NCBI GenBank assembly: GCA_001897855.1
Contig: MKUO01000018.1
Coordinates: forward strand, 351,463-415,462
DNA length: 64,000 nt
From: Bacteroidetes bacterium 43-93
GTDB taxonomy: Bacteria > Bacteroidota > Bacteroidia > Chitinophagales > Chitinophagaceae
Direction of reading: 5' to 3'
The translations under genes and the position numbers were made by a program. Positions within the stretch are counted from its first letter, which is position 1. Each line of letters opens with the position of its first letter. The notes beneath the pieces are model-generated. The model was not told the origin of the DNA. It made no database searches and worked only from the letters and a program-made list of their open reading frames with translations. Positions 1 to 64,000 of the stretch are shown here, piece after piece.

Positions 1-290
1 TCATTACCTTCTCTAAAATAGATCGGTACCGGCAATCCCAACTTCCTCTTTATTCTATACCAATAAGATGTATTTTGAAATAACTCAAGCTGATAGCTAT
101 TTGCGACCTGGTAACTTAAATTAAATAAACCCAATTCAAATTTTCTTGGGGTTACATCCTTCCCAAAAGGCTGATTATAAAAAGATAAATCAAGAAATAG
201 TTCGGTATTTAACTTTTCAGAATATGCTTTACCAATTGCATACTGAAACATTTGATTACCTAAACCACCTTGAATTTTGGAAATAATCAT
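1..290 (-). CDS. Alpha-1,2-fucosyltransferase, GT11 family (3' end missing)
   Basis: I translated the minus strand from ATG at 290. It opens with MIISKIQGGLGNQMFQYA, the N-terminal signature of GT11 fucosyltransferases (GGLGNQMFQYA binds the GDP-fucose side), and stays open to position 1, giving about 96 of a usual 270-300 residues. The family moves L-fucose from GDP-L-fucose to a galactose-type acceptor at the cytoplasmic face of the inner membrane. The ATG overlaps the TGA of the FkbM gene as ATGA, so translational coupling is likely. gmd and fcl, which make GDP-L-fucose, lie in the same operon and fit this assignment. The DNA is more AT-rich than gmd/fcl. Confidence 0.88.
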   Translation of the reverse strand, partial: MIISKIQGGLGNQMFQYAIGKAYSEKLNTELFLDLSFYNQPFGKDVTPRKFELGLFNLSYQVANSYQLELFQNTSYWYRIKRKLGLPVPIYFREGN

Positions 291-985
291 TTAGATTTTT
301 TCCATTTACTTTCCAAAACAAATATGCTGTTGATATAAGTATCAGCGTATAACATATAGCCCTGTTCTTTAAGGAAATCAATTAAAGTACTATTTTTCAC
401 CCCATTCCCAGTTTCCGAATAGCTGATAGTCTCAACACAAATAACAGTAGGGGCGCTTTTTGAATAATTAATTGATCTAATTATGGCCTCGTCTAGCCCT
501 TCTACATCTATACTTAACAAATCAGGGAATCTACCGTTAAAGTGTTGATTAATAATAGAATCTAAGGTTAATACTTTAATAGGAGTTTTTGAAACGATCT
601 TAAAATCATATTCGGTTGTTAACTTTATTGCCTCTTCCTCAGAAAATGTATTTAACGTTGGAGTGCTCATGGTGTAAAAATCAAGTATTTCATTTTTATT
701 ACCGACCCCACAATTGAGATTTATATCCCTACCTCTGGTCTCTGCAAATTTCTTATACAGACTGGGATCTGGTTCTATATTAATTCCTGTAGATCCATTT
801 TCGTAAAATATGGCTGTGTTGTTTAAATATTGTGGATGATGAGCTCCAACATCAATATATGATGGGTTTATTATGCCTATAGCATCGAAAATAAATTTAA
901 TTATTATATCTTCTCCACTTTGAGAAAATGATTTTTGCCAATTAGGCCTTTCTTGTTTGAAGTAGTTGGAAACTCTTTTTATCAT
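287..985 (-). CDS. FkbM family SAM-dependent methyltransferase
   Basis: A 232-residue protein if started at ATG 985; a GTG at 1027 would add 14 residues. The SAM-binding core YIDVGAHHP is followed by NTAIFYENG and INIEPDP, then a SIDVEG segment and a CVETI strand, the usual order of the Methyltransf_21/FkbM domain. Family members O-methylate sugars or polyketides, and in polysaccharide loci they usually cap or decorate glycans. It lies 70 bases after wzt and overlaps GT11 by 4 bases, so it belongs to the polysaccharide operon. A glycan substrate is inferred from context only. The composition is AT-rich like GT11. Confidence 0.82.
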   Translation of the reverse strand: MIKRVSNYFKQERPNWQKSFSQSGEDIIIKFIFDAIGIINPSYIDVGAHHPQYLNNTAIFYENGSTGINIEPDPSLYKKFAETRGRDINLNCGVGNKNEILDFYTMSTPTLNTFSEEEAIKLTTEYDFKIVSKTPIKVLTLDSIINQHFNGRFPDLLSIDVEGLDEAIIRSINYSKSAPTVICVETISYSETGNGVKNSTLIDFLKEQGYMLYADTYINSIFVLESKWKKSK

Positions 986-1055
986 ATTATTTCTATGCAA
1001 TAAAACTCGATTTCTTGATGAAAACACCTAGGATAAACATACACAGTTTACCATA

Positions 1056-2321
1056 TCATATCTTAGTAATATTCACTTCAACTGGGTTTACAATTACACC
1101 GACACCATCCGTCTTATAAATACGTGAATCAAAAATGTCTGACGTTGATGAAATATTCAATCTCATACAATCTTCCAAGTATTGGATACTTGCTCCTCTT
1201 GTAGATAATCCAATAACTAGTTGGTAATCTCCCGTTGCAAGTATAACCTCTTCGAAAATAAATTCTGCATTGTAAAGGCCTTTTTTTGCGTCTATAGGAG
1301 CACTCCACACAGTCCATAGTGGCATTTCTTGCGAGGTAATTATACCCACCGCAATTCTGAATTCGGAGAAATCTTGTAACAACTGAAATTGTGCTACAAC
1401 CTTCCACGGCCTTCCAACAGGAATTTCCTCGATATTCTGTTCATCTAGAGTTTTAACATCTATACGTTTAACGAAACCTGTTAAATGAGTATTGTTTTCG
1501 TCGGTTTCAAATACTAAACTACTTTGTAGTGTTTTATTATTTAAATATGCTCCTATAACAGCTGGGGTATCATTGTGCATTAAGAGCGAGCCTTCTTTAA
1601 GATAAAGACATGTATTACACAACTTCTGAATCATATGCATATTATGACTCACGAACAACACTGTCCTGCCTTGTCCTTTACTTACCTCGCCCATCTTACC
1701 AAGACATTTTTTCTGAAACTCCGCATCACCTACTGCCAGCACTTCGTCCACTATCAATATCTCCGATATCAGATGCGCCGCAACAGCAAACGCAAGGCGC
1801 ACATACATACCGCTGCTATATCTTTTTACAGGCGTATCTATATACCGCTCAATACCACTAAAATCAATGATCTCATCCAGCCGCCGGTCTATCTCCTTTT
1901 TCCTCATACCAAGAATAGTACCATTCAGGTATATATTCTCACGTCCCGTCAATTCCGGGTGAAACCCTGTTCCAACCTCCAGCAAACTGGCTATGCGGCC
2001 TTTCACATAGATATTACCCTTAGTCGGTGATGTCACGCGGCTTAGAATCTTTAATAAGGTACTTTTCCCTGCTCCGTTCCTGCCTATTACGCCAACCGCA
2101 TCTCCCTGCTGTATGTCAAAACTTATATCCTTCAGGCTATATACAATATTGCTTTCTCCTTTTTTCGTACGGTCATTACTTTCTCCTAGTTTCAAAAAGG
2201 GATCTTCTTTACCTCTTAACAATGCCCACCAACGCTCAATATCACGCGATAATGTACCCGTCCCGATCTCACCCAGGTGATATACTTTACTTAAGTCTTC
2301 TACCTTTATTGCTGTTGACAT
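1056..2321 (-). CDS. wzt: Polysaccharide ABC exporter, ATP-binding subunit (Wzt/TagH type)
   Basis: 421 residues. The N-terminal ATPase has Walker A GRNGAGKST (about 80-88), the signature RYSSGMYVRLA (about 167-177), Walker B EILIVDEVLAVGD and switch histidine VLFVSHNM. Residues from about 265 on form an extra beta-rich domain of the Wzt C-terminal type, which in studied homologues recognises the glycan and sets export specificity. It powers export of undecaprenyl-linked polysaccharide across the inner membrane with the permease, whose stop lies 4 bases from this start. The stretch encoding the start of the C-terminal domain (about 1440-1560) is clearly more AT-rich than the ATPase part, suggesting domain exchange. 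Confidence 0.9.
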   Translation of the reverse strand: MSTAIKVEDLSKVYHLGEIGTGTLSRDIERWWALLRGKEDPFLKLGESNDRTKKGESNIVYSLKDISFDIQQGDAVGVIGRNGAGKSTLLKILSRVTSPTKGNIYVKGRIASLLEVGTGFHPELTGRENIYLNGTILGMRKKEIDRRLDEIIDFSGIERYIDTPVKRYSSGMYVRLAFAVAAHLISEILIVDEVLAVGDAEFQKKCLGKMGEVSKGQGRTVLFVSHNMHMIQKLCNTCLYLKEGSLLMHNDTPAVIGAYLNNKTLQSSLVFETDENNTHLTGFVKRIDVKTLDEQNIEEIPVGRPWKVVAQFQLLQDFSEFRIAVGIITSQEMPLWTVWSAPIDAKKGLYNAEFIFEEVILATGDYQLVIGLSTRGASIQYLEDCMRLNISSTSDIFDSRIYKTDGVGVIVNPVEVNITKI

Positions 2322-2325
2322 AACG

Positions 2326-3180
2326 CTATACTGTATCTACGAAGGTCTTTTCTACTTTATTAAAAATAATGATACCCATTGTTAGTACTACCAGCACAAC
2401 AACAACGGTATAAATAAACGTACCTGTCGTTAAGTCACCCTTGCCTAACAACCCCAATCGCATCCCTTCTATAATAGGCGACATCGGATTTAACAACGCT
2501 ATCTTCTTATATTTTGCCGGAAATGAGCTTAGTGGATAAATAATCGGCGTTATATACATATACAACTGCACACCAAAGCTTACCAGGAAACTTAGATCCC
2601 TATATTTCGTTGTCATTGCAGATATAATCATACCCGATCCTAAACCTAATGCTGCCATTAACACAATCATTACCGGGTACAATAACAGATACCATGTAAA
2701 GTTTGGATGATAACCTTTAAATAAGATATAGTAAGCCATCATTATGATGAGCAATATAAACTGCACCCCAAACCTTACAAGATTACTGATCACTATACTA
2801 AAAGGCATGATCAACCTGGGAAAATACACTTTGCCAAATATTTGCGCATTGTCCTTAAATACAGTAGACGTCTTATTAATACAGTCTGAGAAATAGTTCC
2901 ACGCTACAATATTGGTCATATAGAATAACGGCTGCGGCAATCCATCAGTACTAAATCCGGCCAGGTTACCAAACACTAATACAAATATGATGGTCGTAAA
3001 TATTGGCTGGATGAAAAACCATATAGGCCCAAATATCGTCTGCTTATAAAAGGATACAAAATCCCGTTTCACCAAAAGCCAGACAAGATCTCTATAATGC
3101 CACAGTTCTTCCAGGTTTAGCTCAAAGAGGTTACCTCGGGGCTTTATTATTAAACTCCAGTCTTTTTCTTCAGAATGCAT
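2326..3180 (-). CDS. wzm: Polysaccharide ABC exporter, permease (Wzm type)
   Basis: 284 residues of the ABC2-membrane family. An N-terminal cytoplasmic segment with LWHYRDLVWLLVKRDFVSFYKQ is typical of Wzm/RfbA/TagG permeases, followed by about six hydrophobic segments. It forms the inner-membrane channel for lipid-linked polysaccharide and pairs with the adjacent ATPase. It abuts fcl with no gap and precedes wzt by 4 bases, so the genes are co-transcribed. Length and order match ABC-type O-antigen or capsule exporters. No Wzx/Wzy pair is visible in the window. Confidence 0.9.
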   Translation of the reverse strand: MHSEEKDWSLIIKPRGNLFELNLEELWHYRDLVWLLVKRDFVSFYKQTIFGPIWFFIQPIFTTIIFVLVFGNLAGFSTDGLPQPLFYMTNIVAWNYFSDCINKTSTVFKDNAQIFGKVYFPRLIMPFSIVISNLVRFGVQFILLIIMMAYYILFKGYHPNFTWYLLLYPVMIVLMAALGLGSGMIISAMTTKYRDLSFLVSFGVQLYMYITPIIYPLSSFPAKYKKIALLNPMSPIIEGMRLGLLGKGDLTTGTFIYTVVVVLVVLTMGIIIFNKVEKTFVDTV

Positions 3181-4122
3181 TTATGCACTTACATTTTTTG
3201 ATTCCAGAAAAGTTTCCTTATATACTCGCCTTATCCCGTCTTCCAATGATATTGATGCGCTCCATCCAGCCTCCTGCAGTTTGCTAACATCCATTAGCTT
3301 CCTTGGTGTCCCATCAGGCTTTGTTGCATCCCAAACTATTGTTCCCTCATACCCGACAATACCTTTTATTAAGCTCGCAAGCTCAGCTATACTAATATCA
3401 CTACCAACTCCTATATTCAAAAATCCCGGCTCATTGTAACGCTGCATAAGAAAGTAGCAGGCATCTGCCAGATCATCTGCATGTAAAAACTCACGCAATG
3501 GCTTGCCGGAGCCCCAGAGTACTACTTCCGGAATGTTATGCTCCTTCGCCTCGTGAAATTTACGGATCATCGCCGGCAATACATGCGATGTATTCAGATC
3601 ATAATTATCATTGGGGCCATATAAATTTGTAGGCATTACAGAGATAAAGTTGCAACCATACTGATAACGATAAGCATCACACATTTTAATGCCGGCTATT
3701 TTGGCAATTGCGTATGGCTCATTTGTTGGTTCCAGCAACCCGGTTAAAAGGTATTCTTCTTTCAATGGTTGTGGTGCCATTTTAGGATATATACAGGAAG
3801 AACCCAGAAATAATAGCTTCTTTACTCCACTTTTATATGCCTGGTGAATTACATTATTCTGTATCATCAGGTTATCATATAAAAATTCAGCTTTGTATTT
3901 ATCGTTTGCAAGAATGCCGCCAACTTTTGCCGCAGCCAGGAATACGTATTCCGGCTTATATATCTCGAAGAAATTAGCCGTTTCCTGCTGGTTCCTCAGA
4001 TCCAATTCTTTGGATGTTTTGCAGATGATATTGCTATAGCCTTCAGTTTGCAGTTTTCTTAGTATGGCGCTTCCCACCATTCCTTTATGCCCTGCTACAA
4101 ATATGCTGCTATCCTTTTCCAT
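3181..4122 (-). CDS. fcl: GDP-L-fucose synthase
   Basis: 313 residues, the usual family length. The NADP-binding [10 protein letters not shown] motif sits near residue 11. SSCIYP and the YAIAKIAG (YxxxK) catalytic motif follow, with [12 protein letters not shown] after them, all diagnostic of GDP-4-keto-6-deoxymannose epimerase/reductase. It carries out the 3,5-epimerisation and 4-reduction that yield GDP-L-fucose in the cytosol. Its ATG overlaps the TAA of gmd by one base, coupling the two consecutive steps. The GT11 gene at the operon end is the likely consumer of the product. Confidence 0.95.
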
Positions 4123-5231
4123 TATTCTTTTGTCGGTATAAAATTGTAGCCCGCTTCCTGAAGCATTTTTTCCTTCTTAAATATATTCAGGTCAGATGCT
4201 ACCATTTCCTTTACCAGTTCTTGTAAGGTATACTTAGGCTCCCAGCCAAGTTCATTTTTTGCTTTGCTGGCATCCCCAATCAATAGTTCCACTTCTGTAG
4301 GCCTGAAATATGCCGGGTCTATGCACACTACTATTTGTCCTGCCGATACATGTTCAGTTGCTGAAGACTTTACTATACCTACCTCTTCAATTCCTTCACC
4401 TTTAAATTCCAGCTCTATGCCCACTTCTTCAAAGGCCATCTTCACAAAGTCGCGTACATATGTAGTAATACCTGTAGCTATTACAAAATCATCTGCTTTA
4501 TCATGTTGCAATATCCGCCACATGGCTTCTACATAGTCTTTGGCATGTCCCCAATCGCGTTGTGCGTTTAGGTTACCTATATATAGCTTCTCCTGCAGGC
4601 CAAGAGCTATTTGTGCAGCAGCACGGGTTATCTTCCTGGTAACAAATGTTTCACCCCGCAGCGGACTTTCATGGTTAAACAGAATACCGTTCGAAGCAAA
4701 AATATTATAGGCTTCCCTATAGTTTACGGTGATCCAATAAGCATACAGCTTTGCTACTGCGTACGGTGATCTTGGATAAAACGGTGTCTTTTCGCTTTGC
4801 GGCACTTCCTGCACCAGGCCATACAACTCTGAGGTAGATGCCTGGTATATCCTCGTTTTATGTGTAAGGTTTAGCAGGCGTATAGCCTCCAATAATCTCA
4901 GCGTACCTATACCATCAGCGTTGGCAGTGTATTCCGGCGTTGCAAAGCTTACGTGCACGTGGCTCATAGCTCCAAGATTATATATTTCGTCGGGTTGCAC
5001 TTCCTGTACTATCCGTATCAGGTTAGTACTATCGTTCAGGTCACCGTAGTGCAGTATAAAATTCCTATGAGATATATGCGGATCTTCATACAAATGGTCG
5101 ATCCTGCTGGTATTAAAAAGCGAACTTCTTCTTTTGATACCATGCACTTCGTAACCTTTCTTTAATAACAGTTCGCTTAGGTAAGCACCATCTTGCCCTG
5201 TTACACCTGTTATCAATGCTTTCTTAGACAT
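4122..5231 (-). CDS. gmd: GDP-mannose 4,6-dehydratase
   Basis: 369 residues from ATG 5231 (a TTG two codons upstream is less likely). The Rossmann motif [10 protein letters not shown] is at the N terminus, followed by GIKRRSS, STSELYG, the catalytic [10 protein letters not shown] (YxxxK), LFNHESP.RG and [11 protein letters not shown], all Gmd hallmarks. It converts GDP-D-mannose to GDP-4-keto-6-deoxy-D-mannose, the substrate of the next gene. It follows the GT4 gene almost without a gap, inside the polysaccharide operon. Confidence 0.96.
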
Positions 5232-5233
5232 AA

Positions 5234-6376
5234 TCAATTATTTATCACTGTAGTTAACAGTGTTCTCAGTCTCTGTTTATACACATCAAAACCAAAACTC
5301 GCCATTATATCATTTTGCATTTGTCGGGCGTTTAAAGACGACCATGGCTCCGCACTTAAATAAGTGTCAATACTGGTTGCAATATCTTCCACATTTTCAG
5401 GATCTGCCAGTTTTCCCAACTCCCCATTTTTCAATGCATCCACACTGCCATCTTTATTTCCTGCTATTACCCTGCGCCCGCAAGCCATCGCCTCTATAAA
5501 TACAATCCCAAACCCTTCACCTTTGCTAGGCATAATATAAACGTCTGCAAGCTGATAATGGCTCACTATCTCATCGTCTGCAACAAATCCTGTTAATATC
5601 ACTTTATCAGTTAACCCATATTCTTTTAGTAGCAGGTCAATCCGCTCTTTTTCTATCGCATCATACTTACCGGCTATTACATACCTGAGGTCAGGATATT
5701 TTGCTATCAGCATCTTCAATGCTTTGATCACATTATCATACCCTTTATACTGCTCATTCGATGATAGCCTGCACAGGGTAAACAACACCTTGTCACTCTC
5801 TTTTAATCCATAACGTCGCATCAGTTCCCCACTCTTACCAAATGTATTCGGTAACGGAAAATATGGATCTATTGTATTATGAAACAAAGCGGTTTTTCGT
5901 TCATCAACCCCATGTATCTCTATCAGTTTTCTTCTTGTATACTCACTCACCGCAAATATTTTATCTGCTTTAGCAAGCAATATCTTTTGTATCGATGATG
6001 CAGCGCCCCATATTTCTATTCCATGTGTTATCAGCACAAGCTTTTTTCGTGGCCATAATGTCTTGGCTACTACGCCTACTATTGCCAGGTTGATATGTCC
6101 GAGTACAATAACATCCTGCTTCATACCTTGAAGGATACCCGATAAAACAAATTTCGTCCGGGATTTCCCAAAGCCTTTATATTTCGATCGGGGATAGTAC
6201 CGCTCATCAGTAGTAGTATCGTAAAGAGATGATGCCTCGCTTATCAAATTACCTTCAGCCTCTATTTGATTTAATGCTTTCAAAAAGCAGCGATTAAATT
6301 TTTCTAACCCGCCCATCTGCGAAAATGCAGTAAGGTTTAGAAATAACACTTTAGGTAGATTAGATCTGTCAGGCAT
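5234..6376 (-). CDS. Glycosyltransferase family 4
   Basis: 380 residues from ATG 6376 (TTG at 6382 is the alternative). The N-terminal half begins with a Rossmann strand [21 protein letters not shown]. The C-terminal half has VLFTLCRLS, a KGYDNVIKA segment and the GT-B donor motif [18 protein letters not shown] with the E-x7-E pair. It is a retaining GT-B enzyme that would add one sugar to the growing lipid-linked glycan; the sugar cannot be read from sequence. The start lies inside the last codons of asnB (8-base overlap), so the genes are coupled. Confidence 0.88.
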
Positions 6377-8123
6377 TTGCAATTAGGTATGTCCAATACC
6401 TGCTCCAGTTCAGCTTACCAGCCTGGTATTTATCAGTCATCTTTTTATTGGCTATATGAAAGCTGGATGTTTCCTTGCCATTCATCCATGCCTGGAAGGG
6501 GAACACAAATCCCTGCTTCTTCCTATCCCATATCTCACGCGGCAGTATGTCCGTGTAGGCATCTACCAGTAAAGACTTGGGCCTGCCGTTAAACTTTATG
6601 TCTTCCGAAATGTGATTCGCCAGCCGCACCAGTTCTACATCCAGGAATGGCACCCTTACCTCTATACTATGCCACATGCTCATCATATCCGTATCTTTCA
6701 GCAACTGCCCCTGCATATACAAGCTGCGCTCCAGGTAAGATGTCTGATTCTCATAGCCCAGCTCGTTTACAAACCCCGGCACATGTATTTCTTTCAATTT
6801 ATCACTCACTTCTTTACTACCGGTTCCCAGCACTTGTGCCGTTTCTATCGTGCTGAAATACCCCCTGTTGAACAGGTAGTTGCCAACAGCATCCTTTCTT
6901 GAAAGGAACGATATTTTTTTATACTTATCCCGGGGCAAATATTCTGTGGCGTGTAATAATGCTGCAGGTACACTTTTTAATCTATTTACCATACCGCCTC
7001 TCGAAAAAGACGCATAACCTCCAAACAGTTCATCCGCCCCCAGCCCCGATAACACAGCTTTTAACCCATACTGCTTTGCAAACTTGCAGATAAAATAAGT
7101 ATTAACACCGTCAGATGTAGGCTGATCCATTGCCTTCAATATATCTGGCATTGCCTCCAGGTATAATTCCTTGGTTAGTCGGAAGGCTTTATGATCCGAA
7201 TTTACTTTTTGAGCTATAACATTTTGATAAGCTTCTTCTGAGTAGGTAGCATCATCAAACACTATAGAAAGTGTATGAAGCTTTGATGTGCCCACTTTAT
7301 CTGCTATTAACGTAAGCAGGCTACTGTCTATACCTCCGCTTAAGAAAAGGCCTATCGGCGCGTCAGATATAAGATGTCGCTTTACGGCTTCATCAAGCGT
7401 TACCCTTACTCTATTTAGTGCTTCAGTACGGCTATGGACAGTAATACTATAATCATCCTGCCAATATGCCTCTTTCCTGCTTGCAAGTGTATGTACATTT
7501 ACCACTATACAATTGCCACGCTCCAGAGGTTCCACCCCTTCCAGGGTAGTAATGGGTTCCGGCAGAAAACCATAAGTAAGAAAGTATATTTTCCAGTCTT
7601 TACGCTCAGGCCATTTTTTTAAAGCCTTAAATGCGCGTACTTCTGATGCAAAGTATAGAGATTCTTCCGTTATTGAATAATATAGAGGCTTAATGCCTGA
7701 TGGATCGCGCGCTAATATTATTTCTCCTTTCTGCACATCATACAATGCCAGTGCAAACATTCCCTTCAATTTCGGAAAACATCCTACACCCCATTTAGCA
7801 TATGCTGCCAGTATAACCTCTGTATCAGAATGAGTATGAAAAGAATAGAAATCTTTTAGCTCATCTCTTAATTCCCGAAAATTATATATCTCGCCATTAA
7901 ATGCAATTATCAATTTCCCATCATTGCTGCGCATGGGCTGGTTTCCATTCTCACTAAGGTCAATGATGGATAATCGCCTATGCCCTAACGCCAGCCTTAC
8001 CGCGTCATCTGTATATATGCCTGCATGATCAGGGCCACCGTGAGCCATGCTATCGCGCATCGCTGCAATAGTATATCCTAAGTCTATGTTCTGTTTATCT
8101 ATAATGCCTGCAATACGACACAT
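6369..8123 (-). CDS. asnB: Asparagine synthase (glutamine-hydrolysing), polysaccharide-locus type
   Basis: 584 residues. The start MCRIAGII leaves Cys2 as the nucleophile of the N-terminal glutaminase domain. A pyrophosphatase-type synthetase domain carries the P-loop SGGIDSS (about 259-265). AsnB makes asparagine from aspartate, ATP and glutamine, but paralogues in surface-polysaccharide loci are often thought to amidate glycan carboxylates. This copy leads an operon of glycan genes and overlaps the next one, so a glycan-linked amidotransferase role is plausible but unproven. Ordinary asparagine synthesis remains possible. Confidence 0.88.
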   Translation of the reverse strand: MCRIAGIIDKQNIDLGYTIAAMRDSMAHGGPDHAGIYTDDAVRLALGHRRLSIIDLSENGNQPMRSNDGKLIIAFNGEIYNFRELRDELKDFYSFHTHSDTEVILAAYAKWGVGCFPKLKGMFALALYDVQKGEIILARDPSGIKPLYYSITEESLYFASEVRAFKALKKWPERKDWKIYFLTYGFLPEPITTLEGVEPLERGNCIVVNVHTLASRKEAYWQDDYSITVHSRTEALNRVRVTLDEAVKRHLISDAPIGLFLSGGIDSSLLTLIADKVGTSKLHTLSIVFDDATYSEEAYQNVIAQKVNSDHKAFRLTKELYLEAMPDILKAMDQPTSDGVNTYFICKFAKQYGLKAVLSGLGADELFGGYASFSRGGMVNRLKSVPAALLHATEYLPRDKYKKISFLSRKDAVGNYLFNRGYFSTIETAQVLGTGSKEVSDKLKEIHVPGFVNELGYENQTSYLERSLYMQGQLLKDTDMMSMWHSIEVRVPFLDVELVRLANHISEDIKFNGRPKSLLVDAYTDILPREIWDRKKQGFVFPFQAWMNGKETSSFHIANKKMTDKYQAGKLNWSRYWTYLIANA

Positions 8124-8206
8124 ATATAGGCAGCTTTTTTCATGGCTTCGCCATCGTCAGTCACATGCGTTAGTTTCCTTGCAGGTGATCTGAATAAAAA
8201 TCTTAT

Positions 8207-8234
8207 AAAAGCCTGTTTGATGTTACAAACAGGC
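8207..8234 (-). terminator. Intrinsic terminator of the wzc gene
   Basis: A perfect 9-bp stem GCCTGTTTG / CAAACAGGC with a 6-base loop is followed on the minus strand by TTTTATAAG. It lies 38 bases after the wzc stop and separates wzc from the asnB operon at least partly. Confidence 0.65.
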
Positions 8235-8272
8235 AAATATTTCGGGTTTAATGTTTGCTATTAACCAGGCTT

Positions 8273-10729
8273 TTATCTTTTCCCGGGCAACCAGCTAAGA
8301 ATACTGGAAATAATCTTTTTAAATCCTCTTGGTTTCTCTTCCTTCTCATCAAAATAGCCGCCGCTATATTTACCATAGCCATACCCACCATAGCCATACC
8401 CGTAGCCATAGCCATAGCCCGATTCATAACCATAGCCATATCCGTAAGCAAATCCTCTCTTGTGCACAACATCGTTTATCAGGAAGCTGAGGCGGTGCAT
8501 TTTACCGTTCTCCTCTATCTCATTTGCAATTTGCAATTGTTGCTTAAACGTATAACCTTGCCTGATCACATATAAAGTTGTACTTGCAAATCGATTCAGC
8601 AGCAGAGCATCTGTTACAAGTCCTACAGGCGCTGTATCAATAAATATGTAATCGAAGTTTTGCTTAAGATAATCAAACAGCTCATCCACCCTCGGCAGCA
8701 TTATTAGCTCGGCAGGATTCGGTGGTATTGGCCCCGATGGTATAACGAATAAATTATCCTCTACGCCCGATGGTTGTATGATGTCTGACATCTCTGCCTG
8801 GCCCACTGCATAGGTTGACAATCCTACCTCATTGTTCAGGCCCAGGTGTTTGGATATCTTTGGTTTACGCAGATCTAACTCCATAAGCACGACTCTCTTC
8901 CCGGATATGGCAAAAGTACTGGCCAGGTTTATAGCAATAAATGATTTACCCTCACCGCTCATGCTCGATGTCAGCATCACCACTTTATCATTCTTATCCG
9001 GCAGCATAAACTGCACATTGGTTCTCAATGCCCTAAACTGCTCGGACAATACAGAATGGCTATTACTTTTTACTGCTACCGTAACTTCAGAGTCGTTGTG
9101 CCCTATATCACCCAGTATCGGGATGTTGGAATTGCCGATAATATCACTCTTGGCAATGATGCGTGTATTCAACATCCTCCTAACCAGGAACCCCAGCATT
9201 GGTATAAGAAAACCAAGAAATATGGCGGTGTTCTTTACACGGCTTACATTTGGTTGTACGGCACCGGTGTTCTCCGCAGTATTGATTACGGTTACATTTG
9301 ATACTGTAGCAGATTTCGCAACTTGCGTTTCTTCACTTTTCTTCAGCAAGTACAGAAATAATTCCTCTCGTATATGTTGTTGCCGTGAGAATTCCAGGTA
9401 CTTCATCTCGGTTCTCGGCACATCCCTTATCTCTGCATCTATACTGCCGCTGCGCCTTCTTAGTTCGTTTATCATTACCTGCAAACTTCGCTTGGTCGCT
9501 TCCAGGCTCAGTTGCATATCAGTACGTAAAGATTCCAGCTGCTTATCCAGGGCTTTCACATTAGGGTTCGTTTCCGTGCTATAGGTAAGCATTTTATATC
9601 TTTCAGATTGGATCGTGTTGTACTTATCGATTATCTTTCCGATCGCACCGTTATCATCTACCAACAAACCCGAGGGCACTGCTTTCCCTTTATTTTTTGA
9701 GTCTGTAAGATATTTTTCCAGTTCCTGTAGCACTTGCAACTGCACTTCGTTGTCTGTAAGTTGCTTCTGCGTTGTGGCTGTATTTTCAAGTAACGCTTGT
9801 GACTGATCTTTTACATCTGCTGTTATCTTGTTGGTCTCTTTGAATTTTGCAAATCCCGATTCAACTGACGTAAGCGCATTATTTACATCTTTCAGACGCT
9901 CATTAATAAATTCAAGCGTTTTAGTTGCAATTTCATTTCGATCTTCAATATTTTTTTCGGCATATACACGCACCAGTGTATCCACTATATTTATACCCCT
10001 TTCCGGTATGTCGTCCTTAATGGATATATCAATGTAAGTAGACGACTTATCCGGACGGACAATATCCAGCTTGCCTGCATAGGCTCCTGCAATACTAATG
10101 GCAGGGGATACGGAAAAACTATATTTAACGCCTTCTTTAAGAGGCAGCTCACCTGTTCTGATTATTGTAACTTTCCCCAGTGGGAGATCGATCGGATAAC
10201 CCAGTTTACCTTTCCAGTTAGTCTTTTCTGATGCATTAATAGTATATGTATCATTAGGCCCGAAAACTATCTTATAACTATACTTATCCTGAATATTGTT
10301 AAGCAAAGAGTCAGGCATCAATACTTTGAAAGGGGTTTGTCCGTAAAACTGGGTCGTTTTTACATTGCCATACTCAAAATACTGCAAATTAAGCTTCAAC
10401 CTGTTCACCACTTTCGCTATCAGTGGCTTGCTTTTCATGATGCGGATCAGGTTACCTATTTCGTTACCATTACGTTGTGTCAGCCCAAGACCTTCCAATA
10501 TTTGCTCGTCCCCTTTTGCTCCTCCCCTATTGTCTGTTAATAATACTTCGCTGCTGATCTTGTACACGGGTGTTGCATACCTCAGGTAAATATTGGCACA
10601 CACAACAGCAATGATAATACTACCCAAAAACCACGGCCAGGTAGCCAGCACTGTTGTGATGACCCAACGCAAATTCAAAATTCCACCTTCAGAATCTCCT
10701 TTGCCTTTATTAGAAAAGCTGCTTTCCAT
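8273..10729 (-). CDS. wzc: Exopolysaccharide chain-length determinant / BY-type tyrosine kinase
   Basis: 818 residues. A Wzz-type N-terminal region has a membrane segment near residues 30-52, a long periplasmic part with coiled coil (about 270-480), and a second membrane segment near 510 (AIFLGFLIPMLGFLV). The cytoplasmic BY-kinase domain shows Walker A MSGEGKSF (about residue 590), a Walker A' LMELDLRKP and Walker B YIFIDTAP. The tail is very tyrosine-rich, with about 13 Tyr in (Gly-Tyr) runs at 759-791, the autophosphorylation cluster of this family. It controls polymer length and export together with Wza. wza is divergent across a 296-base intergenic region. The first acidic residue of Walker A' is Glu instead of the usual Asp. 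Confidence 0.92.
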   Translation of the reverse strand: MESSFSNKGKGDSEGGILNLRWVITTVLATWPWFLGSIIIAVVCANIYLRYATPVYKISSEVLLTDNRGGAKGDEQILEGLGLTQRNGNEIGNLIRIMKSKPLIAKVVNRLKLNLQYFEYGNVKTTQFYGQTPFKVLMPDSLLNNIQDKYSYKIVFGPNDTYTINASEKTNWKGKLGYPIDLPLGKVTIIRTGELPLKEGVKYSFSVSPAISIAGAYAGKLDIVRPDKSSTYIDISIKDDIPERGINIVDTLVRVYAEKNIEDRNEIATKTLEFINERLKDVNNALTSVESGFAKFKETNKITADVKDQSQALLENTATTQKQLTDNEVQLQVLQELEKYLTDSKNKGKAVPSGLLVDDNGAIGKIIDKYNTIQSERYKMLTYSTETNPNVKALDKQLESLRTDMQLSLEATKRSLQVMINELRRRSGSIDAEIRDVPRTEMKYLEFSRQQHIREELFLYLLKKSEETQVAKSATVSNVTVINTAENTGAVQPNVSRVKNTAIFLGFLIPMLGFLVRRMLNTRIIAKSDIIGNSNIPILGDIGHNDSEVTVAVKSNSHSVLSEQFRALRTNVQFMLPDKNDKVVMLTSSMSGEGKSFIAINLASTFAISGKRVVLMELDLRKPKISKHLGLNNEVGLSTYAVGQAEMSDIIQPSGVEDNLFVIPSGPIPPNPAELIMLPRVDELFDYLKQNFDYIFIDTAPVGLVTDALLLNRFASTTLYVIRQGYTFKQQLQIANEIEENGKMHRLSFLINDVVHKRGFAYGYGYGYESGYGYGYGYGYGGYGYGKYSGGYFDEKEEKPRGFKKIISSILSWLPGKR
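8354..8455 (-). repeat. Hexanucleotide repeat coding the Gly-Tyr tail of Wzc
   Basis: On the plus strand CCATAG / CCGTAG units recur, read on the minus strand as TATGGC / TACGGC and giving Gly-Tyr repeats. The unit length of 6 keeps frame, so slippage would change the number of phosphorylatable tyrosines without breaking the gene. Confidence 0.75.
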
Positions 10730-11025
10730 CTATATTATTTATATTTAACAGGTCAGTTCTCTCCTCGCTGATTAAACGATAACAAAAATTATAATATTAT
10801 ACTGTTATACAATATTATATGGGTGGCGAAATTAGTCTAAAAATACTACACGGCACAACCTTTCACTTCAGTTAAAAAATATTTCACAATCACAGTTATG
10901 AGGTATAAATAGCTTATTTATTTTATTTATTGTTTTTCTATTTACCGCAGCTTGCTATATATGTCAGGAGCTGCCAAATTTGCAAACGGAGGCTTTTTAA
11001 ATTACTTTTGGCGAAAATTCTCCTA
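10730..11025. other. Divergent wzc/wza intergenic region
   Basis: This 296-base AT-rich region separates the two divergent export genes. An imperfect AT palindrome built around ATAATATT and AATATTAT lies at about 10790-10818 and could be an operator. The rightward promoter is given separately. I see no further gene. Confidence 0.4.
10979..11010 (+). promoter_or_regulatory. Bacteroidota promoter of wza
   Basis: TTTG at 10979-10982, a 20-base spacer, then TACTTTTG at 11003-11010, a full match to the -33 TTTG / -7 TAnnTTTG pattern. The predicted transcript starts near 11016, just before ATG 11026. This supports the shorter wza start, because the upstream in-frame codons fall inside the promoter. 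Confidence 0.65.
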
Positions 11026-11847
11026 ATGTCATTGATGCAGAGAAAACTAACGGGGCCGTTGCTTGCTGTTGTAGCTATTGTCTATGCTACAACTTTGCTA
11101 ACCTCCTGCGCCTCGTATAAAAAATCTATATATTTTCAGGATATCCCCGACTCTTTACAGGCTCCGGTTACTGTTCCGGTTGTAGCGTACGAACCTCCCA
11201 AAATAAAGCCCAACGACATTTTAAGCATATCTGTGCAAACCATAGAAGATAAGGATATTGCTAAAGCGGGGGCCACTACGGCTCCATCGGGGCAAGGCAG
11301 CAGTACTGCGGTTACAGGTTATAAAGTAGATGAGAATGGAGACGTAGATGTACCAATGGTGGGCACGGTGCACCTTGCCGGTATGACAACTTCTGAGGCA
11401 AAAGAAGCCGTACGGGCAAAGGCGAAACATAATTTCGTGGATCCTGTGGTAAACGTAGCATTCGCTAATCACTTTATTGATGTGATCGGCGAGGTTTCCA
11501 GAAACGGACGCATCCCGTTACCGGATGAAAAAGTCAGTATAATTGATGCCATCAGCATGGCCGGCGATTTAGGCATACAAGGTAAAAGATACAATGTATT
11601 ACTCATGCGCGACGAGGGTGATAAAAAGGTCTGCACGAGGTTCAATCTAAACTCCACCAAATTATTTCAGTCTCCATATTACTATGTAAAAAGCGGGGAT
11701 ATAATATATGTAGAACCTAATAAGGCAAAATCCCGCAATGGCGAAACAGACTACTCAAGAGATCGTTATATAGGCTACATAGCGTCATTCGTGTCTGTAG
11801 GCCTTGCTTTGTATAACATCATCTATACTCAGTCAAGAAACAGATAA
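11026..11847 (+). CDS. wza: Wza-type polysaccharide export lipoprotein
   Basis: 273 residues from ATG 11026. A lipoprotein signal ends in the lipobox LTSC (TTLLTSCASYKK). A Poly_export domain follows (KPNDILSISV ... GYKVDENGDVDVPMVGTV), then an SLBB-like segment (IDVIGEVSRNGRIPLPDEKVSIIDAISMAGDL), and a C-terminal hydrophobic helix near YIASFVSVGLALYNII. The family forms the outer-membrane channel for capsule or exopolysaccharide. The gene is divergent from wzc, its usual partner. The in-frame extension back to 10930 is rejected because it runs through the promoter and would bury the signal peptide. Confidence 0.9.
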   Translation: MSLMQRKLTGPLLAVVAIVYATTLLTSCASYKKSIYFQDIPDSLQAPVTVPVVAYEPPKIKPNDILSISVQTIEDKDIAKAGATTAPSGQGSSTAVTGYKVDENGDVDVPMVGTVHLAGMTTSEAKEAVRAKAKHNFVDPVVNVAFANHFIDVIGEVSRNGRIPLPDEKVSIIDAISMAGDLGIQGKRYNVLLMRDEGDKKVCTRFNLNSTKLFQSPYYYVKSGDIIYVEPNKAKSRNGETDYSRDRYIGYIASFVSVGLALYNIIYTQSRNR

Positions 11848-11860
11848 TAAAGCATATTAA

Positions 11861-11900
11861 AATAATAAGGGCAACCCTGAGGGTTGCCCTTATTATTTTA
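11861..11900 (+). terminator. Strong bidirectional terminator after wza
   Basis: A perfect 17-bp stem (11861-11877 with 11881-11897, core AAGGGCAACCC / GGGTTGCCCTT) has a 3-base loop TGA and a T-rich right flank. It begins 13 bases after the wza stop. Confidence 0.9.
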
Positions 11901-12000
11901 TGCATACATATCACATAAACAGGCTGAGAAAATTACCAGGCAATTTGCGAAGCAGGGCAAAAGCAATATCATTCATGCCTGATATGTGCTATACATATTT

Positions 12001-12031
12001 AAAAAAATACGGCCCGCAATTGCAGGCCGTA
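12001..12031 (-). terminator. Terminator of the 12054-12797 gene
   Basis: The stem TACGGCC (12008-12014) pairs with GGCCGTA (12025-12031). Seven A on the plus strand at 12001-12007 give the T-tract on the minus strand. It lies 22 bases past the stop. Confidence 0.75.
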
Positions 12032-12053
12032 CGATATAAATTCAGAAACGTAA

Positions 12054-12797
12054 TTACTTGTTATATTTCTTATTCTCGTAATAACGCAATTTTTCTTTGT
12101 TATAGGTACCGTATGCACTAGCCGGTACTCTGTGAAATACATAGCGCAGGCCAAATGTACATGGGAAAGCCATAATATTATATTTCAGCTTAGGGCCACC
12201 CGGCACTTGCGGTGCATCGGCATTCCTGTAATCAAGCGTATAAGCCCTGAATGAACCTTCCAGGTAGATGCCTATTTGTGAGGTAATGTTAGCAGCATAT
12301 CCCAATTGCGCACCGTAAGCTATTCCACGACCACCATCCGGCGCCTTATAAGATTCGTTTGACTCGTATTTATGGGAATTGTTGCGGGCAGCTGCAAAAC
12401 CGACTGCTATACCTACATAAGCATAACTACCGCCGAAATCAAAGCGCTTATTTACAACACCGCATACATTTACCAGGTATTTTGCATACACCAGCTTTTT
12501 ATCATCGCCACCCACAGAATCTATCTTCAATGTGCCGTTATAGAAACCACCATATTTCTTTGATGATTTGGACGATAATTCATGCATTTGACCTTCAACA
12601 CCCAACTGCCAGTTATTTTTGGTGGTATATAACAACCTAAGGTTGGCAGAATAGTTCATTAAAGATTGGTCTCCTTTGTACACCATATTATCAGTAGGCT
12701 GCGTGTTTACGCTAAAGCCTCCGCCAATGCCACCCTCAAACTCCTGGGCCTGGCTCCTGATACCTATTAATACAAAGAATAATAGCAATTTTTTCAT
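12054..12797 (-). CDS. Outer-membrane beta-barrel protein, unknown role
   Basis: 247 residues. A signal peptide MKKLLLFFVLIGIRSQAQ with a cut after AQA or SQA is likely. The rest alternates polar and hydrophobic residues with many Gly and aromatics (GGIGGGFSVNTQ, YVGIAVGFAAARN, QIGIYLEGSFRAYTLDYR, CTFGLRYVFH), as in small OmpA/OMP_b-brl barrels. No plug or OmpA peptidoglycan domain is seen. It is monocistronic with its own terminator. Neighbours give no functional hint, and a structural or adhesion role is only a guess. Confidence 0.7.
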   Translation of the reverse strand: MKKLLLFFVLIGIRSQAQEFEGGIGGGFSVNTQPTDNMVYKGDQSLMNYSANLRLLYTTKNNWQLGVEGQMHELSSKSSKKYGGFYNGTLKIDSVGGDDKKLVYAKYLVNVCGVVNKRFDFGGSYAYVGIAVGFAAARNNSHKYESNESYKAPDGGRGIAYGAQLGYAANITSQIGIYLEGSFRAYTLDYRNADAPQVPGGPKLKYNIMAFPCTFGLRYVFHRVPASAYGTYNKEKLRYYENKKYNK

Positions 12798-12985
12798 ACA
12801 GCTGGTTTTTCCTGTTGCGATCCTAAATATATTATTTCTAACGCAAAATCTAAAGCAAGCGTTAAATTAATCAAATTTCTGGTTTGCAATAGCGTTTTTA
12901 ATGGCATTTTTTTAAACGTGATCAATAGTAGAGGCCTAATATTGCAACGTACTTGCTGTCATTTTTCCTGTAACTAACAATATTA

Positions 12986-13016
12986 AAAAGCCCCGCTCTT
13001 TTTGAACGGGGCTTTT
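12986..13016 (-). terminator. Terminator after the ftsX/DUF3098 unit
   Basis: A perfect 10-bp stem AAAAGCCCCG (12986-12995) / CGGGGCTTTT (13007-13016) has A/T tracts on both sides, so it can work in both directions. It ends the leftward DUF3098 unit. Confidence 0.8.
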
Positions 13017-13034
13017 CTTATGGGTAGATCAATT

Positions 13035-13313
13035 TTAAGCTTGTGCAGGTTTCTTCATAATAGCATACACTTCCACCGCAAAACCTATCAATATCAGTAA
13101 AGGGGCAAAGGTGATGCGCCTGGCGCTGAATATCTCATCATAGTTAAATTGATGCGGGTCAGGGCTTTTGCCACCGGCCATCATCATAAAGCCTATCAGT
13201 ATCAGTACTACACCGCCAATCATCCACATATAATTACTCTTATCAAACAGGAAAGTCTGGTTGCCTTTGGGAGTAAGGTCTTTTGCGGGCTTTTGTCTTG
13301 TTGTTGTTGCCAT
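13035..13313 (-). CDS. DUF3098 family small membrane protein
   Basis: 92 residues. A basic N terminus is followed by a hydrophobic segment (YMWMIGGVVLILIGFMMMAGG) and a short acidic stretch with HQFNYDEIFSARRITFAPL. A second hydrophobic segment ends the protein. This arrangement and the position just downstream of ftsX match DUF3098, a Bacteroidota-specific family usually found beside ftsX. An accessory role in cell-envelope or division functions is inferred from that linkage only. Confidence 0.85.
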   Translation of the reverse strand: MATTTRQKPAKDLTPKGNQTFLFDKSNYMWMIGGVVLILIGFMMMAGGKSPDPHQFNYDEIFSARRITFAPLLILIGFAVEVYAIMKKPAQA

Positions 13314-13350
13314 AATGGAGCAATATTAAGAATTACGTTTAATATTATGA

Positions 13351-14208
13351 TTAATAAAGATCATCTACATGCATCTTCAGATATTTCACTACAGAGCGGT
13401 GTGTGCTTAATACAGATATCAGTATACCCACCACTATCATACCTGCCATCAGCACTACCAGCCATACAGGCTCATGCAGTATTTTCAGTTCAGGAAACTG
13501 GCTTTCGGCAAATGATATTACTATCCACAGGCCAATAACGGATATTACGCCGCTCAGCAGCCCGTTAACTATTGCACGTCGGTCAAAAGGCCGGGAAATA
13601 AACCACCGTGTTGCACCTACCATCTGCATGGTCTTTATCAGGAAGCGGTTGCTGAACATCGCCAGGCGCACCGTATTATCTATCAGGATGATCACCACGA
13701 TAAACAGTAAAGCCGAAACCACACCCAATATCAAACCAATTTTGCGGAAATTATTATTAATGTTAGCAACTACAGTTGTAGGATAAGCTACATCACGCAC
13801 TATATTACTTTGCATAATAAAGGTCCTGATCTTTTCAAGGCTGTCTTTATTTACGTATTCCGAATTCAGGTTAACAACAATCGACGCATACAGCGGGTTG
13901 AAGTCCAGCAGTTCGGTAAAATCCTCACCACCTTCCGCAACAAATTTTTTAGCCGCTTCCTCTTTCGTTATGATCTCTGTGTGTTTAACAAAGGGCTGAT
14001 GATCCAGTACCTGCTGCATCCGCTTGATATTCTCATCGCGGGTATTATCGTGCAATATCACTTCTACCTGTACATCTTCCTTAAACACGCGGCTTAGCCC
14101 GCGGCCATTGATCACCAGCCAGCCCAGTGTACCCAGCAGGAATAACACAAGGGAGATACCAATGATCGCGTATAAATAGGATGGTTTTGCTTTTTTACCG
14201 GTCGACAT
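13351..14208 (-). CDS. ftsX: Cell-division ABC transporter permease FtsX
   Basis: 285 residues. One N-terminal membrane segment (YAIIGISLVLFLLGTLGWLV) is followed by a periplasmic domain of about 130 residues with VQVEVILHDN and YASIVVNLN. Three C-terminal membrane segments include the family motif KTMQMVGATRWFISRPF. FtsX pairs with the ATPase FtsE to control peptidoglycan hydrolases during division; ftsE is not in this window. DUF3098 follows after 37 bases in the same transcript. Confidence 0.93.
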   Translation of the reverse strand: MSTGKKAKPSYLYAIIGISLVLFLLGTLGWLVINGRGLSRVFKEDVQVEVILHDNTRDENIKRMQQVLDHQPFVKHTEIITKEEAAKKFVAEGGEDFTELLDFNPLYASIVVNLNSEYVNKDSLEKIRTFIMQSNIVRDVAYPTTVVANINNNFRKIGLILGVVSALLFIVVIILIDNTVRLAMFSNRFLIKTMQMVGATRWFISRPFDRRAIVNGLLSGVISVIGLWIVISFAESQFPELKILHEPVWLVVLMAGMIVVGILISVLSTHRSVVKYLKMHVDDLY

Positions 14209-14357
14209 GCTCTTACTTATCTCCCAAAAATAGAAAAATAAGGTAGAAAAGGGGTAGAGAACACAGCTTTTGCCATGTATTTAACAATTTTGATTACGAA
14301 AGGCTAATTTTTGCCCTGCATGATAATTGACTATTTTAGCCGCGTTAACCACTATAT

Positions 14358-15491
14358 ATGCAGGATCTAAGTCATTTTTTTGAATCACCACATTTTATTG
14401 AACAACAGGAATCTAATACTTACGAGCCGCTACAGCTGGGCGCTACGATACAATATGCTGTCGATGGCAATTTTGACTGGGAAGATGCAGATATCGTCAT
14501 TATTGGTTGTGGCGAACAACGAGGCGCAACGCGCGGAGCTAAATACAGTAATGCACCGGATGCTATCCGCGAAGAATTATATAAAATGTATAGCTGGCAT
14601 CCTGCAGTAAAAATTGTGGATGCAGGTAATATCCGCGAAGGCGCTAATATATATGATACCAAAGCCGCGCTCAGGACGGTATTGCATGAATTACAGGAGG
14701 CAGGCAAGACGGCCATTGTGCTCGGCGGCGCTCACGACCTTACCATGCAGCAATATGAGGCATTTAAAAAGTCAAAGAAGCTGGTGCAGGTTACCGTGGC
14801 AGATATGCTGATAGATCTGGAGGAGACGGAAGAAACCACAGATAAAAGTTTCCTGATGGAAATGCTGACGGAGCAGCCCAACTTCATCCGCCATTTCAAT
14901 CATATCGGCTTCCAGAGCTATTATGTGAATCCACGGATGCTGGAAACCCTGGACAAGCTTCGCTTCGACTGTTACAGGCTGGGGCGTGTACGCGAGCATT
15001 TTGAAGATGTAGAACCTGTATTACGCAACAGTGATCTGTTCAGCTTTGATATGACGGCCATTAAATACTCCGATGCGCCTATTAATAAGAACGGCTCTCC
15101 AAACGGATTTACGGGTGACGAAGCCTGCATCCTTACCCGATACGCGGGGATGGGTACGCATCTGCATTCCTTTGGCATTTATGGATATACACCGGATACA
15201 GATGAACAAGGTATGACAGCTAAGCTGGCATCACAAATGATCTGGTATTTTATAGACGGCTACCATATCCGCAAAACAGAAGCAGAGCTTACTGATCATG
15301 AAGAGTTTATTTCTTTCCATGTAACGTTCACGGAAATTGATACCATCTTCCTGAAAAGCAAACGTACCAACCGCTGGTGGATGCGTTTGCCGGATAATAC
15401 GCACGTGCCTTGCAGCTACAACGACTACCTTCTGGCAAGCAGCGGCGAGATACCGGAACGCTGGCTGCGCGAACAGGAACGCCTGGTGTAA
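14358..15491 (+). CDS. Arginase/agmatinase-fold protein with an incomplete metal site
   Basis: 377 residues with the ureohydrolase layout. GCGEQRGATRGAKYSNAPDAIR is the N-terminal family segment. GGAHD (123-127) stands for GGDHS, ADMLID (148-153) for DAHxD, and FDMTAIKYSDAP (230-241) for FDxDxxDP. Active ureohydrolases bind two manganese ions through His and Asp at these places. Here the DAHxD histidine reads Leu and the second Asp of FDxD reads Thr, so at least one metal position should be lost. Automated tools may call it formimidoylglutamase. I see a likely non-canonical or inactive enzyme. It stands alone, with a terminator after it. Confidence 0.75.
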   Translation: MQDLSHFFESPHFIEQQESNTYEPLQLGATIQYAVDGNFDWEDADIVIIGCGEQRGATRGAKYSNAPDAIREELYKMYSWHPAVKIVDAGNIREGANIYDTKAALRTVLHELQEAGKTAIVLGGAHDLTMQQYEAFKKSKKLVQVTVADMLIDLEETEETTDKSFLMEMLTEQPNFIRHFNHIGFQSYYVNPRMLETLDKLRFDCYRLGRVREHFEDVEPVLRNSDLFSFDMTAIKYSDAPINKNGSPNGFTGDEACILTRYAGMGTHLHSFGIYGYTPDTDEQGMTAKLASQMIWYFIDGYHIRKTEAELTDHEEFISFHVTFTEIDTIFLKSKRTNRWWMRLPDNTHVPCSYNDYLLASSGEIPERWLREQERLV

Positions 15492-15525
15492 GCAATTGAA
15501 CCGAATATTGTATTTTTGCAATACG

Positions 15526-15558
15526 AACCATCTCCGTACAAAAAGAGATGGTTTTTTT
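15526..15558 (+). terminator. Hairpin with T-tract between the arginase-fold gene and hflX
   Basis: A perfect 9-bp stem AACCATCTC (15526-15534) / GAGATGGTT (15545-15553) is followed by five more T and AT. It is either the terminator of the upstream gene or, because TATTTTTG at 15511-15518 places a possible start site right at its foot, a 5' leader hairpin of hflX. Confidence 0.75.
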
Positions 15559-15567
15559 ATCTGAATA

Positions 15568-16755
15568 ATGATCGAGAATAAAAATATCATTGGCGCCGAA
15601 GAAAAGGCAGTGCTGGTAGGTGTTGTACATAAACAACAAACAGAAACGCAAACGAACGAATACCTCGCCGAGCTGGCATTTCTTGCAGAAACTGCGGGCG
15701 CTACTACCGTGAAGACTTTCATCCAGAAGATGGACCGCCCGGATAGCAAGACTTTTGTGGGTAAGGGTAAGCTGGAAGAGATACGCGATTATGTGCGCGC
15801 AAAGGGTGTACAGTTAGCCATATTTGACGACGAGCTAACAGGCTCACAAATAGGTAATATCGCGGATGTACTGGGCATTAAAACCATAGACAGAAGTGAC
15901 CTGATACTGGATATATTTGCCCGCCGCGCCAAAACCGCACAGGCAAAAGTGCAGGTAGAGCTGGCGCAATATCAATACATCCTGCCGCGTTTGCGTGGTA
16001 TGTGGAAGCACCTGGAACGCCAGGGCGGTGGTATCGGTTCGCGCGGCCCTGGTGAAACGGAAATAGAAACTGACCGCCGTATCGTCAAGGATAAGATAGC
16101 CTTACTGCGCCGCAGGCTTGCCGAGATCGACAAACAAGCTGCAACACAACGCAAGGAACGTGGTGAATATATACGCGTAGCATTAGTGGGCTATACCAAT
16201 GTGGGTAAAAGCACCATCATGCGCATTCTCAGTAAGTCTGATGTATTTGCAGAGAATAAGCTCTTTGCAACGCTCGATACTACAACCCGTAAGATCGTTT
16301 ACGAGCAAACGCCTTTCCTTCTCAGCGATACAGTAGGATTCATCCGTAAGCTGCCCCACCACCTGGTAGAAAGCTTTAAAAGCACTCTCGACGAGGTACG
16401 TGAGGCGGATTGCCTGCTGCACGTGGTGGATATATCTCACCCTGCATACGAAGACCAGATGGGCGTTGTCAACAAAACACTACAGGAGATAGGGGCTTTT
16501 GACAAGCCTATACTGACGGTCTTCAACAAGATGGACCTCTATGAAAAGCACGTGTTTGATGAGTGGCTCGATGAAGAAGTAAAGCAAGACCTGCTCAGGC
16601 AACTGAAACAAAAATGGCAGCACGAAACAAATAATAACTGCGTATTCATATCTGCAACAGAGATGCGCAATATCGATGAACTGCGCCAGACCATACTGGA
16701 TAAAGTGAAGGGATTGTACCAGGTTCGCTATCCATACCTAACTAAATTTTACTAA
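15568..16755 (+). CDS. hflX: Ribosome-associated GTPase HflX
   Basis: 395 residues. The N-terminal HflX domain contains TFVGKGKLEEI and RSDLILDIFARRA. The glycine-rich GGGIGSRGPGETEIETDRR linker precedes the G domain. G1 is GYTNVGKST (208-216), G3 is DTVGF and G4 is NKMD. HflX splits stalled ribosomes under stress. Length and motifs are normal. A hairpin lies just upstream of the start. Confidence 0.96.
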   Translation: MIENKNIIGAEEKAVLVGVVHKQQTETQTNEYLAELAFLAETAGATTVKTFIQKMDRPDSKTFVGKGKLEEIRDYVRAKGVQLAIFDDELTGSQIGNIADVLGIKTIDRSDLILDIFARRAKTAQAKVQVELAQYQYILPRLRGMWKHLERQGGGIGSRGPGETEIETDRRIVKDKIALLRRRLAEIDKQAATQRKERGEYIRVALVGYTNVGKSTIMRILSKSDVFAENKLFATLDTTTRKIVYEQTPFLLSDTVGFIRKLPHHLVESFKSTLDEVREADCLLHVVDISHPAYEDQMGVVNKTLQEIGAFDKPILTVFNKMDLYEKHVFDEWLDEEVKQDLLRQLKQKWQHETNNNCVFISATEMRNIDELRQTILDKVKGLYQVRYPYLTKFY

Positions 16756-16775
16756 AATATAAGTCGTTGAAATTG

Positions 16776-16806
16776 GCCGGGAGAATTGTCATCAAATGCT
16801 CCCGGC
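16776..16806 (+). terminator. Possible weak terminator after hflX
   Basis: The inverted repeat GCCGGGAG (16776-16783) / CTCCCGGC (16799-16806) has a 15-base loop and is followed by GAATTAATTTATC rather than a clean T-run. It lies 20 bases past the hflX stop. Confidence 0.4.
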
Positions 16807-16931
16807 GAATTAATTTATCATTAAGAGCAGCTGAAAACAGCTGTAAAGCCTCACATATTGTTAATTGCTATTCCTTTTTGCAAAAATGTTTCTTAACTTT
16901 CTGTAAATCGTTCCACCCTTAAGCGTGCTAT

Positions 16932-17177
16932 ATGAAGCAAACGACTCGAGAGCTACTGGTTACAACCAAGGTTGCCAACAACTGGCAAGACAACTTTGAA
17001 GAACAAGTAGAACATTTGATCAGTATCATCAGCCAGGTAGACAACGAAGAACACGTTGTATCAGCGTCAGAAACACTTGATGTGTATCATACCGCTAATA
17101 AGAAACCCCGTAAATCACGCCGGAAGAAGACAGTAGCCGATGCACGCCCTTTCGAGTTTCTCGTTTTCCGTAATTAA
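16932..17177 (+). CDS. Small hypothetical protein with basic tail
   Basis: 81 residues that I do not recognise. The first half is an amphipathic helical stretch (NNWQDNFEEQVEHLISIISQVDN). The second half is basic (NKKPRKSRRKKTVADARP) and ends in FEFLVFRN. No signal peptide or membrane segment is present. The basic tail suggests nucleic-acid or ribosome contact, but that is a guess. It converges with the DUF2461 gene, with 4 bases between the two stops. Confidence 0.55.
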   Translation: MKQTTRELLVTTKVANNWQDNFEEQVEHLISIISQVDNEEHVVSASETLDVYHTANKKPRKSRRKKTVADARPFEFLVFRN

Positions 17178-17181
17178 TTTT

Positions 17182-17838
17182 TTAGTCTAGTGCCCTGTTC
17201 AGGAAGTCAACCAATGGCTTCATTTGCGAGTACACTTTTTCTATTTGCTTCACACTATCTTTTGCCAGCACATCCTTATCGGCAATCGGCGTACTTACAA
17301 TAAAGCTTTTCATTTTCAAAAAATCTATCGCGGGATTATCAGCGGTATAGCCTTGCGGCAGCGTCTTTAATTGTTCGCCTTCCCATTTTGTAAACTGCTT
17401 TTTAAACGCGGGCTTGCCAATAATGCTTTTAAATTCTTCAAAATTATAGTCTATCTCCTGCCTCAGCTTTTTCAATATAGGAGCGTCAGGCATCCACATA
17501 CCGCCGGCAAGAAAACTTTTCCCGGGTTCTATATGCATATAATACCCTGCATCAGGCGCTTTGCGGCCTGCCCTGCTAAAGTATGCCCCAAAATGAGACT
17601 TATAAGGCGTCTTATCTTTAGAAAAACGAACATCCCTGAATATTCTAAAGATCGCGTCTTTAGCTTTATGATCTGCAATGGCCGGTTCCAGTTTGGTAAG
17701 CGCTGCCTGAACCGCTTCTACAAAATTTTCGAAATCGCCTTTTGCAGCTTCGTACTTCTTCCTGTTCTCATCAAACCATGCCTTGTTATTGTTCTTTTCA
17801 AGGTTGGTCAGAAAATCAATGGTTGCCTTTTGCAGCAT
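17182..17838 (-). CDS. DUF2461 (TIGR02453) family protein
   Basis: 218 residues. Family landmarks are FLTNLEKNNNKAWFDENRKKYE at the N terminus, RIFRDVRFSKDKTPYKSHFGAYF in the middle, GYYMHIEPG and GGMWMPDAPIL, and a C-terminal helical part. DUF2461 is widespread and uncharacterised; the conserved Arg/Lys/Asp cluster looks like a binding or catalytic site, but no reaction is established to my knowledge. It is a single gene convergent with the small gene at 16932. Confidence 0.85.
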   Translation of the reverse strand: MLQKATIDFLTNLEKNNNKAWFDENRKKYEAAKGDFENFVEAVQAALTKLEPAIADHKAKDAIFRIFRDVRFSKDKTPYKSHFGAYFSRAGRKAPDAGYYMHIEPGKSFLAGGMWMPDAPILKKLRQEIDYNFEEFKSIIGKPAFKKQFTKWEGEQLKTLPQGYTADNPAIDFLKMKSFIVSTPIADKDVLAKDSVKQIEKVYSQMKPLVDFLNRALD

Positions 17839-17962
17839 GTGATGGATGTTAATATTGTTTAAAAAAAATACCCGGGTACTAATTTAAAGCATATACCGTT
17901 TAGCTTTGATAACTGCCTATTAAATAACATATACAAGGGCAAATTGGTAGGGCAGTTTTAGT

Positions 17963-17970
17963 TACCTTTG
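17963..17970 (+). promoter_or_regulatory. Candidate -7 element upstream of dxr
   Basis: TACCTTTG matches TAnnTTTG and lies 44 bases before the dxr ATG. No TTTG occurs at the expected distance upstream, and a second TAnnTTTG-like site is at 17901, so the call is weak. Confidence 0.35.
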
Positions 17971-18014
17971 AGCCTGATTTATATTAATATATTTATATAC
18001 ACGTATAGCAGATA

Positions 18015-19181
18015 ATGACGAGACTGGCGATATTAGGCTCAACGGGGTCCATTGGTACACAGGCATTGGATGTAGTAGCGGCACACCCCAGCCTGTTTGA
18101 GGTAGAAGTATTAAGTGCACATAGCAACGACACATTACTGGCAGAGCAGGCAAGAAAATTTATGCCCAATGCCGTTATCATAACCGATGAGGCAAAGTAT
18201 GCAAGCCTCAAAAATGCTTTATCCGACCTTCCCATAAAAGTATTTGTGGGCACCGATGCGCTCAATGATGTAGTAAAATGGGAGTCTGTAGATACGGTGC
18301 TGGCTGCCATTGTAGGCATTGCCGGCTTGCCTTCTACCCTATCAGCAGTGCAGGCAGGCAAAAGGGTAGCCCTCGCCAATAAAGAAACGCTGGTAGTAGC
18401 CGGAGACCTGGTAATGCGCACCGCACAGGAAAGTGGCGCCGTTATTATCCCGGTAGATAGCGAGCACTCTGCCATATTTCAATGCCTGGTAGGTGAAGAC
18501 CCGGAGAAAGTCGAGAAAGTGATCCTGACAGCATCAGGAGGGCCATTCCTTGGTCGCAAGCCCAATTACCTGGTGAATGTAAAGGCCAGCCATGCGCTGC
18601 AGCATCCTAACTGGACGATGGGCGCCAAAATAACTATAGATAGCGCCACCCTGATGAACAAAGGGCTGGAAATGATAGAGGCTAAATGGTTATTCGGCCT
18701 GAAGAACGAACAGATTGAAGTGGTGGTACATCCGCAATCCATCATCCACTCTATGGTGCAGTTTGTAGATGGCTCTATTAAAGCACAGATGGGCCTGCCC
18801 GATATGAAGCTGCCCATACAATACGCCATTGCTTACCCGCAACGGATAGATAACAGCTACAAAAGGGTCGATTTCAGGGACTTCCAGAAACTAACGTTCG
18901 AGCAGCCCGACTATAAAACATTCCGCAACCTGGCTTTGGCAAAAGAAGCTATGTTCAGGGGCGGTAACATACCATGTGTTATGAATGCCGCCAACGAACT
19001 GGTGGTACACAGTTTCCTGCAAAACAAGATCAGCTTTATAGAAATGAGCGATGCTATAGAAACAGTGATGTCCAAAGTATCGTATATAGAGTATCCTACG
19101 CTGGAAGATTATAATAATTCTGACCATGAGGCCCGCATTTATGCCGCCGAGCTGGTAAAACACAGCCAACTATCACACTAA
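18015..19181 (+). CDS. dxr: 1-deoxy-D-xylulose 5-phosphate reductoisomerase
   Basis: 388 residues, the family norm. The NADPH motif GSTGSIGTQAL is at 8-18. LANKETLV, PVDSEHSAIFQ with the metal-binding acidic residues, TASGGPFLG, and MNKGLEMIEAKWLF are all present. It converts DXP to MEP, the committed step of the non-mevalonate isoprenoid pathway; dxs is at 56101. rseP follows after 20 bases, so the two may share a transcript. Confidence 0.97.
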   Translation: MTRLAILGSTGSIGTQALDVVAAHPSLFEVEVLSAHSNDTLLAEQARKFMPNAVIITDEAKYASLKNALSDLPIKVFVGTDALNDVVKWESVDTVLAAIVGIAGLPSTLSAVQAGKRVALANKETLVVAGDLVMRTAQESGAVIIPVDSEHSAIFQCLVGEDPEKVEKVILTASGGPFLGRKPNYLVNVKASHALQHPNWTMGAKITIDSATLMNKGLEMIEAKWLFGLKNEQIEVVVHPQSIIHSMVQFVDGSIKAQMGLPDMKLPIQYAIAYPQRIDNSYKRVDFRDFQKLTFEQPDYKTFRNLALAKEAMFRGGNIPCVMNAANELVVHSFLQNKISFIEMSDAIETVMSKVSYIEYPTLEDYNNSDHEARIYAAELVKHSQLSH

Positions 19182-19201
19182 ATATTATTTTTGCCACGTT
19201 T

Positions 19202-20593
19202 ATGATCTTGAATACCATATTTTTAATGTCAGGGGGCCTTACTCAGGCGCTTCAACTACTGGCTGCGCTATCCTTCCTGATACTATTGCACGAGTTCGGG
19301 CATTTCTTTTTCGCTCGCTTGTTTAAAACAAGGGTAGAAAAGTTTTACCTGTTCTTCGATTTCCTGTTTCCCTTTCCTGGCCTGCTTAATTTTTCATTGC
19401 TGAAGAAGAAGAAAGGTGATACGGAATATGGGCTTGGCTGGTTTCCGCTGGGCGGCTATGTAAAAATAGCAGGTATGGTAGATGAGAGCATGGATAAAGA
19501 AGCTATGAAACTACCACCGCAACCCTGGGAATATCGTTCTAAAAAAGCATGGCAGCGTTTATTCATTATGCTGGGTGGTATCATCATGAACGTGTTGGTA
19601 GCCATGGGCATCTACGCGGTGATATTTGGTGTATGGGGAGAGCAATACCTGCCAGCGCAAAATGCTACATACGGCATAGCAGTAGATAGCCTTGCAGAAA
19701 GTATAGGCCTGAAAAACGGCGATAAGATCATTGCTATACAAGGCAAGCCGGTAGAGCGGTTTGAAAGGATACCTTCTGAGATATTATACAGGCAGGCGCA
19801 AAGCATCACGGTAGAGCGCAGAAAAGAAGATAATACTACAGAGCAGGTGAACGTAACTGTACCACAAGGCACTATCCGCAATATGCTGAAGTCTTCAGGC
19901 AAAGCATTCATCCAGCCTCGTATTCCTTTCGTTATCGACCAGGTAACCTCCAAGAGCGAGGCAGAGAAGATGGGTATGAAGCCAAACGATAGCATCATAG
20001 CAGTAAACGGACAGCCGGTTATATTCTTCGATGAATTTGAGAAGGCTAAAAAAGCGAATATCGGCAAGCCGGTAGCTATTACCGTTGTAAGGAACGGCCA
20101 GCCTGTAACATTGAATGGAAAAGTGCCGGATAATAAAATAATAGGCGTAACCGCCAAAGCAGCCGATGCTTTTTTGAAAACAGCTGAAATAGAATATGGC
20201 CCGATTGCCGCAGTGGGTAAAGGTTTCACTTACACCTTCGAGCAGGTAGGCAATTACTGGAATCAATTGCGCATGATCTTTACTTCAAAAGAAATTAAAG
20301 CTTCTGAAAGCGTTGGTGGTATTGTTAGTTTCGGCAAAATGTTCTCGCCTGTTTTCGATTGGCTTAAGTTCCTGGAGCTTACGGCTTTTGTATCTATCAT
20401 CCTGGCTGTAATGAACCTGCTGCCCATACCGGGCCTTGACGGTGGGTATGTCATATTCCTGGTATACGAAATGATATCCGGCAGAAAGGTAAGCGAGAAA
20501 GTGATGGAACGCGCTACCAGCGTGGGCCTTGTACTACTGCTCGGCCTGATGCTTTATGCCAACGGGCTGGATATTTTCCGCCTGTTTAAATAA
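19202..20593 (+). CDS. rseP: RIP metalloprotease RseP (site-2 protease family)
   Basis: 463 residues. The zinc motif LLHEFGHFFFA (His30, Glu31, His34) lies in the first membrane segment. Two PDZ-like regions (about 150-310) follow, and the C-terminal membrane part has NLLPIPGLDGGY with the third metal ligand. The family cleaves membrane proteins such as anti-sigma factors within the inner membrane. It follows dxr closely, a frequent neighbourhood in bacteria. A probable terminator at 20618-20645 ends the unit. Confidence 0.94.
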   Translation: MILNTIFLMSGGLTQALQLLAALSFLILLHEFGHFFFARLFKTRVEKFYLFFDFLFPFPGLLNFSLLKKKKGDTEYGLGWFPLGGYVKIAGMVDESMDKEAMKLPPQPWEYRSKKAWQRLFIMLGGIIMNVLVAMGIYAVIFGVWGEQYLPAQNATYGIAVDSLAESIGLKNGDKIIAIQGKPVERFERIPSEILYRQAQSITVERRKEDNTTEQVNVTVPQGTIRNMLKSSGKAFIQPRIPFVIDQVTSKSEAEKMGMKPNDSIIAVNGQPVIFFDEFEKAKKANIGKPVAITVVRNGQPVTLNGKVPDNKIIGVTAKAADAFLKTAEIEYGPIAAVGKGFTYTFEQVGNYWNQLRMIFTSKEIKASESVGGIVSFGKMFSPVFDWLKFLELTAFVSIILAVMNLLPIPGLDGGYVIFLVYEMISGRKVSEKVMERATSVGLVLLLGLMLYANGLDIFRLFK

Positions 20594-20617
20594 CGATACT
20601 TATATCAAATTATAAAA

Positions 20618-20645
20618 GAAAGGGGCGCTTCAGGCGTCCTTTTGT
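20618..20645 (+). terminator. Likely terminator between convergent rseP and the deacetylase gene
   Basis: AAAGGGGCGC and GGCGTCCTTT form a stem with one bulge around a TTCA loop, with A and T tracts on either side. It sits 25 bases past the rseP stop and just before the end of the leftward gene, so it may serve both. Confidence 0.55.
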
Positions 20646-20649
20646 TTTA

Positions 20650-21552
20650 TTAACGGTAGATCTCTTTAGCCGCTTTAAAGGTATTACAGTGAGCAGTAAC
20701 AATATGTTTCACATCCGGAGAATAGCCACCACCCATAGCGACAGCAACCGGCAGTCCTCGCCTGTAACATTCGCTGAAAACAAACTCATCCCGGGCTTTG
20801 CAATCTGCAAGGCTTAGTTTCAGCTTGCCAAATTTGTCTGTATCTAATACATCTACCCCGGAAAGGTAGCACACAAAGTCAGGACGGAAACTGTCCAGTA
20901 TGGCAACTAGATGCTCACTCAAAACAGATAAGTAAGTCAGCCCGTCGGTACCATCTGCCAGGCCTATATCTGCATTGCTTGTTTCCTTGCGGAAGGGATA
21001 ATTGTGCTGCCCATGCATACTAAATGTGTACACCCGGTCTTCATTTTTAAATATAGAGGCCGTACCGTTTCCCTGGTGTACATCCAGGTCTACAATGAGT
21101 ATTTTCCTGCAGATGTTATTGTGAAGAAGATAGTTGGCCGCTATAGCAAAATCATTCAGCAGGCAAAAGCCTTCGCCCCTGTCTGCGAAAGCATGATGTG
21201 TGCCACCCGCAACATTCAGCGCCACACCATACTGCATCGCATACATAGCACAGTCAATAGTTCCCTGCATAATGGTGATCTCCCTCTCTACCAGCGTTTC
21301 GGAAAGCGGGAAGCCAATAGCCCGCATTTCCTTATCTGTAAGCTGTAGATCCCTCATACGGCGCCAATAATCGGCATGATGCGTAAGCAGAATGGTATCT
21401 TCAGATGCAGGTACGGGAGCAAACAAATTCGCCTCTGTGATCACGCCTTCATACAACAACTGGCCGGGGATCAGCTCATATTTAAGCATAGGAAAGCGAT
21501 GCCCTTCGGGCAGCGGATGTGCGTATATGGGGTGGTAAGCAATGCGGAGCAT
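20650..21552 (-). CDS. Histone-deacetylase-fold amidohydrolase
   Basis: 300 residues from ATG 21552 (MLRIAYHPIYAHPLPEGHRFPM). The catalytic region contains GGTHHAFADRGEGFCLLNDFA with the His pair and ILIVDLDVHQGNGTASIF with the zinc Asp/His. It is a bacterial class of acetyl- or amide-hydrolases such as acetylpolyamine or acetoin-utilisation-type deacetylases; the substrate is not readable. A 60-residue upstream in-frame extension is rejected because it runs into the tmRNA gene. It converges with rseP. Confidence 0.87.
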   Translation of the reverse strand: MLRIAYHPIYAHPLPEGHRFPMLKYELIPGQLLYEGVITEANLFAPVPASEDTILLTHHADYWRRMRDLQLTDKEMRAIGFPLSETLVEREITIMQGTIDCAMYAMQYGVALNVAGGTHHAFADRGEGFCLLNDFAIAANYLLHNNICRKILIVDLDVHQGNGTASIFKNEDRVYTFSMHGQHNYPFRKETSNADIGLADGTDGLTYLSVLSEHLVAILDSFRPDFVCYLSGVDVLDTDKFGKLKLSLADCKARDEFVFSECYRRGLPVAVAMGGGYSPDVKHIVTAHCNTFKAAKEIYR

Positions 21553-21599
21553 AGATAATTGGTGCCCTAATTTAACAATATTAAGAACCGATTGTTTTG

Positions 21600-21607
21600 T
21601 AACTTTG
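21600..21607 (+). promoter_or_regulatory. Candidate -7 element of ssrA
   Basis: TAACTTTG fits TAnnTTTG and lies 40 bases before the mature tmRNA 5' end. The -33 position is not a clear TTTG. Confidence 0.4.
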
Positions 21608-21647
21608 CATCGGCTCTTTGAAAGAAAACTTTTTCTGCAAATGCTTT

Positions 21648-22012
21648 GGGGCCGACCGGTTTTGACAGCATAGGGCAGGGTAAGTAAGCATGTCGTGCGT
21701 TGTGTAATTAGCACGTAAATCTGAATACCCAAATTTTGAATGGCGAATCTAACTTTGCCATGGCTGCCTAATTATTAATTAGACAACCATTTTGGCCGCT
21801 GAGGGCTTTGACCTGTTGACGCTCCGGCCGCCTAACTCAAACTTCAATAGGATAGTACATGCAGGCTGCGATGTGTGTATGAAAACAAAGCAGATAGGAA
21901 GGGTGTAGGTTTGTCCTGGTCCGGCACACTTCCGAAGATCAATCCCGGAATACACATGTAGAAAGCTTATCGGGCATATGTTTGGACGCGGGTTCGAATC
22001 CCGCCGGTTCCA
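21648..22012 (+). ncRNA. ssrA: Transfer-messenger RNA
   Basis: The 5' end GGGGCCGACCGGTTTTGACA and the 3' T-arm GCGGGTTCGAATCCCGC are classic. The acceptor stem closes as GGGGCCG (21648-21654) with CGGTTCC (22005-22011), including two G-U pairs, with discriminator A at 22012. CCA is not encoded. The length is about 365. The internal tag frame at 21742 codes GESNFAMAA followed by TAA. tmRNA with SmpB rescues stalled ribosomes and marks the products for proteolysis. A terminator follows at 22031. Confidence 0.96.
21742..21771 (+). other. tmRNA tag-peptide reading frame
   Basis: From GGC at 21742 the frame reads Gly-Glu-Ser-Asn-Phe-Ala-Met-Ala-Ala-stop. With the tRNA-borne alanine the predicted tag is AGESNFAMAA. 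The AMAA end replaces the common ALAA. The resume codon is inferred, not proven. Confidence 0.75.
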
Positions 22013-22030
22013 CAAAAAGAGTTTTTAAGA

Positions 22031-22063
22031 AGCCTTGAGATCACCAGATCTTGAGGCTTTTTT
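22031..22063 (+). terminator. Terminator of ssrA
   Basis: A 12-bp stem AGCCTTGAGATC (22031-22042) / GATCTTGAGGCT (22047-22058) includes two G-U pairs and an ACCA loop, then TTTTTT. It lies 18 bases past the tmRNA. Confidence 0.88.
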
Positions 22064-22219
22064 GTTTTTGGAGTGGGAATAGTCATCCTCAATATCATAT
22101 TTCCCTAGAGATTTACCCTTACAACTTCTGTCCCCCGCAACCGACAGGCTGCAACAGCGATAGCTGTATATTTGGTTAAGTACTCCATATTTGCTTATAC
22201 CAGTTGCCTACCTAACAAC

Positions 22220-22933
22220 TTACTTCATTCTTTCCATTAACTCGCGTCGATAAGTATTACCGATGGGTATGATGGCACCTCCCTCCATCTGCAGTTGGCC
22301 GCCGGTGAGCTTCCTGATCTTGCTGACAGATACAATGAACGACTTATGCACTCGTTGAAAAGTATGATGGTCTAGTTTTTGTTCGATTTCCGTAGTAGTG
22401 ATGGGGCTCAAGTATGTTTCTCTATCTGTATACAACTTGATATAGTTGCCATAACTCTGGATATAAATAATCTCATCACTGTAAACCCGGATCAGGCTAC
22501 TGTCTACTTTCAACACTACCGAAGAAGGTGTATCGCTATTGTTGTTAGCCGTAACAGGATGACCTGTCGGGGCCAGGCGCGAGAACGCGTTATCCAATGC
22601 CTGAATAAAACGTTGAAATTCGAATGGCTTCACTAGGTAATCAACTACCCTGTATTCGTAACTTTCAAGTGCATGCTTCTTATACGCTGTGGTTAAGATC
22701 ACTAGTGGAGGACTCGACAGAGCTTTTAGCATCTGTAAACCGTTGAGGCCAGGCATATTGATATCCAGGAACATAAGGTCTACCGGTTGCCTGTGCAAAT
22801 ACTCTAAAGCTTCTAAAGCATTATAGAACGATCCGGAAATATTGATATGCTTTAAATTTTGAAGATAGTGCCTGATAATGAGGTGTGCGCCCTCTTCGTC
22901 GTCAACGATGATACAACTTAGGTTTTTAATCAT
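22220..22933 (-). CDS. LytTR-family response regulator
   Basis: 237 residues from ATG 22933. The receiver domain has the acidic pair DD (11-12), phospho-acceptor in DLMFLDINMPG (Asp57), TTAYKKHALES and KPFEF. A C-terminal LytTR DNA-binding domain (about 135-237) shows VDSSLIRVYSDEIIYIQSYGNYIKLYT and FQRVHKSFIVSVSKI. It is the output half of the pair with the kinase, whose last codons overlap this start by 8 bases. The divergent outer-membrane receptor is a plausible target. It belongs to the ssrA-adjacent cassette. Confidence 0.92.
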   Translation of the reverse strand: MIKNLSCIIVDDEEGAHLIIRHYLQNLKHINISGSFYNALEALEYLHRQPVDLMFLDINMPGLNGLQMLKALSSPPLVILTTAYKKHALESYEYRVVDYLVKPFEFQRFIQALDNAFSRLAPTGHPVTANNNSDTPSSVVLKVDSSLIRVYSDEIIYIQSYGNYIKLYTDRETYLSPITTTEIEQKLDHHTFQRVHKSFIVSVSKIRKLTGGQLQMEGGAIIPIGNTYRRELMERMK

Positions 22934-23963
22934 GAGCAAGAGCGTTTAATTGAATGAACAATAGAATGCTAAATACCTCAGCATCTGATGAAATGGACAA
23001 TTCATATTTACCATCATAAAGCATTCTTAGGCGTTCGCGAACGTTTACTAACCCAAGGCCCATTGATGGTGCGGTCAGGTTTTGATCAGGCATAGAATTC
23101 CGGATCTGTAAAGACAATCGATCATTAACCACACTGAAATCTATTTTAACGAACCATTTGCGGGCTGTGGTCACACTGTGTTTAAAAGCATTCTCCACCA
23201 AGGTGATCAGAACCAGCGGGGCGATCTTATGTGCTTGTAAAGCTCGGATATCGTCTGAAACGACGAATTTAATCTCACACCTTTTGCCAATACGCTCTTT
23301 CTCCATCGCGATGTAATTCTCAATGAATTTCAATTCATCCGCAATACTGACAAGGTGTTTGGTACCGCTATCCAACTGATAGCGCATCAAACCAGAAAGT
23401 TTAAGTATGAGATCAGGCGTGCGGCCGGAATCGGTAAGACTTACAGCGTAAATATTATTGAGCATATTAAAAAAGAAATGTGGGTTCAGCTGTGCATGCA
23501 TAAACTTCAGATTAATTTCGCTCAATAACAGCTGTGCTTCATTCCTTTTTTGCAGTTCGCTCGAATATTGCCTGACTAAAAACAGGGATAACATGGTAAA
23601 GGTACTGATGATGCATAGAACAAAATGGTACAGCAAACCTTTAAATAAAGACTCACCATTCGCAAATATCTCGGGAGCGATCCAGTAATAATCCAACGCA
23701 AACAACATGGTTGAAACAATTAGTGTGGATATAAAAACCAGCGTGATGTAGGAAGTATAACGCTTCGTCAAAAATAAAGGAAATAGAACGCGTCGGTGAA
23801 GTTGAGCTTGCCCGTACAGCAGGGAGAAGAAGATTAGCCCTTTGATCAAATCCATGAACGTCTCCATCTTCATCCACTCATGCAGCATTGTCAGCGCGAA
23901 CATGGCAATGAAAATGATCAGTTCCTGGAAATTCCTGCTCTTATAAAACTTTAACGTAGCCAT
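22926..23963 (-). CDS. LytS/YehU-type sensor histidine kinase
   Basis: 345 residues from ATG 23963; the frame stays open to ATG 24068, but the added 35 residues look unlike a sensor N terminus and would leave only 57 bases to the divergent gene. Four hydrophobic segments occupy about residues 10-140. The His_kinase motif MHAQLNPHFFFNMLNNIYA carries the phospho-accepting His, and a HATPase with LVENAFKHSV and GLGLVNVRERL ends the protein. It phosphorylates the overlapping LytTR regulator. No extracellular ligand domain is present beyond short loops. Confidence 0.9.
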   Translation of the reverse strand: MATLKFYKSRNFQELIIFIAMFALTMLHEWMKMETFMDLIKGLIFFSLLYGQAQLHRRVLFPLFLTKRYTSYITLVFISTLIVSTMLFALDYYWIAPEIFANGESLFKGLLYHFVLCIISTFTMLSLFLVRQYSSELQKRNEAQLLLSEINLKFMHAQLNPHFFFNMLNNIYAVSLTDSGRTPDLILKLSGLMRYQLDSGTKHLVSIADELKFIENYIAMEKERIGKRCEIKFVVSDDIRALQAHKIAPLVLITLVENAFKHSVTTARKWFVKIDFSVVNDRLSLQIRNSMPDQNLTAPSMGLGLVNVRERLRMLYDGKYELSISSDAEVFSILLFIQLNALAHD

Positions 23964-24125
23964 AATAAGATCATTCTTAGCCTGGGAACCAAAAATCGAC
24001 CATTTGGGCACAAGTTCCAAAGTTTCATGACGAACGCATGTCGTCATGAAATGGTTAGGTTTGGTCATTATTTTTTGTGGAAGTTAGATGACAATTGGAG
24101 GTTTGCCCTTTAAGGTTCCAATCCC

Positions 24126-26567
24126 ATGTACAAGTTCATTTTTCGGAGTCTGGTCACTCTAACTTTTTTGGCAAGCGGGTATTCAGTTTTACATGCTCAG
24201 GGCCAGATGCCCTCTTCCACATCATCCGAGATCACCGGTATTGTGCTGGATTCGCTAACTAAACGACCCATTGAAATGGCAACTGTTAGCCTGTCAGCCA
24301 ACGGAAAGGTACTTCTTTCAATGTCTTCTGACCAGTCTGGAAAATTCAATTTTCAAATACAGGATAATATCGTCTACACCATCAGCGTGTCGTTTATGAG
24401 CTACCATACTTATTGCAGTAAACCACTCACCGGCACCAGGCAACTGGTGATCATGCTGACAGGTAATGCGGCAGCACTCGGCGAAGTGGTCGTGAAAGCC
24501 AAAACCCCGCCTTTACAATATAAAAATGACAAGCTGGTCTATAATGCAGGCACGGATATCAGTAACAAAACCGGCTCGGCGACAGACGTCCTGAGAAAAG
24601 TACCCCTTCTGACGGTTGGCGTCGACGGTGAGGTCAAACTACGCGGCAATTCAAATATCAAGGTATTGCTAAACGGGATGCCATCGGGTATGATGGCTAA
24701 AAATCTAAAGGAAGCACTAAAAATCATACCGGCCAGTTCCATTAAGTCCATTGAAGTGATCACCTCGCCGTCGGCGAAGTACGAAGCTGAAGGCGCAGCA
24801 GGTATTATCAATATCATTACCAAAAAGGCCGTTAAAGGCACCAGCGGCAGTGTAGACCTAAGTGGCGGTAACCTGGAGCAATCCGCCAATGCGGTGTTGA
24901 GTATCAACAGGGAAAAATTCGATTATAGTTTCAATCTGAACACCAGCCGTAATCAGTTGCGTACGGTGTCAACATTAGAAAGGACATCTTTCATTAATGG
25001 ACAACGTTCAGGGTCATTATACCAGCAAAATGACGCCACACAGTACGATCGGGGCACCAGTGCCGGTCTGAGCCTGAATTACCGTCCGGACAATTCGCAA
25101 AAGATCGGTGCCTATCTTTCTTACTGGAGGGGAAGTTGGCCTGCAAAAAATTCGTCATACAATCGCTTATCGGATGCGACAAGTTTATCAGAATACAATC
25201 AGCGAAGCCGCCAGTCCGGGCTTTTCAATTATTATGAACTGGCGCTCAATTACCAGAAAAAGATGAACAAAAAGGATCAGGAATTAACGATAAAGGCTAT
25301 GATTGGCAGGTCTGATGACCGTTCGGATTACCTGACCAACCGTTTCAATCTGAGCGGCTCTAAAAACTTCACCGAAAAAGGGCCTAACACTGGTAAGAAC
25401 TGGGACAGCGACATCCAGGCAGATTACTCGCATCCCTTGAGCCGCGCCGGGAAAAAATTATTGGAAACCGGTGTCAGGTTTACACGTGCAAGTTCGCAAA
25501 CCGCTTATGAGGTCTACAACAACCAGTCAAACCCAGGAAGTGAACAGTTAGACAGAATCGGTTCTCGCTCCGACGCTATGGATTATTTTCGGAATATTTA
25601 CTCTGGCTATGTCAGCTTAAAATTGGAGGCCGGTAAACAGTGGACCATCCGTCCTGGTTTACGTTTCGAGGGCACTGCGATCAACAGCACTTTCAAAAGC
25701 AACCAGCTTTCGTTCAGTGCAACCTTCAGCAACTGGGTGCCCAATATCCTGATTGCCAAAAAGCTTAACGATCACCATGAGTTCCGTTTCAATTACACGG
25801 AACGTATTCGCAGACCTTTTATCTGGGACCTGAACCCGTATGTGAATGCGAGCGATCCAAGAAATCTGATCTCAGGTAATCCGCAATTGCGGCCTGAAAA
25901 AACCAGGATGCTGGAACTGGGCCACGCGTACAACGCCAACTCTAACCTCATGCTAAACAGCAGCATTTATTACCAGTTCACCAATGATGCAATAGAATCT
26001 TTTACCACCGTTAATGCGCAGGGCATATCACTGACCACGCCTAGTAACGTCGCTTCAAGCAGGCGACTGGGCTGTAACATCAATGCTGCCCTTGAACTGA
26101 ATAAGGACTGGAGTATCAATGGCGGTCTGGAACTCTACCGTGTTTGGTTCAAAAGCCCGGTAATGTACGTCAGCAACAATGGCAACTTCTATTCTGTCAA
26201 TTTGAATAGTTCCTATACACTTTCTAAAGCCGTTACCCTGCAGTTATCGGCCGATTATAGCAATGGCTTCGTTACGCTGCAGGGACGGAACACCGCTTAC
26301 TGGAATTACCGGATCTCTGTACAAAAGGAGTTTTTGAACAAAAGGGCGAGTGCTCTCCTCAGCTTCAATAACCCTTTTCAAAGAGCACTCCTTCAAAGCA
26401 GCTACGCAACAGCCCCTTCTTTCAGCGATAATGCGACCAACACCCTCTATAGCCGGGCGTTCAGCGTCGCCTTCAGCTGGAAATTCGGATCGGTGAAAAA
26501 ACAGATCGATGAACAGCAGGTCAGGAATGAAGAAGGCTCTGCTCCAAGACGCCGAGGCAAATATTGA
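24126..26567 (+). CDS. Outer-membrane receptor with carboxypeptidase-like domain (OMP_b-brl_3 type)
   Basis: 813 residues. A signal peptide ends near SVLHAQ. A CarboxypepD_reg-like domain (EITGIVLDSLTKRPIEMATVSL) follows, then a TonB-plug-like domain (TDVLRKVPLLTVGVDGEVKLRG, IEVITSPSAKYEAEGAAGIINIITKK). A large beta-barrel includes RPFIWDLNPYVN and NPQLRPEKTRMLELG. Such proteins act as outer-membrane transporters or signal-linked barrels in Bacteroidota; the ligand is unknown. No SusD partner is present. It is divergent from the kinase/regulator pair. ATA is rare for Ile here, unlike neighbouring native genes. Confidence 0.88.
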   Translation: MYKFIFRSLVTLTFLASGYSVLHAQGQMPSSTSSEITGIVLDSLTKRPIEMATVSLSANGKVLLSMSSDQSGKFNFQIQDNIVYTISVSFMSYHTYCSKPLTGTRQLVIMLTGNAAALGEVVVKAKTPPLQYKNDKLVYNAGTDISNKTGSATDVLRKVPLLTVGVDGEVKLRGNSNIKVLLNGMPSGMMAKNLKEALKIIPASSIKSIEVITSPSAKYEAEGAAGIINIITKKAVKGTSGSVDLSGGNLEQSANAVLSINREKFDYSFNLNTSRNQLRTVSTLERTSFINGQRSGSLYQQNDATQYDRGTSAGLSLNYRPDNSQKIGAYLSYWRGSWPAKNSSYNRLSDATSLSEYNQRSRQSGLFNYYELALNYQKKMNKKDQELTIKAMIGRSDDRSDYLTNRFNLSGSKNFTEKGPNTGKNWDSDIQADYSHPLSRAGKKLLETGVRFTRASSQTAYEVYNNQSNPGSEQLDRIGSRSDAMDYFRNIYSGYVSLKLEAGKQWTIRPGLRFEGTAINSTFKSNQLSFSATFSNWVPNILIAKKLNDHHEFRFNYTERIRRPFIWDLNPYVNASDPRNLISGNPQLRPEKTRMLELGHAYNANSNLMLNSSIYYQFTNDAIESFTTVNAQGISLTTPSNVASSRRLGCNINAALELNKDWSINGGLELYRVWFKSPVMYVSNNGNFYSVNLNSSYTLSKAVTLQLSADYSNGFVTLQGRNTAYWNYRISVQKEFLNKRASALLSFNNPFQRALLQSSYATAPSFSDNATNTLYSRAFSVAFSWKFGSVKKQIDEQQVRNEEGSAPRRRGKY

Positions 26568-26585
26568 ATAACTTAAACAATTGAT

Positions 26586-27008
26586 ATGCAAAACGAAAAA
26601 ACATCATTGAATTTATCAATCGCATTGCTGCTTATACGTGTATCGACAGGCGGCTTGCTGCTATTTCACGGTATTGCCAAATTAATGCATGGTCATGATT
26701 TTATCCGTGCAATGCTGGCGGGAAAAGGGTTACCCGGATTTCTTTGGTTGGGCGTGCCGCTTACAGAAGTGATCGCGCCAATACTGCTTTTGTTGGGAGT
26801 GTTTACGCGTATGGCCGGAGTTGGCATAACTGTGTTGATGCTAATCACCATTTTTCTAGCACATATGCCGAACGCGTTTAGTGTTACTGACACCGGAGGG
26901 TTGGAAGTTGAACTGAACTTACTTTATTTGTCTGGGGCATTGGCCCTGGTGTTTGCAGGCCCGGGTAAGTTTCATATTATCAGCCCATCCAAATACTGGT
27001 TGCAGTAA
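26586..27008 (+). CDS. DoxX family membrane protein
   Basis: 140 residues with four hydrophobic segments. The family start LLLIRVSTGGLLLFHGIAKLMHG is followed by LPGFLWLGVPLTEVIAPILLLLGVFTRMAG and two more segments. DoxX proteins are small quinone- or redox-linked inner-membrane proteins with poorly known tasks. It starts 18 bases after the receptor stop and so is co-transcribed, making it part of the ssrA-adjacent cassette. Confidence 0.85.
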   Translation: MQNEKTSLNLSIALLLIRVSTGGLLLFHGIAKLMHGHDFIRAMLAGKGLPGFLWLGVPLTEVIAPILLLLGVFTRMAGVGITVLMLITIFLAHMPNAFSVTDTGGLEVELNLLYLSGALALVFAGPGKFHIISPSKYWLQ

Positions 27009-27150
27009 TTACAATGTTAATCAAATATCTCATTCCACATAAACGCATATGATCGGATCGACGTGATGGCTTATTCTCCCTTTATCCCACCGAGGCAACA
27101 AATCTCATGTATTCCGACTCACCTTAGCCGCAACAAGCATCTACCAACAA
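27009..27150. other. Intergenic stretch after the cassette
   Basis: No gene is seen. TTCCACA at 27033-27039 equals the last seven bases around the tmRNA 3' end, too short to call an attachment site. The flank ends at the terminator of the PUR-type gene. Confidence 0.3.
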
Positions 27151-27175
27151 AAAAAGCCGCGGCAATGCCACGGCT
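27151..27175 (-). terminator. Terminator of the PUR-family gene
   Basis: The stem AGCCGCGGC (27155-27163) / GCCACGGCT (27167-27175) has an AAT loop; on the minus strand it is followed by TTTTTTT. One G-U pair lies within it. Confidence 0.8.
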
Positions 27176-27198
27176 TCAATATATCTAATATCGTAAGA

Positions 27199-27588
27199 TT
27201 ACATTTTCCATTCATCGACGCTCGAGCTATCTTCAGCGGCTTCTGATACTACAGAGTCAGAAACAATTGCGCCTTCTTCGTTCTCCTGGTCGTGGTTGTA
27301 TGCGTCAAAATCAAAATCAGGCATCAGGTCTGTCTTCACATAATTCACTGTTTCTGTCAAAGCGTTCAGGAATTTGTTGAAGTCTTCTTTGTATAAGAAC
27401 ATCTTATGCCTGTCATAACCGTTATCGTCAAAACGTTTTTTGCTTTCTGTGATGGTTATGAAATAATCGTTACCGCGTGTAGAGCGAACATCAAAAAAAT
27501 AAGTCCTTCTCTTACCTGCTTTTATACGTTTGCTAAACAGGCTTTCATTGTTACGGTTTTCTCCAAAATTCTTGTTCTCGTACGCCAC
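27199..27588 (-). CDS. PUR family DNA/RNA-binding protein (DUF3276)
   Basis: 129 residues starting at GTG 27588 (reads as MAYENKNFGE). A PUR-alpha-like repeat is evident in SKRIKAGKRRTYFFDVRST, NDYFITITESKKRF and HKMFLYKEDFNKFLNAL. The C terminus is acidic. Single-repeat PUR proteins bind single-stranded nucleic acid as dimers and are very common in Bacteroidota. It has its own promoter (27630-27660) and terminator, so it is monocistronic and probably well expressed. Confidence 0.9.
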   Translation of the reverse strand: MAYENKNFGENRNNESLFSKRIKAGKRRTYFFDVRSTRGNDYFITITESKKRFDDNGYDRHKMFLYKEDFNKFLNALTETVNYVKTDLMPDFDFDAYNHDQENEEGAIVSDSVVSEAAEDSSSVDEWKM

Positions 27589-27629
27589 AGTTCTGTGTGT
27601 TTTAGTGTATATTAGTTATTTGACGGTAG

Positions 27630-27660
27630 CAAATATATACAAGATATACAAGTAACCAAA
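27630..27660 (-). promoter_or_regulatory. Bacteroidota promoter of the PUR-family gene
   Basis: On the minus strand TTTG (27660-27657), a 19-base spacer, then TATATTTG (27637-27630). The leader to the GTG would be about 35 bases. Confidence 0.6.
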
Positions 27661-27711
27661 TTAAATAGGTTTAATTCCACGTCAATTTATCCCGATTTGG
27701 TGGATAGTTTT

Positions 27712-28392
27712 TCAACCCACTAATCCCCGAAATTCCTTTATTAACCAGTCATTCAGATTTTTTATCGCCGGGCCTATCTGCCACTTACTCCTGTCCCTTG
27801 GTTCTATGTAATTGGATATGGCCCGTGCCTGCAAAAAGGGTACATCTTCCGCCCGGCATACGTAGTGAAAGGCCGCTCCCTCCATGCTTTCTACATCGCA
27901 TTTGTAGCTGTTAGTGAGTCTTTCTATGGTGTGCGCATTGCCGCTTACCGTATTTATAGTCAGGCTTTTAACGGGGTTCAGGCCCGCAGCAGAAGGCCAT
28001 TGCACAGCTTCCGCCTTTAGTTCGCGTCCCTCAAACGGGTGGCTGTTCTCCTTCAAAAAGCCCATGTCGAAGATATCGATATAGTCATCATGGTCTTCCG
28101 CGCCCAGGTCGCCGAGCTGCTCGCTTATTACCTGCACCACTGTTCCCAGGGTAATATCCCGGCTAAAACTACCTGCAATGCCTGCCTGTATGGCTACATC
28201 ATACTTTGCCTTTGTCACCAGTTTAGTGATCTTATAGGCTGCCTGCATCATACCTACACCTGTAATTCCTATCTGCAATTGATGTTGCCCTTTGACGTAT
28301 ATACCGTCCCCTGTCTTTTGCCAGTTGCCGGATATATATTCTATCAATGGGGCTATTTCCGCTTCTGTAGCGGCTATCAGCAGTATGTTCAT
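27712..28392 (-). CDS. mqnB: Futalosine hydrolase
   Basis: 226 residues from ATG 28392 (MNILLIAATEAEIAPL); the longer frame runs into the divergent queD promoter. It has the nucleoside phosphorylase/hydrolase fold with GVGMMQAAY, QAGIAGSF, VSGNAHT and the substrate motif CDVESMEGAAFHYVC. It removes hypoxanthine from futalosine or its equivalent in the futalosine route to menaquinone. mqnD at 43901 supports this over a plain MTA/SAH nucleosidase. Confidence 0.88.
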   Translation of the reverse strand: MNILLIAATEAEIAPLIEYISGNWQKTGDGIYVKGQHQLQIGITGVGMMQAAYKITKLVTKAKYDVAIQAGIAGSFSRDITLGTVVQVISEQLGDLGAEDHDDYIDIFDMGFLKENSHPFEGRELKAEAVQWPSAAGLNPVKSLTINTVSGNAHTIERLTNSYKCDVESMEGAAFHYVCRAEDVPFLQARAISNYIEPRDRSKWQIGPAIKNLNDWLIKEFRGLVG

Positions 28393-28410
28393 CCTGCAAA
28401 TAACCAACAT

Positions 28411-28442
28411 TTTGTCGAAACCATTATCTAAAGCTAATTTTG
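28411..28442 (+). promoter_or_regulatory. Bacteroidota promoter of queD-folE
   Basis: TTTG at 28411-28414, a 20-base spacer, then TAATTTTG at 28435-28442. The queD ATG is 17 bases further on. This is one of the cleanest consensus promoters in the window. Confidence 0.7.
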
Positions 28443-28459
28443 TATGATAATTCAATTAC

Positions 28460-28870
28460 ATGGTTTATCTGACAAGGGTGGAGCATTTTAATGCAGCCCA
28501 CAGGCTACATAACGAGAACTGGACCGAAGAGCAGAACAAGGAAGTCTTTGGGAAATGCAATAATGTAAACTGGCATGGCCATAATTATGAGCTGCATGTA
28601 ACCATTAAAGGCAATCCGCACCCCGAAACAGGCTTTATCTTCAATGCCAAAACACTGGGAGATCTTATCAAAGACGTGATCATTGAGAAGGTGGACCATC
28701 GCAACCTGAACCTGGATGTGGATTTTATGAAGGGTAAATTTACCAGTGCAGAGAACCTGGCGATATCCATCTGGAATGAACTGAAGCCCCATATAGAAAA
28801 AAGCGACGCTCAACTGCACCGCATAAAACTGCAGGAAACACCAAAGATTTACGTAGAATACTTTGGATAG
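28460..28870 (+). CDS. queD: 6-carboxytetrahydropterin synthase / 6-pyruvoyl-tetrahydropterin synthase family
   Basis: 136 residues. Zinc histidines are in HFNAAHRL and WHGHNYEL, and the catalytic Cys is in FGKCNNVNWHGHNY. KVDHRNLN and PTxENLA-like TSAENLAISIW follow, then the final Glu motif KLQETPKIYVEY. The family converts dihydroneopterin triphosphate to the queuosine precursor CPH4 or to pyruvoyl-tetrahydropterin. folE, which makes its substrate, starts 31 bases downstream, so they form a two-gene pterin unit. Queuosine is the likelier fate; other queuosine genes are not in view. Confidence 0.9.
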   Translation: MVYLTRVEHFNAAHRLHNENWTEEQNKEVFGKCNNVNWHGHNYELHVTIKGNPHPETGFIFNAKTLGDLIKDVIIEKVDHRNLNLDVDFMKGKFTSAENLAISIWNELKPHIEKSDAQLHRIKLQETPKIYVEYFG

Positions 28871-28901
28871 GCTGCATTTCTTTATTCCTAAATACTAACC
28901 A

Positions 28902-29498
28902 GTGGCATACAGCAAACACGAGCATTACAACGAAGAGGTAACTGCCAAACTTATAGACAACTACCGCTCTACCATACAGGAACTGGGCGAAGATGCCGAC
29001 CGCGAAGGCCTTATAAAAACACCGGAGCGTGTGGCCAAAGCAATGCAGTACCTTACCCAGGGCTATAGGATGGATGCCAAGGAGATACTGAACTCTGCCA
29101 AATTCCAGGAATCTTACAGCGAGATGGTGATCGTGAAGGATATAGAACTGTACTCTATGTGCGAGCACCATATGCTGCCCTTCTTTGGCAAGGCGCATAT
29201 TGCCTACATACCCAATGGCTATATTACCGGCCTCAGTAAACTGGCCCGTGTGGTAGATTGCTTTGCCCGCAGGATGCAGGTGCAGGAACGCATGACACAC
29301 CAGATACTGGATGCCATACAGGAAACACTGAACCCACAGGGGGTGGCTGTGGTGATAGAAGCCAAGCACCTGTGTATGATGATGCGGGGTGTACAAAAGC
29401 AAAACAGCGTTACCACAACATCAGCCTTCAGCGGACAGTTCGAGAAAAATGAGACCCGTTCCGAGTTCCTGAAACTGATCACTGCAGACCTGTACTAA
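28902..29498 (+). CDS. folE: GTP cyclohydrolase I
   Basis: 198 residues with GTG as start codon (28902). The zinc/active-site block [21 protein letters not shown] is intact, followed by [23 protein letters not shown] and [14 protein letters not shown] with the third zinc ligand. It opens GTP to dihydroneopterin triphosphate, feeding folate and queuosine synthesis. It is preceded by queD in the same transcript. Confidence 0.95.
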
Positions 29499-29540
29499 AT
29501 CATAATTATAGCAGCTTAAAAACCATATCTTTATAGGTCT

Positions 29541-30131
29541 ATGTGGGCCTATATATTAGTGTTTATTGCTTCTTTCCTGGTGGATGCCATCCCGTTCGTT
29601 GGCCCGCCCGCATGGATAGTGATGGTAGCTATACAGATGTACTTTGGGCTAAACGTATGGATAGTCATATTCCTGGGCGTTATAGGCTCTGCATTGGGCA
29701 GATATTTCTACAGCTCTTATGTACCATTACTATCCAACAAATTCATCAAGGCCGAAAAGAATGAAGACGTGCGTTTTATAGGAGATAAGCTGCGCAACAA
29801 TGGCTGGAAGGTGCAGGCCTTTGTACTGTTATATACCTTGATGCCATTACCTTCTACTCCATTATTTACTGCAGCCGGTATGGCCCGGATACCGGCAATG
29901 AATGTGATACCGGCCTTTTTCGTAGGCAAATTTACCAGCGATGCGCTGATGGTACATGCCGGCGACTATGTAGCCAAAAATGCAACGGCGGCATTCGAAG
30001 GCATTTTTTCCTGGCAAAGTATATCTGCCATATTATTAGGTATCATTCTCGTTTTGATATTCCTGTTTATAGACTGGCGTACATTATTGCAGGACAAGAA
30101 ATTCCGTATGCATTTTAATATCTGGAAGTAA
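29541..30131 (+). CDS. Multi-pass membrane protein, VTT/DedA-like
   Basis: 196 residues. Hydrophobic segments occur at about 1-30, 32-60, 90-120 and 150-180. An amphipathic re-entrant-like stretch (LLYTLMPLPSTPLFTAAGMARIP) resembles the VTT/SNARE-associated domain of DedA proteins, which flip phospholipids or undecaprenyl phosphate. The likeness is by pattern only, so the assignment is tentative. It follows folE by 42 bases and precedes the WYL regulator by 9, so it may share the transcript. Confidence 0.55.
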   Translation: MWAYILVFIASFLVDAIPFVGPPAWIVMVAIQMYFGLNVWIVIFLGVIGSALGRYFYSSYVPLLSNKFIKAEKNEDVRFIGDKLRNNGWKVQAFVLLYTLMPLPSTPLFTAAGMARIPAMNVIPAFFVGKFTSDALMVHAGDYVAKNATAAFEGIFSWQSISAILLGIILVLIFLFIDWRTLLQDKKFRMHFNIWK

Positions 30132-30140
30132 TTTCACGGC

Positions 30141-31091
30141 ATGAACCGCATCGACCGTGTTACCGCCATCCTGATACAGTTACAATCTAAAAAGGTTGTA
30201 AAAGCGCAGGAGATAGCTGACAGGTTTAGTATCAGCCTGCGTACCGTTTACCGCGATATCAATACCCTGGAAGAAGCTGGGATACCCATCATTGGCGAAG
30301 CAGGTGTTGGTTATTCCATCATGGAAGGTTACCGCCTGCCCCCTGTGATGTTTACTAAGGAAGAAGCTACTGCCTTTCTTACCGCAGAGAAATTCATAGA
30401 GCAGTTTACTGATGCCTCCACCAGTGCGCAGTACCAGTCTGCGATGTATAAGATAAAGGCAGTGTTGAGAGGTACGGAAAAGGACACGCTGGAAAACATG
30501 AACGACCGTATACAGGTAGTAAAGCCCTATATACCGTTTAATAAAGGCAGCGTGGACAATGTATTGCAGATACTGATCCATGCCATATCTGACAAACATG
30601 TACTGAAGCTAAAATACCAGGCATGGGACACCAAACAACCCACTGAACGCCATATAGAACCCATAGGCGTGTTCTTTGCCAGTGATTCCTGGCATGCCAT
30701 TGCGTTTTGCAGGCTCCGTAATGACTATCGTGATTTCAGGGTAGACAGGATCAAGGGTGTTTCTACCACAGTTGAGCAATTTACAACTGAACACCCCTCC
30801 CTGAAAGAATACCTGGAAAAGGTGTATAAAGACCGGGAACTGACAACAGCGGTTATCCGCATACATAAGGATGTAGCCAAATACCTGGGTCGTCAAAAAC
30901 ACAGTCATGGCTTTGTACTGGAGGTGGATGCCGGCGACTATATGGAAATGACTTTCCTTTCCCAATCTATTGAAGGGCTGGCGCGCTGGTACCTGATGTT
31001 TGCAGACTATTCTGAAATCTTGCAGCCGCAATCCTTAAAGGACACGGTACACGGGCTGATCGAAAAATATTTCGCCAACCTGAAAAAATAG
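30141..31091 (+). CDS. WYL-domain transcriptional regulator (YafY type)
   Basis: 316 residues. An N-terminal HTH_11 domain (RVTAILIQLQSKKVVKAQEIADRF, SLRTVYRDINTLEEAGIPI) is followed by a WYL domain (HAISDKHVLKLKYQAWDT, HIEPIGVFFASDSWHAIAFC, RDFRVDRIKGV) and a C-terminal WCX extension. WYL proteins sense nucleic acid or small ligands. DinB follows immediately and is the expected target; a small inverted repeat lies between them. Confidence 0.9.
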   Translation: MNRIDRVTAILIQLQSKKVVKAQEIADRFSISLRTVYRDINTLEEAGIPIIGEAGVGYSIMEGYRLPPVMFTKEEATAFLTAEKFIEQFTDASTSAQYQSAMYKIKAVLRGTEKDTLENMNDRIQVVKPYIPFNKGSVDNVLQILIHAISDKHVLKLKYQAWDTKQPTERHIEPIGVFFASDSWHAIAFCRLRNDYRDFRVDRIKGVSTTVEQFTTEHPSLKEYLEKVYKDRELTTAVIRIHKDVAKYLGRQKHSHGFVLEVDAGDYMEMTFLSQSIEGLARWYLMFADYSEILQPQSLKDTVHGLIEKYFANLKK

Positions 31092-31102
31092 TTGCACCCT
31101 GT

Positions 31103-31118
31103 TGACATAGGGCTGTCA
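31103..31118. promoter_or_regulatory. Candidate WYL-regulator operator upstream of DinB
   Basis: The inverted repeat TGACA-N6-TGTCA lies between the WYL gene and DinB, 12 bases before TTGCTTTG (31130-31137), a near match to the -7 element. A dimeric regulator bound here would touch the -33 region. Confidence 0.45.
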
Positions 31119-31163
31119 CTACCCCATCGTTGCTTTGTGTTATCATTAAAAACAACCACAATT

Positions 31164-31661
31164 ATGACACAAGTAGCAACATTCATCAAAGAAATGGAAC
31201 AGGAAGCAGCAACTACACGCCGTATGCTGGAACGTGTACCAACAGACAAATTTGGCTGGCAGCCCCACCCTAAAAGCATGACCATTAAACAACTGGCCGG
31301 CCATATTGCAGAACTGCCGGGTTGGGTAACACTGGCACTAACTACAGATGGGCTGGATTTTGCAAAGAACGAGTACAAGGTACCTGACGTAAACACTACA
31401 CAGGAAGTACTGGACTTTTTTGAAAAGACCTATGCCGATGGTATGGCACACCTGAAGAAAGCAACCGATGCCGACCTGGAACCCACATGGACGCTTCGCA
31501 ACGGCGAACAGGTGCTGAATGTAGCAACCAAAGGCGATACCGTACGAGTATCACTGAACCAGACTACCCACCACAGGGCACAACTGGGGGTGTACCTGCG
31601 CCTGCTGAACATCCCTATACCGGGCAGCTATGGACCTAGCGCTGATGAAAGCTGGGGCTAA
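31164..31661 (+). CDS. DinB family protein
   Basis: 165 residues from ATG 31164; the upstream in-frame codons cover the operator region and are rejected. A four-helix DinB/YfiT fold is suggested by FIKEMEQEAATTRRMLERV, MTIKQLAGHIAELPGW with the first metal His, and QTTHHRAQLGVYLRLL with the His pair. DinB-fold proteins bind nickel or zinc and include thiol transferases. It is paired with a WYL regulator, a common Bacteroidota arrangement. Confidence 0.88.
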   Translation: MTQVATFIKEMEQEAATTRRMLERVPTDKFGWQPHPKSMTIKQLAGHIAELPGWVTLALTTDGLDFAKNEYKVPDVNTTQEVLDFFEKTYADGMAHLKKATDADLEPTWTLRNGEQVLNVATKGDTVRVSLNQTTHHRAQLGVYLRLLNIPIPGSYGPSADESWG

Positions 31662-31685
31662 GCCTTACATTATAGTAAGTTGTTA

Positions 31686-31716
31686 TTTCACCAAAAACAA
31701 ATTCAGCTTATCTTTG
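31686..31716 (+). promoter_or_regulatory. Candidate promoter of tRNA-Pro
   Basis: TTTC (31686-31689), a 19-base spacer and TATCTTTG (31709-31716). The tRNA starts 40 bases further on. Confidence 0.45.
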
Positions 31717-31755
31717 CCTTCCCCAAAGAAGATGTGAATCTTCAAAAATTTGGTT

Positions 31756-31829
31756 CGGGAGGTGGCGCAGCCCGGTAGCGCACTTGTATGGGGTGCAAGG
31801 GGTCGCAAGTTCGAATCTTGTTCTCCCGA
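31756..31829 (+). tRNA. tRNA-Pro (anticodon GGG)
   Basis: The acceptor CGGGAGG (31756-31762) pairs with TCTCCCG (31822-31828), with discriminator A at 31829. The D-arm is GCGCAGCCCGGTAGCGC, the anticodon stem CTTGT/GCAAG with loop ATGGGGT gives anticodon GGG at 31790-31792, and the T-arm is GCAAGTTCGAATCTTGT. CCA is not encoded. Confidence 0.95.
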
Positions 31830-31840
31830 CATAAATTAAC

Positions 31841-31884
31841 AACAGGAACAATGAATGCAATATGCTTCGTTGTTCCTGTTTTAA
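31841..31884 (+). terminator. Terminator after tRNA-Pro
   Basis: A perfect 11-bp stem AACAGGAACAA (31841-31851) / TTGTTCCTGTT (31870-31880) is followed by TTAATATTTT. Confidence 0.75.
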
Positions 31885-31905
31885 TATTTTAAGGCCAATT
31901 AAAAG

Positions 31906-32310
31906 CTATCCCGGTATTTTTTCTACCAGTATATCGTTGCCCGCTATGTCGTAATAGGTGCAGGTCATCTCTTCTAAACGCACTATCCATTTTTCGATGC
32001 CTGATTTTGCACAATCATTGCAGAAAGTCAAGTAATCTGTTTTACCCAACTGATGTGTTTTTAGCCGTTCGGTGAATACCAGCTTATTTACCTCCGGAGC
32101 TATTACCAACGTGTCATATTTTGCCGTTCCGTGGAGGCAATGACGATCTTTATCGTAATAGTCTGTGTGCCCATCGGTTACATAAGTTTCATACAGAATT
32201 AGACCCATCTGTTTGAGGTCCTGGATGTAGTTTGGGAAATCTGCTCCGGATCTTACTTTCGCGTGTGCGGCTTTGATCTGTTCAATCGTGATTTTATTTA
32301 CCATTGTCAT
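31906..32310 (-). CDS. DUF1398 family protein
   Basis: 134 residues from ATG 32310 (MTMVNKITIEQIKAAHAKV). Family features include SGADFPNYIQDLKQMGLILYET, DGHTDYYD and a C-terminal CxxC-like CNDCAKSGIEKWIVRL followed by TCTYYDIAGN. DUF1398 (PF07166) is uncharacterised; YbcV-like phage proteins belong to it. It stands alone, leftward, after the tRNA. Confidence 0.82.
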   Translation of the reverse strand: MTMVNKITIEQIKAAHAKVRSGADFPNYIQDLKQMGLILYETYVTDGHTDYYDKDRHCLHGTAKYDTLVIAPEVNKLVFTERLKTHQLGKTDYLTFCNDCAKSGIEKWIVRLEEMTCTYYDIAGNDILVEKIPG

Positions 32311-32421
32311 CTTTGAATATTTGCGCAGTACAATGCTTTTAACATTTCGCAACAATTAATACTAATTTCAAGCACAAACGTACTATAGACTCAAAGAGTG
32401 GAATTGTAAAAAATCGTCGAT

Positions 32422-33186
32422 TTAGGAGAGACGTCTAAAATCTTCGGGGGTACTGCCGGTAAACTGTTTAAAGTCTTTAATAAAATGTGCCTGATCAAAG
32501 AAGTTATTATCATAGCATATTTCTGTAAGGGATTTTTCTTTGTCCATGTCCTGTAAAACGGTATTAAAACGTACAATAGATGCAAACTTCTTGGGACTCG
32601 CCCCTACAAGCTTTCGGAAACGTTTTTCAAAAGCACTTTGGCTAATATATAGCTGCTCGTGCAAATTTTTAATCTTGATAGTACCTTTTGAATTATAGAT
32701 AAGCTGAACGGCATGGATAATAAGTTTATCAGCATCTCTTTTCTTCAACTGGCCAATTAAGAACTTTTCTACTGTATGTATACGATTCCTGTCAGATGTT
32801 GCAAGTGCCAATACTTCTTCAAGTTCGGCTACCGCTTCTTTATCAAACAGATTATCCAGGGAGACACTTTGATCAAACAGTTCGTGTGCCGGGCAAATTG
32901 AAAAATGTGCAAATCCCGTCTCTGTAAAGTAAACAAGAACTGTCCCTGTTCCCGGGGTATTTTTAAACACTTTCAAGCTGTCCGTAAGGCCTGTTATACC
33001 GGCGTTTGCAAGTTTGCTTTCCGTGTTATTTTTTACCGATGAAAGATGCCCCTTGTACTGAAAACCGATAACTAAACCTGTGGAAGGAAAAACATTGTAC
33101 GTACGCTCGTCCTCATTTTCAGAAATAGCGAAACATTTAACATACGGCCTTAACTTTTCAGACGGTAATATCTTATTGAATCGCAT
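32422..33186 (-). CDS. AraC family transcriptional regulator
   Basis: 254 residues from ATG 33186 (MRFNKILPSEKLRPYVKCF); ATG 33210 is an alternative. The N-terminal half resembles the DUF6597-type effector domain of Bacteroidota AraC proteins. The C-terminal pair of helix-turn-helices is in IKNLHEQLYISQSAFEKRFRKLVG and LTEICYDNNFFDQAHFIKDFKQFTG. The target is unknown; no obviously paired gene lies next to it. Confidence 0.87.
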   Translation of the reverse strand: MRFNKILPSEKLRPYVKCFAISENEDERTYNVFPSTGLVIGFQYKGHLSSVKNNTESKLANAGITGLTDSLKVFKNTPGTGTVLVYFTETGFAHFSICPAHELFDQSVSLDNLFDKEAVAELEEVLALATSDRNRIHTVEKFLIGQLKKRDADKLIIHAVQLIYNSKGTIKIKNLHEQLYISQSAFEKRFRKLVGASPKKFASIVRFNTVLQDMDKEKSLTEICYDNNFFDQAHFIKDFKQFTGSTPEDFRRLS

Positions 33187-33330
33187 ATCCCAAACGCCGA
33201 ATTTAAGCATTAAAACCAAATCTTGATCTCCCTACAAGCTCAACAAATGGTTGGGCTTTTCTCTTTATCGACAATCCTCATCATCTACAATTTATATGAT
33301 TCATGGCAGGGATTTTGTGCATTTATATAT

Positions 33331-33549
33331 ATGAGAAAGGTAAGTGTAGTAGTGACGGTCGTATCCCTGTTCGCGCTGTTTTATCAATTGTCACCTTTTA
33401 TAGGCGTGAGTGATGATGCCATACTCTTCATGTTTTCCATATCGCCTGTACTGGTGGTATATATGGCATATGTGATCCTGAAGTATGGCAAGCCTTCGGG
33501 CAGAACGTTTGACGAGCAGTTTTACGAGGATTATGATACAAGGAGTTGA
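33331..33549 (+). CDS. Small membrane protein, unknown
   Basis: 72 residues from ATG 33331; an in-frame upstream extension to 33223 has no supporting signal. Two hydrophobic segments (about 3-20 and 28-48) are followed by a short acidic cytoplasmic tail GRTFDEQFYEDYDTRS. It overlaps the convergent phosphotransferase gene by 19 bases. I do not recognise the family. Confidence 0.5.
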   Translation: MRKVSVVVTVVSLFALFYQLSPFIGVSDDAILFMFSISPVLVVYMAYVILKYGKPSGRTFDEQFYEDYDTRS

Positions 33550-34529
33550 TCCGGATCCAGTCCGTTGACGGTCATCCATTTCTTCATGGTCATAATAAAA
33601 CGTTTCAGATGGTCTTCATTCAGGAAGATGTTAGACCATGTATCGAACCGGTTGCATTGTATCCCGAGGAAGAAGACGATGACGCCTAATGCTGCATAAG
33701 GGATCATGCGTATTTCTTCCGCAGTTAGCTGCCTTACTGAGGTATAGCCTTCGAGGAAGGCATCTCTTTTAGCAATATAGTCGGCCTCTACAGGATTGGT
33801 AAAACAAAGCTGGTAGATGAAATAAGCCACATCATGCACCAGCCGGCCATTACCACAGAAATCAAAATCGAACAAGGTGATATCATTCCCGTTCAGGTGC
33901 ATATTATCGAACCAGATATCTAGGTGTACCGCACCATCAGGCAATCGTGTGACATCAGCATTACGATATTCTGACCTCAACAGTTCTGTAACATCCTTTA
34001 CAAATTTCATCTCGGTAGAACCAGTTCCAAAGAAATCACTGGTCATCTCGAAAGAGCGGTCTAACAATATCTCTTCGTTATAGGTTACACGTTGTAACTG
34101 AAACCCTTCTGTAATATTATGCAGGCGAGCCATGGTGATGCCTATCAGTCTGCTTACCTCAGCGCTAAAGCGCGGATCTTTTTTGCCGGGAGCAAAGGAA
34201 AACAGCACACCATAACGCAAGCCTTCGGGTGCCTCCAGTTCCTGTACATAACTACCATTAACATCTGCTATAGGATAGGAAACAGAGACACCGTTGGTTT
34301 TAACATGGTCGAGCAAACGCAACTCTTCTGCAATATCCAACCGGGTGCGCCAGTTAACGGTATAGACACGGAAGACATACTGCCCTGCACCGGTAGTTAC
34401 CAGGTATAGATGATTCATCCCGGTGCGTAGCAATTTACATGTTGCATTTTCAAAGCCATAACGCCCGACTATAAACAGAGCGAGGTGCTTTGCGGAAAGG
34501 GTCGATTCTGTAACCGGGAATTGTGTCAT
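33531..34529 (-). CDS. Aminoglycoside-phosphotransferase-like kinase (APH family)
   Basis: 332 residues. The small N-lobe has YLVTTGAGQYVFRVY with the ATP lysine equivalent replaced by Arg. The catalytic loop is HLDIWFDN (His-x-Asp-x4-Asn) and the metal motif is LFDFDFCGNG. The family includes homoserine kinase-like, choline kinase-like and Ser/Thr kinase SrkA proteins, so resistance should not be inferred. It is monocistronic, with its start facing the unusual 34530-35044 region. Confidence 0.83.
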   Translation of the reverse strand: MTQFPVTESTLSAKHLALFIVGRYGFENATCKLLRTGMNHLYLVTTGAGQYVFRVYTVNWRTRLDIAEELRLLDHVKTNGVSVSYPIADVNGSYVQELEAPEGLRYGVLFSFAPGKKDPRFSAEVSRLIGITMARLHNITEGFQLQRVTYNEEILLDRSFEMTSDFFGTGSTEMKFVKDVTELLRSEYRNADVTRLPDGAVHLDIWFDNMHLNGNDITLFDFDFCGNGRLVHDVAYFIYQLCFTNPVEADYIAKRDAFLEGYTSVRQLTAEEIRMIPYAALGVIVFFLGIQCNRFDTWSNIFLNEDHLKRFIMTMKKWMTVNGLDPDQLLVS

Positions 34530-34666
34530 AAGATTTGAGGAAAGGGCGTCAAAATTCTATTAAAAACCTGAAGAATCCTAATCCACTATTTTGCGCTGCA
34601 AAACCTTGAAGAGTATTAATTTGTCATTAATAAAATGAGCTGAAAAGGCTGCGGGGTAACTTAAAA

Positions 34667-34804
34667 TTGCTAACTTTTGCTAACCTTTGTTAACCCCCTG
34701 CTAAGCGGTTGCTAACCAGATTTCTGACTTTTGTTAGCAATGTAAAACATTGCAAATAAATGATTTAAATGAATTTTGCTAACTTTTGCTAACCTTTGTT
34801 AACC
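34667..34804. repeat. 29-bp direct repeat made of phased GCTAAC/GTTAAC boxes
   Basis: An identical 29-bp unit occurs at 34667-34695 and 34776-34804, each holding GCTAAC, GCTAAC, GTTAAC at 10-base steps (34669, 34679, 34689 and 34778, 34788, 34798). Extra boxes lie at 34700 (GCTAAG), 34711 (GCTAAC) and 34733 (reverse, GTTAGC). The 10-11 base phasing puts the boxes on one DNA face. Confidence 0.85.
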
Positions 34805-34913
34805 TAAATTTCCTTATAGTAATTCTTAGTTTGGGAAGAGATTGTTTTCATAGCAATAAATCAAAGAACTTTCAGTACAAATTTACGACTATTCTGTAAT
34901 CAAAACAAAAAAT

Positions 34914-34978
34914 GCAATGGGTTGGGCAGATAGCAATTCATCCCTCATTTTATGCCATCTACCGACTAAATCCATTGC
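34914..34978 (-). other. Long hairpin, better paired on the minus strand
   Basis: Outer arms GCAATGG (34914-34920) and CCATTGC (34972-34978) pair perfectly. After a small asymmetric bulge, GGCAGATAGCA and TGCCATCTACC continue as an 11-bp helix. On the minus-strand RNA the two mismatches become G-U pairs, which hints that the transcribed strand is the minus strand. Confidence 0.5.
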
Positions 34979-35044
34979 TTTATCGAAATATACTGGCGAA
35001 CAAGGTTTTTCATTTTTTATCTTGAGCCTGCAAATCCACCTGTT

Positions 35045-35914
35045 ATGAATCATATCCGCCTTGCATTACAAAGGCATGCCGGCTATATAAAGCGCTATCC
35101 TGCAGCCATCGCTTTGATATGCGCCTGTTGTGCCATAATATTAGTAACCAGTTATCAAAGCCATACTCTGGCACATGCAATCGGGTATATCGCCGCATCG
35201 TGGTTTTGCTGCCTGCTTACAGATATAGTGTTGTATGCATGGCCGGTAGTACCAAAAGAGCTACCTGTAAAAAAGCCGGTTAGGAACGAGCTCCTGACTA
35301 TTATAGGCTGCACCCTTGCGGGAGCCCTGTTCCTGTGCTTCCGGTTCTTCAGTGACTGGGAACATTTACCGGGCCTGGTAAAGATCTGCCTGATACCTCT
35401 GCTGCTATTTACATTCCAGATACCCACCGCGCTCATTTACCTGTTTCGCTATAAATACAAACCTGCCGAACTAGGGCTTAACCTGCGCTATTGGTACCTG
35501 CCACTGATACTGCATATTGTATGGGGTGGTGTTACCCTGTGGCTGGCGCCTGAAAAATCGCACTGGCAAGACGCGTATCAAGAATACGGCATCGCCGGCA
35601 TGTTGTTCACCGGCTTTATATCTGCTGCACTGCCGGAGGAATTTCTGCGTATGCTGCTACAAACCCGCATTGGCAAAGCCACCAATAGCATTGGCTTTGG
35701 TATGTTCATCGCTACTGCCATATGGAGCGCACTGCACATACCTGTAGGACATGGCCAAAGCCATGAGCCGGTGACGCTATTGGGCGCTATCGAAAGCACA
35801 TCCTACCTGGTACCATTAGGCATATTCTGGGGCTACCTGACACAACGCACCAAGAGCCTGGTACCTGCATTGGGCATGCACGGGCTCAATCTCTGGGGCT
35901 TACAAAATTTTTAG
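35045..35914 (+). CDS. CPBP family intramembrane metalloprotease
   Basis: 289 residues with about seven hydrophobic segments. The Abi/CPBP motif 1 is PEEFLRMLLQ (Glu198, Glu199, Arg202), and motif 2 is SALHIPVGHG with His residues; motif 3 may be the final GMHGLNLWG. The family comprises glutamic/metal CAAX-like proteases in the inner membrane, some tied to bacteriocin immunity. It is preceded by the repeat-rich region. The next gene is convergent. Confidence 0.87.
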   Translation: MNHIRLALQRHAGYIKRYPAAIALICACCAIILVTSYQSHTLAHAIGYIAASWFCCLLTDIVLYAWPVVPKELPVKKPVRNELLTIIGCTLAGALFLCFRFFSDWEHLPGLVKICLIPLLLFTFQIPTALIYLFRYKYKPAELGLNLRYWYLPLILHIVWGGVTLWLAPEKSHWQDAYQEYGIAGMLFTGFISAALPEEFLRMLLQTRIGKATNSIGFGMFIATAIWSALHIPVGHGQSHEPVTLLGAIESTSYLVPLGIFWGYLTQRTKSLVPALGMHGLNLWGLQNF

Positions 35915-35927
35915 TCCCCCATTCATA

Positions 35928-36299
35928 CTATGCAGTGGCTTTGCTTGCAGACATGCGGGTTAGCTGCGCGAGGGAGTATGCCCCTATAGCCATTACCAGG
36001 TCGCGAACGGCTACATCGAGGAAATGGCCACCCGCCAGTAGCTGCAATGCAATACAAATCAACCAGATCATTACAATATACGCGCCTATCAGCGGGCGGA
36101 TAAGTACTACAATGCCGGCGAAGATCTCTATGACACCTACTATCTTCATAAACATAGGTGCATCAAAAGGGATCAGTTTATTGTTAAGGTAATCTGCCCA
36201 ATTGGTGAGGAGATTCGTAAATTTATCTAAACCTGCCACTATCGGCACAATGCCATACGTAACCTTTAAGATGCTTTGAAGCTGTTTTACTGAAGCCAT
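35928..36299 (-). CDS. DoxX-like membrane protein
   Basis: 123 residues with four hydrophobic segments. YGIVPIVAGLDKFTNLLTNW at the start and MKIVGVIEIFAGIVVLI in the middle follow the DoxX layout, though the fit is looser than in the tandem pair at 41782/42204. It is divergent from the ECF sigma factor across a 103-base region with a perfect 14-bp inverted repeat. Confidence 0.7.
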   Translation of the reverse strand: MASVKQLQSILKVTYGIVPIVAGLDKFTNLLTNWADYLNNKLIPFDAPMFMKIVGVIEIFAGIVVLIRPLIGAYIVMIWLICIALQLLAGGHFLDVAVRDLVMAIGAYSLAQLTRMSASKATA

Positions 36300-36334
36300 A
36301 ATATAGTTTTTGAAGATTAGAGAAAAGCAACAGG

Positions 36335-36378
36335 AAAAGGTTACAAAATGAACCCTGAAAATTTTTTTGTAACCTTTT
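36335..36378. promoter_or_regulatory. Perfect inverted repeat between DoxX-like gene and ECF sigma gene
   Basis: AAAAGGTTACAAAA (36335-36348) and TTTTGTAACCTTTT (36365-36378) with a 16-base spacer. It lies between two divergent starts, so an operator or a pair of divergent ECF-type -35 elements (TGTAACC) fits better than a terminator. Confidence 0.55.
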
Positions 36379-36402
36379 TTGTGTTTTTACATCCAATAGC
36401 TA

Positions 36403-37059
36403 ATGACAACACATTTTACTGCGCTGCCAGGGCAAATACCAGATGATGAGATCATACGGGAAGTACAGAACGGAGCAACAAAGCCTTTTGAGATCATCAT
36501 CCGCCGATATAACCAAAAGCTATACAGGATAGGCATGTCGATACTGAACAATGATGCCGAAGCGGAAGATGCCATGCAAAGCGCCTATATACATGCGTAC
36601 GAACACCTGCACCAGTTCGAGAACCGTGCGGCCTTCGGTACCTGGCTTATACGCATTATGATCAACGAATGCTACGCTATACGAAGGAAACAACAAGCTG
36701 AAAAAGAAAAACTGCAACTACCCAATAATGATACCAGCATGAATACGCCCGCAAATGTATTGGTGAATAAAGAGCTGAATGCGATACTGGAAAACGCGAT
36801 AGCGAGCTTGCCTGAAAAATACAGGATGGTATTTGTATTGAGAGAGATAGAACATCTTTCCGTGAAAGAAACCTCGGATATACTGAGCCTGGAGCAATCG
36901 AATATTAAAGTGCGGCTGAACAGGGCAAAAACAATGCTCAAAGAAAACCTTAGCGGCTATATGAAAGATCATGTCTATGATTTTCATCTAAGCCGCTGCG
37001 ATAGCATGGTGCATCGCGTAATGAGCCAGCTGACAGTAACAGGTGGTAACAACAACTAA
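36403..37059 (+). CDS. ECF-type RNA polymerase sigma factor
   Basis: 218 residues. Region 2 is EIIIRRYNQKLYRIGMSILN plus DAEDAMQ-like AEAEDAMQSAYIHAYEHL and FGTWLIRIMINECY. Region 4 is LPEKYRMVFVLREIEHLS and ETSDILSLEQSNIKVRLNRAK. A roughly 35-residue C-terminal tail with CDSMVHRVMSQL extends it. No anti-sigma gene is adjacent. The next gene, a proline-rich lipoprotein, follows after 50 bases and may be a target. Autoregulation through the TGTAACC elements upstream is possible. Confidence 0.9.
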   Translation: MTTHFTALPGQIPDDEIIREVQNGATKPFEIIIRRYNQKLYRIGMSILNNDAEAEDAMQSAYIHAYEHLHQFENRAAFGTWLIRIMINECYAIRRKQQAEKEKLQLPNNDTSMNTPANVLVNKELNAILENAIASLPEKYRMVFVLREIEHLSVKETSDILSLEQSNIKVRLNRAKTMLKENLSGYMKDHVYDFHLSRCDSMVHRVMSQLTVTGGNNN

Positions 37060-37082
37060 ACTATAACAGGTGGTGGTTTAAT

Positions 37083-37104
37083 TTTTGTGTCACCATACAC
37101 AAAA
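37083..37104 (+). promoter_or_regulatory. Inverted repeat touching the lipoprotein ribosome-binding region
   Basis: TTTTGTGT (37083-37090) and ACACAAAA (37097-37104) flank CACCAT. The right arm runs into AAAAGGA, 5 bases before ATG 37110, so the hairpin could limit ribosome access. Confidence 0.4.
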
Positions 37105-37109
37105 GGATT

Positions 37110-37262
37110 ATGAAGAATTTGATTTTAGTTTTCTGCCTAGCTGCAGCGACGATGGTTTCCTGCGGCCCACCAAGACATTTACCACCGGGGCCTCCGCCAC
37201 CACCGCCGGGTGCTCCTGTACCACCAGCACCGCCAACACCACCCCCACCACCGGGACGTTAA
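37110..37262 (+). CDS. Small proline-rich lipoprotein
   Basis: 50 residues, easily missed. MKNLILVFCLAAATMVSC is a lipoprotein signal with lipobox MVSC. The mature part is almost only Pro, Gly and Ala (GPPRHLPPGPPPPPPG, then VPPAPPTPPPPPGR). A good AAAGGA lies upstream and a strong terminator starts 2 bases after the stop, so this is very probably a real gene. Its role is unknown; a short polyproline rod anchored in a membrane is the visible structure. It may be driven with or by the upstream sigma factor. Confidence 0.75.
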   Translation: MKNLILVFCLAAATMVSCGPPRHLPPGPPPPPPGAPVPPAPPTPPPPPGR

Positions 37263-37263
37263 T

Positions 37264-37299
37264 AAAAATACCCCTTGCAAAACAAGGGGTATTTTTATT
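37264..37299 (+). terminator. Terminator after the proline-rich lipoprotein
   Basis: A perfect 14-bp stem AAAAATACCCCTTG (37264-37277) / CAAGGGGTATTTTT (37283-37296), loop CAAAA, then ATTT. Confidence 0.9.
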
Positions 37300-37366
37300 T
37301 GTCGCAAAACGCCCTTTTATAGCCGTGAACGACACCCGATCTTGCTAACCATCCGATGTAGGTTTG
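37300..37366 (+). promoter_or_regulatory. Regulon box A with promoter (DinB/SnoaL/TPR unit)
   Basis: The box runs from TGTCGC (37300) to CCCTTTTATAGCCGT (ending 37326). After exactly 32 bases comes TAGGTTTG (37359-37366), a TAnnTTTG -7 element. No TTTG occupies the -33 position, so the promoter looks activator-dependent. The DinB start is 16 bases further on. Confidence 0.75.
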
Positions 37367-37382
37367 CATATACAAGCTATAG

Positions 37383-37889
37383 ATGATGAACAAAAATGAA
37401 CTCATAGCACAGCTGGAAGTTATTACCGAAGAGCTATTAGAGATAGTGGGGCGATTTACCGAAGAACAGTTAAACACCATTACACCAGCCAGCGGCTGGA
37501 CAGCCGGTCAAATAGCAGAACATATTGCTAAAAGTGCCGCAGGCGAGGTATTGTATGGCAATACTACAATTACAAACCGGCCACCCGGCGAAAAGCTACC
37601 TGCAATTCGTGAACTATTCCTGAACTACGACCTGAAATTTAATGCCGCAGAGCAATTATTGCCGGGAGAAGGGCCGTATAAAAAGGAGCAGGTATTGTCC
37701 ATGATCGACAATACTTTCCGGGAGCTGAAAGGTGCAGCATGGGGGCTATACCTGGATGCCACATGCACCGACAGGGAAGTTGGCATGTTTGGCCAGCTTA
37801 CCCGCTACGAATGGATAGGCCTGATAACGGTGCATACGCAAAGGCATATACAACAGCTGATGAACGTCTATGCTTCGCTAAATGCTTAG
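37383..37889 (+). CDS. DinB family protein
   Basis: 168 residues. The N-terminal helix ELIAQLEVITEELLEIVGRF is followed by PASGWTAGQIAEHIAKSAAG with the first His, and the C-terminal VHTQRHIQQLMNV carries the His pair of the metal site. It heads a rightward unit with a SnoaL-like protein and a TPR protein, driven by the box-A promoter. Its own function is unknown; DinB proteins often act in detoxification or thiol transfer. Confidence 0.85.
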   Translation: MMNKNELIAQLEVITEELLEIVGRFTEEQLNTITPASGWTAGQIAEHIAKSAAGEVLYGNTTITNRPPGEKLPAIRELFLNYDLKFNAAEQLLPGEGPYKKEQVLSMIDNTFRELKGAAWGLYLDATCTDREVGMFGQLTRYEWIGLITVHTQRHIQQLMNVYASLNA

Positions 37890-37937
37890 GTGCACCTGAA
37901 AGCCGGGGGCAGTGATGTATTTCCTTATATTGCAACA

Positions 37938-38306
37938 ATGTCACCAAGGGAAATTGTAAAGCGATGGGTAGATGCTTTTAACCGTGCGGATGTGGAAGCA
38001 TTATCCAACCTGTATGCAGAAGAAGCTATTAATCACCAAATGCCCAATGAGCCTATCATAGGCAAAGCGGCTATTAAACAAATGTTTGCCGGTGAATTTG
38101 CCGCCGCGCCGGAAATGCATTGCATACCTGTGCAAATAATTGCAGAGGGCGATTGGGCCGTGCTGGAATGGAAAGATCCTAAGCACTTTAACGGCTGCGG
38201 ATTTTTTGAGATAAAGAACGGTCTGATTCAAACGCAACGCGGGTATTGGGATAAACTGAAATTCTTTAAGCTATATAACATACAACCCACCGACGATGTT
38301 GTTTGA
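37938..38306 (+). CDS. SnoaL-like / NTF2-fold protein
   Basis: 122 residues from ATG 37938 (MSPREIVKRWVDAFNRADVEAL). The pattern of N-terminal helices, YAEEAINHQMPNEPIIGKAAIKQMF and a beta-sheet with CIPVQIIAEGDWAVLEW fits SnoaL_2. Such folds serve as small enzymes or binding proteins. The upstream GTG at 37890 is not favoured. The stop overlaps the TPR gene by 11 bases, so they are coupled. Confidence 0.82.
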   Translation: MSPREIVKRWVDAFNRADVEALSNLYAEEAINHQMPNEPIIGKAAIKQMFAGEFAAAPEMHCIPVQIIAEGDWAVLEWKDPKHFNGCGFFEIKNGLIQTQRGYWDKLKFFKLYNIQPTDDVV

Positions 38307-38730
38307 TGGTGATAACCCGGTAAATAAGCTCTGTGCAGAAGGCATGGAGATGGAAGGCAAGGGTGATCTTGCTGCATCTCTGCAATTATTTACGAGGGCG
38401 TGGGATATGGCCGGCAATGATGCAGAAAAGTTTATAGCTGCACATTACCTTGCACGCAGACAGGCTGATACGGAAGGCAAACTGTACTGGGATGCCATTG
38501 CATTGGCACATGCACAAAAAGTACCAGACACCTCGGTTAAAGGTGCCATGCCATCGTTACACCTGAATATAGGCAAATGCTATGAAGACCTGGGCAAGTA
38601 TGATCTTGCAACAGAGCACTATACACAGGCACTGGCCTATGCAGATAAACTTGGGAATGACGGTTATGGAAATATGATACGTAAGGGAATAAAGAAGGGA
38701 CTGGAAAGGATAAAAGATGCTACTCTTTAG
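38296..38730 (+). CDS. Tetratricopeptide-repeat protein
   Basis: 144 residues. Two TPR-like helix pairs are visible (DLAASLQLFTRAWDMA and LHLNIGKCYEDLGKYDLATEHYTQALAYA), with a helical segment KFIAAHYLARRQAD between them. Homologues are sometimes mislabelled rRNA adenine methyltransferase; no SAM motif is present. It ends the box-A unit and overlaps the convergent gene at 38720 by 11 bases. It likely works as a protein-binding scaffold. Confidence 0.75.
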   Translation: MLFDGDNPVNKLCAEGMEMEGKGDLAASLQLFTRAWDMAGNDAEKFIAAHYLARRQADTEGKLYWDAIALAHAQKVPDTSVKGAMPSLHLNIGKCYEDLGKYDLATEHYTQALAYADKLGNDGYGNMIRKGIKKGLERIKDATL

Positions 38731-38947
38731 TGATCACAAAATACTTACCTTTTGATTTGCTCAGCTTGGTTTTGACCTTTTCGATAGCGATAGCTGCCTG
38801 CTCGTCTTCTTTTACAGGCTCGTAGGTTACCATTTCCTGCGCACCGCCGAAGTCTTCATCTTCGTGGTTGAACTTAACTACAAAATGGCTGTAACCATTG
38901 TCCAGGAGTTCCTGGCAAATGCTTGTTGAAAGTGTTTTCAGCTTCAT
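38720..38947 (-). CDS. Small hypothetical protein
   Basis: 75 residues, not recognised. An N-terminal helix (MKLKTLSTSICQELLDNGYSHF) is followed by a strand VVKFNHEDEDFG, an acidic middle and a basic end SKSKGKYFVITKE. There is no signal or membrane segment. It converges with the TPR gene with an 11-base overlap. Composition is native-like, so I take it as a real gene. Confidence 0.55.
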   Translation of the reverse strand: MKLKTLSTSICQELLDNGYSHFVVKFNHEDEDFGGAQEMVTYEPVKEDEQAAIAIEKVKTKLSKSKGKYFVITKE

Positions 38948-39134
38948 GTTGGCTTTTTTAACGTGAACGATTCAATATGCCCTTAAAAGCCTTGTCGGGA
39001 CTACTATGTGGCTACATAGCTGCATGTGCGCATGTTACTTTACGCAATTAAAATTTTCATCCGACAATGAAATAAAATAAAGTACCCTTACCTTCTGAAG
39101 GTACAAACATTACTGCGGTTTTCCTAATATTATT

Positions 39135-39172
39135 TAATAATTAAGCCTGTGTTTACACAGGCTTAATTATTA
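39135..39172 (-). terminator. Terminator of the GlxA-type regulator gene
   Basis: A perfect 17-bp stem with core AAGCCTGTG / CACAGGCTT (39135-39151 with 39156-39172), loop TTTA. A/T-rich arms allow use in either direction, but only the leftward gene ends here. Confidence 0.8.
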
Positions 39173-39194
39173 TACTCCTCTATGTATCAGTTTG

Positions 39195-40175
39195 TTAGTT
39201 CTGTGCGTACAGCCTGTTATATTTATTGCGATAGTCGAGCGGGCTAAGGCCGGTGATGCGTTTGAATGTAGAACGGAAAGCTTTAGGGTCAGTATAGCCA
39301 ACATTGTACATCACTTCCGTAACATTATCGCGCGATGATTCGAGGCTTGCTTTTGCCGCTTCTACCTTTACACGCTGCATATATTCTGTAACTGTATTGT
39401 CTGTAGCCTTCTTGAACCTGCGCTCGAAATTGCGCCTGCCTATAGCAAACATATTCGTGAGCTGATCTACGGTAATACGCTCCTGGTAGTTCTTTTCTAT
39501 ATACTCCTGCGCTTTGCGTATCGGCTCATCTTCATGATCTTTCTGTCCCTGGAATATCATAAACGAAGCCTGGCTATCGCGCTCTATTTCTATGGCAAAT
39601 ACCTTGGCACACATCACCGCCATATCATGACCGGCATATTTTTCTACCAGGTGTAGTATCAGGTTCAGGTAAGAAAATGCACCACCACTTGAGTACAGGC
39701 CTTTTTCGAACGTAATGATCTTTTCTGTCACCAGGTCTACCTCGGGGAACATCTTACGAAACTCGTTAGCAGCTACCCAGTGTGTGGCACACTTCATACC
39801 ATTGAGCAAGCCTGTAGATGCAAGCAGAAATGCCCCAAGGCAAAGACTGGCCACCTCTGCACCACCCTTGTATTGCTTAATGATCCAGGGAATGAACTCA
39901 TTATTCTCTTCGATAACCTTTTGCAGATCGCCATCAATGGCGGGAATAATAATAAGATTTGTCTTCTTTACTTCACTAAGCAACTTATTGGCATTAACGG
40001 TAAACAAGCCACCGCTTACCCTGGTCTCTTCTTGCAGGCCTACCAGTTCAATCTTAAAAAGCGGCGCGCCACCTTTCATTTTCACAAACTGGTTTACCTG
40101 TGCAAACAATTGCCTGGAGCCTTCGAGGCTCGCCAGTATAGCGCCTTTGGGAATGAGAATTGAAATATGTACCAT
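39195..40175 (-). CDS. GlxA-type AraC regulator with DJ-1/PfpI domain
   Basis: 326 residues from ATG 40175 (MVHISILIPKGA). The N-terminal DJ-1/PfpI-like domain has IIIPAIDG and EVASLCLGAFLLASTGLLNG with the nucleophile-elbow Cys, then CATHWVAANEFRKMFPEVDL. The C-terminal AraC domain has VDQLTNMFAIGRRNFERRFKKATD and VTEVMYNVGYTDPKAFRSTFKRITG. GlxA-type proteins are activators of metabolic or stress genes. It is divergent from box B, and two further box-driven units lie on either side, so it is my main candidate for the regulator of the box. Confidence 0.9.
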   Translation of the reverse strand: MVHISILIPKGAILASLEGSRQLFAQVNQFVKMKGGAPLFKIELVGLQEETRVSGGLFTVNANKLLSEVKKTNLIIIPAIDGDLQKVIEENNEFIPWIIKQYKGGAEVASLCLGAFLLASTGLLNGMKCATHWVAANEFRKMFPEVDLVTEKIITFEKGLYSSGGAFSYLNLILHLVEKYAGHDMAVMCAKVFAIEIERDSQASFMIFQGQKDHEDEPIRKAQEYIEKNYQERITVDQLTNMFAIGRRNFERRFKKATDNTVTEYMQRVKVEAAKASLESSRDNVTEVMYNVGYTDPKAFRSTFKRITGLSPLDYRNKYNRLYAQN

Positions 40176-40180
40176 AATGT

Positions 40181-40212
40181 CAAATGTAAATAATGTGCTT
40201 GTCGCAACCAAC
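40181..40212 (-). promoter_or_regulatory. Candidate promoter of the GlxA-type gene, overlapping box B
   Basis: On the minus strand GTTG (40212-40209), a 20-base spacer and TACATTTG (40188-40181), 5 bases before ATG 40175. The -33 part lies inside box B, which suggests autoregulation; the transcript would be almost leaderless. Confidence 0.45.
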
Positions 40213-40267
40213 CCCTTTTATTGCCGTAAATGCCCCTGTTGTTTGCTGCCGACCGGTTATAGCTTTG
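40200..40267 (+). promoter_or_regulatory. Regulon box B with promoter (GyrI-like/PhnB unit)
   Basis: The box runs from TGTCGC (40200) to CCCCTTTTATTGCCGT (ending 40227), one base longer than A and C. After exactly 32 bases comes TAGCTTTG (40260-40267). The gene at 40285 starts 17 bases on. The box lies between the divergent GlxA-type regulator and this unit. Confidence 0.75.
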
Positions 40268-40284
40268 TGGTTAGAAATCTATAA

Positions 40285-40701
40285 GTGACGCATCAGCTAC
40301 ATATACAACAAGATATACAACTCATGTATGTACAGGCAACATCTTTTCCGCAGGGAATTATGGATGCTTTCAATAAGTTAAAAAATTTGCTGCCGGATGC
40401 TGATAACAGGATTTACTATGGCGTTTCCTACCCGGTAAACGGAATGATCGTATATAAGGCAGCTACGGAAGAACTACCCGGTGAAGAAGCACAACAATAT
40501 GGATGCGAACTGTTTATAGCCAGGGCAGGTAATTACATAGCTGAATTGCTACATGACTGGATGCAAGACGAAACAGCTATTGGTAAGACCTTTCAACTGC
40601 TGTTGGCCCAGCCGGGTATAGACCCCAAAGGAGCCTGCATCGAAAAATATATCGGCAAAGATGTGCTGTGTATGGTAAGGCTTGCAGACCTAAAAGATTG
40701 A
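40285..40701 (+). CDS. Hypothetical protein, possibly GyrI-like
   Basis: 138 residues with a GTG start at 40285; ATG at 40324 is the alternative. Strands such as IQLMYVQATSFP, IYYGVSYPVNGMIVYKAATEE and YGCELFIARAGNYIAELL suggest a SOUL/GyrI-type effector-binding domain without a DNA-binding part. That comparison is by pattern, so I keep it tentative. It is the first gene of the box-B unit and overlaps the leader of the PhnB-like gene. Confidence 0.5.
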   Translation: MTHQLHIQQDIQLMYVQATSFPQGIMDAFNKLKNLLPDADNRIYYGVSYPVNGMIVYKAATEELPGEEAQQYGCELFIARAGNYIAELLHDWMQDETAIGKTFQLLLAQPGIDPKGACIEKYIGKDVLCMVRLADLKD

Positions 40702-40724
40702 TAACCCTTTTAAAAGACAAGACG

Positions 40725-41150
40725 ATGGCGATAGTGAACCCCTATTTGAACTTTAACGGAAATACAGAAGAAGCATTTGACTTTTACAGATCGGTATTTG
40801 GCCACGACTATTGCAATATCATCCGCTATAAAGACCTGCCGGATGGTATGCCTGACCCCTGCGGCGATAAAGAAAGCATCATGCATATATCGCTGCCGGT
40901 AAGCAAAGAGACCATCCTTATGGGCAGTGACCGGCCATCATCGCTGGGGCCTGTACAAAACGGCAACAACTTCTTTATATCCATACAGGGAGAAAGCGAG
41001 GCAGAAACAAAAAGAATATTCAGGGCGCTGTCTGAAGGCGGAACCATCGTAACCCCGCTGGAGCGCGCATTCTGGGGCGCCATCTTCGGCATGCTCACCG
41101 ATAAGTTCGGCGTACAATGGATGATCAATTATCAACAGCATCTTTTTTAA
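40725..41150 (+). CDS. VOC family protein, PhnB-like
   Basis: 141 residues from ATG 40725; the frame back to 40668 overlaps the preceding gene. MAIVNPYLNFNGNTEEAFDFYRSVFG is the PhnB/3-dmu-9_3-mt start, and FWGAIFGMLTDKFGVQWMINY is the closing motif. These are glyoxalase-fold proteins of unclear reaction, often labelled 3-demethylubiquinone methyltransferase wrongly. A paralogue follows after 22 bases. Confidence 0.87.
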   Translation: MAIVNPYLNFNGNTEEAFDFYRSVFGHDYCNIIRYKDLPDGMPDPCGDKESIMHISLPVSKETILMGSDRPSSLGPVQNGNNFFISIQGESEAETKRIFRALSEGGTIVTPLERAFWGAIFGMLTDKFGVQWMINYQQHLF

Positions 41151-41172
41151 TCAATCATAAAACCAAAAAACA

Positions 41173-41592
41173 ATGACAACAGTAAATGCTTATGTAAACT
41201 ACAACGGGCGCTGCCAGGAAGCGATGAACTTTTACAAAGAGAACCTTGGCGGCGAGCTGAACATTATGCTTGTAGGCGATACCCCATTAAAAGAAATGTG
41301 CCCACCAGCAATGGCAAATCAGGTAGCACACTCCATGCTCGTAAAAGGCAGCTTTGTATTGATGGGTACGGATATGACACCGCCGGAAGGCTATACGAAA
41401 GGAAATGATATAGCATTATCTGTAAACTGCAGCAGCGAAGAAGAGATCAACGATTTTTATAACAAGCTATCCGCAGGCGGAAAGATCATAGACCCAATGA
41501 AACAGCAGTTCTGGGGTGCATTGTTTGGTGTTGTGGCTGACAAATTTGGCATCGTATGGATGCTTAACTTCGATAAGAACATGCAACAATAG
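41173..41592 (+). CDS. VOC family protein, PhnB-like (second copy)
   Basis: 139 residues. VNAYVNYNGRCQEAMNFYKENLGG opens it and FWGALFGVVADKFGIVWMLNF closes it, the same frame of motifs as the upstream copy but clearly diverged, so an old duplication. It sits at the end of the box-B unit. A short DUF1905-like remnant follows after 3 bases. Confidence 0.88.
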   Translation: MTTVNAYVNYNGRCQEAMNFYKENLGGELNIMLVGDTPLKEMCPPAMANQVAHSMLVKGSFVLMGTDMTPPEGYTKGNDIALSVNCSSEEEINDFYNKLSAGGKIIDPMKQQFWGALFGVVADKFGIVWMLNFDKNMQQ

Positions 41593-41595
41593 TAT

Positions 41596-41673
41596 ATGAA
41601 ATTCAGGACCACCATAAAGCAGGCAGGAAAGAATACCACCGGCATTGAAGTGCCGGTGGATATTGTAAATTAA
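41596..41673 (+). pseudogene. Truncated DUF1905-like gene remnant
   Basis: A 25-codon frame right after the PhnB stop reads MKFRTTIKQAGKNTTGIEVP and ends VDIVN-stop. This matches the opening of DUF1905/YdeI-associated proteins (F-x-T-T-I ... GK-x-T-G-I-x-V-P), which normally run to 90 residues or more. The stop is 1 base before box C, so the rest of the gene seems to have been lost where the box-C promoter now lies. It may still be translated as a short peptide. Confidence 0.55.
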
Positions 41674-41674
41674 A

Positions 41675-41741
41675 TGTCGCAAACAACCCTTTTATAGCCG
41701 TAGCAGCACCTCACAGACGCAAAATACCCGCAGTATCTTTG
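41675..41741 (+). promoter_or_regulatory. Regulon box C with promoter (DoxX tandem unit)
   Basis: The box runs from TGTCGC (41675) to CCCTTTTATAGCCGT (ending 41701). After exactly 32 bases comes TATCTTTG (41734-41741). The first DoxX gene starts 40 bases on. No TTTG is seen at -33. Confidence 0.75.
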
Positions 41742-41781
41742 TAATAACAATTAAACAATGTAACAACAAAATTTAAAAGTT

Positions 41782-42168
41782 ATGAAAACAAAGAGAATAA
41801 AGATCATTTACTGGATAGCAACCATCGTTTTTGCCTTACTGATTCTTATGGATGGCATTGGTGGCGTCACCAGGGCAGAAGCGGGGCAGGAAGTGCTAAG
41901 ACATCTTGGCTACCCGATGTATGCACTCACTATATTTGGCATAGCAAAGTTGCTTGCCGCTGTAGCCATTTTGCAGGACAGGTTTACCACGATCAAAGAG
42001 TGGGCGTACGCAGGGCTTGCGTTCAACTTTATTGGTGCGTTTGCATCGCGCGCTTTTGCCGGAGACAATGGTATGCTGCTGGTATTCCCGCTGATCATAT
42101 TGGGCATCATGTTCCTGGTGTACTATGCGTGGAAGCGTTATGAGCGGTATAAACCCGCAAACATATAA
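41782..42168 (+). CDS. DoxX family membrane protein (tandem copy 1)
   Basis: 128 residues with four hydrophobic segments. The first is IIYWIATIVFALLILMDGIGG, and the loop motif ILQDRFTTIKEWAYAGLAFNFIGA is shared with the next gene, which therefore is a tandem paralogue. DoxX_2-like proteins of this size occur in stress-related clusters. It is led by box C. Confidence 0.83.
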   Translation: MKTKRIKIIYWIATIVFALLILMDGIGGVTRAEAGQEVLRHLGYPMYALTIFGIAKLLAAVAILQDRFTTIKEWAYAGLAFNFIGAFASRAFAGDNGMLLVFPLIILGIMFLVYYAWKRYERYKPANI

Positions 42169-42203
42169 ATCAGAAATAACCAAACAATAAAAACTACATA
42201 AAC

Positions 42204-42590
42204 ATGAAAAAGACAAAAATTGCTTACTGGATCATCACCATTTTGTTTGCAGGGTTTATGCTGTTCTCTGCCATACCTGATGCATTGAACACACAAGATG
42301 CACAGGCTTTCATGAATGGTAAACTAGGCTACCCCAATTATATCAGTCCATTCCTGGGCATAGCTAAGATATTGGGTGCTATAGCTATACTGATACCGGG
42401 TTTCCCGCGCATAAAAGAATGGGCTTATGCCGGATTGATATTCGACCTGCTGGGCGCTACCTATTCTATTGTGTCAAGCGGAGATAATGGCAGCGGACTG
42501 GCTTTTATGACCGTTATCATTGCAGTTGGCTTTACCTCTTATGCCTTGTACCATAAGGTAAACAAGCCGGTTTTATCATTAGCTGTATAA
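42204..42590 (+). CDS. DoxX family membrane protein (tandem copy 2)
   Basis: 128 residues, the same length as copy 1, with IAYWIITILFAGFMLFSAIPD, LGYPNYISPFLGIAKILGA and FPRIKEWAYAGLIFDLLGA. The gap of 35 bases without a box places it in the same transcript as copy 1. Sequence has drifted, so the two may have separate tasks. Confidence 0.85.
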   Translation: MKKTKIAYWIITILFAGFMLFSAIPDALNTQDAQAFMNGKLGYPNYISPFLGIAKILGAIAILIPGFPRIKEWAYAGLIFDLLGATYSIVSSGDNGSGLAFMTVIIAVGFTSYALYHKVNKPVLSLAV

Positions 42591-42592
42591 CT

Positions 42593-42805
42593 ATGATAGA
42601 AGTATTTAAAACCAATGTTCGGGAAGCAAGTGCATCCATTATACTGGTGCAGAAGCTTCTCGAACATTACCCCAAAAGCCGCATCAGCTTCGACCTGGAA
42701 GACTGCGACCGGATACTAAGGATAGAACAGAAAGATGTATGTCCTAAAAAAGTATCCTCAGTACTGGCCGAGCTTGGCTACTTTTGCGAAGTGCTGGAGG
42801 ATTAA
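42593..42805 (+). CDS. Small hypothetical protein in the DoxX unit
   Basis: 70 residues. IEVFKTNVREASASIILVQKLLEHYP, ISFDLEDCDRILRIEQ and VSSVLAELGYFCEVLED suggest a beta-alpha-beta layout like small metal-binding HMA domains, but the CxxC motif is missing. It starts 2 bases after the second DoxX gene and overlaps the convergent DoxX gene by 4 bases. Function unknown. Confidence 0.65.
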   Translation: MIEVFKTNVREASASIILVQKLLEHYPKSRISFDLEDCDRILRIEQKDVCPKKVSSVLAELGYFCEVLED

Positions 42806-43176
42806 TGTAGCAATTCGGCCGTACGGCCCCATATAACTATGATGCTCACTAACAGCAGTACAATGTTGGTAAACACATTTTTAGGTTCATGCAACCTGTA
42901 ATGTATAGGTGCAGCCAGCAACATAATAATAGCAAAACCCGTAGCAGCCAGCGGTGTTAGCCATGGAAGCACATGCAGACCCCAGGGTAAAATAACACCT
43001 GCTGTACCCAGTAACTCTACAATACCAATAAACCTGGAAGTAGTTATGGAAACCTCCCCGGCCCCTGTTTGCCCGATCGCTACCAGCTTATCCTGCGATA
43101 AAACCGACTTGCAAAAACCTGAATAACCGAATGCCAGTGCAAGAAATCCCTGGCATAGCCATAATATAGTGTTCAT
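42802..43176 (-). CDS. DoxX_2 family membrane protein
   Basis: 124 residues from ATG 43176 (MNTILWLCQGFLALAFGYSG). The motif FRFIGIVELLG-like TSRFIGIVELLGTAGVILP and four hydrophobic segments fit DoxX_2. It lies 65 bases downstream of the Crp/Fnr regulator on the same strand, so that protein probably controls it or shares its transcript. Confidence 0.83.
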   Translation of the reverse strand: MNTILWLCQGFLALAFGYSGFCKSVLSQDKLVAIGQTGAGEVSITTSRFIGIVELLGTAGVILPWGLHVLPWLTPLAATGFAIIMLLAAPIHYRLHEPKNVFTNIVLLLVSIIVIWGRTAELLH

Positions 43177-43241
43177 AATAGCTTTGTTTTTCTGCAAAGC
43201 TCCTATGGTCTGTCCTGAACTCCTTTGACAATTGTCAAAAA

Positions 43242-43805
43242 CTAATGTTTAGCTCTTATCCTGCTCAGGGTTTCCTGGGTGATGCCAAGGTAAGATGCGA
43301 TCATACCTAAAGGGATTCTTTGAATAAAATCAGGATGTGTATTCATTAGTGTATGATACCTTTCTGCTGCGGTAGCGAAATGAAGATCGTCAAAGCGCTG
43401 TTGCACCTGTATGATACCGTTGCTTACAAGTAACCTGCCAAAGCGTTCTATATCATGGTATTGACCGTATAATTTTTCAAGATCATCATGATGAATGGCC
43501 CAAAGGACAGAGTCTTCCAATAACTCGATACCCCGCCTGTCTGGTGTGCGGGTAAGGAAGCTGATAATAGAACATGCAAACATATTTTCTGCACTGAACC
43601 AATCGGTCACGTCTTTCCCATCTTTATAATAAAAGGTGCGTGTTAATCCTTTTTCTATGAAATAAACATAACGGCAGGTACTATCGGGCTTCACCAGTAC
43701 ATGCCCTTTCGGCAGCTCCATTTCTTTCAATATTGCTGCAAATGCTTCCCTGCTTTCGGGCGAAAGAGAAATGTATTGGCTTACCAGTGTAAAAAACGCA
43801 TCCAT
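43242..43805 (-). CDS. Crp/Fnr family transcriptional regulator
   Basis: 187 residues. The cyclic-nucleotide-type barrel has KGHVLVKPDSTCRYVYFIEKGLTRTFYYKDG and WFSAENMFACSIISFL. The C-terminal winged helix is short, with RIPLGMIASYLGITQETLSRIRA. No iron-sulfur Cys cluster is present, so it is not a true FNR oxygen sensor. It precedes a DoxX_2 gene. Confidence 0.88.
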   Translation of the reverse strand: MDAFFTLVSQYISLSPESREAFAAILKEMELPKGHVLVKPDSTCRYVYFIEKGLTRTFYYKDGKDVTDWFSAENMFACSIISFLTRTPDRRGIELLEDSVLWAIHHDDLEKLYGQYHDIERFGRLLVSNGIIQVQQRFDDLHFATAAERYHTLMNTHPDFIQRIPLGMIASYLGITQETLSRIRAKH

Positions 43806-43888
43806 AATAATAGTAAATGTAAAACCAGCCTGCAGATTTTACTATAGCATTATTAAAACCTTATATGCCGGCCGGTTGATGAATTACC

Positions 43889-43896
43889 TAAATTTG
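43889..43896 (+). promoter_or_regulatory. TAAATTTG element directly before mqnD
   Basis: CTAAATTTGC followed by the ATG, with 4 bases between the element and the start codon. The same layout precedes the DAHP synthase gene (61442-61449). A transcript from here would be leaderless or nearly so. Confidence 0.4.
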
Positions 43897-43900
43897 CGCC

Positions 43901-44734
43901 ATGAAACTGACGATAGGCTTTAGTCCCTGCCCCAACGATACATTTATCTTCGATGCGATGGTGAATGGCAAGATTGATACAAAAGGAATTGAGTTTGACT
44001 ATGTGATGGAGGATGTGGAAACCCTGAACCTTTGGGCAGAGCAGGGCAAGCTGGATATCACCAAGCTCAGTTATAATGCCTTCCTGCATGTGATAGATAA
44101 ATATGCATTGCTACATAGTGGTAGTGCGCTGGGTAAGGGCGTGGGGCCACTGCTAATAGCAAAACAACCATTAGACCTTACAAATGCGGCGAATTATAAA
44201 ATTGCGATACCGGGCATTAATACCACTGCCAACTTATTGCTGAGCCTTGCTTTGCCGCAGGCAAAAAATAAAACAGAGGTATTGTTTAGCGAGATAGAAC
44301 AGGCTGTGTTGGACGGGCAATTTGATGCCGGACTTATTATACACGAAAGCAGGTTTACCTATCAACAGAAAGGGCTTGTAAAACTGATAGACCTGGGCGA
44401 CTGGTGGGAAAATGAAATGAAAGCGGCCATACCATTAGGAGGCATCGTCATTAAAAGAAGCTTTGATAAAGAACTGTGCGCAACTGTGGATAGCATCATC
44501 AAGGCAAGCCTGGAATATTCGTGGAAACATTATCCTGAATTGCAGCCTTTTATTACCGAGAATGCGCAGGAAATGGAAGAAGCTGTGATGCGCAAACATA
44601 TAGAGTTGTATGTAAATGAATACTCTACCGACCTGGGTACGGAAGGGGAACATGCTATCAATACCTTATTTACACAAGCTACCAAAGCCGGTATGCTGCA
44701 GGGAAGCAACGCTGAGATGCCTATCTTCTACTGA
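43901..44734 (+). CDS. mqnD: 1,4-dihydroxy-6-naphthoate synthase
   Basis: 277 residues. The start MKLTIGFSPCPNDTFIFDAMV is the MqnD hallmark. DITKLSYNAFLHV, LLHSGSALGKGVGPLLIA and the periplasmic-binding-protein-like fold continue it, with GLIIHESRFTYQ near the middle. It converts cyclic dehypoxanthinyl futalosine to 1,4-dihydroxy-6-naphthoate for menaquinone. mqnB is 16 kb upstream, so the pathway genes are scattered. It overlaps the convergent hpt gene by 7 bases. Confidence 0.95.
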   Translation: MKLTIGFSPCPNDTFIFDAMVNGKIDTKGIEFDYVMEDVETLNLWAEQGKLDITKLSYNAFLHVIDKYALLHSGSALGKGVGPLLIAKQPLDLTNAANYKIAIPGINTTANLLLSLALPQAKNKTEVLFSEIEQAVLDGQFDAGLIIHESRFTYQQKGLVKLIDLGDWWENEMKAAIPLGGIVIKRSFDKELCATVDSIIKASLEYSWKHYPELQPFITENAQEMEEAVMRKHIELYVNEYSTDLGTEGEHAINTLFTQATKAGMLQGSNAEMPIFY

Positions 44735-45264
44735 TTGACAATGCGGTAGATGCCGGGGAGATTTCTTCCGAGGCCATCGTAGTCGAGCCCATAACCTACT
44801 ACGAATACATCCGGTATCTCAAAACCGAGATAGTCTGCTTGTACATCATATTTACGTGCTTCGGGCTTGGATAATAATGATGCGATCTTCAAAGAAGCGG
44901 GATTCTGTTGCTGCAATTGCGGCAGGAATGCATGTAGCGTAGTGCCGGTGTCAATAATATCTTCTACTATGATAACATGCCTGCCGGCGATGCTTTCTTC
45001 CATACCAATAGAGGTAATAACATTGCCTGTGGAAGTGGTGCCTTTGTAGGAAGCCAGTTTAATAAATGAAATTTCCGCATTTACGGATACACTACGAAAA
45101 AGATCGGCAGCAAAAATAAAGGAGCCATTGAGTATGCCGAGGAATAAAGGGTTCAGGCCTGCATAATCTTTATTGATCTGCGCACCCAGCTCCAGTATTC
45201 TTTTATGAACGGTATTACTATCTATGAATGTTTCGAATAACTTTCCATTTACCTGTACCGTCAT
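44728..45264 (-). CDS. hpt: Hypoxanthine phosphoribosyltransferase
   Basis: 178 residues. The PRPP motif VIIVEDIIDTGTTL is intact; LGILNGSFIFAADL and IKLASYKGTTSTG are the other family blocks, and the C-terminal DVFVVGYGLDYDG.GRNLPGIY completes the site. It salvages hypoxanthine (and guanine) to nucleotides. It follows the LysM gene on the opposite side; its start is 7 bases from the stop of that gene, but on the same strand downstream of it. Confidence 0.94.
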   Translation of the reverse strand: MTVQVNGKLFETFIDSNTVHKRILELGAQINKDYAGLNPLFLGILNGSFIFAADLFRSVSVNAEISFIKLASYKGTTSTGNVITSIGMEESIAGRHVIIVEDIIDTGTTLHAFLPQLQQQNPASLKIASLLSKPEARKYDVQADYLGFEIPDVFVVGYGLDYDGLGRNLPGIYRIVNQ

Positions 45265-45271
45265 ATAATGG

Positions 45272-47266
45272 TTATTGTTTCACTTTTAGTTTCTGTCCTA
45301 CTTTGATGTCGTCAAAGTCAAGGCCGTTCCATTCCATCAGCTGCCTTAATGTGATGCCGTTTCTTTTTGCAATGCTAAAGCCGGTATCGCCCTTCTTCAC
45401 TGTATAATATTTAGCACCGGCACCGGAGGCTACTACTGCTGTCTTTGTTTCTGCTGCCGGAGTTGTTGTTGCAACGGTTTCCGTTTTAGGTGTTTCTGCC
45501 TGTGCCGTTTTTTGTGCGTTCTCGTTTGCATACACTACCCTGTCGAACTTTCTTTTCAGCCTGTCGAGTTCATCTTTGGGTTCCTCTTCCATTACGGGCA
45601 CATCTACCGGTTTTGCTTCTACGGCAACGGATGCATTGCTTACCTCTTTTGTAGTGGCAGGTTTTATTTCTTCCATAGCAGGCACGGTAGCCAATTGCTT
45701 CGCAGGTGGTGTCATCGCCTCTGCAGGCGCGGTAACGGTAGCTACTGTTTTAGGTTCTTCTTTCAGGAATACAGGATCGGGCTGCGGCATATTTGCAGGC
45801 GCACTTACCTCGGTTTTTACATCAGCAGCAGGTGTTGTAATACTGGCGTAACGTGGCTGCGCTTCAGCCGGGTATTCATTTTTTGATTCTTCAACTGTAG
45901 GGTCTATTGTTTTAGCTTCTGCATTAGCAGCTATATTGGTTGTTGATACAGTTGCGGCATCATTTGTTGCAGTTGTTTCCTGCGGCGCTTCGGCTATGGG
46001 TTCTTCCACTACTGCAACAGGCTCTTCTGTTTTTACAATTGCTTTTTCTTCCAGTCCGTCAGATGCTTTGAGGCGGCTGTTTTTACTGGTCTGTACCGTT
46101 GGTACTGTCGCTGCCTGTGTTGGTGGCACGGTTGGCACTGTCGGTACTGTTGCTATTTCGTCAGGAGAAGAAGTACGGATAGCAGATTTGCGTGCACGGT
46201 TATCGTTAGCAGCTTTTGCGGTAACTGCGGGCTTATCCTGTGCGGCATTTTGTAATTGCAACACTGCACCTGCTACAGGTTCTTCACCCTGTTGCAGTTG
46301 GTTCAGTTCCATCAGGCTTTTTATCTGCATACCTTCCTGCTGTGCTATCATAAACAGGCTTTCACCATTTTGCACGGTATGTGTTGTATGAGTACCGCGC
46401 GTGTTTTTACGCTCCAGGTACAGGTACATATCGCATGGCAGCGGGCGCTCGTCTATCTCGTTTATATCCAGGAGCTTTGAGTATCGGATACCTGCATTAT
46501 AAGCATAGCCCAGCGGCGTTTCGCCTTTGTGGCCATATATGGCACGCAGGCCGTTTACTTTTACTTCCTTACCATATGGTGGCTTTGCAGGAGTGGTAGC
46601 AGCGGCATTACCAGCATCTGCAGAAATTGCGGGAGCTACAACAGATTTTACAGGAACCGTGGCTGCAGTTACAGGCGCCATGGCCGGATCAGCAGAAGCA
46701 GTTAATACCGCATCCTGGTCGGGTACGATCTCTGCATTGTTCATTGCAGCATAAGTATATTCCTGCAGGTGATAATCTTCAATCAGTTTTATAAGCACCT
46801 GTGCATATCGGGGATTGGTAGCGTAGCCACATTTCTTCAATCCCATAGCCCATGCCGGGTAATCAGTCACAGACAATTTAAACAGGCCTGAGTAGCGAGG
46901 AGATTTGGTTAGATACTCTGTATGATCGTGATAAGAATCTTCGCAACGGCCATATTTGCGGAAACATTCATTAGGTGCATCGTCTGTGTGCGCAAATGTT
47001 TCACCCGTCCATTCCTTTTTACATTTGATGCCAAAGTGATTATTGGCCTGGGTAGCCAGCTCACTGCAACCTGCCTGTGTTTCGTGTATGCCCTGTGCCA
47101 ATGTTATAGCCGCGGGGATGCCACTGCGTTTCTGCTCTTCTATTGCCAGGTACTTATATTTTTCTATATAAGCCTTCACTTTTGCATCATAGTCACCACC
47201 CGCCTGGGCAAATGAAGTATTTACAAAACTGAGTGCCAGCAAAGCACCTATCAACCACTTACGCAT
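45272..47266 (-). CDS. Secreted glucosaminidase with LysM domains
   Basis: 664 residues. A signal peptide (MRKWLIGALLALSFVNTSFA) precedes a glucosaminidase domain (about 30-170) with IPAAITLAQGIHETQAGCSEL, NNHFGIKCKKEWTG and CGYATNPRYAQVLIKLI. A LysM domain follows near 295-345 (HTVQNGESLFMIAQQEG), then about 250 residues of low-complexity Thr/Pro/Ala/Glu linker with TVPTVP repeats, and a final LysM (YYTVKKGDTGFSIAKRNGIT). It should cut peptidoglycan glycan strands, bound to the wall through LysM. hpt follows after 7 bases. Confidence 0.92.
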   Translation of the reverse strand: MRKWLIGALLALSFVNTSFAQAGGDYDAKVKAYIEKYKYLAIEEQKRSGIPAAITLAQGIHETQAGCSELATQANNHFGIKCKKEWTGETFAHTDDAPNECFRKYGRCEDSYHDHTEYLTKSPRYSGLFKLSVTDYPAWAMGLKKCGYATNPRYAQVLIKLIEDYHLQEYTYAAMNNAEIVPDQDAVLTASADPAMAPVTAATVPVKSVVAPAISADAGNAAATTPAKPPYGKEVKVNGLRAIYGHKGETPLGYAYNAGIRYSKLLDINEIDERPLPCDMYLYLERKNTRGTHTTHTVQNGESLFMIAQQEGMQIKSLMELNQLQQGEEPVAGAVLQLQNAAQDKPAVTAKAANDNRARKSAIRTSSPDEIATVPTVPTVPPTQAATVPTVQTSKNSRLKASDGLEEKAIVKTEEPVAVVEEPIAEAPQETTATNDAATVSTTNIAANAEAKTIDPTVEESKNEYPAEAQPRYASITTPAADVKTEVSAPANMPQPDPVFLKEEPKTVATVTAPAEAMTPPAKQLATVPAMEEIKPATTKEVSNASVAVEAKPVDVPVMEEEPKDELDRLKRKFDRVVYANENAQKTAQAETPKTETVATTTPAAETKTAVVASGAGAKYYTVKKGDTGFSIAKRNGITLRQLMEWNGLDFDDIKVGQKLKVKQ

Positions 47267-47284
47267 ACCTATTGTTTTACTTTA

Positions 47285-47938
47285 TCAGTTAGCAATTTTT
47301 CTTACAATCATAATGCCGTCTCTTACCGGCAATAATACATGCTCTACGCGTGTATCGTTTTTTATTTTTTCGTTAAACAAGTGCATCGCCCTTCCGTTCT
47401 TGCCCATCTGTTCTTCAGGCAATACCACATCCCCTTCAAACAGCACATTATCGGCCAATATAAAACCACCTATCGGTACTTTGTCAAATACCATATCGTA
47501 GTACAAGTGATAGTTTTGTTTATCGGCATCAATGAACACCATGTCAAACATCTCATCCAGTGCGGGAATGATATCTGCTGCCTTTCCTATGTGCTGGGTT
47601 ATTTTCGTCTCCAGTCCCGCTTCGCAAAAATAACGAAAACACATGTCTTGTAACTCCTCGTTAATATCTATTGTATGTAGATGGCCATCTTCGGTTAGCC
47701 CCTGCGCCAAACAAATTGCAGAATAACCGGTGTAAGTACCTATTTCCAGTATTCTGCGCGGTTTTGCCATGTGGCTCATCATCTGCAATACCCGGCCCTG
47801 CAGCTTGCCCGATAACATCACAGGCATTTCTACCTTCATATTGGTTTCACGGTTCAGCGCTGCCAATGCCGGCATCTCGGCACTTGTATGATCTTCTGCG
47901 TATTTATTAATAACAGGCGGTATCAGTACTACAGTCAT
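47285..47938 (-). CDS. Class I SAM-dependent O-methyltransferase
   Basis: 217 residues of the Methyltransf_3 (caffeoyl-CoA/catechol) type. RILEIGTYTGYSAICLAQGL is the SAM motif, DMVFIDADKQNYHLYYD carries the metal-binding Asp residues, and FILADNVLFEGDV follows. It methylates a catechol-like or related hydroxyl; the substrate is unknown. Its ATG overlaps the TAA of the LOG gene by one base. Confidence 0.9.
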   Translation of the reverse strand: MTVVLIPPVINKYAEDHTSAEMPALAALNRETNMKVEMPVMLSGKLQGRVLQMMSHMAKPRRILEIGTYTGYSAICLAQGLTEDGHLHTIDINEELQDMCFRYFCEAGLETKITQHIGKAADIIPALDEMFDMVFIDADKQNYHLYYDMVFDKVPIGGFILADNVLFEGDVVLPEEQMGKNGRAMHLFNEKIKNDTRVEHVLLPVRDGIMIVRKIAN

Positions 47939-48636
47939 TAGAAGTTGGGTTGTAGCTTGTTGTGCGAATAGAATTCGTGCAGGTAGGTAACTACCTCTTC
48001 TGCAGTGTCAAATATCTTGATCATATCCAGGTCGCCCGGGCTGATATTGCCTTCTGCATCCTGCATGGTGTCTTTCATCCATTTGAACAGGCCGCTCCAA
48101 TATTCAGACCCTATACATATCATGGGTGTCTGCGTGAATTTGCGCGTCTGTATCAAAGTAGCGATCTCGAAGAATTCGTCCATCGTACCCCACCCGCCCG
48201 GCATCATTATAAAACCCTGCGAGTATTTAGCGAACATCACTTTGCGGACGAAGAAATAATCGAAGTATAAAGCATTGTCTTTATCAACATGGATATTACC
48301 AGATTGCTCAAACGGCAGGGAGATACTTAACCCCACAGATCGTCCACCGGCCATTTTAGCACCTTTGTTGCCCGCCTCCATAATGCCCGGCCCACCGCCG
48401 GTAATAATACCAAAGCCTTCTTCAGCCAGGCGGCGGGATATCTCTACCGCGAGTTCGTAATATTTATGCCCTTCTTTGGTACGCGCAGAACCGAAGATGG
48501 ATATGCATGGGCCGATCTTTGCCAGTGTCTCAAAACCCTGTACAAATTCCGCCATTATTTTAAATACCTGCCAGCTACTGTGTGCACGGGTTTCGGTCCA
48601 GTCGCGCAGTTTTATCTTGGTATATTTTTCACTCAT
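47938..48636 (-). CDS. LOG family nucleotide phosphoribohydrolase (TIGR00730)
   Basis: 232 residues. ISIFGSARTKEGH, ITGGGPGIMEAGNKGA and MMPGGWGTMDEFFE are the fold and catalytic motifs (PGGxGTxxE). LOG proteins release bases from nucleoside monophosphates, as in cytokinin activation, and are general housekeeping enzymes in bacteria. It lies 2 bases after the symporter gene and overlaps the O-methyltransferase, so the three form an operon. Confidence 0.9.
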   Translation of the reverse strand: MSEKYTKIKLRDWTETRAHSSWQVFKIMAEFVQGFETLAKIGPCISIFGSARTKEGHKYYELAVEISRRLAEEGFGIITGGGPGIMEAGNKGAKMAGGRSVGLSISLPFEQSGNIHVDKDNALYFDYFFVRKVMFAKYSQGFIMMPGGWGTMDEFFEIATLIQTRKFTQTPMICIGSEYWSGLFKWMKDTMQDAEGNISPGDLDMIKIFDTAEEVVTYLHEFYSHNKLQPNF

Positions 48637-48638
48637 TA

Positions 48639-50108
48639 TCAGATCTCTTTAAATTCTAATTGCCTGTCTTTTCCGGAAAACAAAAGTAACAGCAAAAACG
48701 TCAAGGCAGCGTTAATGATAAGCAGTTCGGTACCGATACTGTAACCACCCAGCCATTCTTTATCATACTGCTTTAAGATATAACATATAATGGGCGCCGC
48801 CACACATATTACAGGCACACTGCGGTGATTGACCTGTCTTTTGGTAAATATGCCGAATATGAACAGTGCCAGTAAAGGCCCGTATGTATAGCCTGCTACC
48901 ACAAGAAGCGTTTGTATCAGCGATCCATTATCTACCATACGGAAGAAGAAAACGCAGGCGAGGAATATCAATGCAAATACATTGTGCACGGTAAGACGAA
49001 CACGGGAACGCTTCTTTTCATCCCAGTCGGTACGGCGCTTCATGCCCAGGATATCTATGCAGAAAGAAGAAGTTAATGCAGTAAGCGCACCATCTGCGCT
49101 TGGAAACAAGGCTGATACCAGCCCTACGATAAAACAGATGGTAATGAAAAACGGAAGGCCACTTTTTACAGCTATGGTAGGGAACAGGTCGTCGCCGGCA
49201 ACGGCAATACCGTTAGCACCTGCATATAAGTATAACAATCCGCCCAACAAGAGGAATATAAAATTGGCGGCCACCATAATAAAGCAAAAGCTGATCATGT
49301 TTTTCTTAGAATCTGCCAGGTTGCTGACGCTGATATTTTTTTGCATCATTTCCTGGTCGAGGCCCGTCATAGCAATGGTGATAAAAGCACCACCCAATAT
49401 TTGCTTCAGGAAGTAATTGGGCGCCAGCGCATCTGTATGCAACATCTTTGTATAGCCCTGCGCCTTCATTGCCTGCCAGGTAGATCCGAGGCCAAGATGC
49501 ATATCGTGCATGATATAACCAACGCATACCAGCAGCGATAGTAACATGAATGTGGTTTGCAGTGTATCGGTCCAGACGATGGTCTTAACACCTCCTTTAA
49601 ACGTGTATAATAGTATCAATGCTAAAATGATAATAGCCGTTGCCTCGAAAGGGATGCCCATATCTTCCAGCACAAATTTCTCGAGCACTTTTATTACCAG
49701 GTATAGCCTTAAGGTAGCACCCAGCGTACGGGAAAGGATAAAAAACAATGCACCTGTTTTATAAGATGTTACCCCTAATCGCTTCTCGAGATAAGTATAG
49801 ATAGAGGTGAGCTGCATTTTATAATATATAGGCAGCAGGATGTAAGCGACCGCAAAATAACCCAGCCAATAGCCTATCACTACCTGGAAATAATCGAACC
49901 CTGATTTGCCAACGGTGCCCGGTACGGAAATGAATGTCATCCCGGAGAGTGAGGTGCCTATCATGCCAAAAGCTACTACCCACCACTTGCTACTGCGGTT
50001 ACCAATAAAAAAGGATTCGTTATTGGAATGGCGGGAAGTATAAAATGCAATGCCCAGTAGTAAAAGAAAATAGGCAAGCACAATAGATAACAGTATGGCC
50101 GAACTCAT
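48639..50108 (-). CDS. Sodium:solute symporter family transporter
   Basis: 489 residues with about 13 hydrophobic segments. SSKWWVVAFGMIGTSLSGMTFISVPG is the SSS N-terminal signature and LVSALFPSADGALTALTSSF is the sodium-site region. The family takes up sugars, amino acids, nucleobases or acids with sodium; the substrate is not readable. It is first in the operon with LOG and the methyltransferase. Confidence 0.9.
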   Translation of the reverse strand: MSSAILLSIVLAYFLLLLGIAFYTSRHSNNESFFIGNRSSKWWVVAFGMIGTSLSGMTFISVPGTVGKSGFDYFQVVIGYWLGYFAVAYILLPIYYKMQLTSIYTYLEKRLGVTSYKTGALFFILSRTLGATLRLYLVIKVLEKFVLEDMGIPFEATAIIILALILLYTFKGGVKTIVWTDTLQTTFMLLSLLVCVGYIMHDMHLGLGSTWQAMKAQGYTKMLHTDALAPNYFLKQILGGAFITIAMTGLDQEMMQKNISVSNLADSKKNMISFCFIMVAANFIFLLLGGLLYLYAGANGIAVAGDDLFPTIAVKSGLPFFITICFIVGLVSALFPSADGALTALTSSFCIDILGMKRRTDWDEKKRSRVRLTVHNVFALIFLACVFFFRMVDNGSLIQTLLVVAGYTYGPLLALFIFGIFTKRQVNHRSVPVICVAAPIICYILKQYDKEWLGGYSIGTELLIINAALTFLLLLLFSGKDRQLEFKEI

Positions 50109-50164
50109 GGGCGTGAAAATAGGCCATTTTGGCCATTAGTTTGAGAAGCCGGATGTATACCGCG

Positions 50165-50178
50165 ATGATATATATCAT
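50165..50178. promoter_or_regulatory. 14-bp perfect palindrome in a divergent intergenic region
   Basis: ATGATATATATCAT lies between the divergent symporter and secreted-protein genes, 57 and 47 bases from their starts. An operator is possible; AT-rich chance symmetry cannot be excluded. Confidence 0.35.
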
Positions 50179-50224
50179 ACAAATTTCTATTACCTTCACT
50201 ATCGATACATATAACATACCTGTT

Positions 50225-50899
50225 ATGAAATACTTCCTTACTATTTCCCTCGCAGCAATCGCTTCACTGGCATATGCTAAAGATAAAGGTGGGAATGGCC
50301 CGGTGATCGTTACCAGCAAAGGAGATAAACCAACGCTGGAAACGGTTCGTGAACGAGCTGTGCATATCAGCAATAAGCAGACCTCTTCTACATTAAAAGT
50401 TGGCGGACAAAGGCCGGTGATGCTGAACGGCAAGGAGATCTATTTTTTCGAAGACCACCCAGACGACAGGTTTAATATGGAATCGTCTAAAGTGTGGACC
50501 CGCGACTATACAAGATTAAATGACCGCATGGATGAAGCCATTGCCGAAGAGAAAAAACAGCTGCCAGAGGGCTATTATGAATACAGAATAGAGCAAATGG
50601 TGGTAGATGAGCATGGAACTATTGTTTATTACAAACCCCAAACACTCACACGGAAGGTGCTGAATGCCGATGATAAAATAGTACCTGCTGAAGTACCCGG
50701 AGCGATATCCGGGATCATCGAAAAAAAGATACAGCGGGTATTAGACACCTATAGGTACACTCCATTTATGCACCAGGGCAAGGCAACACCTTACCTGGGC
50801 AGCTATAGTTACCTCTTCAACGTTGGCTATACACAACATGCACAAGTAGACCGAATTACCGAAAAGCTAAAAGAGCAAATAAAAAAGCAGCATAAATAA
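50225..50899 (+). CDS. Secreted hypothetical protein
   Basis: 224 residues from ATG 50225 with a signal peptide MKYFLTISLAAIASLAYA; the longer frame to 50129 is not favoured. The mature part has PVMLNGKEIYFFEDHPDD, a helical charged segment (RLNDRMDEAIAEEKKQLPEGYYEYRIEQ) and a C-terminal RITEKLKEQIKKQ. I do not recognise the family. It may be a periplasmic or surface protein. It has its own strong terminator. Confidence 0.65.
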   Translation: MKYFLTISLAAIASLAYAKDKGGNGPVIVTSKGDKPTLETVRERAVHISNKQTSSTLKVGGQRPVMLNGKEIYFFEDHPDDRFNMESSKVWTRDYTRLNDRMDEAIAEEKKQLPEGYYEYRIEQMVVDEHGTIVYYKPQTLTRKVLNADDKIVPAEVPGAISGIIEKKIQRVLDTYRYTPFMHQGKATPYLGSYSYLFNVGYTQHAQVDRITEKLKEQIKKQHK

Positions 50900-50913
50900 T
50901 ATGCTGCTTTTTT
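50881..50913 (+). terminator. Terminator overlapping the secreted-protein stop
   Basis: A perfect 13-bp stem AAAAAAGCAGCAT (50881-50893) / ATGCTGCTTTTTT (50901-50913) with loop AAATAAT, which contains the stop codon. It can serve both convergent genes. Confidence 0.9.
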
Positions 50914-50931
50914 ATGATGAAATATATTCTT

Positions 50932-51594
50932 CTAAAATCCGGCAACTACACCAAAACGGATAATGAGTGTGTTTTTGTAAGGGCTGTATTCTTTCTGCAA
51001 AACATCGTACATACCCATGAGCAACAGCGATACCCTATCAGTGATTGGCTGACGCAAACCGATGCCTACCAATACAGAAGGCACATTGCGATTTACCTTA
51101 TCAGCTGCGAAGTTGAAGCCTAAAACGGTGGATGCATCATATACAGGTGTATATTCTTTAGCAGTCATGAAGTTGTGTTCATATTCCACCTCTGCAAACA
51201 GGTTTTTATAAAAGCGGTAACGTGTCCACACACTTGGCGAATAGATATTAGCCACATAAGGCTTATAGATAACACCGCCATTGGCATTATTGGGATCCTG
51301 GAACTGGAAATAATCTTTGATCCTCAGGTATTCGTAACCAAGGCCGATACCCGCCGCGAAATTATCAGTAAAGCGATAACCTAAAACCGGCGCTACGCTG
51401 ATATCTGTAACCGTACCGAAAGCAAGGCCCATACCACCGCCGAAAATGATACGGCTGGCATCAAAGCCCTTTTGCCTGCTCTTAGGCTTTTCTGATGTTA
51501 CAGGGCGGCCACTGCTGCTATATACTTCCTGCGCGTATGCCGACTGCAAGCCTATGCAGAGCAGTAACGCTGTTGTGATATACCTGAATTTCAT
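50932..51594 (-). CDS. Outer-membrane beta-barrel protein
   Basis: 220 residues. The signal peptide ends near LQSAYAQ. Alternating strands are plain in IIFGGGMGLAFGTVTDISVAPVLGYRF, FAAGIGLGYEYL, VWTRYRFYKNLFAEVEYEH and a closing IIRFGVVAGF. The final aromatic residue is typical of BAM-dependent barrels. An eight-strand porin-like or structural barrel is likely. No partner is apparent. Confidence 0.8.
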   Translation of the reverse strand: MKFRYITTALLLCIGLQSAYAQEVYSSSGRPVTSEKPKSRQKGFDASRIIFGGGMGLAFGTVTDISVAPVLGYRFTDNFAAGIGLGYEYLRIKDYFQFQDPNNANGGVIYKPYVANIYSPSVWTRYRFYKNLFAEVEYEHNFMTAKEYTPVYDASTVLGFNFAADKVNRNVPSVLVGIGLRQPITDRVSLLLMGMYDVLQKEYSPYKNTLIIRFGVVAGF

Positions 51595-51682
51595 AATTAA
51601 ACGAAGTTATGATAAAAACGGCTTCATTCGCCGGATATTATGTCACGCTTAGGTATTTAGACGGCAAAGTAACGTTAAAGGT

Positions 51683-53089
51683 TTAGCCGGCGAAAATCTT
51701 GCCCGGGTTCAGGATATTCTTTGGATCAAAAACCTGCTTTATTTGTTTCATCAGGCCGAGCTGTATGGGGTTGAATGCAATATCCATATACCCCTTCTGC
51801 ACCAGGCCAATACCGTGCTCCCCGGAAATTGTTCCGCCGAGGCGCACCACTTCTGTAAATAACTCCCGTATGCCATGCGTCAGCTTATTGTTCCAGTCCT
51901 CGTCGCTCATATCGCCCTTCACTATATTCACATGCAGGTTGCCATCGCCCGCATGTCCATAACATACCGACTGGAAGCCATATTTTTTGCCGAGGCTTTT
52001 AATAATACCCAATAACTCAGGCAACTCTGCCCGCGGAACCACCGTATCTTCTTCTTTATAGATAGAATTTGTCTTTACCGCCTCGCCCACCTTTCGTCTG
52101 AGCGTCCAGAGCATTTGCTTCTGCTCATGGCTGTCTGCAAAGAGTATCTCATCAATATCAAACTGCTGCACAATAGCCCCGATAGCATCCATGTCTTTAT
52201 AGAGTTCGTCCGGGTTATTACCATCCACTTCTATCAGCAGGTGTGCTTGTATATCTTCCGGAAGATTAATGCCCGTTGCCTTGGTATAGCGCATGGACCA
52301 TTCCAGGGCATCGCGCTCCATAAATTCGAGCGCAGAAGGGGTATAGCCGGCAAGGAAGATAGCATTGACCGCCTCACAAGCCTGCACTGCATTACGGAAA
52401 GGCACCAACATGAGCAGGTCATGTTTTACGGCAGGTATCAACCGCAATACGATTTTAGTGATAACGCCCAATGTACCCTCACTGCCCACCACCAGTTGTG
52501 TAAGATTATAACCAGTAGCATTCTTCAGCACGTTAGCGCCCGTCCATATTATATTGCCATCGGGCATTACCATCTCCAGGTTTAGCACATAATCCTTTAC
52601 CACACCATATTTTACTGCACGCGGGCCACCCGAATTTTCAGAAACATTACCACCTATAAAGCACGAGCCCTTACTTGCCGGATCGGGGGGATAGAACAAA
52701 CCCTGTTGCTTTACATGCTCCTGCAGTTCCTGCGTAATAACGCCCGGCTCTACTATTACCTGCAGGTTGCTTTTATCTACCTGTAATATCTTGTTGAAGC
52801 GCTTCATGTGCAGCACTACGCCACCATAAACAGGCAATGCACCACCACTAAGCCCGGTACCTGCACCACGCGGTGTTACAGGTATCAGATGCTCGTTGCA
52901 ATAAGTCATGATCTTACTGATAGCATCTACCGTCGCCGGTTCTATGACCACTTCGGGCATATAATGCAGGTCTTCCGTTTCATCGGATGCGCAATTGGCA
53001 AGTGCATCGTCGTCTGTATGCACAGAATGAATTCCTTGAATGGAACGGAAATAAGTTATATCCTCGGCCGTAATTTTTTTATAGGACAT
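51683..53089 (-). CDS. FAD-linked oxidase (GlcD/lactate dehydrogenase type)
   Basis: 468 residues. The PCMH FAD domain has VTPRGAGTGLSGGALP, VEPGVITQELQEHV and GGNVSENSGGPRAVKYGV. The C-terminal FAD-oxidase domain has CYGHAGDGNLHVNI and GEHGIGLVQKGYM. It oxidises a 2-hydroxy acid such as D-lactate or glycolate; the acceptor is unknown. No GlcE/GlcF partners are adjacent. It is monocistronic and leftward. Confidence 0.92.
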   Translation of the reverse strand: MSYKKITAEDITYFRSIQGIHSVHTDDDALANCASDETEDLHYMPEVVIEPATVDAISKIMTYCNEHLIPVTPRGAGTGLSGGALPVYGGVVLHMKRFNKILQVDKSNLQVIVEPGVITQELQEHVKQQGLFYPPDPASKGSCFIGGNVSENSGGPRAVKYGVVKDYVLNLEMVMPDGNIIWTGANVLKNATGYNLTQLVVGSEGTLGVITKIVLRLIPAVKHDLLMLVPFRNAVQACEAVNAIFLAGYTPSALEFMERDALEWSMRYTKATGINLPEDIQAHLLIEVDGNNPDELYKDMDAIGAIVQQFDIDEILFADSHEQKQMLWTLRRKVGEAVKTNSIYKEEDTVVPRAELPELLGIIKSLGKKYGFQSVCYGHAGDGNLHVNIVKGDMSDEDWNNKLTHGIRELFTEVVRLGGTISGEHGIGLVQKGYMDIAFNPIQLGLMKQIKQVFDPKNILNPGKIFAG

Positions 53090-53116
53090 GCCGCAAAGGT
53101 CTTACGAATAGCTCAA

Positions 53117-53145
53117 AATAAAAATGCCCTCCATAAGGAAGGCAT
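53117..53145 (-). terminator. Terminator of the Cys/Lys-repeat gene
   Basis: The stem ATGCCCTCC (53124-53132) / GGAAGGCAT (53137-53145) with loop ATAA includes one G-U on the minus strand, followed there by TTTTATTTT. It shows that the small gene at 53167 is an expressed unit. Confidence 0.75.
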
Positions 53146-53166
53146 CTTATACAATAATCTAATAAC

Positions 53167-53376
53167 TTATGATTTTTTAGTGGTAGAAGAAGACATGTTT
53201 TTGTCGTCTTTCTTAGCTGTCTCGTCTTTTTTGCAGCAAGCTTTCTTTTCATCTTTCTTGCAGCACTCTTTCTTTTCGCCTTTTTTGCAGCATGCTTTTT
53301 CATCTTTCTTGCCATCGCAAGCGAAAGTAGCACCAGCAATCACCAGGGCACCGAGCAATAATGTGAGCTTTTTCAT
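53167..53376 (-). CDS. Small secreted Cys-Cys-Lys-Lys repeat protein
   Basis: 69 residues. The N terminus MKKLTLLLGALVIAGATFAC is a signal sequence, perhaps of lipoprotein type with Cys at the cut. The mature chain repeats KxEKxxCCKK (ACCKKGEKKE, CCKKDEKKA, CCKKDETAKK) with seven Cys in total and very many Lys. A metal-binding or disulfide role is suggested by the vicinal Cys pairs, but no family is recognised. It has its own terminator. The next gene, psd, is unrelated. Confidence 0.75.
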   Translation of the reverse strand: MKKLTLLLGALVIAGATFACDGKKDEKACCKKGEKKECCKKDEKKACCKKDETAKKDDKNMSSSTTKKS

Positions 53377-53420
53377 ATTGGACTGTTTTTATATTTTTTA
53401 CGAATATTGAAAGTACGAAT

Positions 53421-54077
53421 TTAAGCGATACTACCCAAAACTGTGATGCCGCCCTGCACCATATCTCCAATTTTAACATCTATTTGGGTACCCAGCGGAA
53501 AATAAATATCTACCCGCGAGCCAAAACGGATGAAACCGAACTCATCGTTCTGTTTTACAACCTCTCCTTCTTTAACATACCAGCAGATGCGCCTTGCCAG
53601 GGCACCGGCTATCTGGCGGATCAATAACTCCGACCGTCCATTGCTTAATACCAGCGTAGTACGTTCGTTCTCGGTAGAAGATTTAGGATGCCATGCCACG
53701 AGGTATTTACCCGGATGGTATTTGAAATATTTCACCAGCCCCGCTATGGGGTTGCGGTTTACGTGCACATTCAGCGGCGACATAAAGATAGATACCTGCA
53801 GGCGCTTGTCTTTAAAGTATTCAGGTTCAAAGGTTTCTTCTATTACTACCACCTTACCATCTGCAGGGGCAATCGCCAGTTTGTCGTTGTAGGTAAAATC
53901 GCGGGCGGGTAGACGGAAGAACCAGATGATCCAGAACCATAAAAGGAAACAAGCTACCTGTATGGGCCAGAACAACCAAACGATATCTATTAAAAACTTA
54001 TAACACAAAAACCATATAATAGCCCATAATACAGAAGCTATGAGGATGTATTTATAACCTTCGCGGTGTATTGACAT
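53421..54077 (-). CDS. psd: Phosphatidylserine decarboxylase family protein
   Basis: 218 residues of the short PSD type. Two N-terminal hydrophobic segments (about 10-55) are followed by SIFMSPLNVHVNRNPI and the cleavage site FIRFGSRVDIYFP, where Ser after Gly becomes the pyruvoyl group. It makes phosphatidylethanolamine from phosphatidylserine. It is preceded by cdsA at 31 bases, so both belong to a phospholipid operon. Confidence 0.93.
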   Translation of the reverse strand: MSIHREGYKYILIASVLWAIIWFLCYKFLIDIVWLFWPIQVACFLLWFWIIWFFRLPARDFTYNDKLAIAPADGKVVVIEETFEPEYFKDKRLQVSIFMSPLNVHVNRNPIAGLVKYFKYHPGKYLVAWHPKSSTENERTTLVLSNGRSELLIRQIAGALARRICWYVKEGEVVKQNDEFGFIRFGSRVDIYFPLGTQIDVKIGDMVQGGITVLGSIA

Positions 54078-54108
54078 CAGTAAAATTTTGGAAATGCAAA
54101 TGTAATGG

Positions 54109-54930
54109 TTATTCCACTATTGGTACAAACAGCCAGATGTACGCCAGCACAAAAGGCGCGGATATTAACAAGGAATCAAAACGATCGAGCGCGCCGCCGT
54201 GACCGGGCATCATGGCGCCGGAATCTTTAACGCCTGCAAGGCGTTTGAGTTTAGACTCGAATAAATCACCCGCCGTACCTGCAATGGCCACAATAGCTGA
54301 GATCATCATCCAGTCAACCATCATAAAATGCGCCCTATGCGCATAATAGCCCCAAATAGCGCCGCCTGCTATGGTAAGTACCGCACCGCCGGCTGTACCT
54401 TCCCACGTTTTCTTGGGAGATATGGCAGAAAATGGTGTTTTACCGATGAATGAACCGACGATATACGCCATGGTATCGTTCATCCATATCATCAGGATCA
54501 GCGCTATGGGCAGTGAAAAATCTATATGCCGCAGCATGGCCATACTGAGCATTGGAAATAAAATATAACACAACCCGCCAATGGCATGCAACCCTGCCTG
54601 CCATGCAGTTTGCTTTGATAAGCTAGTTACCAAAACAAGCAACGGTGCGCATACGAGCGCTATGCCCAATACCTTATCCGGCAACAGAATGGCGGAAAAG
54701 AACAGGGCTAAAGCTATCGCCTGCGTTGCCCATGGCAACCATGCAGGCAGGTACATATCGGGGGTAATGAGGTGTACTAACTTAAAATATTCACGGATAC
54801 ACAATACCTGTATCAAAGCCAGCAGTAGATATAATGCCCAGTCGACCCACAGCAATCCTGCCATCATGATGATGGAGAAGACGATAGCGCTGCCAAGGCG
54901 GGTGAAGAATGTAGGCCAGTTCATTGCCAT
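54109..54930 (-). CDS. cdsA: Phosphatidate cytidylyltransferase
   Basis: 273 residues with about eight hydrophobic segments. The C-terminal signature SKLKRLAGVKDSGAMMPGHGG followed by LDRFDSLL is diagnostic; ISPKKTWEGTAGG is the other conserved block. It makes CDP-diacylglycerol, the precursor of phosphatidylserine and cardiolipin. It lies between the CPBP protease and psd on one strand with gaps of 22 and 31 bases. Confidence 0.95.
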   Translation of the reverse strand: MAMNWPTFFTRLGSAIVFSIIMMAGLLWVDWALYLLLALIQVLCIREYFKLVHLITPDMYLPAWLPWATQAIALALFFSAILLPDKVLGIALVCAPLLVLVTSLSKQTAWQAGLHAIGGLCYILFPMLSMAMLRHIDFSLPIALILMIWMNDTMAYIVGSFIGKTPFSAISPKKTWEGTAGGAVLTIAGGAIWGYYAHRAHFMMVDWMMISAIVAIAGTAGDLFESKLKRLAGVKDSGAMMPGHGGALDRFDSLLISAPFVLAYIWLFVPIVE

Positions 54931-54952
54931 ATACCGCTACAATATAAAGGTT

Positions 54953-55924
54953 TTATCCAAAGGGGTTAGTTTCGCGCTCTGCCCGCTCTTGTGGTGTAAA
55001 ATCATCTGCCCAGGTAGGCGGCAACGGGGTGCGTGCCTTCCATAATAAATACGCCGATGCCGCAAACAATACAGCACCACCTGCTACCAAGCCTAGCGGA
55101 ACAGCATTTTGATCCATTATGCGCTCTATGGAAGCATTCTGCTGCGCTATATAGGCAAGAAATATCTGCAAGCCATTGTAAAAGAAATGCGCCAGCATAC
55201 TTGCGTACAACGAGCCGGTGATGTAGAAGGTAAAACAGAGCAATCCACCTGCTGCAAAAATGGATACGTAATTGAACGGGGTGCCATGCGCCAGCGCGAA
55301 CAATACCGAAACAAGGAAACCTGAAAAGAATATCCTGCGGTTTTTCTGGTAAAAGAAGCGGAATAATATACCGCGGAAGAATAGCTCCTCGCCTATAGCC
55401 GGCAATAAGGCCATTACTATCAGCGCACGAAGAAATTCGCCAAAGGTCTTCATATCGAGGTAGGCCTTTTCTGCGGCTTCTATTTTATCCTGTGCTTCCT
55501 TAGCGCCTTTGCCCAGATCTATTAAGTGCATTAAACTACCCAACTCCAGGAACAAAGGCATGGCTCCCAGCCACATCAGCAGGATCAATATCCACTGAAT
55601 AGGCTTACCCGGCTTTTGCAGGTGCAGGTAATATGTAACACTGGGATGGGTTTGATTGGCGTATACCAATGGCGGCAGCAGGAAGACAGACATCGAAATA
55701 ACACCCTGCAATATGATAGAAGCATTAATCAATGATTTACTGGCATCCGCGCCTACCGTTGCTGCTTGCGCAACAGAATACCCCATCAGCTTAGGCCATA
55801 ACATAGTGCATACCAATGTGGTAAAAGATGCAAACGTGAAAACCATGAGCCCAAAGAGGATAAGCTGCAGAAACCAGGGATACTCCCGCCAATAACGGTT
55901 GAACATTTTTATATAATTGCTCAC
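54953..55924 (-). CDS. CPBP family intramembrane metalloprotease
   Basis: 323 residues starting at GTG 55924, or ATG 55906 six codons in. About eight hydrophobic segments. Motif 1 is GEELFFRGILFRFFY (EExxxR), motif 2 is VLFALAHGTPFNY, and a third is SMLAHFFYNGLQIFL. This is a CAAX-like intramembrane protease of unknown target. It is the first gene of the cdsA/psd unit. Confidence 0.9.
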   Translation of the reverse strand: MSNYIKMFNRYWREYPWFLQLILFGLMVFTFASFTTLVCTMLWPKLMGYSVAQAATVGADASKSLINASIILQGVISMSVFLLPPLVYANQTHPSVTYYLHLQKPGKPIQWILILLMWLGAMPLFLELGSLMHLIDLGKGAKEAQDKIEAAEKAYLDMKTFGEFLRALIVMALLPAIGEELFFRGILFRFFYQKNRRIFFSGFLVSVLFALAHGTPFNYVSIFAAGGLLCFTFYITGSLYASMLAHFFYNGLQIFLAYIAQQNASIERIMDQNAVPLGLVAGGAVLFAASAYLLWKARTPLPPTWADDFTPQERAERETNPFG

Positions 55925-56100
55925 AAAGGTAAATCAGGATTGGCGCAATAATTGCTAATTAATTATTTAACCCGCCGGGAGATATATAATAATAAGGAGG
56001 TGTAAAACCGAACAAACGTTATCCTTTACTGTTATTAATAATATCACATAGCGGATTTTTAACTATTTTTGGAGGATATTTTCAATTCTTTTTCTGGTAG

Positions 56101-58023
56101 ATGGAAGAAATAGCTGCAGGGCCTTTACTGAGCAATATCAATTATCCGGCAGACTTACGTAAGCTGAACAGGACCGATCTGCAACAGGTTTGCAATGAGT
56201 TGCGCCAGTTTATAATAGACTGTGTCAGTGTTCATGGCGGGCATTTTGGCGCCAGCCTGGGTGTAGTAGAGCTTACCGTAGCACTCCACTACGTAATGAA
56301 TACCCCAGACGATCAGCTGATCTGGGACGTAGGCCACCAGGCTTATGGCCACAAGATACTTACCGGCAGGCGCCAGGTATTTCATACCAATCGTAAATAT
56401 GGCGGCCTCAGCGGCTTCCCTAAACGAACAGAAAGTGAATATGACGCATTTGGTGTAGGGCACTCCTCTACTTCCATATCCGCGGCATTGGGTATGGCCA
56501 TTGCATCTAAATATAAGGGAGAAACAGACCGCCAGCATATTGCCGTGATAGGCGATGGTGCCATGACAGCGGGGCTACCTTTTGAGGCACTGAACCATGC
56601 AGGCGTGAGCAACAGCAACCTGCTGGTGATCCTGAACGACAATAATATGTCCATAGACCCGAATGTGGGTGCGCTGAAGGAATATCTTACCGACATTACT
56701 ACTTCTTATACCTATAATAAATTCAGGGACGATGTATGGAAACTGCTGGGCAAGCTGCCCGCGGCAGACTTCCAGAAGATAGGTTCTAAGATAGAAGCCG
56801 GCCTGAAAGGCATGGTGTCTAAATCGAGCAACCTGTTTGAAGCGCTGAATATGCGCTACTTCGGACCGGTGGATGGCCACAATGTGCTGAAACTGGTAGA
56901 AACACTCGACCACCTGAAGCATATCCCCGGCCCTAAGCTGCTGCACATCAAAACAGTAAAAGGTAAGGGCTACGAACTGGCAGAAAAAGACCAGACCCTG
57001 TGGCATGCCCCCGGCACATTTGATAAGATCACCGGGAAGATCAATAAAAAGATAACAACCGTTGCCGAACCTCCTAAATACCAGGATGTGTTTGGACATA
57101 CCATCATAGAACTGGCAGAGAAGAACCCGCTTATTATGGGTATCACCCCTGCTATGCCATCGGGCTGCTCCCTGAAATTTATGATGGAGAAAATGCCTGA
57201 CCGTGCGCTGGACGTGGGCATTGCCGAGCAACATGCTGTAACATTGAGTGCCGGCCTTGCCACAAGGGGCATGAAGGTGTTCTGTAATATCTATAGCTCG
57301 TTCATGCAACGTGCCTACGATATGGTGATACATGATGTAGCGATACAAAAGCTGCCTGTTATCTTCTGCCTGGACCGTGCCGGCCTTGTTGGCGACGACG
57401 GTCCTACGCACCACGGCTGCTATGATATACCATACATGCGCTGCATACCAAACATGGTAGTAGCTGCCCCTATGAACGAGGCAGAGTTGCGCAATATGAT
57501 GTACACCGCACAACTGGACGAAAATCAATTGCCATTTGTAATACGCTACCCACGCGGGCAAGGTGTAATGCCGGAATGGCGTACGCCGATGGTGAAGCTG
57601 GAAATAGGTAAAGGGCGTAAGATAAAAGATGGGGAAGATGTTGCCATCCTGACGATAGGCCACCCCGGCAACTTTGCTATGGTAGCCTGCGATGCTCTAG
57701 CAAAAGAAGGATTGAATCCTGCGCATTATGATATGCGTTTTGCCAAACCATTAGACGAAGAGCTGCTGCACGAAATAGCACATAAATTCAGCAAGATCAT
57801 CACTGTAGAAGACGGTACTATTGTTGGTGGTTTTGGCAGTGCGGTACTGGAATTCATGGCAGAACATCATTACACACCTGAAGTGAAGATGCTGGGCATA
57901 CCGGACAGGTTAGTAGAGCATGGCAAGCCGGAAGAACTACACCGCGAATGCGGCTACGATGCCAAAGGCATTGCAGATGCTGTACGCGAACTGGTAAGCG
58001 AACAAAGTAAAGTGATGATATAA
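56101..58023 (+). CDS. dxs: 1-deoxy-D-xylulose-5-phosphate synthase
   Basis: 640 residues. The TPP motif GDGAMTAGLPFEALNHAG and DNNMSI are at about 150-182, with GPVDGHN near 260, and the transketolase central block AEQHAVTLSAGLA. It condenses pyruvate with glyceraldehyde 3-phosphate, the entry step of the MEP pathway; dxr is in the same window. TATTTTTG at 56064 may be the -7 element. A GCAA-loop terminator follows. Confidence 0.97.
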   Translation: MEEIAAGPLLSNINYPADLRKLNRTDLQQVCNELRQFIIDCVSVHGGHFGASLGVVELTVALHYVMNTPDDQLIWDVGHQAYGHKILTGRRQVFHTNRKYGGLSGFPKRTESEYDAFGVGHSSTSISAALGMAIASKYKGETDRQHIAVIGDGAMTAGLPFEALNHAGVSNSNLLVILNDNNMSIDPNVGALKEYLTDITTSYTYNKFRDDVWKLLGKLPAADFQKIGSKIEAGLKGMVSKSSNLFEALNMRYFGPVDGHNVLKLVETLDHLKHIPGPKLLHIKTVKGKGYELAEKDQTLWHAPGTFDKITGKINKKITTVAEPPKYQDVFGHTIIELAEKNPLIMGITPAMPSGCSLKFMMEKMPDRALDVGIAEQHAVTLSAGLATRGMKVFCNIYSSFMQRAYDMVIHDVAIQKLPVIFCLDRAGLVGDDGPTHHGCYDIPYMRCIPNMVVAAPMNEAELRNMMYTAQLDENQLPFVIRYPRGQGVMPEWRTPMVKLEIGKGRKIKDGEDVAILTIGHPGNFAMVACDALAKEGLNPAHYDMRFAKPLDEELLHEIAHKFSKIITVEDGTIVGGFGSAVLEFMAEHHYTPEVKMLGIPDRLVEHGKPEELHRECGYDAKGIADAVRELVSEQSKVMI

Positions 58024-58043
58024 CTTGACTATTAAAATATCAT

Positions 58044-58070
58044 AAGCCACCGCAAGGTGGCTTTTATTTT
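58044..58070 (+). terminator. Terminator of dxs
   Basis: An 8-bp stem AAGCCACC (58044-58051) / GGTGGCTT (58056-58063) closed by a stable GCAA tetraloop, then TTATTTT. Confidence 0.85.
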
Positions 58071-58090
58071 CCCTCATAAGATTATTACCA

Positions 58091-60391
58091 TTATCCAATC
58101 AAATCTTTTATATCTGTTTGAATGCTTTTTTCTACAGCCTTAATTTGGACTTTATGGTTTTCAACCTCTAGGTGCTTTTTTACTATTGCATCCTGAACTT
58201 TACGTTGAGGAATTGGAACTTTTATTTTAACAAATATACTATCCTCTATCGTTCTCCTTCTATCCACACTACCATGCATTAATTGTTTGTATAATTCACG
58301 CATCGCAGACGAACGTAATAAGATTTCGAGAAATAAAACATTTAAGTTTAAACTACTATTTTTAAATTTCCAGATGTTGTAAGCGGGGCTGACTGCAGCC
58401 ATATCATATTTGGTTTGAAACCCAAGTACTCCTTCGTCTATCGGGAACCCTATGACTAGATCATTTTTATAAACACGGTTATATTTGGATATATCTGAAC
58501 TAGCTATCCGTTTTTTGAATTTATCGCCTTGGTCAATTAAGCCATCATTCATCGTTATCGACATTATGGGCACATTTTTCGCTTGGCCAATTTTCCCATT
58601 GTTGGCTGGCTCTAGTATATCTCCTAAACAATACACGTCATGTTCCGTATTTGGAAGATCTGGTATTGTAATATATGGAGCAGCACTTAAAACATAATTA
58701 TTGTCTTTAATTTCTGATACATCGATTTTTTTAATACCTAAACCTAACAAATAATCCTCCGCTTGTGTTTCTAAATTCTTTTCAGACAACACCAATTCCA
58801 GATCATTTAAACCATCTATCCTTTTTCTCTTTTTGTCTAAAGTATATCCATCATTCTTTACGGTAAAATGCCAAAAATGTCCTTTTGTTTTTGATTTTCT
58901 TACGTCAGTAAAATATAGAATACTTGCTTTAGCACGGTTATATGGTTCAAATGAACCCCGTGGAAGAGATATTACACTTTTTAACGTTGCATTTTCCACT
59001 AAATACTTTCTTACAGCTTCATAAGAGTGACTGTTTTTATTTGTAAGAAATCCATCTGGCGCAATCATGGCTACCCTACCCCCATCCTTTAATGATCTAA
59101 AACAATGTTGAGGACATATTATATCTCCATTTCTGCTAGGTATAACGTATTTATCACCATATCTTGTTTTTTGTGCAAACGGATAGTTGGTTATTACAAC
59201 ATCGTATTCCTTATCTACGGGATTTGCTAAACTGTCTTGCTTTACGATGTTATTATGTCCATCGCCCGCAAGTATCATATTCATTTTCGCGATACTTGCC
59301 GTTCTAGTTAACTCTGATCCATACAGAGTTTGCTCTTTAAGGACTTTAATATTAAAATCCGTTTGCGCCATAGTATCCATAATGTGTTTAAAGGCAACAA
59401 TAAGCATACCTCCTGTACCACAGAATGGGTCATAAACTTTCTCTCCAATTTGTGGATTAACCAACTTTACGAGTGTTTTTACGACATGCCTAGGTGTAAA
59501 TATTTCTCCCAAATCTGAAGGATTGCTTGCAGAATATGAACGTATAAAGTACTCAAACGCATCACCTTTAATATCAGCGTTTATATCAGTAAGTTGCAAC
59601 CCATCAAGTAATGTAATTATTTCTCGTAGATTATCTGGATGCTTTATTTTTAGTCCCTGAAATATAGTTTCATCCTTGTATTCATGTGAAAACCACTTAA
59701 GAACAGTGTCGCTAACATAACTTAATAGTTCCTGTCCCTTCTTTTCTTTGAAATAATCCCAACGGTATACCCGATCTATTTTGGATTTTAAACCGATTTC
59801 TTCTTTACCGTCTTCGACCTCACTTAAAACTTTCAGAAACAATATATTGGAAAATTCCGTGAATCGTTCTAGGCCTTGCTGTAATCCTTCTTCTCTTAAT
59901 AAATCATTTACGGTTTCAAAGATAGATATAAGTTCCCCTCTCGATTTTATAACTCTTTTATCTAGGGTATTAACCTCATTGGTAGTAAGGTATTGAAGCG
60001 CTAATGTTTCTCGTATTAATTCATCAATATCTTCGCCATTTAGAATTAATGGCTTGTTTACTTTTGCATGAATTGCTTTTGTAAATACGCCATCGGTCGC
60101 AAAAACTAAAGGCGCATTTATTTTGCTTGCGTATTCCAAGCCCTGGTTCAAAGCTTCTTGAATATTTTGACCTGGCTTTTTTGCTTCTATAACTGCTAAG
60201 GGGTCATCAGACCCCATAGCATATAGCGTATAATCAGGTCTTTTACCTTGCAATTTTTGTTTCTGCTCGGATGTCTTGACACGTTGCTGATAGACATTTC
60301 TATTTGCCGAGTTTGGATTATTATCCCAGCCTAAGTTAGTAAGCTGATTATCTATTAGTATTTCAGTATCACGTTCTATTCGCAAAGACAT
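58091..60391 (-). CDS. Solitary restriction-modification fusion: endonuclease, N6-adenine methylase and specificity domain
   Basis: 766 residues. Residues 1-130 resemble the N-terminal nuclease of HsdR with KRPDYTLYA (Asp53) and AVIEAKK (Glu69, Lys71), a PD-(D/E)xK site. Residues 140-560 are HsdM-like: a helical part, then GEIFTPRHVVKTLVKL, SAM motif DPFCGTGG (321-328) and motif IV NYPF (402-405), a variant of NPPF/NPPY. Residues 560-760 resemble one HsdS target-recognition half (YCLGDILEP ... RRRTIEDSIFVKIKVPIPQ). No helicase motor and no separate hsdR or hsdS is adjacent. This is a Type IIG/IIB-like layout or an orphan methylase. The DNA is AT-rich, so recent transfer is likely. Confidence 0.8.
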   Translation of the reverse strand: MSLRIERDTEILIDNQLTNLGWDNNPNSANRNVYQQRVKTSEQKQKLQGKRPDYTLYAMGSDDPLAVIEAKKPGQNIQEALNQGLEYASKINAPLVFATDGVFTKAIHAKVNKPLILNGEDIDELIRETLALQYLTTNEVNTLDKRVIKSRGELISIFETVNDLLREEGLQQGLERFTEFSNILFLKVLSEVEDGKEEIGLKSKIDRVYRWDYFKEKKGQELLSYVSDTVLKWFSHEYKDETIFQGLKIKHPDNLREIITLLDGLQLTDINADIKGDAFEYFIRSYSASNPSDLGEIFTPRHVVKTLVKLVNPQIGEKVYDPFCGTGGMLIVAFKHIMDTMAQTDFNIKVLKEQTLYGSELTRTASIAKMNMILAGDGHNNIVKQDSLANPVDKEYDVVITNYPFAQKTRYGDKYVIPSRNGDIICPQHCFRSLKDGGRVAMIAPDGFLTNKNSHSYEAVRKYLVENATLKSVISLPRGSFEPYNRAKASILYFTDVRKSKTKGHFWHFTVKNDGYTLDKKRKRIDGLNDLELVLSEKNLETQAEDYLLGLGIKKIDVSEIKDNNYVLSAAPYITIPDLPNTEHDVYCLGDILEPANNGKIGQAKNVPIMSITMNDGLIDQGDKFKKRIASSDISKYNRVYKNDLVIGFPIDEGVLGFQTKYDMAAVSPAYNIWKFKNSSLNLNVLFLEILLRSSAMRELYKQLMHGSVDRRRTIEDSIFVKIKVPIPQRKVQDAIVKKHLEVENHKVQIKAVEKSIQTDIKDLIG

Positions 60392-60553
60392 TGTGTATTA
60401 TTTGCCCATAAGTTGTTTATCTACTAGCTGCCTATTTCCTACGTTGACACAATACATTAATTTGATTTTATCAGTTTAATATGAAATGTGCTGCTAACAT
60501 ACTTATTTTCCTCATTATTATCCACAGCACGGTTAGCCTTAAACTTTATTTTC

Positions 60554-61252
60554 TTATTTTTTCCCAACCCAGGTTTCCTTCCAATATTTGCCCCATGCTT
60601 CGGGGGTGAGCGCATCCGCCACATCAAAATCTCCGATCTTAGTGCGGCGGAGTTCCTGCAGGTAGCCCCCGCAGCCCAATTCTGCACCAAAATCATTTGC
60701 GAGAGAACGGATATATGTGCCCGTGCTACATGCCACGCGGAAGTGCACTTCGGGTAATGCTATTTTAGTGATCTCAAATTCTGTAATAGTAACGGGGCGG
60801 GCTTCCAGCTTTACTTCGACGCCTGCACGTGCCAGGTCGTAAGAACGCTCCCCATCTTTTTTAATGGCAGAATGCACGGGAGGCACCTGCATAATATCGC
60901 CTGTAAACTTTTTTGCTGCTGCAAGGATCTCCTCTTCAGTAATATGGTCAAAAGGTTTAGGATTTTCCGGCTGGCTTTCCAGGTCGTAAGTAGCTGTGCT
61001 GGCACCCAAATGGATGATGCCTGTATATTCTTTAGGTAACCTTTGGTATTCGCTTATCTTTTTAGTGAAATCGCCGGTACAGCATATCAGCAAACCTGTA
61101 GCCAGGGGATCCAGCGTACCTGCATGGCCAATTTTAAGGCGTGCCATTATCTTTATCTTGTTGATCGCATCGAAGGAGGTCCATTTATATGGTTTGTCAA
61201 TTAATATGACCCCGCCCTTTTTCAGTTCCTGTACACCCGACAATTGTTGCAT
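60554..61252 (-). CDS. truB: tRNA pseudouridine-55 synthase TruB
   Basis: 232 residues. GGVILIDKPYKWTSFDAIN opens it, the catalytic block is GHAGTLDPLATGLLI with the essential Asp, and RPVTITEFEI and CSTGTYIRSLANDFG complete the site. It modifies U55 in tRNA. In many Bacteroidota truB lies near ftsX and DUF3098, but here they are 46 kb apart. The region upstream of it holds the 36-bp repeats. Confidence 0.95.
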   Translation of the reverse strand: MQQLSGVQELKKGGVILIDKPYKWTSFDAINKIKIMARLKIGHAGTLDPLATGLLICCTGDFTKKISEYQRLPKEYTGIIHLGASTATYDLESQPENPKPFDHITEEEILAAAKKFTGDIMQVPPVHSAIKKDGERSYDLARAGVEVKLEARPVTITEFEITKIALPEVHFRVACSTGTYIRSLANDFGAELGCGGYLQELRRTKIGDFDVADALTPEAWGKYWKETWVGKK

Positions 61253-61259
61253 GGCCGCA

Positions 61260-61348
61260 AAGATAGTTGACTCGTTGATTTGTTGATTAGTTATCTCTTT
61301 TTCAGAGTCCGGAAGATAGTTGACTCGTTGATTTGTTGATTAGTTATC
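61260..61348. repeat. 36-bp direct repeat upstream of truB
   Basis: Two identical 36-bp copies lie at 61260-61295 and 61313-61348, a 53-base period. Each contains an 8-base rhythm TTGACTCG, TTGATTTG, TTGATTAG. A 21-base inverted copy is at 61418-61438. The set flanks the divergent truB and DAHP-synthase starts. Confidence 0.85.
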
Positions 61349-61417
61349 CCCTTACGGGAACAATTATTATATCAGCCTTATATAATGAGTATATAAACAA
61401 GTATAATCATCAAGCAG

Positions 61418-61438
61418 TCAACAAATCAACGAGTCAAC
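61418..61438. repeat. Inverted copy of the truB upstream repeat
   Basis: A 21-base stretch centred on AAATCAACGAG is the exact reverse complement of 61266-61286 and 61319-61339. It ends 4 bases before TAAATTTG of the next gene. Confidence 0.85.
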
Positions 61439-61441
61439 CAC

Positions 61442-61449
61442 TAAATTTG
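61442..61449 (+). promoter_or_regulatory. TAAATTTG element directly before the DAHP-synthase gene
   Basis: CTAAATTTGC precedes the ATG with 4 bases between element and start, as at mqnD. It abuts the inverted repeat at 61418-61438. Confidence 0.45.
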
Positions 61450-61453
61450 CATT

Positions 61454-62533
61454 ATGTCATTTTTCAGGAGGGGAGGTAGCCCTTTTATTATTGCGGGGCC
61501 TTGCAGTGCGGAAAGCAGGGAACAGGTATTAGCTACCGCAGAAGCGCTTGCTGCGATGAATGTACAGTTGTTTCGTGCGGGTATCTGGAAACCACGCACA
61601 CGGCCCGGCAGCTTTGAAGGATTAGGGGCTGAAGCACTGCCCTGGCTGCAAGAGGTAAAGGCAAAGTATTTATTGCCTGTAGCAATAGAAGTAGCGGAAC
61701 CTGAACATGTAGAACTGGCATTAAAACATGGCATAGACGTATTGTGGATAGGTGCCCGCACAACGGTAAATCCTTTCCAGGTCCAACATATAGCGGATGC
61801 GCTCAGGGGCGTAGATATACCTTTGATGGTAAAAAACCCGGTGAACCCGGACGTGGACCTCTGGCTGGGAGCCATTGAACGTATGGAACATGCAGGCGTT
61901 AAAGAAATAGCAGCTATACACCGTGGTTTCAGTACTTACAATGCTGCATCTCCTTACCGTAATCAACCCAACTGGCCCATACCAATAGAGCTGAAAAGGC
62001 GCAGGCCGGAATTACCCATCATTTGCGATCCCAGCCATATAACAGGTAAGCGCGCTTTAGTGGGCGATATAGCCCAAAAGGCAATGGATATGGGCTTTGA
62101 CGGACTGATCATAGAAACCCACCCCGACCCGGACCATGCCATGAGCGATGCCGCACAACAGGTAACACCTGCCGCATTGAAGCAAATACTGGATGGCCTG
62201 GTACTCAGAAACATCAATAGCGGCAATGCGGACAGCGATGTAACGCTGGAATACCTGCGGCAACTGATGGACGGCATAGATGCGGAGATCATAGACCTGA
62301 TAGCCCGTAGAATGGAGCTAAGCGAGCGTATGGGCATGGTAAAGAAAGAAGCCAATATGACCGCCTACCAGCCCGAGCGCTGGCGGGAAATAGTAGATAC
62401 ACGCGGCACAAGGGCCGAAAAACTGAAACTATCGCGCGAGTTCATCCTTTCTATATATGAAAAAATACATGATGAGAGTATCCGAAAGCAATTGGAGATA
62501 CTGCAGTCTGTGATTAATGAAGTAAAAGGCTAA
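61454..62533 (+). CDS. Bifunctional 3-deoxy-7-phosphoheptulonate synthase / chorismate mutase
   Basis: 359 residues. The DAHP synthase domain (type I-beta, about 1-255) has FIIAGPCSAESREQV, GIWKPRTRPGSFEG, VLWIGARTT and ICDPSHITGKR. A chorismate mutase type II domain (about 268-355) has LRQLMDGIDAEIIDLIARRM and MVKKEAN. One protein thus covers the first step of the shikimate route and the branch to prephenate; the fused mutase may give feedback control. aroE is close by (63350), though on the other strand. Confidence 0.95.
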   Translation: MSFFRRGGSPFIIAGPCSAESREQVLATAEALAAMNVQLFRAGIWKPRTRPGSFEGLGAEALPWLQEVKAKYLLPVAIEVAEPEHVELALKHGIDVLWIGARTTVNPFQVQHIADALRGVDIPLMVKNPVNPDVDLWLGAIERMEHAGVKEIAAIHRGFSTYNAASPYRNQPNWPIPIELKRRRPELPIICDPSHITGKRALVGDIAQKAMDMGFDGLIIETHPDPDHAMSDAAQQVTPAALKQILDGLVLRNINSGNADSDVTLEYLRQLMDGIDAEIIDLIARRMELSERMGMVKKEANMTAYQPERWREIVDTRGTRAEKLKLSREFILSIYEKIHDESIRKQLEILQSVINEVKG

Positions 62534-62564
62534 TTTTACCGCACTTTAAAAATACAGGATACCA

Positions 62565-63353
62565 TTGGCCTTAAAACAGCATAAAGACGATCAGGTACGC
62601 TACGATCAGCAGGTAGATAATTCCAGGCAATACGTTTTACCATTTGTAGAGCAGACCAAGCCTATAGGTAAAGGCATGAACGTAATGGAAATTGGCACCG
62701 GCGAAGGCGGTGTGCTGGTACCCTTTATGGAAAAGGGTGCTTTTTGTGTAGGTGTTGACCTGAACCCCATTCGTATAGATCTTGCCAACAAGTTTTTTGC
62801 CAAAGAAGTAGCAGAAGGGAAGATCGAATTCCTGTATAAGAATGTATATGATGAAGATTTCCTGCAACGGTTCAAAGGCTTTTTTGATGTCATCATCTTA
62901 AAAGACGCTATAGAACATATACCTGAGCAAGAGAAATTCATCCCCTACCTGCGCAATTTCCTAAAAGAAGGCGGACAGATATTCTTTGGCTTCCCACCAT
63001 GGTATATGCCATTTGGCGGCCACCAGCAGATCGCCGATCATAAACTGGGCATGATGCCCTGGTATCATATCCTGCCGAAACCTTTATATCGTGGTATGCT
63101 GAAGATGATAGGCGAAAATGAAGGTGTCATTAAAGAGCTAATGGAAATATACGATACCCGCATCAGCATAGAACGTTTTGAACGTATTGTAAGAAACAGC
63201 GGTTATAAATTCCTGAATAAACAGCACTACCTTATTAACCCGATCTATAAATACAAATTTGGCTGGCAGCCCAGAAAACAATCAAAGCTGATCTCTGCGA
63301 TACCATTCTTCCGCAATTTCGTTACCACTTGCGTGTACTATACCATAGGTTAA
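62565..63353 (+). CDS. Class I SAM-dependent methyltransferase
   Basis: 262 residues. The only in-frame start before the conserved N terminus is TTG at 62565 (an in-frame TAA lies at 62547), and the next ATG (62673) would cut into the SAM fold. MNVMEIGTGEGGVLVPFM is SAM motif I, VDLNPIRIDLA the second, and FFDVIILKDAIEHIPEQEKF the third (Methyltransf_11/23 type). The target is unknown. It follows the DAHP synthase by 31 bases and may share its transcript. It overlaps aroE by 4 bases tail to tail. Confidence 0.83.
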   Translation: MALKQHKDDQVRYDQQVDNSRQYVLPFVEQTKPIGKGMNVMEIGTGEGGVLVPFMEKGAFCVGVDLNPIRIDLANKFFAKEVAEGKIEFLYKNVYDEDFLQRFKGFFDVIILKDAIEHIPEQEKFIPYLRNFLKEGGQIFFGFPPWYMPFGGHQQIADHKLGMMPWYHILPKPLYRGMLKMIGENEGVIKELMEIYDTRISIERFERIVRNSGYKFLNKQHYLINPIYKYKFGWQPRKQSKLISAIPFFRNFVTTCVYYTIG

Positions 63354-64000
63354 CGGTTCCATATCTCCCAGGAAGCCTCGGCTTGTAGTATCAGCATTTC
63401 ATAGCCGTTTTTAACAGCGGCACTGTATTGCTTTCCTTTAGCCAGGAATTTAGTTTCCTCCGGGTTATAGATGAGGTCGTATAGCAGGTGCTTACCGGTC
63501 ATAGATTCATACGGCAGATCTGGGTAGCTGTCTACATGTGGGTACATACCCAGAGGCGTAGTATTAATGATAAGCGTATGCTCTTCTATTACCTCCGGCG
63601 TTATCTGCTCGTACGATATAGTATCATAGGATGCAATGCGGGATACCTTCTGGTAAGATATTCCGAGCTTCACCAATGCCTGTCTTACGGCAAGGGAAGA
63701 CCCACCTGTACCGAGGACCAGCGCACGCACATGATGCGATCTTAATAAAGGCTGCAGGCTTCTTTCAAAACCTATTACATCTGTATTATACCCTGTACGT
63801 TTACCATCACGTATATCAATACAGTTTACTGCACCTATCTCCTGCGCGTCTACATGCAGCTCATCGAGGTATTTAATAATAGATTGCTTGTGAGGTATAG
63901 TAACATTTAACCCGGTAATACCGGGATGTCTGTCTATAAAGGCAGGGAACATATCTATGGTCTCCAGCGGGTATGCATGGTATGCAGCATCAATGCCGGC
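63350..64000 (-). CDS. aroE: Shikimate dehydrogenase (5' end beyond the window)
   Basis: The frame stays open to 64000, with AAYHAYPLETID ahead of the internal Met, so the N-terminal 30 or so residues lie outside the window. GLNVTIPHKQ holds the catalytic Lys, and GYNTDVIGF the substrate-binding Asp. ALVLGTGGSSLAVRQAL is the NADP motif, and TTPLGMYP is the later family block. It reduces 3-dehydroshikimate to shikimate, in the same pathway as the DAHP synthase upstream. Confidence 0.93.
   Translation of the reverse strand, partial: AGIDAAYHAYPLETIDMFPAFIDRHPGITGLNVTIPHKQSIIKYLDELHVDAQEIGAVNCIDIRDGKRTGYNTDVIGFERSLQPLLRSHHVRALVLGTGGSSLAVRQALVKLGISYQKVSRIASYDTISYEQITPEVIEEHTLIINTTPLGMYPHVDSYPDLPYESMTGKHLLYDLIYNPEETKFLAKGKQYSAAVKNGYEMLILQAEASWEIWNR

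Follow-up and report, generated by a model that had tools for sequence, protein, structure and literature searches.

A tandem box at a fixed distance from TAnnTTTG as the probable operator of a GlxA-type regulator in Bacteroidota

We examined a stretch of 64,000 nucleotides (the window) from contig MKUO01000018.1 of Bacteroidetes bacterium 43-93, in which three rightward units of small genes each follow a copy of a shared box, and a leftward gene upstream of the second unit encodes a GlxA-type regulator. The features are listed below, with distances to the rightward -7 elements counted from the GCCGT of each box.

37300..37337, + strand: box A; distal half TGTCGCAAAACGCCC, proximal half AGCCGT..CACCC, with CACCC at 37333-37337
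37359..37366, + strand: -7 element of unit A, TAGGTTTG, 32 bases past box A
37383..37889, + strand: A1, DinB_2 family (5.5e-11)
37935..38306, + strand: A2, SnoaL_2 family (7.9e-18)
38296..38730, + strand: A3, TPR protein (TPR_1, 2e-7)
39195..40175, - strand: GlxA-type regulator, N-terminal DJ-1/PfpI and C-terminal AraC-type double helix-turn-helix
40181..40188, - strand: -7 element of the regulator promoter, TACATTTG, 11 bases from box B
40200..40236, + strand: box B, with the 28-bp spacing, separating unit B from the divergent regulator; proximal half ends in GCCCC at 40232-40236
40209..40211, - strand: TTG, likely -33 of the regulator promoter, N20 before its -7 and inside box B
40260..40267, + strand: -7 element of unit B, TAGCTTTG, 32 bases past box B
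40285..40701, + strand: B1, GyrI-like effector-binding protein (name from the sequence-only reading), ATG start at 40324
40725..41150, + strand: B2, VOC/PhnB-like (1.9e-10)
41173..41592, + strand: B3, VOC/PhnB-like (2.9e-10)
41675..41711, + strand: box C; proximal half AGCCGT..CACC, with CACC at 41707-41710
41734..41741, + strand: -7 element of unit C, TATCTTTG, 32 bases past box C
41782..42168, + strand: C1, DoxX_2 (1.1e-15)
42204..42590, + strand: C2, DoxX_2 (1.3e-18)

The predicted targets are small proteins of detoxification type (VOC, DoxX, DinB, SnoaL and GyrI-like), although B1 had no match in the Pfam or NCBIfam search. The regulator matched the Pfam models DJ-1_PfpI (1.1e-9) and HTH_18 (5.3e-19), both above the gathering scores, and so has the GATase-1-like and AraC-type domain pair of GATR or GlxA-type proteins. 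Its best two NCBIfam matches, FtrA (157.8 bits) and GbdR (103.8 bits), fell short of the curated cut-offs (425 and 480), and it is not taken as an equivalog of either. Within the DJ-1 domain Cys112 is invariant and His132 near-invariant; the domain probably senses a small molecule, which may be a reactive one, the nature of the signal being speculative. A search of the genome with the regulator, in which 34 first-look candidates were scored, gave the regulator itself and one protein with an HTH match only (E ≤ 1e-10; the rest >1e-10), and no second protein with both domains at that threshold.

The sequence-only reading had described boxes at 37300-37326 (27 bp), 40200-40227 (28 bp) and 41675-41701 (27 bp), each followed after 32 bases by TAnnTTTG starting at 37359, 40260 and 41734; we found both the positions and the gap to be exact in all three cases. 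TAnnTTTG is the housekeeping promoter consensus given for Bacteroidota, at -12 to -5, in PMC9723704, and it stands at all three target promoters. The box extends past GCCGT, since a conserved CACCC lies about 5 bases further on (displaced by one base at box A and replaced by CCCC at box B). The full box is a tandem repeat, TGTCGCAAnCAACCC(C)-N5-TTGCCGTAnTTnCACCC, with a period of 21–22 bp and a length of about 38 bp, laid out as TGTCGC-N15-AGCCGT in boxes A and C and as TGTCGC-N16-TGCCGT in box B. TTTTAT is only partially conserved in relatives (first T 80%, A 74%, bases between 41–63%), and we take it for a linker that does not fully belong to the recognition site. The plus strand of the window holds 34 copies of TAnnTTTG, and the chance expectation for three boxes with one common TAnnTTTG offset in 0–60 is ~1e-8. 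Box-pattern matches numbered 2 against 0.01 expected, and 3 against 0.10 with another pattern; together with the resampled controls below, these counts rule out chance or a compositional artefact as the origin of the boxes. At the target promoters, the second half of the box lies at the -33 position, where a -33 element had been reported missing; this was borne out insofar as none of the three has a TTG at N19–21 before TAnnTTTG. At box B, however, a TTG lies at N18, and the target promoter there may retain part of a -33.

We then compared 70 loci of GlxA-type (DJ-1/PfpI plus AraC) genes in relatives, several of them paralogues from one genome. The box lay next to the regulator in 50 of these loci (32 of 35 genera), with scores exceeding all 700 Markov-resampled controls; the 99.9% control threshold was reached at 0 of 70 loci both on the opposite strand and in sequence that began 700 bases farther upstream. 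Wherever a perfect TAnnTTTG occurred at offsets 0–89 after the 50 boxes, it lay at 32 (37/37; 27 genera), and the intervening bases were hardly conserved, so that the spacing appears to be kept for itself. Among these 37 target promoters TTG occurred at N19–21 in none and at N17 or N18 in 4. The site lies against or over the -35/-33 region, at a fixed distance and without a -33 element, as in class II-like activator promoters. At the remaining 13 of the 50 loci a perfect TAnnTTTG at 32 was missing (one mismatch in 4, none present in 9), and since it is missing the box there may serve the regulator alone. The 20 loci without a scoring box comprised 6 of the closest 30 and 14 of the next 40, and four of them (L030, L035, L074 and L078) had TAnnTTTG at 32 behind a weaker box match. 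Downstream reading frames were picked automatically at 54 loci (the longest within about 350 bases) and 43 were scanned: the 37 with a scoring box and perfect -7, the four with a sub-threshold box, and L019 and L057 with a one-mismatch -7 at 32; the 11 left out included L059 and L071, likewise with one mismatch. The neighbouring target families varied among loci, AHSA1, RibD_C and MFS transporters occurring behind boxes in other genomes, and the box stayed beside the regulator. This comparison establishes the box, its geometry and its link to the regulator, and favors the naming of the GlxA-type protein as the best candidate to read it.

On the regulator side, box B had been said to overlap the likely regulator promoter, and the TTG inside it (N20 from the -7) agrees with this. 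The same offset of the regulator -7 was found in 24 of 26 box loci having a perfect -7 within 60 bases, with TTG-N20 inside the box in 21 of the 24. Because the -33 of its own promoter lies inside the box, self-repression by the regulator is likely.

From this arrangement we infer that the box serves as operator for the GlxA-type regulator (39195-40175), which would activate its targets in place of a -33 element and probably repress itself; we give this reading a probability of about 0.83. A regulator dimer would bind the two head-to-tail half-sites, TGTCGCAAnCAACCC and TTGCCGTAnTTnCACCC, repeated every 21–22 bp, with one double-HTH domain per half-site. With TAnnTTTG at -12 to -5, the second half-site would span about -51 to -34, the place of the -33, and the bound regulator would substitute for the missing -33 contact and recruit RNA polymerase in a class II-like manner, a placement that would explain the fixed 32 bases. 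At box B, one bound dimer would cover the regulator's -33 (TTG-N20-TAnnTTTG), making self-repression probable while unit B is activated. The rigid box-to-TAnnTTTG geometry suggests activation, and its conservation across relatives supports the activator site proposed in the sequence-only reading. Alternatively, the regulator could bind the box as a repressor of the target promoters and leave on induction, as might be expected from a proximal half-site that overlaps the -33 region and from the regulator's own promoter under the box. Yet a repressor needs neither one spacing nor one orientation, whereas the spacing was 32 in 37/37 and the other strand had no scoring box, and a target promoter freed of the repressor would need a -33, which is missing (TTG at N19–21 in 0/37); we consider this unlikely.

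Searching the genome with the boxes plus N32 plus TAnnTTTG returned exactly boxes A, B and C at zero mismatches. At 3 mismatches there were 2 further matches against 4 in the reversed control, which is chance level, and L006 (C4, upstream of a gene judged MATE-like by eye) and L007 were left out of the count. A longer pattern gave 4 matches, boxes A and C included, against 1 reversed control, and two extra sites with 1 mismatch each to this pattern lie on other contigs; the proposed small local regulon is thus small but not purely local. A motif scan of 84,980 species yielded 106 exact matches, and at 70 of these a GlxA-type gene lies divergently, no more than 400 bases away. Of the four foreign matches of another search, L008, L009 and L011 show, by eye, TAGGTTTG, CACCTTTG and TATCTTTG at the 32-base position; L010 lies inside an open frame and is taken as chance. 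A match of the species scan in a Hyphomicrobiales MAG (L187) is probably chance as well, and one in an 'Azovibrio' MAG (L145) probably comes from a mis-binned contig, its box start and regulator identity being those of L116. The 28-bp pattern at ≤3 mismatches occurred in 147 of 185 genomes with the regulator (361 sites; 28 reversed-control matches) and in 6 of 109 without it (7 sites; 13 control matches), a co-occurrence (p 8e-39) by which pattern-bearing genomes mostly have the regulator; sites of paralogues match the pattern too, so that these counts do not single out one regulator. For sites picked blind to TAnnTTTG (n = 19, among them L266, which coincides with L026 of the regulator loci, and L275 and L281 from the own genome), a perfect element lay at 32 in 10 and with one mismatch there in 7, and no perfect TAnnTTTG was found elsewhere within 0–89.

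No paper on the box was found among titles and abstract openings of the open-licence literature. To that extent its description as not known holds for Bacteroidota, but TGTCGC-type direct-repeat half-sites are known for relatives in Pseudomonas. The GATR subfamily (GATase-1/DJ-1 plus AraC) includes CdhR, GbdR, SouR and ArgR (PMC5806209, PMC10963909 and PMC4997734); CdhR binds GGTCGC direct repeats with a 15-bp spacer (21-bp period), and ArgR binds the ARG box, tandem copies of TGTCGCN6GNAA separated by 5 bp. Because such repeats are the published sites of ArgR and CdhR, the box is, as judged from its sequence, a Bacteroidota variant of known GATR-type sites. Its first repeat fits (G/T)GTCGC half-sites at ~21 bp exactly; the second is GCCGT here and GNCGT in relatives, not GTCGC. 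TGTCGCN6GNAA was absent from the box, that part of the half-site holding ACCC/CACC, and the half-site continues with AACCC/CACCC where the ARG box has GNAA. CdhR and GbdR are described with the domain order of our regulator, the CdhR gene is divergent from its target operon as the regulator is from unit B, and direct-repeat half-sites, a site between regulator and target and, as predicted here, self-regulation are common to both systems. Whereas the Bacteroidota site lies directly against the -33 position at a single distance, CdhR acts from a more distant upstream site and is called a class I activator; it reportedly raises its own expression, with repression proposed only without inducer, and both points weigh against the present reading. 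The Bacteroidota system also differs in its TAnnTTTG promoters, in having the regulator's -33 within the site, and in its targets (VOC/DoxX/DinB/SnoaL here, amine or arginine catabolism there).

A similar arrangement is that of AraC, alike in tandem half-sites, proximal placement and divergent promoter, and different in the sensor domain. At araBAD/araC the tandem half-sites have a 21-bp period, the proximal one lies at -35, and the divergent own promoter is repressed. AdpA of Streptomyces recognizes TGGCSNGWWY with, to our knowledge, no fixed tandem repeat. It has the DJ-1/PfpI plus AraC architecture in common with the regulator (PMC8994273; PDB 3w6v), and its two DNA-reading HTH1 arginines, placed on the alignment by their spacing, correspond to R248 and R252, positions invariant in 50/50 and 16/16 regulators. 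Unlike the Bacteroidota regulator, AdpA is a global regulator.

A different regulator, for example an AraC-type protein encoded elsewhere, could read the box, with the GlxA-type gene a mere member of the regulon. At least one more protein with an AraC-type HTH match is encoded in the genome, and the loci of roughly 3 kb at 16 of the 19 sites chosen blind yielded no GlxA-type gene. Against this, the box tracks the GlxA-type gene across 32 genera despite changing target families, regulator and pattern co-occur, the half-site starts as in known relatives, and a paralogous subfamily has a changed box; we judge this improbable, marginally more so than repression of the targets. An extended core promoter for an alternative sigma factor would account for the fixed -7 spacing and absent -33, but is highly improbable given two repeats of ~38 bp, far larger than a sigma contact, an ordinary TAnnTTTG as the -7, and a box kept beside the regulator in 9/50 loci whose rightward -7 is gone.

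As far as we know, binding sites have been established for few transcription factors of Bacteroidota from soil and water. If the GlxA-type regulator does use the box as its operator, a single motif at a single spacing would identify the regulator, the promoters it acts on and how it probably works, all at once, and the recurrence of the arrangement in many related bacteria allows predictions of the targets of a little-studied regulator. Many orphan VOC/DoxX/DinB/SnoaL/AHSA1 operons could be assigned to a DJ-1-domain sensor, and an activator may stand in for the -33 element in a phylum with promoters unlike those of E. coli.

The regulators may further form a cis-code, which we hold to be slightly favored over its negation: each paralogous subfamily of Bacteroidota GlxA-type regulators would have its own version of the tandem box, always head-to-tail, 32 bases from the -7 and with the regulator -33 in the box, and specificity would be tied to few recognition-helix residues. 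If so, regulator-target pairs of detoxification genes could be read from genomes across the phylum. The present subfamily has TGTCG...GCCGT and a second has TGTCC/T...AGTCT/C, the 32-base spacing of the latter being no independent evidence as its search pattern already held it. Second-class loci were picked by eye among the pattern matches listed; of 24 examined (22 distinct; L260/L094 and L261/L100 overlap), 18 (16 distinct) had a divergent regulator frame and 6 had none. Placing the recognition helices by sequence alignment and AraC-family structure, we found candidate specificity residues that change from the first to the second subfamily: K255 to I/V, S/T302 to E and E251 to D.

Re-reading the window sequence recovered boxes A, B and C and the 32-base gap that separates each from a Bacteroidota -7 element (TAnnTTTG), all exactly as the sequence-only reading had placed them. 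Since the + strand of the window holds 34 TAnnTTTG, a three-way agreement at 32 bases is far beyond chance, and pattern counts put the boxes themselves far beyond chance expectation as well. The features are as follows:

37300-37337 (+), tandem-repeat box A, 27-bp form
40200-40236 (+), tandem-repeat box B, 28-bp form
41675-41711 (+), tandem-repeat box C, 27-bp form
39195-40175 (-), gene of the GlxA-type regulator (DJ-1/PfpI and AraC-type HTH domains), divergent from unit B
40209-40211 (-), TTG of the regulator promoter
40181-40188 (-), -7 element of the regulator promoter

A genome-wide search for box plus spacing (3.99 Mb, 27 contigs) matched only A, B and C without mismatch. The proposed local regulon is not purely local: two more sites lie elsewhere in this genome, L083, 5' of a VOC/PhnB-like protein, and L084, 5' of a RibD_C-like protein with a glycosyltransferase-like gene next in line (both named by eye). 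Searching this genome with the regulator gave no second protein matching both domains at E<=1e-10. Just 5' of box A lie a small proline-rich, lipoprotein-like reading frame (37113-37262) and a terminator-like hairpin followed by a T-rich run (37264-37299), which reaches right up to the box.

We then compared the box across relatives. A protein search found a match to the regulator at E<=1e-60 in 185 of 294 family genomes (77 of 101 genera), orthologues and paralogues being told apart by score alone. In the 70 best-scoring regulator loci with their upstream DNA (the 30 closest, including the window's own locus, and the next 40 by score), a long box adjoined the regulator gene in 50, spanning 32 of 35 genera and outscoring all 700 Markov-resampled controls. 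No box passed the 99.9% control threshold in any of the 70 loci on the opposite strand, or in DNA beginning 700 bases farther upstream. Twenty loci, 6 of them among the 30 closest, had no scoring box. The profile (46 boxes with the commonest spacing, the 28-bp form to which box B belongs) consists of two direct repeats, TGTCGCAATCAACCCC and TTGCCGTATTTACACCCC, joined by a partly conserved 5-base linker; the TTTTAT initially described as the middle of the box is present, but sits in that linker. L036 is a two-box locus: ~500 bases away from the box beside the regulator lies a second full one (core at 949, -), whose -7 at offset 32 is perfect.

The suggested GlxA-type candidate was supported by a scan of 84,980 species for box, spacing and -7: a divergent GlxA-type gene starts within 400 bases of 70 of the 106 exact matches, whose records include Chitinophaga, Chitinophagaceae, Gramella, Gelidibacter, Pseudarcicella, Roseivirga and Ignavibacteria. 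The pattern, which also picks up sister-regulator sites genome-wide, was present in 147 of 185 genomes with the regulator versus 6 of 109 without; the 7 sites in the latter do not exceed 13 reversed-control matches. At <=2 mismatches it occurred in 19 of 296 genomes of a phylum sample, our own genome counted. A contig titled Azovibrio restrictus MAG (L145, JANLJF010000038.1) carries a Bacteroidota-type box and regulator, shares its box start and identity to the window protein with L116, and is probably mis-binned.

Among the 50 box loci, every perfect TAnnTTTG found 0-89 bases past the box lay at 32 (37/37; 27 genera); 4 further loci had a one-mismatch -7 there and 9 had no such element. The sequence between box and -7 carries little information. 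Larger pattern scans are uninformative on spacing because it is built into their pattern. A -7-free search of the 294 genomes with a 27-bp pattern gave 19 sites (2 from our own genome) versus 1 reversed-control site; a -7 stood at 32 in 10 (perfect) and 7 (one mismatch), and no perfect TAnnTTTG occurred at other offsets within 0-89. The exceptions were L274, apparently displaced by a single base, and L278, which has two mismatches. As TAnnTTTG occupies -12 to -5 in the available text of PMC9723704, the second repeat would end near -34, in place of the -33 element. That element had been called missing, which holds for TTG at N19-21 (0/37 target promoters) but not at N17 or N18, where 4/37 have one, box B (N18) included. 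In two genomes of another family in the phylum (L237 in G328, L238 in G389), TATAATAG replaces TAnnTTTG at the usual place; the position is kept and the core promoter looks sigma-70-like.

In 24 of 26 cases, 11 bases separate the box from a TAnnTTTG that reads towards the regulator, and 21 of these 24 have TTG-N20; this TTG is the opposite-strand reading of CAA in the first half-site. Because it lies inside the box, a bound box would be expected to block the regulator's own promoter. The -7 ends 5 bases before the ATG (window 40175-40188), similarly in many relatives, so that the regulator mRNA should be leaderless or nearly so.

Similar sites are published from Pseudomonas. The available text of PMC5806209 places P. 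aeruginosa CdhR in the GATase-1/AraC subfamily, describes a protected 34-bp stretch in which 15 bp separate two GGTCGC half-sites, and calls the site very similar to those of GbdR, SouR and ArgR; that of PMC10963909 gives the ArgR box as TGTCGCN6GNAA in tandem, 5 bp between. As far as these texts go, the window box shares their half-site start, direction and period, whereas its second element, rigid link to the -7 and regulon differ. The box had been noted as not known; a search of open-licence literature turned up nothing on it for Bacteroidota, whereas the site type is known. For our box, its link to the regulator and its geometry are drawn wholly from comparison.

Of 43 frames 3' of such boxes matched to domain families, 14 were Glyoxalase/VOC, 12 3-dmu-9_3-mt (overlapping with VOC) and 4 DinB_2, with MFS_1, RibD_C and AHSA1 (2 each) and DoxX_2 and SnoaL_2 (1 each) rarer; jointly, the predicted targets look like small-molecule detoxification. 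Cys112 is invariant in this subfamily (50/50) and a second one (16/16), and His132 nearly so (50/50 and 15/16), as would be expected of a DJ-1-type reactive site; that the signal is a reactive molecule is a guess.

That second, paralogous GlxA-type subfamily adjoins boxes with TGTCC or TGTCT for TGTCG in 16 of 22 distinct loci examined. This class (TGTCC/T...AGTCT/C...CACC) occurs at L094, L100, L101 and L242-L261, with SRPBCC-like or DinB-like neighbours in loci read by eye. Nine HTH positions are nearly non-overlapping between the subfamilies (16 versus 50 proteins); E251, K255 and S/T302, which lie in the recognition helices, belong to these nine. As 36 positions across the protein differ equally strongly and the contrast is a single evolutionary one, an association of these HTH differences with the changed box is only suggestive. 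A third class, ending in CACA for CACC, lies beside VOC-like genes (by eye) at L091, L111 and others; L091 has yet another GlxA-type gene.
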